Assembly (NCBI RefSeq): GCF_900496995.4
Contig: NC_044018.1
Coordinates: 28,054,858 to 28,118,857, forward strand
Origin: Aquila chrysaetos chrysaetos
Lineage: Eukaryota; Chordata; Aves; Accipitriformes; Accipitridae
Reading direction: 5' to 3'
DNA length: 64,000 bases
Positions 1 through 64,000 of the stretch are shown in pieces. A model generated the notes under the pieces. That model was not told where the DNA came from and did not search any database. It was given only the letters and a program-made list of their open reading frames with translations. Each line of letters starts with the position of its first letter. Position 1 is the stretch's first letter. A program made the position numbers and the translations under genes.

Positions 1-1480
1 GATTCTGCTCTGTGCCCCCCCCCGTGCACACTGCTGTCCCCGTGCAACAGCCCCACTGCACATGCAGCACGCCCCCCCCATGCCACGGCAGCCCCAGACT
101 GCAGCATGGCACCCAGGGTCCCACGCAAATAGCCCCCCCGTTGTGCAAACACCCCCCATTCCTGTGCCAATACCCCCCCATACCCCACGCATGGTGCAAC
201 TGCCCCAACCCCCGTGCAAGTGCCCCAACCCCTGTGCACCAGCCCTGGTCCTTCTGCAATTGCCCCCCGTGCAAACCCCCCCTCCCCCTTGCACAACCCA
301 GGGCTGGGGGCAGGGGGCAGCCCTGCCCATGCTCAGTTTCCCCACGTTGTGGGGGGGGGGGGGGCACCCCCATACTCACCGCAGCTGCTGGGTGCCTGCC
401 CGAGGGGGTCACAGGGTGGGGAGGGGGGGGGGGACGCCGGGCACCCCTTCACTTGATGCTCAGCCGGGGGCGGCAGGCAGGGCAGCGAGGGGGGGCGCAG
501 GCAGGGGTGTAGGAAGGGGGGCACCTGGGGGGGCAGCACCGGGAGGGGGGACAGCACGGGGGGAGAGGGGAGCAGCAGGGTGGGGGGCAGCAGGGTGGGG
601 GGCGACAGGCTGGGAGGTGACACTGGGGGCAGCAGGGAGGGGGGCAGCAGAGGGGGTGACACTGAGAGTGACAGGGTGGGGGGTGACAGGGTGGGGGGTG
701 ACACTGCGGGCAGGCGGGGGGGGGGAAGGAGGGGGGGGTGGCACGGGGAGTGACAGGGTGGGGGGCAGCAGGGGGGGTGACAGGCAAGGGGGCAGCAGAG
801 GGGGCAGCAGGCAGGGGGGCAGCAGGGGGGGTGACACTGGGGGGGGGCAGGCAGGGGGGCAGCAGCAGGCCATGGGGAGCCCCCCGCGGCGGCGGGGCCG
901 GGGTCCCGGCCAGCCCAGCCCCATGGCGGTGCCGCCCCCGGCCCCCCCCCGCCCGCCCGCCCGGCGGATTTACGGCCCAAAGCCGCTGAGCGGGGGCGGG
1001 CAGCGCACGTGGCAGCACCCATGGGTGCGGGGGCTGGGGCCGCCCTGCTGCCCCCTGCACCCCCCCCGCGGTGTGACCGGCCCCACGCGCGACACCCCGC
1101 GGGGCGGGGCGGGGTGGGGCGGGGCTGGGCGGGGCGTCCCGGGGTCTTGTGCTGCCCCCTGGCGGGGACCGGGAGCGCTGCGGCGTGTCCGGCCCCGCGA
1201 CACGGGGGGACACGAGGGGACACGGGGGGACAGGCAGAGCGATGGGAGGGACATGGGGACGTGCGAGGGACACGTGGGGCTGCCGTGGACGTGGGAGAAC
1301 ACGGGGGGACACCGGGAGGTGGCACGGGGCGGGGGGGACGTGGGGGCCGTGGGGGAGCCCAGGCCATGGGGGACGTGGGTGGGGGGACAAAGTGGGGTGG
1401 CCTGAAGGCCATGGGGTGACAGCTGGGGGGACACAGGGTGCCCTGGGGGTGGCACCGGGCTCTGCCACCCCTTGGGAGCG
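1..1480. other. GC-rich flank, no gene recognised
   Basis: C-rich sequence with repeated GTGCAA-type words (about 1-300), then G-rich stretches with loose units such as GGGGGGCAGCAGGGTG (about 500-870) and GGGGACACGGGGGGACA (about 1190-1430). Open frames occur on both strands, but they are compositional: low complexity, no domain, no splice-bounded pattern. It could hold unseen non-coding first exons of an upstream RARG transcript; I see nothing that proves one. Confidence 0.5.
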
Positions 1481-1619
1481 TGTGTGTGCGTGTGTGCATG
1501 TCACACTGGGTGCAGCACACGTGTGCCAGTGTGTCACCACCCCGTAGTGTCCCAGCGGCTGCGTGTGTGTGCAGGGTTGACACGTGTGCCACCCTCAGTG
1601 TGCAAATGTGTCGGCCAGG

Positions 1620-1905
1620 GCCTGGCATGTGTGTGCAAGTGCGTCACCCAGGACATGCCGTGCAGGTATAAGCGTGTCACCTGGGACATGCCATACACAC
1701 GCAAGCGTGTCACCCAGGACATGCCATGTGTGTGCAAGCATGTCACTTAGGACATGCCACGCACATGCAAGTGTGTCACCCAGAATATGCCATGCGTGTG
1801 CAAAAGTGTCACCCAGGACGTGCCATGCAGGCATAAACATGTCACTCAGGACATGCCACGTGTGTGCAAGCATGTCACCCAGGACATGCCACGCTCATGC
1901 ACGGG
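1620..1905. repeat. Minisatellite, about 30-bp unit
   Basis: About nine diverged copies of a unit close to CAAGCATGTCACCCAGGACA plus TGCCACGTGTG. Copies differ by a few substitutions, as expected of an old tandem array. No coding role. Confidence 0.85.
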
Positions 1906-2164
1906 CACCATCCCAGCCCCCACAGCCACGCGTGTCCCCATCCCCTTGAGGAGGTGGCAAAGCCGTGTCCTCGCTCTGCTGTGCCGTGTCCTCGCTGGTG
2001 TCGTCCTGCGGTTTGGGAAAAAATGCGGCGGGTTTCAGGGCGGCGTCACATGACGGAGTGTGCAGGGCCCGGGCGGCACACCCGCACCCGCACCCACGGC
2101 CACGCCAGGTGAGCGGGGGTGGGGAGGCGTGGGGTCCCCGGGGGGGAGGGGGCTGCCGGGTGAA

Positions 2165-2640
2165 TGTGAGCGGGCGGGGGATGACATGAGCACACACACG
2201 TGTCTGCAGGAGCGTGTGTCCCGGGGGAATACGCATGTGAGCACGGGAGTGGGGGTGGAGGGAGGAGTGGGGTGTGAGTGGGTGGGTGTGAGCACGTGGG
2301 AGGGCGTGGCTGTGTCCCAGTCAGGCGTGGGCGTGCAAACGTGGGTGCCAGCCTGTGCACGTGTGTGTGCAAGCATGTAAGTGTGTAAGGCAGCGCCCAA
2401 GTGTGTGTGCACACATGCGTGTGTGCGCGTGTGAGCACGAGTGTGTCTGAGTGTCTGAGCGTGCCCACGGGTGCACTAGCGTGTGCGTGCATTCGCGGCT
2501 GTGTGCACATGTGTGTCTGCCTGCACCAGCGTGTGCAAGGCAACGCATGCAAGCGTGTACCCCTGTGTGTGTCTGTGACCCCCCACCCGGGGACACGCCC
2601 TGCACACACACACACGCGTGTCCCACACCCCGGCACACGC
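2165..2640. repeat. TG-rich degenerate repeat
   Basis: Irregular GTGTGTGCAAGC / GTGTGAGCACG runs without a clean period, followed by a G/A-rich block (about 2690-2765). A likely decayed microsatellite/minisatellite. Confidence 0.6.
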
Positions 2641-2989
2641 GTGTGCCCCCCCCCGCCTCCGTGCCTCAGTTTCCCCAGGGCGCGGGAGCCGCCGGCCGGG
2701 AGGGAGGAGGAAGAGGAGGGGAGGGGGAGGGGGGAGGAAGGAGGCGGGGGGAGGGGGGAGGCCCCGCAGCCGATGGGGTCATGGAAAAAGGTTTTGGGTG
2801 GAAAAATCCTCCCCCCGCCTCTCAATGGCGGCTTTGTTCGGCCCGGGGGCCCCGCGGCAGCAGCCCCCGCCCCGCCCCCCGGGGGTGTGTCTCCCCCCGC
2901 GTCACCCCCCTTCGCCCCCCTCCGTGTCCCGTCCCCCGCCCCCCCCCCGCCCCGTGCCTCAGTTTCCCCGCCGGGGCGTGGGTTGGCAC

Positions 2990-3790
2990 ACGCTGGGAGA
3001 TGGCACAGAGGGGAGGGCTGGGGAGCGCTGGCAGCGTGTGCAAGGGCGGGCGGTGGTGTGCAAAGGTGTGCAAGGGCATCGAACGCTGTGCAAAGGAGTA
3101 AAATGCCGTGCAAAACCCGTGCAAAGCCATGGCATGCTGGGCAACGCTTCACCATCTGTGCAAAGCCGTGCAAGGCAGTGCAAAGCTGTGCAACGCCGTG
3201 CAAAGCTATGGAATGCCGTGCAAGACAACACAAGGCAGTGCAATGCAGTGCAAAGCCATGCAATGCCACAGCACGCTGAGCAATGCCACGCCACGCCGTG
3301 CGATGCACTGCAAAGCTGTGCAAAGTCGTGCAAAGCCGTGGTGTGCTGTGCAGCGCTGTGCCGTGCAACGGTGTGGCACAGCGTGTGGTGCTGTGCAACG
3401 GCGTGGCACGCTAGGCAGTGCTGTGGCATGGTGTGCAATGCTGCTCCACCCTGTGCAAAGCCGTGCAATCCTGTGCAAAGCCTGTGTGAAGCCTGCGCAA
3501 AGCCATGCAACAAAACGCAACGCCAGGCAAAGCTGTGCGATGCCGTGCGAACCTGCAAAACCACACAAGGCTTTGCAAAGCTGCACAATGCCGTGCAAGC
3601 TGTGCAAGCTGTGCAAACTGTGGAAGGTTGTGCGAAGCCATGCAATGCTGTGTGATGCCATGCGATGCCATGCGATGCTGTGTGATGCCATGCGATGCCG
3701 TGCGATGCCATGCGATGCCATGTGATGCCGTGCGATGCCATGCGATGCCATGTGATGCCGTGCGATGCCGTGCGATGCCGTGCAGCATCG
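2990..3790. repeat. TGCAAAGC / TGCGATGCCA tandem array
   Basis: From about 3010 the sequence is built of loosely periodic GTGCAAAGCCATGCAATGCC words. From about 3637 to 3785 it tightens into a clean 10-bp unit (TGCGATGCCA / TGTGATGCCG) repeated around 14 times. The open frames seen across it on both strands (Cys/His/Ala rich) follow from the unit and are not genes. Confidence 0.85.
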
Positions 3791-4139
3791 TGCCATGCAA
3801 ACGAGGTGCCTCCCCAGGTGGGGAACCCCCTGACGAAGGTTTCCACCGAGTGCCCGGCTCAGATTGAGCCTCGGGGGGGGGGGACGACCCCGGTCCCCAC
3901 GGGGACCCACCTCCGGCCCCCACTGTCCTGCACCCACGGGGCCCCGCCGGGCCGGGTGCTGGCGTGGGTGGGGGTGGCGCACCCCGGGCGGGGGTGTGGG
4001 TGCAGCTGGGGGGGGGGGGCAGGAATGCGGCCAGGCGGGTGCTGCCGGCACAGGCCTTGCACGCCCTCGCACGCCTGCGCGCGCGGGGACACGCCGGCTG
4101 CCGTGCGGCATGGCTGTACGCCGTGGGGCACGGCAAGGG

Positions 4140-4550
4140 TGGGCACGCACGTGTGCGATCGCACACACAGTCGTGCGTGCTGTCACGGTCATGCTTGGTC
4201 ACACACATGCGTGCATGGTCTTGCGCACTCATTCATTCCTATACACACTCATGCACGCTCACACATGCTTGTGCACGCTTGTACACACTCATGCATGCCC
4301 ACGCACACTCATGCAAGCTCACACACATTTGTGCACACTCGTGCGTGCCCATACACACCTGTGCATGCTCACACACATTTGTGCACACTCACACGTGCTC
4401 GCGCACACTCACGCACACTTTTCCATGCCCGTAGACACTCGTGCACGCTCACACATGCTTGTGCATGCTCACCCCCACTCGTGAACATCCATGCCCACTC
4501 GTGCATGCTCACACCCACTTGTGCACACTCACACTCGCCCCCTTCCCGGT
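4140..4550. repeat. Tandem array of CACACTCGTGCATGCT-type units
   Basis: Repeats of about 15-30 bp mixing CACACTCATGCA, CTCACACACATTTGTGCA and CACGCTCACACATGCTTG. No gene signal. Confidence 0.75.
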
Positions 4551-4649
4551 GGCAGATGCTCCGGGTGCCCCCGGCCCCCGCGGGAGGGATCCAGGCGTCC
4601 GGGAAGCACCCGTGGGCGGGGGTGGGGGGGCAGGGAGGTGCCTGCCTGC

Positions 4650-5000
4650 CCCCAGGCCCTGCCTGCTCCTGCCTGGCCTGCCCCAGCCTGCCAGGCCTGC
4701 TCTGCCCTGCCTGCCCCTGCCTGCCCCTGCCTGTGCCATGGCCATCCCTGCCGGTCCCTGTCCCTGCCCGTCCTGGCTGTGCCATGCGCCGGCCTCTGTC
4801 TGCCACGGCCATCCCTGTCCCCTGTCCCTTGTCCCCTGCCTGTCCCTGTCCCTGTCCCTGCCTGCATCCTGTCCGTCCCTGCCTGCCCTCCCTACCCTGC
4901 CTGTCCCTGCCATGTCCATCCCTGCCCATCCTGCCCGTGCCGTGGGGGTCCCTGCCCATCCTGCCTGCCCCTGCCAGCCCCTGCCCAGCCCCGCCTGCCC
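4650..5000. repeat. CTGCCTGTCCCTGCC repeat
   Basis: Pyrimidine-rich array of CTGCCTGCCCCTGCCTGTCC words. Simple repeat, no gene. Confidence 0.75.
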
Positions 5001-5819
5001 GAGGCCCCTCCCGCACGGTGCCGGTGCCCCTGGCACCCCCGACACCCTGCGCACGGGGACACGCGTGAGTTGGCGTGATGCCCGGTGTCCCGTGACACCC
5101 CGAGAGCGCCGGGGGGCTTTGGCGTGGCGCCCGCCATCTCACGATGCTCCGGGGCGTGGGTTGGCGTGACCCACGGCGGGGCAGGGACACGCTGGCAGGC
5201 CTCACACACGCGTGTGCATGGGGGCCTGTGCCACCCCCGGCCCAGCCTGCAGCCCGCAGGGCATCGCACGCACCTGGTGTGCAAACTCCTCGCACAAGCA
5301 CATGCACGGGGACGCTGGTCCTGGCCGTGAACACGCTGCTCACGACAGCCGTGTGAGCCTGGCACTAATCCCCTGCCCCATGCAACACTTGCACAGAAAC
5401 ACCCCCCCGTGCAAACCTTGCACCAACCCCTTGTGCCAGCCTTGCACCACCCCCCCGTGCAAGCCTTGCACGGAACCCCCCCCCAGACCCCCTTGCACAC
5501 CCCCGTGCCCCCTCGCACACCCCCATGCCCCCTCGCACGGCTCCCCGCTGCCCGGCCCCTCTGGCGTGGCCCCGTGCGAGGGCCGTGCGAGGGTGTGCGA
5601 GGGCCGTGCGAGGCCGCCAGCAGCCGGCTGGGGGGGGGGGGGCTCAGCTGCTGGTTTTAATTACCCGCGGGCGGCCGGGGCTAATTGGGACCTTTTGGCT
5701 GCGGCGAGGGAGGGGGGGGGGGGGCACGGGGGGGCCCTTTCGGGGGCCACCACGTGGCACCGGGGCAGGAGCAGGTCCCCTCCCTGAGGGCCCCGGGGAT
5801 GGGCACACGCGTGGGGGCA

Positions 5820-6370
5820 CAGGGGTGGCCCGGGGGGGACACACGAATGAGGGGGCATGGGGTGGCACCAGGGACACACATGGGGGGACGTGGGGTGGCA
5901 CAGGGGGTGGGATGAGGGGACACGGGGGGACACACTGGGGGATGTGGGGTGGCACAGGGGGACACACATGGGGGGACACAGAGGGGACACGGGGTGGCTG
6001 GAGGGTGACACAGGAGGACACCCATGGGGGACACGGGTGGCATGGGGGGAGATGGAGGTGACGGGGGGCACAGGGGGGGACACGAAGGTGGTCACCCTGG
6101 TTGTGTGCTGGGGGGGTGACATGGGGTCTGGGGAGGGGGATGAGGGGACTGGGGGGCTGGGGAGGGGGTGACACGAGGCCTGGGGGGACACGGGATGGAA
6201 CTGGGGGGGAGTGGGGAGGGAGGTGACATGAGGACTGGGGGGATTGGGAGGACTGGGAGGGACTGTGGGAAGTGACACAGGGAGTAGGAGAACTGGGAGG
6301 GACTGGGAGGTGACACGGGGACTGGGAGTACTGGGAGGGACTGGGGGAGGTGACACCGGGGCTGGGGGCG
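5820..6370. repeat. G-rich minisatellite (GGGGGACACATGGGGTGGCA)
   Basis: Repeats of GGGGGGACACATGGGGTGGC (5820-6090) grade into GACTGGGAGGTGACACGGGG units (6170-6370). No gene. The stretch 5000-5820 just before it shows scattered GCAAACCTTGCAC words but nothing recognisable. Confidence 0.7.
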
Positions 6371-6426
6371 GGGCTGGGGGCAGGTCAGGGCACTCCCTCC
6401 CTCCTGGGGGGGGTGTGTGTGGGGTG

Positions 6427-6527
6427 TGACACTGTGTGACCCTGTGTGACACGTTGCGTGTGACACTGTGCCTGTGGCACTGTGTGTGTGTGACACTGTG
6501 CCCGTGATGACACTCTGTGCCCATGGC

Positions 6528-6562
<35 letters not shown>

Positions 6563-7616
6563 CACTGTGCGTGTGTCTGTGACACTGTGTGTGGCACTGT
6601 GTGTGTGTGTGTGACACCACGTGTGTGTGACACCGTGTGCGTGTGACACCGCGTGTGTGTGTGAGACACTGCGTGTGTGTGACACCGCATGTGTGTGTGT
6701 GTGACACCGCGTGTGCGTGACACCGCGCGTGTGTGTGACACCGCGTGTGCGTGACACCGCGCGCGTGTGTGTGTGAACTGCGTGTGTGTGTGTGACACCG
6801 TGTGTGTGTGTGAGACACTGCGTGTGTGTGACACCGTGTGTGTGTGTGCGTGACACCGCGTGTGTGTGACACCGCGTGTGTGACACCGCGTGTGTGTGAC
6901 ACCGTGTGTGTGTGTGTGACACCGTGTGTGTGACACCGCGTGTGCGTGACACCACGCGCGTGTGTGTGTGAACTGCGTGTGTGTGTGTGACACCGTGTGT
7001 GTGTGTGAGGCACTGCGTGTGTGTGACACCGTGTGTGTGTGTGCGTGACACCGCGTGTGTGTGACACCGTGTGTGTGACACCGTGTGTGTGTGTGTGACA
7101 CCGTGTGTGTGACACCGTGTGTGTGACACCGTGTGTGTGTGTGTGACACCGTGTGTGTGTGTGTGACACCGTGTGTGTGACACCGTGTGTGTGTGACACC
7201 GCACGTGTGTGTGTGTGACACCGCACGTGTGTGTGTGCGACACCGCGTGTGCGCGACACCGCGCGCGTGTGTGTGTGAACTGCGTGTGTGTGTGTGACAC
7301 CGTGTGTGTGTGTGAGACACTGCGTGTGTGTGACACCGTGTGTGTGTGTGCGTGACACCGCGTGTGTGTGACACCGCGTGTGTGACACCGCGTGTGTGTG
7401 ACACCGTGTGTGTGTGTGTGACACCGTGTGTGTGACACCGTGTGTGTGTGACACCGCACGTGTGTGTGTGCGACACCGCGTGTGTGTGACACCGTGTGTG
7501 TGACACCGTGTGTGTGTGTGTGACACCGTGTGTGTGACACCGCGTGTGTGTGACACCGCACGTGTGTGTGTGTGACACCGCACGTGTGTGTGTGCGACAC
7601 CGCGTGTGCGCGACAC
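6427..7616. repeat. 1.2-kb TG-based higher-order array upstream of RARG exon 1
   Basis: Almost continuous (TG)n broken by ACACCG, ACACCGC and GAACTGC words. A block beginning GAACTGCGTGTGTGTGTG recurs at about 6776, 6970 and 7278, so unit groups were themselves duplicated. It ends within 230 bp of the RARG start codon. Alternating purine-pyrimidine tracts of this kind can adopt Z-DNA (general knowledge). Its minus-strand reading gives a long His/Thr-rich open frame that is an artefact. Confidence 0.9.
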
Positions 7617-7840
7617 GGCGCCGCTGACACGGCGCGCCTCCGGGTCCCCCCGCGTCCCCCCCACCGCCGCCTGTGCCGGCCCGGCCCCGCCCCCGCCCCC
7701 CGCCCCGCCCCCGCCCCGCCCCGCCCCGGTCGCTGGCCGCGGGGCCGGGCCGGGCCGCGCCGCACCCGCCGGGCCGGGGCCGGGGCCGGGGCCGGGATCG
7801 GGGCCGGGATCGGGGCCGGGGCCGGTGGGTGCCCGCCGCC
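7617..7840 (+). promoter_or_regulatory. RARG: CpG-rich promoter / 5' leader of RARG (isoform-2 type)
   Basis: Dense CpG and GGGGCC / CCGCCCC boxes directly precede the start codon, with no TATA box, as for a CpG-island promoter. Canonical GC boxes (CCCGCCCC) occur around 7690-7725, and GGGGCCGGGAT repeats around 7775-7820. No DR5-type retinoic acid response element was found by eye. The transcription start is not determined. Confidence 0.6.
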
Positions 7841-13994
<6,154 letters not shown>

Positions 13995-15405
13995 CCCCCT
14001 GCCCTTGCTGGGGGGGCCACCATAACCCTCCACCGGGGTTGGACATTCACAACTGCCTTCCAGGGCCCCCCCCTTGCTCCGGGGAGGGGGAGCCCCCATG
14101 GTGTGCCCCCCCCCCCAAACTTGGGGGGGGGGGCTCCAGAGACTGACGGAGCCGGCCCGGGGGGGACCCCGTGGCAGAGCTATTGCCTTAAGCTGGGGGG
14201 CCCAGGGAGGCCCCCCCACCCCAACCTCAGCTTCACGCCAAAGCCCTACCCCCCCCCCAGCCCCGCTACAGCCCTCCACCCTTGTATTGGGGGGGGGGGA
14301 TTTGAGGGGGGGGCAACGATGGACAGAAATTGCCTCCCCCCTCCCCTACCCCCCCCCCCAGCCCCACTACAGCCCTCCACCCTTGTATTGGGGGGGGGGG
14401 ATTTGAGGGGGGGCAACGATGGACAGAAATTGCCTCCCCCCTCCCCAAATTAATGCCTGACACCCCCGGGGTGCCGCCCCCTGCTACGCACCTCCCCCTC
14501 GTCAAACCGGGGGGGGGGGGGGCCCAGGCATCCAGGAGGGCCCCAGGCATCTGGGACTTTATTTATTGGAGACAGGGTGGATTTGGAGGGGGGGGGGCAC
14601 CCCCATTCCCTTCCCCCCCCCCACCCCGGGGCACTGCTGGGGCAGAGGCAGGACCCCCCCCCCCATTCTGAGGGGGGCATTTTATTTGCTGGTTTATTTT
14701 ATATTTGGGGGGGGGGGGGGGTGGGGCGCTGCTTGTGGGTTTTGCTTTTTGACGCTGTTGGGGTGGGGGGACCCCAAAATCCCCCCCCGCTGTCCCCCCC
14801 CCCCGGCACAGAACACTATAGAGACCAAAGATGAGGGGCACAAGGTGACCCCCCCCCCTAGACCCCCCAGTATTGCTGGGGGGGTCTCAAGCCATAGTCA
14901 CAGTGACCCCAATGCCATGGGGGGGCTATGCCTGGTGCCCCCCCCCCCCAGGGCAGCATTGGGGGGGGGGAAGGGGTGTTTCACACCCCAACTGCCCCCA
15001 GGACCAAACTGCCCCCCCCCCCCCCAAATGTCTGTTACTCCCAGCCTGGCTGGATGGGGAGGGTCCCTGACCCTCCCCAATTTGCCCCCCCCCCCCAATT
15101 TAGGGGTGCACAGCCCTCGGGGGGGGCCTGTTACACTACACGGGGGGGTGCCCCCCCCCCCCGGGGCAGCACTTTTCACCTGTTATTTATTCCTTTGCGT
15201 TTACACCGGGGTCCCCCCGGCCTGGGGGGGGGGGTACACCCCTGCCGCTGCCCCCTGCCGCCCCCCCGCCGGTGTCCGAGCTGCCCCCCCCCTCTTGCCG
15301 GGGGGGCCCCCCCGCCATGTTTACAGCCCACCCCCCCCCCCCCCCGCCGGGGGAGGGGACACGGGACTTTTCTATTTTTGCAAAATAAAGTGATGGAAAT
15401 TTGGG
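13995..15405 (+). other. RARG: RARG 3' UTR
   Basis: Runs from the stop codon to just past the polyadenylation signal. It is full of G- and C-runs of 8-20 bases. A segment of about 100 bp (about 14245-14345) is repeated almost exactly at about 14345-14447; both copies carry GGCAACGATGGACAGAAATT. Confidence 0.75.
15384..15389 (+). terminator. RARG: RARG polyadenylation signal AATAAA
   Basis: AATAAA followed within 20 bases by a G/T-rich downstream element (GTCCTGGTGTGGTGG). First canonical signal after the RARG stop, and about 780 bp before the ITGB7 start codon. Confidence 0.85.
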
Positions 15406-15409
15406 GGGG

Positions 15410-16184
15410 TCCTGGTGTGGTGGGGGGAGCGGGGGAGGCACTCGGGGGCGGGGGGGGGAATGGGACTCTTGGAGCCGGGGGGATCCCGGGATGATGGGGG
15501 ACCCCCCCGAGGACGATTGGGGACACCCCTCGCCCGCCCCACTCTTGGGGACAGTTGCGGGACCCCCCCTCAGGGATAAGGGGGGACACAGGGATGAGGG
15601 GGGCACCCTTGGGTGGGGGGGAGGGGAACGCCCCCGGGGTGATGGAGCGTCCCCGAGACAACGGGGACCCCCCCCGGCGGGGGGCAGGGCGGTGGCTGCA
15701 GGTCCCGGCGGTGGCCGCGGGGGGGGGGCCCCGGCGCTGCGGAGTTACACCGGCACCCCCCCACCCCCCGTTCCCCCCCCCCCCCCCCCCCCCGGTGGCG
15801 GGTGCACCCCTCGTACCACCGCCCCCCTTCGGGGAGCTTCCCCCCCCCCCCCAACATACCTCCCGCAGCGCCCAAGCCCCCCCCCCCGGCCCCTCCCAGC
15901 CCGCCTGTACCCCCCCCCCGAGCACCCCGATCCCCACCCAAGGGTACCCCTGCCCAACGTCCCCCCCCCCCGCGGGCTTCCCCCCCCAACCCCTTCTCCC
16001 CCACCCCAGGGCCGCGGGGGGTGGGGGGGGTCAGGGCGCGGCACCTGCGGGGTCCCATCCCCCCCCCCCCCCGCCCCGGGGCAGGATGCGGCCCCTACCC
16101 CGCCCCCCCCCCCCCCCGGGAGCCGCCCCCCCCTCGTCGTCTCCCCCCCCCCCCCCCGCCCTGCCTCCCAGCAGCGCCGGGGCC
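15410..16184. other. RARG-ITGB7 spacer and ITGB7 5' flank
   Basis: About 780 bp, GC-rich, with long C-runs (for example 15774-15793). No TATA box was seen. The ITGB7 promoter must lie here or overlap the RARG 3' end, but I cannot place its start site. Confidence 0.5.
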
Positions 16185-19100
16185 ATGGGGCGGCCGGGGG
16201 GGCTCTTGCTGCTGCCGCTGCTGCTGGCGGCCCCGGGGGCGGCCGGGACAGGTAAGGGACTTGGGGGGGCACCCGCGGGGAGGATCCCTTCCCCCACCCC
16301 AGGCACCCTGACCCCCCCCTCCGACCCCCCCCCGGGTGTCCCCAGGGTCCTGCGAGCCCCAGGCGTCCTGCGAGGCGTGTGTCCGCTCCCACCCGCGATG
16401 CGCCTGGTGTGAGGACCCGGTGAGTGTGGGGACCCCCCCGATCCCCCCCCACCCTGACCCCCTCCTCACCCTGACCCCCCCACCCCACCCGCAGCGCTCA
16501 GGGTCCGGTTTTGGGGGTTCCCCACCATACTGGGGGGCGTTGTGTCCCTGGGGGGGGGGGCCGTGTCCGTGGGGGTCACAGTGTGGCTTTGGGGTCCCCC
16601 TGGGGGGTCGCAGGGTGGGGTGGGGGAGTGGGGTGCGCTGGGGTCCCTGGGGGTCCCCCTGAGATGTGGGGTCCCCGTGTCCCGTGGGGGGTTCCATGCA
16701 GTCCCCATTTCCCGTGGGGGGTCACCGTGTCCTGTGGGGTCCCCACGAAGTCCCCATGTCCGTGGGGGTCCCTGGGTGCCCTGGGGTCCCCTGGGGCTGC
16801 AGCATCCTGTTGCAGTAGGGGTGCAGCATGGGGGGGGGCCTGGTGTCCCTTGGGGTGTCCCACGGGGTCACAGTGTGCTGTGGGGTGGCAGCTGTGCTGT
16901 GGGGGTCCCCGGTGTGACGCAGGGGGGGGGGCACAGCATCCCTGTGGGTCCCCAGTGAGGCACGAGGCCCCTTATGTGCCATGGGGTGCCGGGGGGGGGG
17001 TCCCAGGCTCCCTGGGGACCGTGTGCCTGGGGGTCCCTGGGCCCCCAAGTATCCCATGAGGGTCCCTGTTGTCCCTGGGGCCCCCATGTGCTGTGGGGCC
17101 TGGTGGGTGCCAGCCCCCCACCCCCCTCCCTTGCGTGACCCCCCCCCCCCATCCCTGCGGTTTGTCACCAGGAAGCAGCAAAACCTCAGTGACAAACAGC
17201 CGGGGGGGGTTGAGGGGGGTGGGGGTGGCCCCCCCGCAGCACCCAGCACCCGCCTGTCTCCCACGTCCCCTCGGGGGCAGGGACGTGGGGTGCAGGGGAA
17301 CGTGGGGTGCAGGGGAACGTGGGGTGCAGGGGATGCAGAACGTGGGGTGCAGGGGAACGTGGGGTGCGGGGGGGGTGCAGGAGGGACACCGCAGAGGGAC
17401 GCGGGGTGCAGGGAGGCGAGGTCTGGGACGATGGGCGCTGGGGACGCGAGCGATGGGTGCAGGAGGGATGTGGGGCGCAGAGCGATGGCTGCCAGGGAGG
17501 TGGGTGCTGGGGGGGTTGTGGGGTGCAGGTGGCTGTGGGGTGCGGGGCGGTGGGTGGAGGGGGGATGTGGGGCGCGGCGGGACGTGGAGCGGTGGGTGCG
17601 GGGGCAGGGTGGGGCAGGGGGTGCTGGCGCTGACCCCCGTCTCCCGCAGGATTTCACGCGGGGGGGGCAGGCAGAAGCCACCCGCTGCGCCCCGCGGGAG
17701 GCCCTGGAGCGAGCTGGGTGCCCCCCCGGCGCCGTGGTGGAGCCCCGCGGCAGCGTGCGGGTGCTGGAGGATGAGGAGCTGGGTCCCGGGGGGGGCCGGG
17801 GGGGGCCCACCCAGCTGCGGCCCCAGAGCATCCAGCTGCTTCTCCGGCCGGGTGAGGGGGGGGGCACGGGGAGAGGAATGGGGGGGGGGGAGAAGATGCA
17901 GAAGATGGGGGGTGGTGGGGGAGATGGACGGGGGGGGGAAGGAGATGTGGGATGGGTAGCGAGTTGGAGGGGGTGAAGAGGAAGGTGGAGGATGGCTGGG
18001 GGGCTGGAGAAGGAGGATGGAGGGGGGGACGGGGAGATGGGGCAGCCCCATGCTGGGGGGGCTGGGGAAGGGTGCCGGTGGGATGCGGGGGGAGCTGGGA
18101 GCTTAGTTTTGGTGGGGGGGAGGCTATCGGCCCCCCCTGACCCCCACCCCAGGGGAGGAGCAGAGCTTCCAGGTGCGGTTCCGGCGGGCGCAAGGCCACC
18201 CCGTGGACCTCTACTACCTGATGGATCTCTCCTACTCCATGAGGGACGACCTGGAGAACGTCCGCAAGCTGGGCAGCGACCTCCTGGCCGCCCTACGCAA
18301 CGTCACCTCCTCCGTCCGCATCGGTGGGGACACGCCGGGGGGGGGCCGCCGGGGGGATTTCGGGGTGCTCGGGTGCCCCCCCCCCCCACGCTCCTGCAAC
18401 ACCAAAGCTTTGTTCCCCACCAGGTTTCGGCTCTTTCGTGGACAAGACGGTGCTGCCCTACGTCAGCACGGTGCCCTCCAAACTGCGTAACCCCTGTCCG
18501 GAGCGGCAGGAGCCCTGCGACCCCCCCGCCGCCTTCCGCCACGTCCTCTCCCTCACCGCCGACGCCGGGGAGTTCGCCGAACGCGTCAGCCGCCAGCGCA
18601 TCTCCGGCAACCTGGACGCACCCGAGGGCGGCTTCGACGCCATCATGCAGGTGGCCGTCTGCGAGGTCAGTGGGCGAGGGTGGGAGCGGGCAAAGCCGGG
18701 GGGGGGGGGTGTGCAAGGGTGCCCGCCGGCAAGCGGGCACATGGGAGTGAGTGTGCGCGGGTGTAGGTGAGCCTGCGTGCGAGAGGATCTGCAAGAGGAC
18801 GCGCGAGCGTTTCTGTGTGCAAGTGTACCTGCGAGTGTGGCTGGGAACGTGGCTGTGTGCAAGAGCATCTGCAAGTGTGCCTGCCTGAAACCACGCTTGC
18901 CTGCAAGTGTTGCCTGCACACAGGAGCATCTGCAAGTGCGCATGCAAGCATTTCTGCGTGCAAGAGTGCGTGCAAGTCTGTGAGCATGCCTGCATGCAAG
19001 AGCGAGTGCAAGCGTGCCTGCCTGCAAGCGATCCTGCAAATGCGTCTGCCTGCAAGAGCGTGTGCAAGCGTGCGTCCAAGCATGCCTGCCTGCCTGCGTG

Positions 19101-22100
19101 GGTGCCTGCAAGAGCGTGTGCAAGTGTGCGTGCAAATGTGCTTGCCTGCAAAAGCGTGTGCAAGCATGCGTGCAAGCATGCCTGCCTGCAAGCGAGCCTG
19201 CATGCGTGGGTGCCTGCAAGAGCATGTGCAAGTGTGTGTGCAAGCATGCCTGCCTGCAAGAGGATGTGCAAGTGTGTGTGCAAATGTGCTTGCCTGCGAA
19301 AGCATGTGCAAGAGCATGTGCAGGTGCGCCTGCCTGCAAAAGCGCCTGCCAGCGTGCGTGCAAGCACAACTGCCTGCAAGTGTGTGTGCAAGTGTTGCTG
19401 CATGCAAAAGCACATGCAAGTGTGCCTGCAAGAGCATGTGCAAGCATGTGTGCGTGCAAGCAAGCATGCATGCCTGCAAGTGAGCCTGCATGCATGGGTG
19501 CCTGCAAGAGCATGTGCAAGTGTGTGTGTGCGCAAATGTGCCTGCCTGCAAGTGTGGGTGCAAGCATGCCTGCATGCAAAAACCTGTGCAAGCATGCATG
19601 CATGCAAGCTTGCCAGTGCCCACGCACGTGTCCAAGCTTGGCGTGCACCCTGTTGCGAGCCCCCCCCCGCCCGTGCCCCCCCAGGAGCGCATCGGCTGGC
19701 GCCCCGTCACCCGCCTGCTGGTCTTCGCCTCCGACGACACCTTCCACACGGCGGGGGACGGCAAACTGGGTGGCATCGTCGTCCCCAGCGACACCCGCTG
19801 CCACCTTGATGCCAGCGGCGTCTACACCAAAAGCCACCTCTATGTAGGTCCCCAGGCACCGGGGGGGGGGGTGGCTGGGGGGGGGGGCCCAGCACCCATG
19901 CTCCCCCCCCCTTGCAGGACTACCCCTCGGTGGGCCACTTGGCCCAAGTGCTTTCGGCCGCCAACATCCAGCCCATCTTTGCCGTGACGGGTCCCACCGT
20001 GCCCGTCTACCAGGTGAGAGAGGAGGGGGCTGTCCCGGGACGGGGACGGGGGGGGATCCCTGAGGGGGGGGTCCCGGGCCCCCCCTGACCCTGTGCCCGC
20101 GCAGGAGCTGAGCCGCCTGATCCCCAAGTCGGTGGTGGGGGAGCTGCGGGAGGACTCCAGCAACGTGGTGCAGCTCATCGCTGACGCCTACAACGTGAGG
20201 GGGGGACACACGGGATGCCTGGGTGGGGTGGCCCCCCCCAGATGGGGTGGGTGCCCCCCAGGGAGGGTCGGTGGGTGCTGACGCCCATGGGTGCCCCCCC
20301 CCCCCAGAGCCTCTCGTCCACCGTGGAGCTGCAGCACTCGCCGCTGCCCCCTGGCATCAGCCTCAGCTACGAGTCCCACTGCGGGGGCCCCCCCGGCCCC
20401 CCCCGGCCCCATGGGGGCCTCTGCACCGGCGTCCGTGTCAACCAGGAGGTGGGGGGACATGGGGGGGGACATTGGGGGGATATAGGGAGACATGGGCACA
20501 GGCTTGGTGGGCATGGGGGGGACATGGGGGGACATCGGCACAGGCATGGGGGGGCACAGGGGAGGCATGGGTGGTCACAGGCTCGGGGGGGCTGGGGGGG
20601 CACGGCCGCAGGTTGGGGGGGACACGGCCCCGTGGGGCAGCGGGCAGGGCTGGGGGTGCTGGGCTGGGTCAGGCTGGGCTGGGCTGCTCCCCCCCCCACC
20701 CCGGGGGTGACAGGGCTGGGACGTGGGGGACCCACGGGGGTGGCAGAGCCCCAGGGACTGATCCTGCACCCGCCCGTGTCCCCCCCGTCCCGTGTCCCTG
20801 CCTGTCCGACCTGTCTGTGTGTCCTTCTGCATCCCCTTGTGCCGTGGGTGCCCCCCCCCCGCAGGTGACCTTCACGGTGCGGGTGCAGGCGGGGGTCTGC
20901 CTGGGGTCCCCGCAGCGGGTGGGACTGCGGGTGCTGGGCTTCACCGAGGAGCTGAGCCTGGAGCTGGGCACCCTCTGCGGGTGCTCCTGCACCCACCACC
21001 AGCCCCAGGCCCCCCTCTGCCACGGCGGCACCCTCCTCTGCGGGGTCTGCAGGTACCGAGGGGGGGGCATGGGACAGGGTGGGGCGGCAGGATGGGGATC
21101 TGGGGGGGTGGGCTGGAGGCAATGGGGGGGAAGGGGGGGTCCATGGGGTGGGCTGGGGGTCCAAGGGGAGGGATGGAGGCAAAGCGGGGGGGTGTCCATG
21201 GGGCAGGGGGGGGGGGCTGACCATGGCTGATACCCCCCCCCCTTGCCCCAGGTGCCCTGGGGGCCGTCGGGGCCGTCGGTGCGAGTGCGAGGGAGCGGCG
21301 GCGGAGGCGGCGGAGGCGGCGGGGGGCTGCCGGCCCCCCAACAGCACAGGGCCCCCCTGCAGCGGCAGAGGCCAGTGCGTCTGCGGCGCCTGCGAGTGCC
21401 CCCCTGGGCTCAGCGGGACCCTCTGCCAGTGCGACAACAGCGGCTGCGAGCGCCATGAGGGGCTGCCCTGCGGAGGTGGGGGGGGGGCCACGGGGGCCAC
21501 GCCTGTGCCTGTCCTGGGGGTTCCCATCCCTGGGCAGGGGGGGCTGTCCCCATGGCATGTCCCCATGGGTCCCATCCCTGTCACATGTCCCTGTCCCCAC
21601 GGGTCCCATCTCCAAGGGGGTCCCATCCCCATGGCGTGCTCCTGTCCCACGGGTCCTGTCCCCATCGTGTCCCTGTCCCCGTGGGGGTCCCGTCCCAATC
21701 AGGTGCCCCTGTCCCCACGGGTCCCCTCCCCACTGCATGTCCCACGGGGGTCCCGTCCCCATCACGTTCCCATCCCACTACGGGTGGTCCCATCCCTGTC
21801 CCACGGGTCCCACGCGGGAGCGGGGGTCCGGGGGACACCGCGGTGGCCCGTTGGGGCCGTGTGATGCCAGCGCGGTGCCCAGGCCCGCAGCGGGGCAAGT
21901 GCGTGTGCGGGACGTGCCGGTGCCACGAGGGCTTCGGGGGCAGCGGCTGCGGTTGCCCCCTGGGCCGGGGGGGCTGCCTGCACGGTGGCCGGGAGTGCAG
22001 CGGCCACGGGCGCTGCGTCTGCGGGAGCTGCCTCTGCCAGCCCGGCTACGTGGGACCCTTCTGCGCCCGCTGCCCCTCCTGCCGCACCCCCTGCCAGCGC

Positions 22101-23690
22101 CTCCGGTGAGCCCCCGGCATGGGGACATGGGACAGGGACCGGGATTGGGATGGGGACATGGGACGTGGGTGGGGACAGAGGTCATGGGGGGGGGGAATGG
22201 GGTGGCCGGGGGTATGGGGACAGAGATTGGGATGGGGACACGAGTGGGGAGGGGACAGGGGCTGAGGGGATGGGGACAGGGACACGGGACGCAGCTACGG
22301 GCGGGGACCAGGACTGGGACATAGGACAAGGGTGGGGAGGGGGTGGGGGAACGGGGACAGGGACTGGGGATGGGACACGGGTATGGGGGGGTAGGGGGGC
22401 TGAGGGGATGGGGACAAGGGATGGGGGGGACGAGGACACAGGCATGGAGGGGATGGGACAGGGAAGATGTGGGACAGGGATGGAGCTGGCGGGGGACACG
22501 GGGACAGGGATGGGGCCACGGGGTCAGCGAGGGCGGTGGGCCGGGGGGGGGGGGGGGCAGGGGGGCCAAGGCCAGCGCCCTGAGGGGGGGGCCGGGGGTC
22601 CCCAGGGACTGCGCCGACTGCAGTGCCTTCGGGCTGGGGCCGCTGCGGGGGAACTGCAGCCATGCCTGCGCCCATGTCACCACCCGGGTGCTGCCCGCGC
22701 CCCCCCCGGACCCCCACGCCTGGTGCCGGGAGAAGACTGAGGATGGCCGCGTCCTCCTCATCCTCATCGAGGGGGAGGGTGGCGAGGATGAGGATGAGGA
22801 CAGGGAGGTGACGCTGACCGTCTGGGTTGAGGAGGGTGAGTGCGGGGGCACCCCGGGGACCCCCATGCCCCCCCAGCGATGCCATGTCCCCACAGACCCT
22901 CCGCCCAGGAGTCCCTGCACCCTACGGGACCCCTCTGCCTGTCGGGGGGGTCCCTGTCCTGAGGGACCCTGCACCCCAAAGGACACCCTGCCCAAGGGGG
23001 GGGGGGGTCCCTGCACCCCAATAAACCCTGCACCCCACAGGGCCCTATGCCTGGGCGGGGGGGTGTTTGCACCTATGGGACCCCCATGCCCCAAGGGCCC
23101 CATATACCTGGGGGAGCATCCTTGCACCCCCAGACACCTATGGCTGGGTGGTTGGGGGGGGGGGGGGAAGTCTTTGCACCGACAGGACCCCATGGATTGG
23201 GGGGGGGGGGGTGTTTCCCTGCACCCATGGGACCCTGTGGGTGGGTGGTCCTCACCCCCATGGGACCCTGTGGGTGGGGGGGTCCTTGAGCCTGTGGGAC
23301 CCTGCGGCTGCTTGGACGGGGTCCTCGCTGCCATGGCCCCCCCCGCCCAGCCCTGCCCCTCTCCCCCAGCCGGGGCGGAGGGCACGGCGGGGCTGGTGGC
23401 CGGGCTGGTGGCCGGGACGGTGGCACTGGGGCTGCTGGTGCTGGGGCTGTACCGCATCGCCACCGAGGTCTACGACCGGCGGGAATTTCGGCGCTTCCAG
23501 CGGGAACGCCAGCACGCCCGCTGGAACGAGGTGACCATCCCCACGTACCCTCTCTGTCCCCAAACTGGGGCTACCCCCCCACCCTGGGTCAGGGCCCTGA
23601 CCCCCCCCCCGGCTGTCCTCCCCACAGAACAACCCCCTCTTCAGAAGTGCCACCACCACCACCGTCAACCCCAGTTACCGGCCGGGCTGA
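16185..23690 (+). CDS. ITGB7: Integrin beta-7, 15 coding exons
   Basis: Beta chain of leukocyte integrins alpha4-beta7 and alphaE-beta7, a plasma-membrane adhesion receptor. Coding exons: 16185-16251, 16346-16419, 17650-17851, 18153-18323, 18424-18665, 19685-19843, 19918-20013, 20105-20194, 20308-20448, 20865-21052, 21252-21475, 21883-22105, 22606-22835, 23370-23530, 23628-23690 (2331 nt, 776 aa; human is 798). Signal peptide about 1-21 (Leu-rich), then cysteine-rich PSI. The beta-I domain carries MIDAS residues D139, S141, S143 (DLSYS). Cys-rich EGF repeats lie in exons 10-13. The transmembrane helix is about 705-731. The tail has the YDRREF hinge and NPLF and NPSY adaptor motifs. All GT-AG and in frame. 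Assigned to beta-7 rather than another beta by tail sequence and by position between RARG and ZNF740. Odd: an Ala/Glu tract in exon 11. Confidence 0.95.
16560..17010. repeat. GTCCCCGTGTCCCGTGGGG repeat in ITGB7 intron 2
   Basis: Degenerate units of about 20-30 bp containing CCGTGGGGGTCACCGTGTCC. Fills the first part of intron 2. Confidence 0.65.
17280..17630. repeat. GGGTGCAGGGGAACGTG repeat in ITGB7 intron 2
   Basis: Starts with near-exact 18-bp copies (GTGGGGTGCAGGGGAAC) and decays to GGTGCAGGGAGGCG-type units up to the acceptor of exon 3. Confidence 0.75.
18720..19640. repeat. 0.9-kb GCCTGCAAGNGTGTGCAAG array in ITGB7 intron 5
   Basis: Dense tandem array of TGCAAG hexamer combinations (GTGCAAGCATGC, GCCTGCCTGCAAG, GAGCGTGTGCAAGTGTGC), many with a super-period of about 60 bp. 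The plus strand reads as Cys/Lys-rich open frames and the minus strand as Cys/His/Leu-rich frames over 400 codons, because the unit lacks stops in several frames. Interpreted as a minisatellite, not a coding exon. Confidence 0.85.
20449..20660. repeat. GGGGGGACATGGGCACAGG repeat in ITGB7 intron 9
   Basis: Short tandem array right after the exon 9 donor site; G-rich on the sense strand. Confidence 0.65.
21490..21830. repeat. GTCCCCATGGGTCCCATCC repeat in ITGB7 intron 11
   Basis: Units of about 20-25 bp with CCTGTCCCCACGGGTCCC; this one is C-rich on the sense strand, unlike most introns here. Confidence 0.7.
22110..22530. repeat. GGGATGGGGACAGGGAC repeat in ITGB7 intron 12
   Basis: Tandem GACAGGGACTGGGATGGGGA-type units through intron 12, purine-rich on the sense strand. 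Confidence 0.8.
22860..23330. repeat. CTGCACCCCA / GGGACCCTG repeat in ITGB7 intron 13
   Basis: Loose 30-45 bp units with CCTGCACCCC and GGGACCC words between exons 13 and 14. No coding signal. Confidence 0.6.
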
Positions 23691-23779
23691 GGGGACAACG
23701 GGGACACCCCGAAAGCCACCCCAACCCCACTGTGTCCCCAGGGACACCCCCCCCCCCCCCGCTGTGCTGGAAGACTCTC

Positions 23780-23785
23780 AATAAA
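23780..23785 (+). terminator. ITGB7: ITGB7 polyadenylation signal AATAAA
   Basis: AATAAA 90 bp after the stop codon, followed by GT-rich sequence (GTGTCCCCAACGTGTG). Gives a very short 3' UTR. Confidence 0.85.
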
Positions 23786-23975
23786 AGGAGCCGCCGTGTC
23801 CCCAACGTGTGACACTGTCACCTCCCTTTGCCAGTGGGGCCAGGTCCCCAGGGAGGGAGGTAAGTGGGTGCTGGGGGGGGGGGGGGGGGGGGGCGACAGC
23901 TCCCAGCCAGATCCAGCCCCCCCCCTCCCATCAAGAAGTGGAGCCCGGGTTAAAAAAGAAAAAACCCGACGAGTT

Positions 23976-23981
23976 TTTATT
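23976..23981 (-). terminator. ZNF740: ZNF740 polyadenylation signal (minus strand AATAAA)
   Basis: TTTATT on the plus strand reads AATAAA on the minus strand, about 1.95 kb after the ZNF740 stop. With the ITGB7 signal at 23780 the two genes end tail-to-tail about 200 bp apart. Confidence 0.65.
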
Positions 23982-25927
23982 TAAATAAACCCTAAAGGCC
24001 GGGGCGGGGGGACAGGGACCGACGCTGCGGGGGGGGGGGGGGGGGGGGGGGGGAACACGCTGGGGACGGCTTAGAAAAAAACTACAGTTTAAAAGTGACA
24101 CAGGGTCAGCCCTGCGGCCGCACCCTGACACCCCCCCCCCCCCCCGCCCCGGGGCCGCACCCTGACCCCCCCCGCCCCCCCTTCCCTTCCCCCATAGCAA
24201 AATAAGTGTATTAAAACCCCAAAAATCAACAAAAAACCACCCCCAAAATGAAGCTGGGGGGGCGTGGGGCCCCTGTGCCCCCTCCCTGGGGGGGCGTGTC
24301 TGGATGCGGCCGCTGCACTTTTGCCCTCACCGGTGCAGACGGTGAAACCTCCGTGCCGCCAGTTTCGCTCCCGGTTTCGTTCCCGGTTTTAGTCAGCCCC
24401 CCCGGCTTTCCCACGCCGGGGCAGGGTCCGACCCCCCCAAGCTCCCAAAAACCTGGCCTGGCCCTCCCCCCCTCAAATCCCAGAGACGCAAAAGGCCGAC
24501 GGGGACAGAGTCAGGCGAGGGGGGGTCACAGCTCCTGCCTGCAGCCCCGTGCCGGGAGCTGCCCAAGCTGAAGCTCTTCTTGCAGCGCAGCCGGGGGGGG
24601 GGGCGCCCAAAATGGGGGAGAGCGGGGTGTCTCCTGTCCATTGGGGTGTCCCGACGCGGTATCAACAGAGACAGCACAACCGCCCCCCCCCCGCCGCCCA
24701 CAGCCGCATTCGGTACCGACCCCAGTTCCAGGCAGCACCAGAAAGAGGAACAGGGCGCAAAAATGATGACTTGGGGGCGGGGGGGGGAGCAGCAGCCAAA
24801 TTCGGCCCCTTTGCTCCCCCCCGGCATGGAAGCGTTCGACGCGGGACGGCACAGCGTCCAGGACCCGCTTGCAGAGCAGTCTGTGCTTTGGGGGGGGGGT
24901 CGCAAGAGGGGCTGGGGGGGCAGCCAGGCACCGTCGGCATCCCCAGGACTGTCCCCAAAGAGCCCGGCTCTTCTCCGGCGTCCCCGAAATGCGGCGTGGG
25001 GGCGAGCAGGGGTGACCCCCCTCCCCGGCAGGGAGGAGGGCTGGGAGCTGGGGTGGGGGGGGGGTCTCTCCACGGCCACCCCTTGCCCCCCCCCCGAGGC
25101 TCCGGGGATGTTCAGGTCAAGTCAAGGGTCTTCCCCTCAGCATCGGGGTTTTCCAGCAAACGGCCCGTTTTTGGGTGAGGCTCCGTCTCACCTCAGCACC
25201 CCCCCCCAGGTGCGTCACAGCCCCGGCCCCCCCACCAGAGCCGGGGGTGGAGGCGAGCAAAGGCAACGGCCCCAAAACGCGCGCGGAAAGAAGAAGAAAA
25301 CAACAACAAAAAAACCCAATGAAGAAACTCAAAAGGAAAAGGGAAGCACCGCAGAGCTTGCTGCTGGGACGGCCCCCCCCCCCGCAGCCGACAGCTGCTG
25401 CAGCCCCACCAACGCTTGTTTTTCCTCTTTTTTCTCAAAAAACAACAAAAAAAAAGGGGTTAGACACGGTTCCTCCCTGCGAGACCCTCCTACCTGAGAG
25501 CCGAGCGCCTGCGCGAGCCCGTCCGGCGGCCGAAAGGAAGCGGTCGGGGCTGGAGGCGTCCCGGTTTTGCTCTGCTTTAGGCCGGCTTGGGGCTCCAAGC
25601 CTTTCCTGAGAGGGGGAGGGCGGGACTCGGGAATAAAACGGGGGGGGGGGGGGAAATAAGAGGCAGGTTTAGAGGCAGCTGCCTGCGGTTTCTGCCGGTC
25701 GGGGGAAGGTTTTTCCAGATCATCTTCGAGTTATGGACAGCGCTGTCAGCTGAAAGTCCGGGCGAGCGGCCGGCTCTTCCCCGTCCCTGCCGCGGGGAGC
25801 TGGAACAGGGGCGAAAACCCAGGAGAAACGGAGGAGGAGGAAGGAAGGGGGGGGGGAGGAAGGAAAAACAACCACCCCCGGAGCTGCCGTCGGCGTTCCC
25901 AGCCGGTGCCGGGGCTCAGCTCGGCTC
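23982..25927 (-). other. ZNF740: ZNF740 3' UTR (inferred)
   Basis: Minus-strand sequence between the ZNF740 stop and the last plausible poly(A) signal. Contains a 25-base G run on the plus strand (24029-24053) and an A-rich stretch (about 25290-25460). No other gene is evident; open frames here are short and lack splice context. Confidence 0.5.
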
Positions 25928-30708
<4,781 letters not shown>

Positions 30709-31129
30709 CTTGTGTCTGTCTGTCTGTCCTCGACAAACGGATTGTAACAATTCTTTAGCCTTAATTCTCGCCCAGGAAAAGAATTTTTTTAACGGTTAGA
30801 AAGGTGGGTTCAGTTAATCATTTTTTTTTTTTTTTTGCCGGGCTCGTCCAGTACCCTCCACTTTGCCGACATCTTTGCCCCGGCGCCGCGGGTGCGGTGA
30901 GGCGCTTCCTCCTCAACCCCGGGGGGGGCTGGCAGGGTTAGGCAGGGTTAGGCAGGATGGGCAGCTGCCCGTAACGCTTCTTAGAGAGGGGACATCTCCC
31001 CTCCCTTCCCCCCCCCGCCCCCCCCTGCCCGGGGCGGGAGCCGGCTCCCCGCGGGGACAACGCTGCTGCCGCTGCCGGTGCCGGTGCCGGTGCCGGTCTT
31101 CGCCTGCGGGGAGGGAGGGGATGGTTATG

Positions 31130-31780
31130 GGGGGGGAGGGCCCCCCCGGGATGGGGGGGGGCGACCGGCCCCAAGGTTGGGGGGGCGGGGGTCCCTGTCC
31201 CTGCTGAGCCCCAGCCAGACCCCCCCACAGGGTCGATTTGGGTGTGGGGGATAGGAGGTGGGGGGGGGTGGCTCTGGGGTGGGGGGGTGACACGGGTGGG
31301 GATGATGGCATGGGGGGGGCAGGGGGTGACACTGGGGGAGGGCAACCTTGGAGTGTGTGGGGGGTGTTCCAAGGTGGGGGTGAATGACCCTGAGGGTGCA
31401 CAAGGGGGGTCCTGGGGGTGTGAGTGACCCTGGGGTGTGCGGGGGGGGTGTCCTAGGGTGAGATGACATGGGGATGGGAGGATCCTGGGGGGCTGACCCT
31501 GTGTGCCAGGGGTGCCACGGGGGGGGCTGGTGTCCCAGGGCGGGGTGACATGTCGGGGGCTGGGGATGATCCCCGGGGGGGTCACCCTGTGCGTGTGTGA
31601 GGGGTGTGCCAAGGCGGGGGGTCCCGGGGTGGGTCCCAGGGCGGGGGGGGTCCCGGGGAGGGGGACTGTGATCCTGTGTCAGGGCGGGATGACACCGGGG
31701 CTCCCGGGGCGGGCACCGGGGGTGGGGGGGGGGTCACACCGGGGGGGGGGGTGTGTGTCACACCGGGGGCAGAGGGGTGA
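31130..31780. repeat. GGGGGTGACACTGGGG-type degenerate repeat
   Basis: G-rich units (GGGGTGTGCGGGGGGTG, CCTGGGGTGACA) within the first ZNF740 intron, next to the CpG island. No gene. Confidence 0.55.
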
Positions 31781-31789
31781 CCCCGCGGG

Positions 31790-32470
31790 GGGGGGGGGCC
31801 GCCCCTCCCGGTAGGGGCGTACCGCGCCTGCGCGCTGGGCCCGCCCGGCCATTTCCCCCCCCCACCCCCCCCCGCCGCCCCCCGCTTCCCCCTCCCCCCC
31901 CCCCCCCCCCGGTGCCGCCCGGGAGGGGCGGGGCTGAGGCGGCGGCGGCCGGGCCCGGTGAGACGCGCGGCCAGGCCCCGCTAGGCCGGGCCGGGCCGGG
32001 CCGGGCCGTGAGCCCGATACCGCCCGCCCCCCCCCCTCCCTCCCTCCCGGGGAGCTCCGTGCCGGCGGGAAGGAGCGGGTCCGTACCTGCCGCGACCCCT
32101 CCGCGCTCCGCTCCGCGCCGCCCGCCGCACCGACAAGTTTACAAACAGCCGCGGCCCCAGCGCCCCCCCCCCCTTCCTCGGCCGCCGCCGCCGACCCGGA
32201 ACCGGAAACACCCGCCCCCCCGCCGCGCCAGCGCTTCCGGCGGGGGAGCGGCAGGGAAGTGGGGGGGGGAAGGGCCGTGCGCGCCGCCGCGCATGCGCGC
32301 CGCCGCGCCGTGACGCCGCCGCCTGCGACGCCATCTTAGGGTCGGGGCTGTTGCCGGGGCAACGCGGGACGGCGCGGCCTGGTCCGGCGGTGGGCCCGGG
32401 CCCGGGTCCCGGCCCGGGCCGGAGCCCCCGCTGCCCGCCCTGGTTGCCCCGGGGGAGCCGCCTGTACGTC
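31790..32470. promoter_or_regulatory. Bidirectional CpG-island promoter, ZNF740 (-) / CSAD (+)
   Basis: Very CpG-dense. Contains NRF1-type GCGCATGCGC (32289-32298) and CGCCTGCGCG (about 31826-31835), and a YY1-type GCCATCTT (32330-32337). On the minus strand a good donor (CGGCAG then GTACGG, near 32090) marks a likely non-coding first exon of ZNF740. In human, ZNF740 and CSAD are also head-to-head. No TATA box. Confidence 0.7.
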
Positions 32471-34130
32471 ATTGCTCCCCTGCCTCCCCCCTGGGATAGG
32501 CCCTGCCCCCCCTCATTGCCCCTGGGGGGAGTTTTTACACACACAGCCCCCCCGCGCCCCACTACAGCCTCCTTGGGGGGACCCCCATCCCCCTGTGACT
32601 CCCTCGGGGGGGGGTTGGTCCCCTCCTTCCTCTGTCCCCCCACCTCACTGGCCCCCTGGGGCAGCTCCTGTCCCTCCCTGTGGCTGGAGGCCGTGGCCGG
32701 GGGGGGGGCGGGAGGGGGGGCAAACAGGGTCTCCCCATCCCCCCTCACTGCTGGGGACAGGCCTATCCCTGGCTGGGGGCTCCCGGTGGCCCCGTGTCCC
32801 CTCCCGGCTGGGCAGCCCCGGCACCGGGGCCGGTGGCAGCGCTGGGTCCCCCCCCCAAAAAGGGCAAAAGCCACATCCCTTTCCCCCTGCCTCCCGCTGG
32901 CTGCCCGGTGCTCTCGGTGATGACCCCAGGCCCGGCGGGGTGCACGGGCACGGGGTGGGGGGGACATCGGGGATGGCTGCTCTCTGCTGACTGTGCTTCC
33001 CTCCCCTCTCCCCTCAGCTCCCTGGAGGCACCGTCCCCGCTTTGCCACCCTGCCTGCATGCCGCCTGGCTCCCAGAGCCCCGCTGGGATGGGGGCACAAC
33101 TTTGGGGAAGCCCCCCCCCCGCCCCGGCCCCCCAGGTGCGTCTTTAAGAGCCGCTCTTCGCCACCGCGTACTTTGTCCCTTGTCCCTCTGCGACGACGTG
33201 GCCGAGAGGATAATCCCTGCCGGCACGAGGTGAGGGCGAGCCGGGAGCACCTCATCCTGGCACGCTTCCTGGCCGGCACGCTCCGCCGATCCCCGCGAAG
33301 TGCCCATCCCCCCGCTCCATCCATACCCCCCCAGCCGTCTTATCCTTCGCCTCTCCCTCATTTCTTTCCCCCCACCTAACACCCTCCTCCAACCCCCAAC
33401 CCCCTCCTTTCTCTCTTTTCCTTTAATTCAACACCTTCCCCCCTTCCCTTTCTTCATTCCGACCTTCTGTCACCCCCCCACCCATTTCACCTACCCCCAC
33501 CCCACACCAACTCCCTCCCCCCCAGAACCTCCTTTGTGACCTTCCACCACCTTTACCTCTCCGCCTACTTTTCCCCCTAACCCAACCCCAATTTGTTAAT
33601 CTTTTCTTGTCCCAAGACGGATATGCAGGGGATTGCTATGTTACCTGCTCTCCTATTTCACCCTCGCTAAAGCGACGCTTCATGATCCCCTTCTCGCAAC
33701 CCCCACCATTCGCCACTTTTTCTACCGTGCCACTTCTCTCAACCCCCCACCAGCTTTACAGCATCTCCCCTGCACACTTTACACCCAGACAACTCATGAA
33801 CGCCTACACCCACCCCACGCGGAGGCGAACCACTCCCCGCCCCGCCGCCTTCGTTTTTTTTTTTTTTTTTTTTGAACCCGAGGCGGACATCTCGTATATT
33901 GGAACGAATGAGAACAAACGGCCAAGACTCCAGACATGTGCGGAGGTTGCTGGAAACGAAAACCACGCCACCACCCATAGAAGCTGCCCCCTCCCCCGTA
34001 TGCTGCGATAGTATAGCACAGGCTCTGGAAGCGGAGAACAGTCCAGGAAAAAAGACAGGGACAGAGGCGTGGGAGGGGGGGGGGTCCCTCCCCGGTCCCG
34101 TTACAGGTGGGGGGGTTGACCGGCACGTTC
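32471..34130. other. CSAD upstream / first intron region
   Basis: No coding exon recognised. From about 33300 the composition changes to short C/T-rich strings with an A/T-rich look and a T run (about 33845-33869), unlike the flanks. It may belong to the poor-quality patch described for CSAD. Confidence 0.4.
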
Positions 34131-37100
34131 CCGGGCTGCGCCCGCTTGTGGATGAGGGTGGCCGGGACGCGTCGGATGGCGGGAGAGCAGCTGGCGGAGA
34201 GTCGTCCCGGGCTGGATAAAGCCAAGCACGGGAGAGGAAATTCCTGCGGGAAGCCTTCCAGGTCTCTGCTGGATGAAGCCGTGCGGAAGGGGACGGATGT
34301 GACCGAAAAGGTGGGTGAGACCCGGAGCCCCCCCAGCGAGGTGGTGGGGACGGAGCGGGGGTCCCTGCCTGACCGGGGCCGAATCCTGTTCCCCCCTTCC
34401 CTGCAGGTCTGTGACTGGAAGGAGCCCCAGGAGCTGCGGGAGCTGCTGGACCTGGAGCTGCGGAGCAGCGGGGAGCTGCCGGAGCGGCTACTGGAGCGCT
34501 GCCGGGACGTCATCCGCTACAGCGTCAAAACCTGTGAGCCCCGCTGCTCCCGGTTCAGCCCAATCCTCGTCTCGCCAGTCAGCCTGCTCCCCGGTTCAGC
34601 CCCAGCTGCTCCCTGTTCAGCCCCTCTGCTCCCCGGTTCAGCCCCAGCTGCTCCCAGTGGTCCCAGTCTGGCAAGGACTGCTCCCCAACCAGCCAGGAGT
34701 CCGCTGTCCTGCACGGTCGGGTTCCCGCACGGTCCCCAGTCGTAGTACACTGGTCCCACACACGGCTCCAGAGGTGGCCCTGCTCCCACGGGTGACAGTT
34801 GCCCCCTTGTGGCAGCATCAAACCAGGGCATGAGGTACGATGCGGTGACAAGGATCGGTCGAGAGGGAGGGACCGATGGGGGTGGGCCTGTCCCCTGCAC
34901 ACTGACGCTTGCCCCCTCTCCCCCCCGCCCCCCAGGTCACCCTCGCTTCTTCAACCAGCTCTTCTCCGGCCTGGACCACCACGCGCTGGCAGGACGCCTG
35001 ATCCAACCGAAGGCCCTCAAACCACGCCAGTACGGGCGACGGGAAAAGGGGAGGGGCTGGCCCTAAGCAGGGGTATTTTGGGGTGCTGATAAGGTGTGGG
35101 GGGAGACTGAGGAGGTGGGGGGGGAGTTGACGTTTGCAGGCCAGGGGAGAGAATCGACCACGGGGTTTTGTGTGCCACCCTGGTAGATAACACGTACGAG
35201 AGATCGCCCGGTGGTTCTGATGATGACGGGGAGGAATAGGTGGGTGATGGCCAAAAGCTGCGGGGGAGAGAGCTGGTAGGGCTGAGCAGTAGTGGCGGAG
35301 CGGCATATTCTGCCAGGACCAGATCACTCACAGCCCGCCAGGTGGCTTGTCCCTGTCCCTGTCCCCACCTGTGACCCCGGTGGTGGCTCATCACCGTCTC
35401 CGGCTGTGACGTGGGTGTCCCTGTCCCCTGGCAGGAGGCTCCATCTCCAACATGTATGCCATGAACGTGGCCCGGTTCCACCGCTTCCCAGAGAGCCGGC
35501 AGAAGGGCAGCTGGGCTCTGCCGCGCCTGGCCCTCTTCACCTCCCAGGAGGTGGGGAGGCGGGGTCTGCCAGCCCCGGGGCAGGGGGACGAGGAAGGGGA
35601 TGGGGTTTGGGACCAGCCCCACCTCCCCCAAATCTGGGGACCCCATCTTCTCCCCGCTCAGAGCCACTACTCCATCCAGAAAGGAGCTGCGTTCCTGGGC
35701 ATCGGCACCGACAACGTCCACCTGGTGGGCACCGATGAGAGGTGAGTGCCGGAGCTGATCCCAGCCGGGCTCTGCCAGCCCTGCTTCCCCAGCCCCTCCA
35801 TGGCTGCACATTTTTGTTTCTCTCCCCGTCCCTCAGGGGGAAGATTGATTCACGGAGGATGGTGGGAGAAAAGGAGATCAAGCAGAGGGCAAAAGAGAGG
35901 GAGGAGGGGGAGCGGTGGGGGGGGGGGACAGAGGGGAGCGTCCATGGGGTGCTGGGTTTTCCTATCGGTGCTGGGCGCAAGCTGTAGTGAAGAGGCTCCC
36001 CTGAGCCACCATATCCTTCCAATCTGCCACACATCCCAACAATCCTTGTCCCGCCAACACGGGGCCAAGCCGATTCGTCTAGTTGGCCACCATGTGGCCA
36101 CCCACCGTCCTGGTCGGCGCCTTCGAACCCACTGGGACAGATCACGCGAAATTCTGCCGTGTGCCACGGCCTCTGGTTCCACGTGGACGTGAGTAACGGG
36201 GAAATATCTGGGGTGGGGGAGGGGGAGGACTCATTGACACGTGCCCCCTTGGGTGGGACCACATCTTCCTTGCTCGGCAGCGGCGATATTACCACCCCTC
36301 TGCCCTGACCCAGGCAGGCAGGCCTGGGCCAGGCAGCAGCACAGCTCGTCGGGCCTACCCGCAAACACGGCAACCTCAGGCGGCTGTCGAGAGGCTAATG
36401 TGACCACCCCCCGACTCTGAGCTCCCCACAAAACAGGCTCAAAACTCCCCATTTAAGGACTTGGGGACCCCCCTCTCCCCATGCTGGGGGCTCGTCTCCA
36501 CCCTCAGAAAAAGAACTCTAACACTCTCCCGCAGGGCCGACTCGGTGGCCTGGAACCCCCACAAGATGCTGACAGTGGGTTTGCAATGTTCGGCCTTCCT
36601 GCTCCGCGACACCTCCGTAAGTCCCACGGCCCCTTCCCCTCTGTGGGTCTGCCCCACACCACCATGCCGGTTGGGGGGTGGGAGCGCCGGTCTACACCAC
36701 CAGGGCGTCCTCCAGCGCGGATGCCACGGGCCCGGTGCCCAACGACCTCTTCAACACCGGAAAAATAAATTTTCCGACGTCAGTACGACAAAGGGGACAC
36801 GACACTGCAGTGGCGGGCCGCGGAGTGGACTGCACCTCAAGCTCTGGCTTCCTCGGAAAAGCCGGGGTGGGAGCCAGAGCGGGGCTGGAGCGGCCGCGTT
36901 GAGCGGGCCTTCGCCTTCACCCAGTGAGCGCTGGACCTGGGGGGACACGACACAGGCCCACGCCCCCCACACTACATAGGGGCTTAACCTCTCGCTCCTC
37001 CCCAAGGTTTACATGGACGAGGAGGTGAAGAGGAGGATTCGGCTTGTCCACAGCTGGTGCTGGAAATCGTAAACGGGGGGGGACGTTGTCGCCTGGTCTG

Positions 37101-37884
37101 CCGTGTCCGCACCGCAGCCCGGGGCGTAGAGTTTTATGATCTGCATTCTCCTCCCCGCCCCTTTAATAAGCACACTAGGCATTGCCAAAAGCCGCCGGAG
37201 GGAGAGGGCAAGACAACGCTCACCTGAAGCTCTGACCCGAAAGCGGAACGGGTTTAATCCCCGGGAAAGGGTCCCACAAAAATGGGATAGGGGGCAAACA
37301 ACTGGCGATCCCGACCAACCCCACAGGGGGTCTGGTTCCGTGAGGGAACGTAGGATGCGACCTTTTCTACCTCCGTAATCTTCCTCCTCCCTCTGCCGTC
37401 CGCAAGCACAGAGTTGTCAGTACAACACGATATTGCTTCTGTTCAGTGCCCCACAGCATGCGGGGAGAAGGAGGGCTCCCCGGATTAATCGGCCGACGAG
37501 TTGGGAAGGTGAGCGCAGGAAGCTAGAAGCCGGTGAGCATGCCCGAGAACGAAACACCCCACCCCTGCACCGCTCAGTCAAATTGCACCATCCCCGGAAC
37601 TGCGCCAAGACCCACAATTCCCGGAGAGGATTAGGTGGACGAAAAGATGGGATCTCCCCCGACGCACAGGGGCCCCGCCAAAATCAAGACATGAAGGTGA
37701 CGGTTAGAGACGGATACTAGATTGAGGCGGCGAGTAGGGAGGAAACAGGTCCATGATGGTGGGCTACCAGCCCCACGGCGCCAGGGTCAACTTCTTCCGC
37801 CAGATCGTCACCCAACCCCGCCGTCACAAGGTAACAGACGGGATTCTCCTGGATGAGATCGAGAGGCTGGGACAGGATTTGTGA
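34130..37884 (+). CDS. CSAD: Cysteine sulfinic acid decarboxylase, frame-disrupted here
   Basis: PLP enzyme that decarboxylates cysteine sulfinate to hypotaurine in taurine synthesis. Intact exons: 34407-34533 (VCDWKEPQEL), 34936-about 35030 (GHPRFFNQLF region), 35435-35550 (GSISNMYAMNVARF), 35662-35741 (HYSIQKGAAFLGIGTDN), 36535-36616 (ADSVAWNPHKML, with the PLP lysine in NPHK). Recognisable but indel-riddled exons lie near 34170-34310 (one extra base between FLREAFQV and LLDEAV), 35188-35230, 35255-35320 (GIFC), 35836-35910, 36085-36188, 36320-36395, 36706-36924 and 37009-37120. The last exon, about 37746-37884, starts clean with SMMVGYQPHGARVNFFRQIV, slips one frame, and recovers at LLDEIERLGQDL, TGA. 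Splice sites at clean exons are normal. Either a sequencing-error patch or a decaying gene; I favour the first. Confidence 0.75.
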
Positions 37885-38002
37885 GGACCCCAGGAGGCCT
37901 CCTAGGACCCCTTACCCTCGCCCAGCAGACCCCTCCACGCATGAGAAGAGTTGAGCAGAGCTAGCACTTTCCTCCGGCATCCGGCGTCCACACTTAATTC
38001 GG

Positions 38003-38008
38003 AATAAA
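38003..38008 (+). terminator. CSAD: Probable CSAD polyadenylation signal AATAAA
   Basis: GGAATAAAGAGCGG about 120 bp after the CSAD stop codon. Position fits, although surrounding sequence quality is doubtful. Confidence 0.5.
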
Positions 38009-38019
38009 GAGCGGAAGCG

Positions 38020-39440
38020 GGCTCGACGCCACCGCCCGTTGAGGGGTGGGACAAAACCAAATCACTTCGACAAGTTGCAGGCCTAAAAGTAATTCGGACA
38101 GATGGTACCTGATTCCGTATATCAATTTATAGACTTCAGTTTTGTAGTCAATGCTTCTAGTCGATATTAGGCTATAAGAGCAGTATTAATACTGCCTCCA
38201 CCCCCCCACCTCAGGTAATAGGTGTTCCTACTTGTGTCAGGAGACTGGCAAAATGGGGGCCTGAGAGTGTGAGCATGTAGCGCATAGGCAGTTTTGCACC
38301 AGCTACTTGCTCGCTCCATCACAAGTCCTGACCTAACTGGATGTAGAAGATCGTGAGAGAAGTAGACATTCCGAGCAAAACACTATGGCATGTTAGTACA
38401 GTTGTTCTGTGACTCGTAGACAGGTCTAAGGGCCAGGTCATAAGCTGCCCTGGCAGCGTTCAGTTCAAAGTTGTGTATACGTGCTTTTTGGTTAAAGGGT
38501 GTGTAGCCAGAGCAGTGACATGGCCGAGGAGGTTCACGATAATGTACTGAGACCTGCGACGCTTCGAACCGGAGTAATTTTGTACAGGGTGAATGGTTCG
38601 CATTCCTTGAGAATTCACACCCCTAAACTTTCAGCCTCAGAAGAGCTTCTGCCAGCCCCCCCTCGTAATGTGAGCCAGACCAGATATGAAAATGCCAAAC
38701 TTATAGAAAGCCTTGCAAAATGGATAACGCTGGCGACGATTCCTGAAAGGAGCACACAGCAGGTTTCAGCTAGTAACCACAGACCGGAGAATTTTTTGTC
38801 GGGACTCCCAGGGAGAACATGGTCCCTTCCTGCTTCTCCGCCGCCGCCCACTCAGCGGCACCCCCCCCTTCTCGCGACGAACACTTTGTCATCATCCCTG
38901 TAAATCAAAGAAAGTTCGACGTGCTGAATCGAAAGGAAACCGGAGATCTATAGTCTCGCCTGCCATGACTGACAGTTTCCCCTCTCCAGAATGCTTGGCA
39001 TCCTGCTCAAGAGTGCTAAGCACATTACTTGGCCGCAGGACCACTTTCTGTATTATAAAGGTCGTCTGTCATCCAAGCGAGACGTCAGAGCTTCCAGCAA
39101 TTTACTTAGGGTTTTTCTTCAAGCATCACGTAGTATTTTCTCTGTGATTTGTCACGTAACACCTACCCTTGCTCCGCTGCAGCTTAGCGCGCAACACTCC
39201 TTTATGTGCGTTTTATGCAAGCTTCGCTATGCAGGGACCAGAGGAGACAGGCTAGAAGGCGTAGGCCGTTGGTAGTGTGAAGTACATGCGTCATCACAAA
39301 GACGTATGCTGGGCTGGATCCCATAATACCGCATCATACACCGCATCCTCCTAACCGCATAGTCGAAACACCTTCATGCACGGTGATAGCCTACTACCTG
39401 GTTCATGCCTACTCCGGAAAGGACAGGATTCATGTGAAAG
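38020..39440. other. Unrecognisable low-GC patch, likely assembly filler
   Basis: Nearly balanced base composition, no G/C runs, no repeats, no family-like open frame and no splice-bounded exon, in sharp contrast to both flanks. Human-order synteny predicts SOAT2, IGFBP6, SPRYD3, TNS2 and the body of EIF4B between here and 40.3 kb; none is present. GC-run-rich sequence resumes at about 39445. Confidence 0.5.
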
Positions 39441-39899
39441 ATCGCCGGCTTTTCCCTGGGGAGCCACCGGGGGGGGGGCCTCGGCCATCACGAAGGCGGT
39501 GGGAGCTTCTCCGCCCCGGCTTAAGGGGGGGGGGGGGGGGGCGCAGTTTGCTGCATTCCCCCCCCCCCCGGGCTCCAAATGGCACCGGGAAAAGGCGGGG
39601 GGGACACGACCGGTCTCTGCTTTGGGGCTGCGGGGGGGGAGAGCGGGTGAAACAAGGGGGGGGGGGGGGTCGGGAACGAGCTGCCCCTGCGGCCCGGCCA
39701 CCATCTTACCGGGAACAACGGGGGGGGGCACGGCGGAGGAGGGGGGGGGGCCGTTCCAGCTCCCCCGGTCCAGCAAAGTGCGACCAAGGCCCGGGGGGAG
39801 CAGCCGGACCCGGGGGGGGGGCTCCGGTACCGGCACCACCACCACTTGCCCCCCCCCCCCCCCCGGTACCGGCCGCGTGCGCGCCCGCACCCCACGTGG

Positions 39900-40480
39900 G
39901 TCCCGCCCCTCCCCTCCCCTCCCCGCTCCGCGCCTGCGCAGTGACGCGGCCGAAGGTTCCATCTGCCCCCCCCCCCCCGCACGTCAATCACCGCCGGCGG
40001 CGCGCGCCCCCCCGCCAATAGGAGGCGGGCGGGGGCAGCGGCCGCGCGCGCCGGCCCTGGCCCGGGGAGGGGGAGGGGGAGGGGAGGGGGGGGGGGAAGG
40101 AGGAACGGGGGGGGGGGGGGGGGGTCCGGTTTCGCCGCCCGCCTCCCCCCGCCGCCGCCGCCGCTGTGCCCCCACCCCCCACCTCGGGGAGCGGCAGCGC
40201 CCGACGCGGTCCGGGGGGGCCCATCGGGGCCGGGACCGGCCTCCCCCCTCTCCCCCCGCGGGAGCCGCCGGGCGCCGCCGCCGCCGCGCAGCGCTCACCT
40301 GAGGCGGCCATGTTGGGAAGAGGCAGAGAAGGCAAAGGACCCGGATGGCGCCGTCACGTGACTATGAGCGCCACGCCCCCCTCCGGGGGCGCGGCCCCGG
40401 CCCGGAGCGGAGCGGCTGATTCTGCGTTTGGCGGCGCCGCCCGCGCCGAAATCCAGGGCTGGGGCCGCGCGGGCGCGCCG
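39900..40480 (-). promoter_or_regulatory. EIF4B: EIF4B CpG-island promoter region
   Basis: CpG-dense DNA around the EIF4B start. Upstream of the start codon (higher coordinates) is a palindromic E-box TCACGTGA at 40354-40361. Inside intron 1 is an NRF1-type CGCCTGCGCA (39931-39940). Confidence 0.6.
40299..40311 (-). CDS. EIF4B: EIF4B first coding exon (partial gene)
   Basis: Minus strand reads ATG GCC GCC TCA G then GTGAGCGC, a strong donor. The protein starts MAAS with the codon split after the fifth G, matching the short first coding exon of eIF4B (human MAASAKKKN). The setting also fits: a CpG-island promoter, and strand and position just beyond the KRT18 3' end, as expected from flipped human 12q13. 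eIF4B stimulates eIF4A helicase during cap-dependent translation. All later exons, expected at lower coordinates, are missing: only about 0.85 kb of normal-looking sequence follows before the low-quality patch and CSAD. Recognition rests on 13 coding bases plus context. Confidence 0.65.
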
Positions 40481-40489
40481 CGGAACCGC

Positions 40490-41235
40490 CGTGGGGCAGA
40501 GCCGTGGGGCACCGCCGTGGGGCACAGCCGTGGGATGCAGCCGTGGGGCACCGCCGTGGGGCACAGCCGTGGGATGCAGCTGTGGGGCAGCACCATGAGG
40601 AACAGATGTGGGGCACAGCCGTCGGGCACCGCCGTGGGGCACAGCTGTGGGATGCAGTCGTGGGGCAGCACCGTGGGGAACAGCCGTGGGGCACCGCCAA
40701 AGGTCACAGCCGTGGAGCATCGCCGTGGGGCACCAGTGTGGGGCAGCGCCATGGGGCGCATGCCGTGGGGCACAGCCATAGGGCAGGGCTGTGGGCCACA
40801 TGCCATGGGACAGCGCTGTGGGTCACAGCCGTGGGGCAAAGCTGTGGGGCACTGCTGTGGGTCAGAGCCATGGGGCACCACCGTGGGGCACATGCTTTGG
40901 TCACAGCCATGGGGCACGGCCGTGGGTCACTGCTGTGGGGCATCGCTGTAGCTCACAGCCATGGGGCACAGCTGTGGGGCAGCGCTGTGGGGCACAGCCA
41001 CGGGGCAGTGCCGTGGGGCACATGCCGTGGGGCACAGCAGTGGGTCACAGCCATTGGGAATAGCTGTGGGGCAGTGCTGTGGGTCACAGCTGTGGGTCAC
41101 ACAGTGGGTCAGAGCCGTGGGGCACATGCTGTGAGACGCTGCTGTGGGGCAGCACCGTGGGTCACAGCCATGGGGCAGTGCCGTGGGGCACATGGTGTGG
41201 GTCACAGCCGCATTGCTGGGCCCGTGGGGCAGAGC
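40490..41235. repeat. GTGGGGCACAGCCATGGGGCA array
   Basis: About 40 copies of a 16-20 bp unit (GTGGGGCACAGCCGTGGGAT, GTGGGTCACAGCCATGG) between the EIF4B promoter and the KRT18 3' end. Starts within 200 bp upstream of the EIF4B start codon. Produces open frames on both strands that are not genes. Confidence 0.9.
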
Positions 41236-41402
41236 ACCTATCCATCCCACCCCCCTCTGTCCACGCACCCCCCCCAGCCTCTCTGCCAGCCCCCCCATTC
41301 CCCCCCCCGTGCCTCAGTTTCCCCGCAGCCCCCACCCGCTCCCTCCCCCAGCAGAAGGCGACACCGGGCTGGAACAGCTCCCCGGGGGGAGAGAATTGCC
41401 AT

Positions 41403-41408
41403 TTTATT
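41403..41408 (-). terminator. KRT18: KRT18 polyadenylation signal (minus strand AATAAA)
   Basis: TTTATT on plus reads AATAAA on minus, about 45 bases after the KRT18 stop codon, giving a very short 3' UTR. Confidence 0.85.
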
Positions 41409-41451
41409 GGGGGGGGGGGGGGGGGCAGGGGGGGGGCCCCCCTCCTCCTGC

Positions 41452-44400
41452 TCAGTGGGTCCGCACCATCACCTCGGCCGCTGCCGGGCTCCCCCCCAGC
41501 CTCGGGGTGCTGCTCGGGGGGGGGCTGGTCGTCTGCTTCTCCAGGGCGTCCTGCAGGCTGGGGGGGGGGGGGGAGTGTGGGGTGTGTGTGAGGGTGCTGG
41601 GGGGCACCCCGGGGGGGTCCCTGCTCCTGTAGGAGCTGCCCCCCCCCTTCCCAACGTCACCCTGGGGAACCCAGAGGTGACGGAGGGTCTGGGGTGTCCC
41701 GAGCCTGACAAGTGCCACCGCTGTGTGTGTCCCCCCGTGTCCCCCCCCCGCCATGTCCCTGGGGCGTTGTGGGTAACAGGACCTGGCCCCCCCCCCCCGT
41801 CTGGGTGCCACCGCTGTCCCCTCCCCAGGGCACCCCCGGGGATGGAGCTGGGACACCCCAGCACCCGCAGCACACCCCAGCCGGGTGCCGCCACTGTCCG
41901 TCCCCCCCCCGCCATGTCCCCATGGTGTCACGGGTGCACCCCACCGGCCGGGCGACCCACCGCTGTGTCGTGTGTCGTGTGTCCCCCCCCAGAGCACCCC
42001 GAAGGACGGGGACCCAGACCACCCCAGCACCCCGGACCTCACCCGCACACCCCGCCACCGCTGTCCCCTTCCCTCCCCAAACTGGGGTGACTGGGGACGG
42101 GGTCCCCCATCGTCCCCCCCCCCTCTACCTGAACTCCTCTCCCCCCTCCAGCAGCTGCCGGTAGGTCTGGATCTCGCTCTCCAGCTGACCGGTGACCCGC
42201 CGTAGGGCCTGCTGCTCCCCGGCTTGACGACCCAGTTCATCCCGCAGCCCCCCCAGTTCCTCCTGGGTGCGCAGGATCAGCCCCCGCAATTGCTCCAGCT
42301 GCCCCCCATAGCGGGTTTCCACCTCGGCCAAGTTGGCCTCCAGGCCGGCTTTCTGCGGGACGTACGGCTCGGCGTCACCGGCACCGTCGCCGGTGGCTCG
42401 GTGGCCCCCCCCGGGTGGGTTGTTTGGGTGTGGGGGGGTTTTGGGGGTGATGGGGGGCACCTGGTTGCGGAGGGACTCCAGGTCGATCTCCAGGGTCTGG
42501 AGGGACCGGCGCAGACCCAGCGCGGTGCTGCGAGCCGCCTCCACGTCCCGGCTGCTCTGCGTCAGCTCCACCGTGCTCGCCGTGATCTGGGGGGGACGGA
42601 CGGACGGACGGACGGACGGACGCAGACATGGGTCACGGGGGGGCTCAGCGCCTTGGCCTGGCCCACCGCGGTCTCCCCAACCCCCGGCGGGGGCATGGCC
42701 GGGGGTGGTATCGCCCCCAGGAAGAGCCGACCCCCAGGACCCCACGGGATGGGGGTCACCCCGGGAATGTCCCCGGTGGTGGAGCAGGGCCCCCCCTTGG
42801 AGAGGGGACCCCCCCCGAGACCAGGGTCCCCCATAGGATGGGGGTCACCCCAAGAGTGTCCCCGATGTTGGGCCAGGACGCTACTGGGTTGAGCCCCCCC
42901 CCATGGGGTGCCTTTGGGGAACACCCCCATGGTGGAGTGGGGACCCCCAGGGGTACACCACCCCCCCAGATTGGGGGTCCCCCCGTGTCAGGACCCCCAC
43001 GGGAACACCCCCCCCAGGTAGGGGGTCCCCCCCCCAAGTCAGGACCCCCATGGGAACACCCCCCCCAGATTGGGGGTCCCCCCATGTCAGGACCCCCATG
43101 GGAACACCTCCCAGATTGGGGATCCCCCTCCCCATGCCAGGATGCCCATGGCAACACCCCCCCTCAGATTGGGGGTCCCCCCCCATGTCAGGACCCCCAT
43201 GGGAACACCCCCCCAGATCAGGGGTCCGTCCCCCCCCCATGCCAGGACCCCCAGAAGACCACCCCACGGAGCGTCACCCCAGCTGCCTGGGTGACCACCC
43301 CCCCCCGGGGTGCGAGTTTGGGGGGTTTTGGGGGGGGGGGTGTCCCCACCTGCTGCCCCCAGTGCTTCTCCAGCTCTTCCAGGTTTTTCCGGGCCAGGGC
43401 GTCGTACTGCGCCCGGATCTCCGCCATCGCCTTCCCCAGGTCCTGCGCCTCGGGCGCGTCCACCTCCACCGTCACCCCCGAGCTGGAGACCTGCGCCCGG
43501 AGACTCCGCACCTCCTGGGGGGCACCGGGGGGCCGCTGGCCGTGAGGGGTCCCCGTCCCACGGGTCCCACGGGTCCCCGTCCCCCCCGCCCCGTCTCCGT
43601 CCCCACCTCCTCGTGGTTCTTCTGCATGAAGCCGAGCTGCTCCCGGAGGGCCTCGATCTCCCCCTCCAGCTGCAGCCGCGCCATGTTGGTGTCATCGATG
43701 ACCTTGCGCAGCCCCGAGATGTCGTTCTCCACCGCGAGGCGGATGGCCAGCTCCGCCTCGTACCTGGGGACGCGGATGCGGCCCCGTCTGTGCTCTCGTC
43801 CCTGTCCCGTCCCTACTGCCACCTCCAATGCCTCCCCGTCCCCGTCCCCGTTCCATCCCTGTCCCCGTCCTTGTCCCTGTTCCCCATCCTCTGTCCCCAT
43901 TCCCACTCCTGTTTCCATCCTTGTCCTTGTCCTTGTCCCCATTCCCCACCCCATCCCTATCCCTGTCCCCATCCTTGTGCCTCCATCCTGTCCCCATCCT
44001 CTGTCCCCATACCCACCCTGTCCCCATCCCTGTCCCCATCCTTGTCCCTCCATTCTGTCCCCATTCCCACTCCTCTTTCCATCCTTGTCCCTGTCCCCAT
44101 CCCTGTCCCCATTCCCTCCCTGTCCCCATTCTCACCCTGTCCCCATCCCTGTCCCCATCCTTGTCCCTCCATCCTGTCCCCACCCTCTGTCCCCATTCCC
44201 ACTCCTCTTTCCATCCTTGTCCCTGTCCCCATTCCCACCCCCTCCCCATCCCTGTCCCCATCCTTGTCCCTCCATCCTGTCCCCATCCTCTGTCCCCATC
44301 CTTGTCCTTGTCCCCATCCCTGTCCCCATCCTTGTCCCTGTCCCCATTCCCACTCCCGTTTCCATCCTTGTCCTTGTCCTTTTCCCCATCCCTGTCCCCA

Positions 44401-45648
44401 TTCCCACCCCGCCCCCATCCTTGTCCCCATCCTTGTCCCCCATTCCCACCTCCCTTTCCATCCTTGTCCCCATACCCATTCCTACCCCGTCCCCATCCCT
44501 GTCCCCATCCTTATCCCTCTCTCCATCCTGTCCCCATCCTCTGTCCCCATTCCCACTCCTCTTTCCATCCTTGTCCCCGTCCCCATTCCCACCCAGTCCC
44601 CATCCCAGTCCCCCCCCAGTCCCTCACTTGACCCTGAAGTCATCGGCCGCCAGCCGGGCGTTGTCGATCTGCAGCACCCTGCGGGCGTTCTCCACCATCG
44701 CCTCAAAGATCTGGGGGGGGGGATCGGGGGCGGGACACGGGAGCACAGCACCGTCACCGGGGCGCGGGGACCCCCCCGCTGCCACCCGCCCGCGCTGCCA
44801 CCCACGTCACCCAGGCAGGTGCCACCCTGGCAGCTGCCCGCGCTCCTGCGGCGGGGAGGGGGGGGGAATGGGATGGGATGGGAAGCGGGGGGAACCTTGC
44901 CCTGGAAAAGCGGTGATAAACTGGGGTGGGCTCACTGGGGGGGACGCAGGTGTCCGGGCTGGGTCCTGGGTGACCCCGAGCCTGGCCGAGAATGCGGCGT
45001 GGGGGGGCTGTGGGGCTCGTTCACCTAAAAAAGGTGGCGTTGGACCCCCCCCCCCCCCGACACCGCCTCGCCCTGTTGCCCTTGGTCATGTCCCCTCACC
45101 CCCCCTCCCAAAAAAAGCCCCCTGGTGACATCCCTGACCGTGGGGTGCAAAGTTCACCCAGCCCCACCACCTGATGGGTTAATCCTTAACCCCACGGTGC
45201 CCCCCCCCCGCCACCCCCCAGCCTCCGGCAGGGATCCCACCTTGTCCCGCAGCTCCCGGACCAGCTCCCAGTGGTGGCCCCAGTCCTGGGTGCTGGGACC
45301 TTTCTTGGCCACCGCCTCCCGGATCTGGGCCTCCAGGCGCCGGTTCTCCTGCTCCAGGCTCCGGACCCGCTCCAGGTAAGCGGCCAAGCGGTCGTTGAGG
45401 TCCTGCAGCGTCTCCTTCTCGTTGCCCACCATGCCAGAACCCCAAAATGCCGTGCTGCCCCCCAAGCCGGCCCCATAGCCGGCCCCGTAGCCGCCCGCCG
45501 AGGTGGTCAAGCGGGTGACGGAGACGCGGCTGCCCGAGCCCCCCGCCCCGCCGTAGATGCTGGCCGCGCTGCCCGAGGGAGCGATGCCGGACCCGGTGCC
45601 ACCGGGGCGGCGGGGAAGGGAGCGGGTGCTGCCGCCGGGGAGGCTCAT
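41452..45648 (-). CDS. KRT18: Keratin 18 (type I), 7 coding exons
   Basis: Type I intermediate-filament protein of simple epithelia, obligate partner of KRT8. Minus-strand exons in order: 45648-45241, 44710-44628, 43763-43607, 43514-43350, 42586-42461, 42352-42129, 41557-41452 (408+83+157+165+126+224+106 nt, 422 aa; human is 430). The internal exon sizes are typical of type I keratin genes, and all introns are GT-AG in frame. Head 1-75 is Gly/Ser-rich. Helix initiation is [20 protein letters not shown] at 76-95. The coiled-coil rod ends at LLEGGEEF, about 380-387. The tail is short and diverged (Pro/Ser-rich, ending VRTH; human ends VLRH). A TATA box lies 140 bp upstream. Distinguished from other type I keratins by pairing with KRT8 and isolation from the type I cluster. 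Confidence 0.95.
42590..42625. repeat. GGAC tetranucleotide run in KRT18 intron 4
   Basis: About seven GGAC units directly at the acceptor side of intron 4 (minus-strand gene). Same tetranucleotide as in the KRT18 5' UTR array. Confidence 0.85.
42745..43320. repeat. Minisatellite in KRT18 intron 4
   Basis: Units of about 55-60 bp around GGGGGTCCCCCCATGTCAGG plus ACCCCCATGGGAACACCCC, about nine copies. Each unit contains a GGGGGTCCCCC hairpin palindrome. Confidence 0.85.
43790..44625. repeat. 0.8-kb CCATCCCTGTCCCC array in KRT18 intron 2
   Basis: Tandem CCCCATCCTTGTCCCTGTCC units with higher-order blocks (TCCATCCTGTCCCCATCCTC recurs many times). Fills the whole intron up to the second coding exon. 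Confidence 0.9.
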
Positions 45649-45661
45649 GGGGCCGGAGGGG

Positions 45662-45785
45662 CTGGACGGACGGACGGACGGTGGACGGATGGACGGACGG
45701 ACGGACGGTGGACGGATGGATGGACGGATGGACAGACGGATGGTGGACGGATGGACAGACGGATGGTGGACGGGCGGACGGGCAC
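45662..45785. repeat. GGAC/GGAT tetranucleotide array forming most of KRT18 5' UTR
   Basis: Imperfect GGACGGACGGACGGTGGACGGAT repeats lie between the KRT18 start codon and its TATA box, so most of the untranslated leader should be repeat-derived. Confidence 0.85.
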
Positions 45786-45786
45786 C

Positions 45787-45793
45787 ATTTATA
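45787..45793 (-). promoter_or_regulatory. KRT18: KRT18 TATA box
   Basis: ATTTATA on plus reads TATAAAT on minus, 140 bp upstream of the ATG. Keratin genes commonly use TATA promoters. The predicted start is near 45760, inside the tetranucleotide array. Confidence 0.7.
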
Positions 45794-46339
45794 GCCGGCA
45801 GCCGTGGGGAGGGCGGCCCCACGGCCCCACCCGGGAAGGTGGGGCTGGATGCAGCCCACGGCTCTTGTTCCCCTGGGGTGGGCTCGGCCCCATAACTGGG
45901 GGGCGGGGGGGCAGGAACGGGGGTCAGCCCCATAACCTCGGGGGGAGCAGGGTGGAGGAGTGGGGCTCAGCCCTACACATTTTGGGGTACCCCACAGCTC
46001 CAGCTCACACCAGCCCCACATCACCCCCCTGATACACCCACCCACCCCATAGGGACCCACCCCCCCCCCCGACCCATTCCCGGGGGGGGGGGGGCTCGCC
46101 CTGCCCAACCGGCTCCAGGAATCCCACCGGGCCTCCCCCCACCCAGGGGATGGGGGGGGATCCCCCCCCGGGCACCCTCACATCCCCCACACCCCCCCGG
46201 CGCTGGTTTTGGGCCGGGGGGGGGGGGGCCCACACATCTGGGTGGGAGAGCAGCGTGGTCTTTGGGGGGGGCGAGGGGGGTCCCGGGGGGGCTGCGAGTG
46301 GGAGTGGGTCACCCCGGCTGTGGGTGTGAGAACGGGCAA

Positions 46340-47045
46340 CTTGGCGTAAGCACGCACCTTTGCACTAGTGCACACTTTGCACAAGCACGCAATTTTGCAC
46401 AAGAACGCACCTTGCACAAGTGCACATTTTGCAAGAACATGCACCTTTGCATGAGCATGCACTTTTGCATGAGCACATACCTTTGCACAAGGACACGCTT
46501 TTGCATGAGAACGCACACCTTTGCACGAGTGCACACTTTGCACAAGGACACAGTTTTGCATGAGAACGCACGTTTGCATGAGTGCACACTTTGCAGGAAC
46601 ACGTGCCTTTGCACAAGCACACACCTTTGCACAAGGACACACTTTTGCATGAGAACGCACCTTTGCACAAGCGCACACTGCAGGAACACACACCTTTGCA
46701 CGAGTGCACACTTTTCACAAGGACACACTTTTGCATGAGAACGCACCTTTGCACGCATGCACACTTTGCAGGAACACGCACCTTTGCACAAGCACGCAGC
46801 CTTGCAGGAACATGGACCTTGCACCGGCACACACTTTTGCACGGGAATGCACCTTGCACAAGTGCACGCTGTGCAAGGATCCACACCTTTGCACGAGCAC
46901 GCCCCTTTGCACAAACACGCCCCTTGCACGAGCTGCAGAACCGCTCCCTCTTGCACGAGCGCCCACCTTTGCACGAGCACATCCTTTCGCAGAACCCCTC
47001 GCTGTGCACAACCGTGCAGCTTTGCACGTGCCTTTGCACGACCCC
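46340..47045. repeat. CACCTTTGCACAAGCACACA array
   Basis: About 30 copies of a 20-25 bp unit around CGCACCTTTGCACGAGTGCA. Minus-strand translation gives an apparent Cys/Lys/Ala protein, but it is purely periodic and lacks any start or splice context. Confidence 0.9.
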
Positions 47046-47059
47046 TGGGGCGGGGGGGG

Positions 47060-47460
47060 GCCCTCGGTCACCCCTGCTTTGCCCCAGCTCCACTCCTGCC
47101 CCATTGCTTCCCCACTCCTGCCCCACTCCTGCCCCATTGCTGCTGCCCCATCCCTGCCCCACTCCTGCTCCATCCCTGCCCTGCTCCTGCCCCACTCCTG
47201 CCCCATTGCTGCCCCATCCCTGCCCCATTGCTGCCCCGCTCCTGCCCCATTGCTTCCCCACGCCTGCCCCACTCCTGCCCCATCCCTGCTCCATCCCTGC
47301 CCCACTCCTGCTCCATCCCCGCCCCACTCCTGCCCCATTGCTTCCCCACGCCTGCCCCACTCCTGCCCCATCCCTGCTCCATCCCTGCCCCACTCCTGCC
47401 CCATCGCTGCCCTGCCCCTGCCCCACTTTGCCCCAGTCCCTGCCCCACATTGCCCCACTT
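47060..47460. repeat. CTGCCCCACTCCTGCCCCAT array
   Basis: Near-exact 10-bp half-units (TGCCCCACTCC, TGCCCCATCCC, TGCCCCATTGC) in higher-order combinations, pyrimidine-rich on plus. Confidence 0.9.
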
Positions 47461-47469
47461 TGCCCCGTT

Positions 47470-47660
47470 CCCGCCCCAGAGCAGTTCTGGGGCCCACGCC
47501 GCCGCCGGCCGAGGCCTTTGTTCCTTTGCCAAACCCGCGCCATTTCGGCGGCCGCCGAGGGTGCCGGCGGTGGCACCGTGCCGGGACGAGGACGAGGACA
47601 GAGAGGGGACGAGGAAATGGAGACGCTGGAGCCGCGCTGGCGGGGGCTGAGCCGGGGGTC
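47470..47660. promoter_or_regulatory. Isolated CpG islet between KRT18 and KRT8
   Basis: CpG-dense non-repetitive stretch (GCCGCCGCCGGCCGAGG, GCGCCATTTCGGCGGCCGCC) set between two repeat arrays. Could be a distal promoter or enhancer. No exon or known gene was recognised around it. Confidence 0.35.
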
Positions 47661-47930
47661 CCGGAGGTCTCTGACCCACCCTGGGGTCCCCACTTTGGGG
47701 TCCCCGTGGTGACAGACCCTGGGGTCACAGGGGGGTCCCACCCTGGGGTCCCCACTTTGGGGTTCCCACCTTGGGGTCCCCGTGGTGACAGACCCTGGGG
47801 TCACAGGGGGGGGTCCCACCCTGGGGTCCCCACCTTGGGGTCCCAGTGGTGACAGACCCTGGGGTCACAGGGGGGGTCCCACCCTGGGGTCCCACCCTGG
47901 GGTCCCCGTGGTGGCCGGTGGCAGGGGTCC
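47660..47930. repeat. CCCACCCTGGGGTCCCC repeat
   Basis: Units of about 50-60 bp with GTGGTGACAGACCCTGGGGT and CACAGGGGGGTCCCACC, four copies. Confidence 0.8.
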
Positions 47931-47939
47931 CCCCCCCCG

Positions 47940-49820
47940 GGGTGCCGGGGGTGTCTGCCCCCGCAGTGCCGGCAGCGTTTGGCCGCCGGGGCTGCCCCGA
48001 CACCCCCCCTGTCCCTGACACCCCATCGCCATCACCTTGGGGTAACACTCCACACCGGGGCCGGATGGGGCGGGGGGGGTGCTCATGGGGGTCCCCAAGA
48101 CCCCCTCCCCCCGCTCCTCTTTGGGGGCCCCCCGGGGAGACAGGGGCACCCCCTGACCCTGCTGCTGGCGCGGGGGGGGGGGTCGGGGGCTGTTCCCCAC
48201 CCCAGGCCCTTATCAGGCACATTCCTCCCGTGCCGTGCCGGGCAGGGATGGAGGAGCTGGGAGCAAACACGTCCCGGCCCCCCCCGACCCCCCCAGCCCC
48301 CCTAGCCCCGAAGGCGGCCAGAGCTCCCGGCCGGGTCATAAACCCCAGATGAAAGACCTTGGGGCTGATAAGGCTCTGCCACGGCCCCCAGCCCCCCCCC
48401 CCCCCACTGCCCAGCCCCCAGCCCTTCGGGGGCCGCACCCAGGGCCCCCCCCAAGCCGCGCTCAGCACCCTCAGGGACACTGGATGCGACCCCGGCCGAG
48501 CCCCGAGCCACCAGCTTCCATGGAGGCATCTCCAAGGGGATGGCCTGGACCCTCGGTGGTCCAGGGCCACCATCCGCCCCGATGTCCCCAACCAGTGGGG
48601 ACACCGTGGGGACATGGGGGACTCCCCGTTTGCCCCCCCCCCAGCAGTGCCGGGGCCAGCGGGGCCCCCCCTCTCCCCCCCAACCCGCCCCGGCTCCCCA
48701 AGGGTTAAGCAACCCGGCGGAGGTCCTGCTGCATTCCTGAGCGATGAAGCTGCAACTGGGACCCACCATCCTCCTCCTCCCTCCCAGACCCAGCTCGGGG
48801 GTTGCTGCAAACAGGGTCAGGCCCTGGGGGGGGGGACACCCAGCGGGGTCCCATCCTTCCCCCCCCCCCCCAAGCAAAGGGCACCCTCGAGGTCCTGCCT
48901 GCATGGGGACAGGGACGTGGCATTTGTCCCCAGACCCTTGGGGACATCCCCTCAGCCACCACGTCCCTCCTGTCCCCATGGGGGTCCCGGGCACCCGGGG
49001 GGACCCCCAGCCAGCCCCGGTACACCCAGGGGGGGGGTCTCGCACCCATGGGTGCACACCTGGACCACGCAGCACCCTGCATCCCCTCGAAGGGTCCTGC
49101 CTTTGCACGACCCCCGGCGATGGGGAAGGGGGTGCATCGCCCCGGGACCCCCCCTCTCTGGGGACACACTGGGGGGGGTGGCAGCCGGTGGGGAGTGGCG
49201 GGTGACACCCATCAGCACCATCTCCCCCCTCCGTGGCCGTCACCCACGGCAAACAAAAGTCCAGGGGAGACGCTTGGCCTCCACCCAAAACGGGGTGCGG
49301 GACCCCCCCCGGCTCCTCGGGGGGAGACACCGAGGGGTGACGCTGATCTCGGGGGGGGGGACTTTAGAGTGTGCTGCAGCACCCTGGGGGGGTCTGTCCC
49401 CCCTGGGGTGACACCAGAGTGGAGGCAGGTGGGGGATTTATGGTTGAGGGTCTCCTGGCGTCGGGCCGAGTGGTTTTGGGGCTCGCCTGGGGACTCTATC
49501 TGGGGGTCCCGGGGATGTTGCTTTGCCCCCCTCCCCGGTCAGTTTGCCCTCCGTGCCTCAGTTTCCCCAGGTAATGGGAACAAAGCAGAGCAGGGCTTGG
49601 CCGGGAGCCACGGAGGGCGGCCGGGAAGTCGCCGCTGCTCCTCGGCTTCCAGGTTGAGCCTCTCCCACCGATCCTGAGCAGCGCTGGGGGGGACTCGGGG
49701 GCTTCGCGGGGGCCGGCGGGGGGTCCCGCACCCTGCCGGAACCTGGCACCCACCCAGGGCCCCTCTCCCTCCCTGCCAGCGGTATCTCGGTGGGGAGGGA
49801 GGTATTTGCCTGAGTTGCAA
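47940..49820. other. Intergenic, no gene recognised
   Basis: GC-rich unique-looking sequence between the keratin genes. Contains one copy of the dispersed 16-mer (49553-49568) but no array, no splice-bounded coding exon and no known regulatory block that I can name. Confidence 0.45.
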
Positions 49821-49849
49821 ATTCCTTCGTGATAAGAGAAGCTGGGCGG

Positions 49850-50090
49850 GATGGAGAGGTTCTCTGGGGGGATGGAGAGCTTCTCTGGGGGGATGCAGAT
49901 CTTCTCGGGGGGGTGGGAGAGGTTCTCGGGGGGGGGAGAGCTTCTCGGGGGGGTGGGAGAGGTTCTTGGGGGGGTGGAGAGCTTCTTGGGGAGATACAGA
50001 GCTTCTTGAGGGGATGCAGAGCTTCTTGGGGGGGGTGGAGAGCTTCTTGGGGGGCATGGGGAGCCTCTCGGGGGGGTGGGAGAGCTTCGC
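49850..50090. repeat. GGGTGGAGAGCTTCTTGGGG array
   Basis: About nine 25-bp units (GGGGGATGGAGAGCTTCTCTG and variants). Confidence 0.85.
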
Positions 50091-50385
50091 AGCTCCCCTC
50101 CCCAGGCCACGGCCACTTTCAGCCTGTGGGCAGGAATGGGGAGGGAACTTGTGTCCCCTTCCTGGGTGTCACAGCTCTGGGGGGCTCTGAGACCCCCTTG
50201 CAAAGCTGGGGGAGCTCAGCCGTGTCTCCGCCCCGCCCCCGGTGCAATTCAATAAGGTGATGGCAATCCAAGCGTTGGCCCGGGAGGTTTCTGGCTCACG
50301 GGCTCTGTGTGGGGATTTGGGGGTGGAGGGGGGGTGGTTTTGGCTGTGCAGGGACAGACAGATGGACAGCTGGGTGCATCTACCC

Positions 50386-50900
50386 AGGGATGGGTGGGTC
50401 GGTGGGTCCACGGAGGTGGGACTGTCCAGGGATCAGCAGGTGGAGGAAGGGATGGGTGGATGGATAGGTATCTGGAAGGATGGGTGACTGGCTGGGTCTG
50501 TCCTGGGATGGATGGATGGATGGATGGACAGATGGGCATCTAGAAGGGTGGGTGACTATCTAGAAGCATGGGTAGATGGCTGGGTCTGGCTGGTGATGGA
50601 TGGCTGGCTGGAGGGAAGGATGGCTGGCTGGCTGGCTGGGTGGATGGAAGGATGGATGGAAGGACAGGCTGATGGGTGTCTAGGAGGGTGCATGGATGGA
50701 TGGGTCTGGCTAGAGATGGCTTGATGAAAGGAGGGACGGATAGGTGTCCAGGAGGGATGGGTAGGTGTCCAGGAGGATGGGTGGGTGGCCAGGTCTGGCC
50801 AAGGATGGAGATAGGTGGATGAATGGAGATCTAGAAGGAGGGGTGGATGGTTGGGTTTGGCCAGGGACAGGCGGACAGGTGGGTACATAGGCATGTGCAT
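50386..50900. repeat. GGATGGATGG / GGCTGGCTGG degenerate tetranucleotide array
   Basis: Long stretch of GGAT-, GGCT- and GGTG-type tetranucleotides with interspersed GTGTCTAGGAGGGT words. Confidence 0.85.
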
Positions 50901-51519
50901 GGATGGATGGGATGGCCAGAGCTGGCTGGCTGAAGGAGAGATGGGTCTACCTCCTCCAGGAGGTGTGGAGTTGGGTGAAGAAGTGGTTCCATGGGTTTAT
51001 CTGCATCAGCCGGATCCCCGGTCGCCATCCCCGCTGCTGCCCCAGAGCCACCCTTCCTGACGCACCAAAGACAATGAAACAAAGACAAAATGAACCCAGT
51101 GAACCTCCAAATCCCTGCCTGCAGGTGCCGGGTGCCGCGTGCCGTCTCGGCCCAGCGCCCGCTGCTCCCGCGTGGGGCAAGCCCGGTCCTGACCAGCCGC
51201 CGTTGCCGCCGCCGTGCCCTTCTACATCCCCTGTCCCAGCACTCCCTGCTGCCAGGGTGCTGCCAAAAACCTGCTCGAGATCCGGAGCAGCAGGTGGAGA
51301 GATAGCACAGCGTGGCATGGCATGGCACAGCACGGCGGGGACTCTGCATGGGTGGCCTGATCCTGATCTGGGGGGCATCAGGTCCTTGGTCCAGTGGCTC
51401 AGAGAGCAGCCTGGGTTTTATCCAGAAACATGCTCAATGTTTCATTTTTTGTGGGTTTTTCCCCATTTTGAGGGCAGGGTTTTGTACAGAAGGCAGGAGG
51501 TCACAGAGAGCAGGGACTG

Positions 51520-51960
51520 GTGGAGCTGGCTCGGGGCTTGGGGACATGGGCTTGGGGATGTAGGCTGGTGACATGGTGCTGGGGACACGGGCTTGGGGAT
51601 GCTGGCTTGGGGTCATAGGTTGGGGATGTGAGGCTGGGGACATGGGTTGGAGATACAGACTTGGGGACATGGGCATGGGGACACAGACTTGGGGGTGTAG
51701 ATTGGGGACATGGGTCTGGGGAAGGGTTTGGGGTCATAGGATTGGAGACGTGGGCTGGGGACAGAGGGTGGGGATGCCGGCTTGGGGATGTAGGCTGGGG
51801 ACATGGGGCTGGGGACGCAGGTGTGGGGACCCAGGTTGGGGACCCAGCTGGGGACATGGGGCTGGGGACGCAGGTGTGGGGACCCAGGTTGGGGACCCAG
51901 CTGGGGACATGGGGCTGGGGACGTGCCTTGGGGACACGGGTTGGGGACTCGCCCCATGCC
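51520..51960. repeat. TTGGGGACATGGGCTTGGG array
   Basis: About 20 units of 18-24 bp (GCTGGGGACATGGGGCTGGGG). It includes a 54-bp block (from about 51806) duplicated almost exactly at about 51860. Confidence 0.9.
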
Positions 51961-52262
51961 GGGGCCGAGCCAGGGGGGTTTCACCCCCGAGCTGGGTGCG
52001 GGTCTGTGGGTGCCAATGGGGGGGGTGGGGGTCTCCACCAGCCACATTTTGGGGCGACCACCCACCCCCGCAGCCCCGGAGGGGGTCTCACCCCCCCGGA
52101 CACCCCAAGACCTCGCCCCCCGCTGCTCCGCAATGGGCAGGATCCAGCCCCAGCCCCGCAGCCAGGCGGCTCCCGGCGGCTCCGAAGGGGTTAAGGAGGA
52201 GCCGGTGCCGCTTCCCGGGGGCTGGCGGCTCTCCCAGCCGCTCTCCTCCCCCGGCTCCTGGG

Positions 52263-52269
52263 TATAAAC
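52263..52269 (+). promoter_or_regulatory. KRT8: KRT8 TATA box
   Basis: TATAAAC in GGGTATAAACCGGG, 315 bp upstream of the KRT8 ATG. The preceding 100 bp are GC-rich with CCTCCCCC boxes. Predicted start near 52295. Confidence 0.7.
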
Positions 52270-52369
52270 CGGGAGCTGCTCACCCCACCCCGGATCCGGC
52301 CTCCCGTAACCCGTCCTGCCCGTCCTGCCTGTCCTGCCACCACCCTCCTGCCTGCCCGGCAACCCTGCC

Positions 52370-52560
52370 CGCTTCCAGCCCGCTTCCAGCCTCCTTGCAA
52401 CCTCCTTCCAGCCTCCTTGCAACCCTCTTCCAACCTCCTTGCAACCCTCTTCCAACCTCCTTGCAACCTCCTCGCAACTTCCTTGCCCATCTTGCAACTC
52501 CCTCGCACCCTTCTTCCAAACTTCTTGCCCGTCTCCCAACCTTCTCGCCCATCTCACGAC
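52370..52560. repeat. CCTTGCAACCTCCTTCCAA array in KRT8 5' UTR
   Basis: About nine 21-22 bp units (CTCCTTGCAACCCTCTTCCA) decaying toward the start codon, so the leader is largely repeat-derived. No upstream ATG was noticed in it. Confidence 0.85.
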
Positions 52561-52577
52561 CCTCCTGCCCGCTCACC

Positions 52578-55500
52578 ATGTCCGTCACCATCACCAGGAA
52601 GACGGTGAGAAGCAGCTCGGTCGTACCCGGCCGTTCTTTCAGCTCCCACTCCTACACCGCCGGCCCCGGAGTGAGGATGAGTACGGCTTCAGCCTTCGGT
52701 GGCTACGGTGGGAGCCGTTACGGAACCGGGCTGTACCGGGGTCCAGCCGTCCTGCCTGGGACGGGGGGTGGCATCACGGCCGTCAGCATCAACCAGAGCC
52801 TCCTGACACCCCTCAACCTGGAGATCGACCCCAGCATCCAGCGGGTGCGCAAGGAGGAGAAGGAGCAGATCAAGACCCTCAACAACAAATTCGCCTCCTT
52901 CATCGACAAGGTGGGGCTGGGCTGGGGTGAGACCCCGCAGGGAGAGGGCTGGGACCCCCCTTGGGGACCTCCTGAGTCCCTCAGGGACCTCTTGACCCTG
53001 TCAGGCACACCCTGAGACCCTCAGGGACATTGAGACCCCCTCGGGGACCTCCTGGCCCCTTCAGGTCCATCCTGAGCCCCTTGGGGACACTGAGACCCCC
53101 TTGGGGACCTCCTGAGCCCCTTGGGGACCTCCTGGCCCCGTCAGGCACACCCTGAGCCCCTTGGGGACATTGAGACCCCCTTGGGGGCCTCCTGACCCCC
53201 TGTGGGACCTCCTGGCCCCTTCAGGTCCATCCTGACCCCCTTGGGGACATCCTGGCTCTCTTGGGGACATCCAGACCTCCCTGGGGACACCCAGACCCCT
53301 TTGGTCACATTTTGGACCCCTTGGGGACCTCCTGGCCCCTTTGGGGACATCCAGACCCCCTCGGGGACACCCTGGCCCCTTTGGGCACGTTTTGTCCCCC
53401 TCAGGGACCTCCTGCCGCCCTTGGGACCCCCATCGCCCCCCTCAGGGACCCTCTGACCCCCTTTGGGCACATTTTGCCCCCCCTCTGGGACCTCCTGGCC
53501 CCCCTGGGGACACGCAGCTGGCTGTGGGGACACCCTGGTCCCCTCCCACTGCTGGGGACATGGCGGCCGAGCCTGCAGGCAGGGAGCGGCGCCGGAGCAG
53601 GAGCTGGGATGGGACGGGATGGGGGGGGAGCGTTCCCTGCCCCCCCCCAAGTGCAGTGGGGGCATCCCCCACCGAGGAAGCAGCCAGTGCTGGGGTGGGT
53701 GCCCCACTCCCGCCGGCACCCAGCACCTTCCTCCCCAGCACCCGCTTCCGGATGCTCCGCTGGGGCTGGGCTCCTCGCCCCATCGTGGGCTGGGGGGGGA
53801 CACGGGGGTTCCCCTGGGGGCAACCCCAGATTGCACCCGGCACCCCAGGTTTACACCCCAGATCTGGCGACCCCAGACTTGCACCCCAGCACCCCAGATT
53901 GCACCCGGCACCCCAGGTTTGCACCCCAGACCCGGTGACCCCAGACTTACACCCCAGGACCCCACAAGCACCCCAGACCCAGTTTGCACCCCAGGACTCC
54001 AGAATTGCCCCCAAGACCCCCTGGCTTGCACCTGGGACCCCAGATTTGCACCCAGGACCCCAGATCTGCCCCCTGCCACCCCTCTCACCCACCCCACCCT
54101 CTGCTCCTTGCAAGCCAGCGCCCAAGACCCCCCCAGCCATGCACCCAAGACCTCCACGTTTGCACCCAGGACCCCAGCCTTGCACCCCAGATCCAGCTTG
54201 CTCCCAGGACCCCAGACTTGCACCTATGGATCCCAGATCTGCCCCCTGCCACCCACTCCTCTCGCCCACCTCACCCTCTGCCCCTTGCAAACCAGCACCT
54301 GGGACCCCCAGCCTCGCACCCAGGACCCTCAGCCTTGCACCCCAGATCCAGCTTGCACCCAGGACCCCAAATTTGCACCCAGGACCCCACATTTGCATTC
54401 AGGACCCCAGGTCTGCCCCCTGCCACCCCTCTCACCCTCTGCCCCTTGCAAACCAGCACCGAGCACCCATCTCCATGACCCACCTCGTGCAGCAGAACCC
54501 GTCCCCAGGGTGGGATTCGCAGGGTGGGGGGGCTGACGCTGACTCCCCCCCCCCTCCTCCCCAGGTCCGGTTCTTGGAGCAGCAAAACAAGATGCTGGAG
54601 ACCAAGTGGAGCCTCCTGCAGAACCAGAAGACCACCCGCAGCAACATGAGCGGGCTCTTCGAGGCGTACATCGCCAGCCTGCGCCGCCAGCTCGAGGGCC
54701 TGGGCCAGGAGCGCCTGCGCCTGGAAGCCGAACTGGGCAACATGCAGGGGCTGGTGGAGGAGTTCAAGAACAAGTCAGTCCCGTCCCCGCGGCCGCGACA
54801 CCTTCTCGGGGTGTCGTGTGCGGTGGGGGCGGTTGGGGATGCGGCACGGGCCCCCTCGTCGGCGTCTTCGCCTTGGGGTGCAGCGTCCCACCGTGTCGCT
54901 GAGGTGTTTGGGGTGGGGAGCTGGGGATGCTGGGATGGGGCTGGAGCGTCCCCTCCGGCTGTCATCGGGGTGGCTTTGCCCGGGGAGGGTGGTTCTTCCA
55001 CTGCGAGGGGCATCCGGGTGGATGGGACCCCCTGTCCCTGCATCCCTGTGTCCCCATGTCCCCGCATCCCAGTCTTCCCATGTCCCTGCATCCCTACATC
55101 CCCCGCATCCCTATATCCCCTGTATCCCCATGTCCCCATACCCCCATGTCCCTGTATCCCCCATATCCCTGTATCCCCCATATCCCCATGTCCCTGAATC
55201 GCCATATTGCTATATCCCTACATCCCTGCATCCCCCATACCCCCCACGTCCCTGCATCCCTGTATCCCCCGTGTCCCCGTATCCCCATGTCCCCATATCC
55301 CCATATCCCTGTATCCCCCGTATACCTGTCCCCCCCATCCCCATCTCCAAGCCCTCCCCTCTTCCCCAAGGTACGAAGAAGAGATCAACCACCGCACCGA
55401 GAAGGAAAATGAGTTTGTGCTGCTCAAAAAGGTGAGGGGGGGCCCCGGGTCTGGCAGGGGCCAGGCAGCATGGGCTGGGGGGGGCTGACGGGGACGGGGA

Positions 55501-57999
55501 CGGCCTGACGGGGACGGGGACGGCCTGATGGGCTGCCTGCTCTGCCCCCAGGACGTGGACGAAGCCTACATGAACAAGGTGGAGCTGGAGTCACGGCTGG
55601 AGAGCTTGACCGATGAAATCAATTTCTTGAGGCAGCTTTATGATGAGGTACGGGGTCACCTCCCTCGGGGGGGGGCCCACACGTGCACCGAGTTGCCCGT
55701 GCTCAGCCCGGACGCCATTCCTTGCCCGCAGGAGCTCCGGGAGCTGCAGTCTCAGATCTCCGACACCTCCGTCGTCCTCTCCATGGACAACAACCGCAGC
55801 CTGGACCTGGACGGGATCATCGCCGAGGTGAAGGCGCAGTACGAGGACATTGCCAACCGCAGCCGCGCCGAGGCCGAGAGCATGTACCAGATCAAGGTGA
55901 GCCGGAGCACCAGCCCCGGGATGCGGGATGCTCCAACCTGGCCCCCCTGCTGCCGGTGGTCCCCGCTCCTCCCTGATCTGGGATGAAGGAAGCGCAGGCT
56001 CCTTCCTCCTCCTCCCTGTGGCTTCACCCTGCAACCCAGCCGGGCAAACACCCTCCCTGCCCCGGAGCAGGCGGCTGCTGCGTGGGAGAGATCCCGGCTC
56101 CAAACCCAACCGGAGCCACCACAGCCCAGCCCGGAGCGTCCCTCCTGGCATGGGCACGTCCCGGCTCTTTTCTCCCCAATTTTGGGGGTTCTGGGGGAAG
56201 GAGGTGTGTGTGTGGGGGGGCACCCCATCTCCATCCTGCCCGCTCCGGTCTCTGCAGTACGAGGAGTTGAAGACGACAGCCGGGAAGCACGGGGACGACC
56301 TGCGCAACACCCGCAGCGAGATCAACGAGCTCAACAGGCTGATCCAGAGGATCCAGGCGGAAATCGAGGCGCTCAAGAACCAGGTCTGGGAATGGCCCCC
56401 GGGGCGGGAAAGTGGGGGAGACGCTGCCCGCTCCTCCCACTGCCGCCCTCCCCCACCAGCACCCCCGTGGCCCCTCTGGGCCTTGAGCCCCCCCCCTCCC
56501 GCAGCCGCCTGCGGAATCCTGTGGACCCTACCCTTGGGAGCCCCAGATCGGAGGAGGGATCGATATCCCCTAGATGCGGGGGGGGGGGTGTGTCATAGCG
56601 TGGGGGCACAGGATGCTGGGGGGCATGGGGGATGCTGGGAGGGGTGAGGGATAGTGGGACATGGGGAGTAGGGGATGCTGGGAGGGATGCTGGGGGTTGT
56701 GGGGATGAAGGATGCTGGGCTACAGGGGATACTGGGGGGTGAGGGGTACTGGGATGTGGGATTTTCAGGGGTGAGGGATGCTGGGGGACAGGGGATGCTG
56801 GGACATGGGAGATTCTGGGGGGCGATGGGTGTGGGGGATGCTGGGGGGAGCGAAGGGTGCTGGGGGGTGAGGGATGCTGGTGCATGGGGCCTGCTGGGGG
56901 ATGCAGAGGCACAGGGAGTGCAGGAGCACTGGGGATGCTGGGACACGGGGGACCCCCCAGCCCCTTCTCCAGGTCACCCCCTGGCCGTGCCTTGCAGCGA
57001 GCCAGCCTGGAGACGGCCATTGCGGAGGCGGAGGAGCGCGGGGAGCTGGCCCTGAAGGATGCCAGGGGGAAGCTGGCCGAGCTGGAGGCAGCTCTGCAGA
57101 AGGCGAAGCAGGACATGGCCCGGCAGCTCCGCGAGTACCAGGAGCTCATGAACGTCAAGCTGGCCCTGGACATCGAGATCGCGACCTACAGGAAGCTGCT
57201 GGAGGGAGAGGAGAGCAGGTGGGGACACTCCCGCCTTGCTGGCACCTGCATCCCACATCCCATATCCCCCAGGGATCCCGTGGGCATCCCATGGGCACCC
57301 TGCATCCCGTATGCCGCATCCCATGGGCACCCTGCGTTCCGTATGCCACATCCCGTGGGCACCCTGCATCCCGTATCCCACATCCCATGGGCACTCTGCA
57401 TCCCATATCCCCTGGGCATCCCACATCCCATATCCCCCGGGCATCCCACATCCCGCATCTGTTGGGCATCCCGCAGCCCCACCCCGGCTATCCGCAGCTC
57501 AAGGCTGTGGCCAGGACCAGAAGGACCCTGTGTCCCTCTGCCACTGCTCCCCCCCCCCCCCCAACCTGGCCTTTGGCATGTCCCTTAGCCCCTACCCTGA
57601 CACTCGGCGTGTGTCCTGTCTGTTGTGTTGTGTGTCCCCCCCCCCCCCGCCCCAAATTTCTCCTGGCAGGCTGGAGTCCGGCATGCAAAACCTGAGCATC
57701 CACACCAAGACGACGGGGTACTCGGGTAAGGCAGGGGGGTGACTGGGACCCCCCCCCTACTTGGGTGCCACCCCCCCGGTACCACCACGCTCACGGCTGG
57801 TCCCTCTCCCCCAGCAGCCGGCTTTGGCGGGGGCTTCGGGGGGGGCTTCGGCACCTCCTTCGCCAGCGCCGGCTACGTTGTGCCCCCCCCCGCCCTGGAG
57901 AGCTCGCCCCTCACCAAGTCCCGCGCCATCGTCATCAAGAAGATCGAGACCCGCGACGGCAAGCTGGTGTCCGAGTCCTCCGACGTCCTGGCCAGCTGA
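52578..57999 (+). CDS. KRT8: Keratin 8 (type II), 9 coding exons
   Basis: Type II intermediate-filament protein that pairs with KRT18 in simple epithelia. Exons: 52578-52910, 54565-54773, 55371-55431, 55552-55647, 55732-55896, 56258-56383, 56998-57218, 57670-57725, 57815-57999 (333+209+61+96+165+126+221+56+185 nt). The 483 aa equal the human length, and the internal exon sizes are typical of type II keratin genes. Head 1-95 is Ser/Gly-rich with [12 protein letters not shown]. Helix initiation [14 protein letters not shown] ends exon 1. Helix termination LLEGEESR is at 397-404. The tail has a Gly/Phe segment and ends [11 protein letters not shown]. All GT-AG and in frame. The last intron ends CAGCAG, so a one-alanine NAGNAG choice is possible. 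Divergent from KRT18, as in human. Confidence 0.97.
53000..53520. repeat. CCTTGGGGACCTCCTGACCC array in KRT8 intron 1
   Basis: About 20 units of 20-26 bp around CCCCTTGGGGACATCCTGA. Intron 1 is the longest intron of the gene and is mostly tandem repeat. Confidence 0.9.
53835..54480. repeat. CACCCAGGACCCCAGATTTG array in KRT8 intron 1
   Basis: Second, unrelated array in the same intron. The basic unit is about 20 bp. It includes a long duplicated block with CTCCTTGCAAACCAGC (near 54105, 54285 and 54445). Open in more than one frame, not coding. Confidence 0.9.
55030..55335. repeat. CATCCCTGTATCCCC array in KRT8 intron 2
   Basis: Tandem 12-15 bp units (ATCCCCATGTCCCTG, ATATCCCTGT) ending 35 bp before exon 3. 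Confidence 0.9.
56580..56960. repeat. GGGGGATGCTGGGACATGG array in KRT8 intron 6
   Basis: About 18 units of 18-25 bp centred on GGGATGCTGGGGG. Confidence 0.9.
57245..57485. repeat. CATCCCATGGGCACCCTG array in KRT8 intron 7
   Basis: About ten units of 20-26 bp with GCATCCCGTATCCCACATCC. Confidence 0.9.
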
Positions 58000-58271
58000 G
58001 CACCCCCCCTCCCCGGGGGGGTCCCTCCGCAGGAGCCTTTGGTGGCCGGATCCGGCCCGCAGGCGGATGGGACCCCCAGCAACCCCTACCACCCCAGGGC
58101 AACCTGAGCCAGTGCCCCCCTCCCCGTCCCCACCGAGGGCTCCAACCCCCCCTGGTCCCCACCCCCCTCTTCCATCTGTCCTGGCCCCCCCATGTCCCCA
58201 TCGGAGCTGTGGGGTGGGAAATAGGGGGGCCTGGCCCCCCCCCGGGGGGCTCCTGCCGGCTCCGCTGCTGG

Positions 58272-58277
58272 AATAAA
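58272..58277 (+). terminator. KRT8: KRT8 polyadenylation signal AATAAA
   Basis: GGAATAAAACC 273 bp after the stop codon, followed by a T/G-rich stretch (GTTGTTTTGGT). Confidence 0.9.
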
Positions 58278-58309
58278 ACCTTTGAAATACAGAGTTGTTT
58301 TGGTAAACA

Positions 58310-61190
58310 CCGGTGCCGGGAGCTGCTGCCCATGGGGATGTGGGGGACCTGGAGAAGTGTCCCCCCCCCCACTGCCAGGGCTGCCGGGATCCGTCTTGGG
58401 GCGCCAGGGTCTGTCCCAGTGTCAGGACAGTGTCAGGATCTGTCCCAGCCCGCAACTGTGCAGCCCCGTGCCATGCGATGCGTTGTGGGGTGTCTTTTAG
58501 GGTCCCCAACACCAGCCTGCAGGGGTGTTAATTACAACTCTCGTTAGCGCTGGCTGTAACGAGGCTGTGGCCGGCGGCATTCAAAGTCCAACTGGCCAAA
58601 TCCTGCGGTGTTTTCCCCCAAACCAAGGTTCTCTCCAGGATCCAAGTGACGGCTCCCATCACGTCTGTCCTACATCGCCCGGATCCGGGAGCTGCCCCAG
58701 GCTCAGCCCTGCGGGATTCTCCGGGATTCTCCAGTGTCTCGTAGGACGGTTGAGCCCTGGGGTGCGGCTAGGGGGAAAAGTGTGGGAGCCTTTTATTTTC
58801 GGCTCCCTCTGCACCCCGAAAAGCCATGGGATCGTCCGCCCGTGGGGTTTGCTGTGCCAAAAGTGGGGCCAGAGAGGCCCCAAGTCACCCAGGGAGGAGG
58901 GGACACCCCCCTGGGTGCCCACCCATGTCCCCCTTTTCCCCCCTGAGCCGTAGTCACAGGGAGGGAGTGAAGCAGCCCCGTTTGGGGGTCCCAGGCCCCC
59001 CGCTCCGAGATCCAGCCCTGGGAATAGTGGTGGGGGGTGTGTTTAATGGGATTTTCCACCCCAACCCCCTCAGAGGTGATGGGGGACATGACCGGGGCTA
59101 CTGGAGCTGGTGGTGGCAGAGACATGGGGGGGGCAAGTGGGCTCAGAGCTGTGCCCAGGGTGTCCCCGGGGGGGGGCAGCAGGATGGGGGATGTTGGCTT
59201 GGAGTGGGGATGCAGCTGACGAGGACTTTGCCCCTTGGTTAATAATTAGCAGCACCGGCTTGTTTGGTCTGGGGACAGATCCTGTTCACACCAGGATGTG
59301 ACAGGGTGGGAGGATTTGGGCATGTGGGGTGGGCCGTGGGTGGCTTTGGGGGGGGCCCATGCAATGGAGTTGGGGGGCTCAGCATCCCCCCGGCACCGCT
59401 GGCACCTCTGGTGACCCCTTAGAGGGATGGGGGGGGGGCTGCGAGGTGGGACTGGGGGATGTCCCCGGGATATTGGGGTGCTCCAGGAATTGGGGTGCAA
59501 CCCCCCCCATTGCCGGTCCGGAGGTGACACCTGCCGTCTGCACTGCCTGCCTCCACTGCAATTACTGCTTGCAGCTAATTAACATGCGCTGGGGGGGCCG
59601 TGGGGTCCCCCCCTGTGCAATGCACGATCCCCCCAGCCTTGCCAGTCTGCACCCCAGGGACTTGCCCCCCCCCCAAGTTTGTGCTGCGATGCAAAGGGGG
59701 GACCCAGAGGCTCCCCAAAAACCACCCTGACAGCCCCCTGGTCCCGGGGCGGGGGGGGGGCGAGCTTCTGGAGGGGGCCCTTGGGCCAAAGCTGGGCTGG
59801 TGCTGGGTTCAGGTGGGGGGTGACACAGCTGACCACCCCCCCCAAAAAAAAGGGGGGTGGGAGCAGCCGCGGTGCCCGGGCTTCCCCCCTGCCCGGGGCG
59901 GGGGGGGGGCGTTAAAGTGGGGCCACTGCCCTGCACCCCCTTTTCTGCTCCTCTCCCCCAATTTTGACACCACCCTGACCCTGCCTCGAGGTTTGGCGTT
60001 GGTGGGGTCCGCCCCCCCCCCCCCCCCCCAGGGATGTACCCAGATCCCTAAGGGCTCACCCTGCTTCTTTGGGGGGCTGCGAGCTGGTTTGGGGGCTCAC
60101 CGGGGTGCTTGGGCGGGGGGGGGTGGGGTGGTTGCCCCCCCCCCCCGAGGGCTTCACCCCCAGCCTCTGGGGCAGCCGTGCCACCCCCCCGGATGGTTTT
60201 GGGGTTCGCGGGGACGCTGGAGGGCGGCAGAGGAGCGGGGATGGGTTACGGCAGCTCCTGCTGCCAGCTCCCGGGGTGCAGGCAGCTGCCTGGGACCGGG
60301 GGGGGGCCGGGGGGAGGCAGGATGCTGGGGTCCCCCTTTGGTCCCCCGGGGGGACTGTGCCTGTGTGTGTGAGCCGGGCCTGGGGGGTCCCACCCCAGCC
60401 CTGACCCCCCCGGCTCCAAACCCCACCGAGGATTTGGGGGGGGGGGGCGGGGAACAGCCCCGGTGCAGCCGATGGGGCTGAGCCCGGGGGGGGGGATTGG
60501 GCATGGACCCCCCCCCCCCCGTTCGGAAACGCTGGGGGTCGTGGAGACGTGACCTTGCAGGGAAACTGAGGCACGGGGCGGGCTGGAGAACCTCGGCGTC
60601 CTGGGGGGTGCTTGAGCCCCCCCCCCCCCGCCAAGGGCGGCAGCTCGGTGGGACCCCCGGGATGCACCCACGGTGCTATCTGGAAGCCGGGGGGGGGGGG
60701 CTGGAGGGGACAGCCCCCCCCCTCGGAAGCATCACCGCATCTCGGTGCCAGCACCCCTGTTCTGCATAACCCCCTTCCCCCAGGGGGGGGGCACCCCAAA
60801 ACGCGGGGTGCCGGGCGCCCATGGGTGCTGGCACAGCCGGATCCCGGCGGGCAGGGCCGGGCAGGAGCAGGCAGGTCCCGGCAGGGCTGGGGGGGGTGAA
60901 GGGGGGGGTTGGACAGCGCTTTGCTGCGGGCAGGGTGCCGTGCCACCCCGGGTTTCAGTGTCACCCCTCCCTGCTGGGACCGGGGACGCCGGGGGGGGGG
61001 GGGACGTCGAGGGTCCCTGGCATCACCCCGTGGTTTTGTGGGACCCAGCGACACCCAGAGGGTTCCGGGGCGGGGGGGGTAAAATCACCCGTCACCGCTG
61101 AAAAAGTTCCCAGGGCTGAATATCTTGTGTGGGGAAACTGAGGCACGGATGCAGGGCTGCAGCTCAGGGGACCCCCCTGCCACCAGACAG
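58310..61190. other. Intergenic downstream of KRT8, no gene recognised
   Basis: Unique-looking GC-rich sequence with scattered G/C runs. Carries a near-copy (60560-60574) and a full copy (61131-61146) of the dispersed 16-mer. No splice-bounded open frame of a known family. Confidence 0.45.
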
Positions 61191-61199
61191 GACCTGGTC

Positions 61200-61350
61200 C
61201 TCATTGGCAGGATTTGACCCTATAAACCACCCTGGGGGTCCATGCCCGTGGACTCGGGCTGGCTGCGGCCCCCCCCAGGGCTGGGGGAGGCTGCCAGGGC
61301 AGGCTGATGCCTGACTCAGCTCGTCTCACGGGTGGAGCAGTGACTCACCG
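61200..61350 (+). promoter_or_regulatory. Promoter/enhancer-like cluster downstream of KRT8
   Basis: Inverted CCAAT (ATTGG, about 61203-61207), TATA-like TATAAAC (61221-61227), and two exact AP-1 sites TGACTCA (61312-61318 and 61341-61347). No gene is visible downstream, so it may be an enhancer for the keratin pair, an unseen transcript's promoter, or coincidence. Confidence 0.3.
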
Positions 61351-64000
61351 GGACGGACGTGCTGGGCCCCGTGCGCAGCCCACATGTTTTTTGGGTATCC
61401 CTGGGGCTGGGGGGGTTCCCCTGCTCTTTTCGGGGTGTCCCAGGGTCGGGGGGGGGCTGGGAGGGAGGACACGGATGCCTGGGTTCCTCTTGGGCAGGGG
61501 GGGGAAGAGGGGGAGGGGGTTTGGGGGTCCTGAGCTCCTGGGGGGCCGTTAGGGGCTTGTGGTGGGTGCTGGAGGGGGACAAGGGGACCCCGTCCGGTGG
61601 GGATACCCCGGCGTGAGGACCCAGGTCTCCGAGGATGGAGCCGAGCCACCGGCTCGCGTACTTTGTGCCCCCCCAAACTTTCCTGCCACTGACGTGACCT
61701 GAACCCCCATTTCTGCCTCCGCGGGACCATCCGAGCCCAGACCCCCCAAATCCACCACCAGAACGGGCTCCTTCACCCCAAATCCCACCTCGCCCTTGTG
61801 GTCCCCCCCCAGCCCCAGTGTTTTGGGGTCCCCTTTGCGAATGGATGCGTGTGCGGGTGGAAACGAGCAGCACCCATGGAGGGGGCACCCAAAATCTGGA
61901 TACTCGGGCGTGCACCTCCAGGCGTGCACCCGTCCTCACACACGCGTGTGCACGGGGTGATGCGGGGGGGGTCCCTGCCCCATAGTGGGGGGCTCGTCCC
62001 CCCTCGGCTGCCAGGGCCCAGGTGTGGTTTGGGGCTGGGGTGCAGCAGCAAGACTGGGCTTGCCCTGAGTTTTAATGCCTGTAATTAGCGTCAGGGGCAG
62101 GATCCGCCCAAAGCTTACCTCTTCATATTTTCACACGCACACCCCTGCGCCCTTCCCGGGGTGCTGCCCTCCCCCTTGGAGCCCCCAAATCCCACCTGAC
62201 CCCCAGCATCCCCCCCCATGGCCCCATCCTTCCCTTTTGGCTGCTTCCCCTCTCCCTGACTGCTCGTGGGGGTGATAAATCCCCAAACCTGGCACAGTTT
62301 GGGGAGGGTGTTGCTTTTATTTTTGGGGGAAAACACCCTGGGATCAGGCACGGGGCAGTCCCTGGGTGCTGGCGAACCCCCGGGCAGGGGAAACCGGGGT
62401 GAGATGGGATGGTGGGGCGGGATGCACCCATTTTTAGGGGGTTGGGGTGGCTGGTTTGGCTTCCCAGCACATCTCTGCCCTTTAGAGGGTGCTCTGCATT
62501 TACCATCCCCGGCCGACGCACCCAAAGGATTGCGTGACGGCCGGCATGGGATGGATGGACGGACGGATGGATGGACAGATGCAGGGACATCCCACGGGGT
62601 GCAGTGCCCTTGGTTCCCACCTCCATCGCCCCACATCTGCCTTTCCCCTCGGCTCATCCTTGGGGTGACCCCAGCAATTTGGGGAGGGGGTGATGCTGCA
62701 GCAAAGCTGCTTTCCCTCTGCACCTGGAGGCTGTTGGGTCCAAAATCCCCCCCGACCCCAATTGCTTTAACCCCACTGGTCTGGCAGTGGCTCCCAAATC
62801 CATGCTCAATCCTCTGCCGAGCCTGAGCTCTAATTTTGCTGAAGGGAGAGATGCTCTCCCATCCATTTTGCCAGTTTTCTTCCCCAAAATGCTCCTTTTC
62901 TGATTGCTTCATGTAAAAGCCAGAGAGTTTAACAGCCTCATTTCCACCCCCTCCCCAGCTTGTGAGAAATGAGGGGACCTTTGTGTGGGGCAAAATCCTC
63001 TCCATCCTCCTGCCAAATCCACAGGAGTTTGGAGAAACGTTTCTGTTTCCAAGAGGCTCTGAGGCTTCAAACCCATTTTTTCCTCACCCTTTTTTCACTA
63101 AAAATGAATGTTCTGGCCCCAGATGATGCTGTCGGGGTGAGGGAATGGGCTGGGGGAGATGCTCTGTCCTGCCAATGCTCCTGAAGCCACATAAATGTGC
63201 GATTCCCCACCCTCGGCCCCATGGCAGGTGTATTCAGCATGACCCTTTCCCCTCTAAATTTGCCCCATTTTGGGGGCCTTGTTTGCTCTCCGCATAGACA
63301 AAGGATGCTCGGTGCAGAGTTTCCTCCAATGTAGGAAAAACCAGGGGGAAATAGGTGTCCAGCGGGTCTTTGTTCCCATGGGATGGGCTTGTACGGCTGT
63401 GCCCTGGCCTTGCTTGGGCTGCTGAGATGCCGTGGGACCCCCCCGGGGTCAGCCCAGCCCCTGCTTGGGGTAAATCCCCACCCTGTATCCCTCGGAGCAG
63501 GTCCTCTTCTCCCCAGGGGTGTCCTGCGGGGGCTGCCCTGCTTCCCGCTTCCAGTCCAAGCGGCTACATCCGTAATTATCCCTAACACTCATTTCATGGG
63601 AGACCTGGCTCTGTTTTTCCCACCGTCGAGCCTGGGAGGCAGGGCTGGGACGAGCTTTGCCCTGCGGTGGGGAAAGATGCTGGGTCGACTTCCCGGATGG
63701 CAGGGGACAGCGGGAGAGGTGACACCCAACAGCGGTGCCAGCGCTGCATCAGGTGAAAGCATTTAATGGCATCGCCATAATAATAGGAATTATTGCTGTT
63801 ATTAATCCCACTTACGGAGGGCTGCAGGTTCCCAGGAGAAGGGGTTGCCTGTAAGCTATGTGTTAGCAGCATCTTTTCTTACAAGGAGGCTCCCGAGCGA
63901 GTGCCCGGGGCTCTTTGCTCTCTGCAATTGCAGCTCTGACAGGAGCGGGGGTGCCGCCCGTCTTCTGCAACACGCCGCTTTGATCTCTCTTGGGACCCAC
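61351..64000. other. Intergenic, no gene recognised
   Basis: Composition falls toward balanced after about 62.7 kb. A short GGAT/GGAC run lies at 62548-62581. Nothing in the open frames resembles a keratin or other family. Confidence 0.45.

Follow-up and report, generated by a model that had tools for sequence, protein, structure and literature searches.

Overall, our analysis indicates that the junction between CSAD and EIF4B in the golden eagle reference is, with high probability, an assembly misjoin in which a hole was closed by low-quality chimeric sequence, rather than a biological event. This reading is drawn from a bridge that is a corrupted copy of chromosome 26 sequence, from insertion-type damage to CSAD, and from the failure to find the body of EIF4B or the PTB domain of TNS2 in the assembly searched. 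The window, meaning the whole stretch of DNA that was analysed, comprises 64,000 bases of chromosome 15 of the golden eagle assembly bAquChr1.4. Its gene order, obtained by tblastn and direct reading, is RARG–ITGB7–ZNF740–CSAD–[2.4 kb]–EIF4B exon 1–KRT18–KRT8, and the features that bear on the junction are as follows:

10567–11714, plus strand: RARG (tblastn, via the RAR DNA-binding domain)
18206–20382, plus strand: ITGB7 (tblastn)
25967–26465, minus strand: ZNF740 (tblastn)
34266–35033, plus strand: CSAD 5′ coding exons, residues 28–116, mostly intact (tblastn)
35192–35313, plus strand: CSAD exon, residues ~117–149, insertion-damaged (frameshift-tolerant alignment)
35431–35739, plus strand: CSAD exons, residues 150–215, clean (0 frameshifts in 66 codons)
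35835–37884, plus strand: CSAD 3′ half, residues 216–493, many frameshifts (frameshift-tolerant alignment)
37885–38070, no strand assigned: CSAD 3′ flanking sequence, ending at the first junction (no chromosome 26 alignment above shuffled or offset controls)
38071–39459, plus strand: corrupted copy of chromosome 26 positions 7,389,995–7,391,002 (genome search and alignments)
39460–40298, minus strand: GC-rich, presumed start of EIF4B intron 1 (follows the splice donor; no chromosome 26 alignment)
40299–40311, minus strand: coding part of putative EIF4B exon 1 (direct reading; adjoins KRT18)
42131–45588, minus strand: KRT18 (tblastn)
52857–57219, plus strand: KRT8 (tblastn)

We take the human gene order as our guide, in which SOAT2, IGFBP6, SPRYD3, TNS2 and the body of EIF4B would lie between CSAD and EIF4B exon 1, with EIF4B beside KRT18. 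Tblastn over the window agrees with the initial annotation on gene order and strands and places CSAD on the plus strand; the CSAD stop codon occupies 37882–37884, ending where it had been claimed to end. The EIF4B start claimed at 40311 also stands, as a putative one. Specifically, the minus strand reads ATG GCC GCC TCA G (Met-Ala-Ala-Ser) from 40311, followed by a GTGAG donor and preceded by a pyrimidine tract. Because the coding bases number only 13, the exon assignment leans equally on its position beside KRT18. With the N-terminal part of EIF4B as query, the window gave no match at E 0.01 or better, the best among the matches listed being 0.022. Directly upstream of the putative exon, a GTGGGGCACAGCC-type minisatellite spans 40460–41230. 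The window also holds 12 consecutive Ns at 29866–29877 and is otherwise unbroken.

The bridge itself was traced by a genome search with window positions 36400–40400, which returned one strong non-self match, 79% over 338 bases on chromosome 26, and 11 short places (47–165 bases), all of them matching the GC-rich stretch around 39849–40294. Positions 38071–39459 (1,389 bases) are collinear, in one copy and with sharp bounds, with chromosome 26 positions 7,389,995–7,391,002 (1,008 bases), and this is the stretch of about 1.4 kb that had correctly been described as differing from both flanks. The alignment scores 1004, as against at most 394 for 20 shuffles of the source and for ten further pieces from the chromosome 26 stretch. 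In a comparison of 51 loci, using the first 3,400 bases of each and excluding L009 and L026, which both hold the window copy, the two loci that hold the source score 1004 and the remaining 49 score 435 or less. A genome search with the 1,008-base source matched only chromosome 26 itself and the window, which makes the source single-copy within the sensitivity of that search. The join thus contains sequence that belongs to an unrelated locus, as would be expected of an assembly misjoin.

The copy departs from its source by 54 substitutions, 416 inserted bases and 35 deleted bases set against 919 matches, and errors are present for every 100-base bin of the source. Insertion events number 191 versus 30 deletion events (binomial p = 7e-30 for the imbalance), and the substitutions comprise 13 transitions versus 41 transversions. 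An ageing duplication would not gain 41% in bases through some 190 scattered insertions with 3.5% lost. The inserted bases are about 70% (68–71%) G+C, compared with 37% in the chromosome 26 source, and 38 of the 54 substitutions replace A or T by G or C. Because the inserted bases are GC-rich and the substitutions run mostly towards G or C, the chromosome 26 signal seems to have been blended with GC-rich sequence, much like a forced consensus of unlike reads.

We also considered an arrangement of two interleaved templates, with chromosome 26 running beyond 38071 and 39459, which was ruled out by offset controls on both sides. To the left of 38071, chromosome 26 scores 225 compared with an offset-control mean of 252 and maximum of 293 (65 controls), and to the right of 39459 it scores 31 compared with a mean of 28 and maximum of 88 (70 controls), both at a gap cost of 0.5; two other gap costs give a matching outcome for both flanks. 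Since the flanks score no higher than these controls, a first, looser chromosome 26 alignment that apparently continued from 37517 was discarded. The inserted bases, joined together, were likewise compared with the two sides for hidden sequence. Against the CSAD side they score 20 versus 27 for shuffles (reverse complement 17 versus 25), and against the EIF4B side 34 versus a maximum of 33 in 60 shuffles (reverse complement 34 versus 32), a marginal signal that we ascribe to shared runs of G and C and not to a hidden sequence.

With respect to CSAD, frameshift-tolerant alignment was carried out with the human protein as query, and four control genes were treated alike. Some CSAD intron edges may be misplaced because the query is human. 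Residues 43–110 show 1 frameshift over 67 codons; in an earlier version of the alignment, residues 28–84 carried none and residues 85–116 carried 2, near 35001–35009. The next segment, residues 111–149, has 7 insertion-type frameshifts over 32 codons in a weak alignment (score 27). Over residues 216–493 there are 24 frameshifts in 254 aligned codons, 19 of insertion type and 5 of deletion type, together with 1 stop. The controls, which cover parts of KRT18 (368 codons), KRT8 (312), ITGB7 (260) and ZNF740 (86), contain no frameshift in 1,026 codons, and the KRT18 alignment contains one in-frame stop. From this difference it follows that the error damage is local; it is also patchy, and its onset lies some 3 kb ahead of the first junction. 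Errors are therefore abnormally dense around the join, in line with a misjoin, with the clean residues 150–215 lying between damaged parts.

The initial annotation had held that the EIF4B body and four further genes are missing, and a search of the assembly bears this out for EIF4B and for the PTB domain of TNS2. A 611-residue EIF4B query gave 6 weak matches at E up to 10 (all 23 of 23 candidates scored), and the EIF4B body was not found in the assembly searched with it. The best match (E 0.002, 37% identity) lies on C10, at a locus we take to be EIF4H since its exons match the EIF4H sequence at up to 93%. Because the query reached this distant paralogue, the sensitivity of the search is controlled; a CSAD query, serving as a second control, gave 46 matches to exons of CSAD and its relatives. 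The TNS2 PTB domain was likewise not found in the assembly searched: nine of its 12 matches belong to tensin loci, which lie on C6, C18 and C8 (43–69% by exon), and the remaining three are at chance level. A PTB family scan gave 11 matches, in which the tensin loci on C6, C8 and C18 lie near IGFBP matches; on account of this linkage we take the three to be TNS1, TNS3 and TNS4, and we assign the PTB matches on C16, C17 and C24, presumably, to the EPS8 family. Tensin and IGFBP genes are thus paired at three places, and the fourth expected pair, TNS2–IGFBP6, falls in the missing block.

The other genes were covered by family scans, and none of the IGFBP (19), SPRY (60) or MBOAT (8) matches lies near the window; the MBOAT scan includes what we take to be one SOAT-like exon on C12. 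The RRM family scan was too broad for use alone. As these scans do not single out orthologues, IGFBP6, SPRYD3 and SOAT2 are only likely to be absent from the assembly. The intervening genes, in other words, are missing and not relocated as far as the EIF4B body and TNS2 PTB domain are concerned, and for the other three this is indicated by family scans only. A narrow search found no literature on these genes in connection with birds, missing genes, avian genomes or microchromosomes.

The error profile of the bridge can be set beside the data from which the assembly was made, namely PacBio Sequel I CLR reads at 46-fold coverage, assembled with Falcon-unzip and polished with arrow and 10X data. 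Substitutions, insertions and deletions in the bridge stand at 11:82:7 by bases and 20:69:11 by events. By comparison, PBSIM3 models Sequel CLR with 22:45:33 (PMC9713900), a smaller share of insertions, and another simulator paper lists one CLR data set with more deletions than insertions (PMC5964698). Because the mix is too insertion-heavy and the inserted bases are GC-rich, a plain single raw read is not a full account of the bridge, and a mixed or forced consensus would fit it better. A paper on VGP long-read vertebrate assemblies describes chimeric joins and low-coverage polishing faults (PMC8081667), and the eagle assembly likewise comes from the VGP, with similar data and tools. The passages on these faults cover the general fault and mention no filler of 1 kb taken from a different chromosome.

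The flanks adjoin without Ns, the chromosome 26 piece is sharp-ended, and searches of the assembly failed to find the EIF4B body or the TNS2 PTB domain, all of which is compatible with a true deletion or rearrangement in which about five genes were lost, perhaps from one homologue, and the break was patched with a 1 kb copy from chromosome 26. We nonetheless regard such an event as extremely improbable. Real filler would be expected to be near-identical to its source or rich in transitions, whereas 416 inserted bases and a lead of transversions are seen; a real allele should have had enough reads for polishing; the damage extends through CSAD too; and a bird without EIF4B would hardly be viable. 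A true breakpoint should also be crossed by clean sequence and leave the displaced genes elsewhere, whereas the bridge and the CSAD side are corrupted and EIF4B and TNS2 were not found displaced, such that the true rearrangement breakpoint raised as an alternative in the initial annotation finds no support. It is likewise scarcely credible that this bird has, on one homologue, truly lost the stretch from CSAD into intron 1 of EIF4B, that 1 kb of chromosome 26 sequence repaired the break, and that the assembler had few, poor reads there. Loss or relocation of the genes in the lineage (birds or eagles), with CSAD beside EIF4B exon 1 as the true neighbourhood, would agree with the failure to find the EIF4B body and TNS2 PTB domain in the rest of the assembly searched and with the lack of family-scan matches near the window. 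However, a first EIF4B exon whose start and donor are intact would be senseless with the rest of the gene gone, and the junction itself is corrupted, leaving this account exceedingly unlikely. A real insertion derived from chromosome 26, close to CSAD or within intron 1 of EIF4B, with an ordinary gap and low coverage explaining the rest, would suit a piece that is collinear with its source for 1,008 bases and sharply bounded. We consider it improbable, given that the piece lies exactly at the join, represents the one additional copy that the search returned of an otherwise single-copy sequence, and carries errors throughout its source bins.

In terms of mechanism, a misjoin would mean that the assembly skipped the stretch with SOAT2, IGFBP6, SPRYD3, TNS2 and the bulk of EIF4B, and that both sides were bridged by very poor sequence containing the chimeric 1,008-base piece. 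Correct long reads at this place would have been few or none, the chromosome 26 piece may have come in with a chimeric read or when unlike reads were forced into one consensus, and polishing would have failed for want of proper reads mapping to the site. The patchiness of the CSAD damage counts against this model. Taken together, the chromosome 26 bridge, the CSAD damage and the unfound EIF4B and TNS2 sequences support the earlier preference for a faulty assembly; where this had been worded as collapsed or wrongly bridged, it is the wrongly bridged form that fits and not the collapsed one.

On this interpretation, technical reasons would account for the absence of TNS2 and of EIF4B beyond its putative exon 1 from the reference, and probably also for that of IGFBP6, SOAT2 and SPRYD3, and the corruption of the 3′ half of CSAD would have a technical cause as well. 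Gene-loss surveys and lift-over annotations that use this reference could take over the error. A paper on the North American golden eagle states that its annotation was lifted from this reference (PMC13326411).

Elsewhere in the window, no Rfam match was found at gathering scores. The tblastn searches with neighbour genes were run with composition correction off. We took two of their matches as chance, one of KRT18 at 15.9 kb (E 0.007) and the other of the RAR DNA-binding domain at 38419–38520 (E 0.003), a place that falls within the bridge copy of chromosome 26. Within KRT18, positions 44001–44500 form a low-complexity array that reads as Gly-Trp-Gly-Gln repeats on the minus strand, and its three-base entropy of 3.94 is the lowest among the 48 half-kb bins from 24 to 48 kb.
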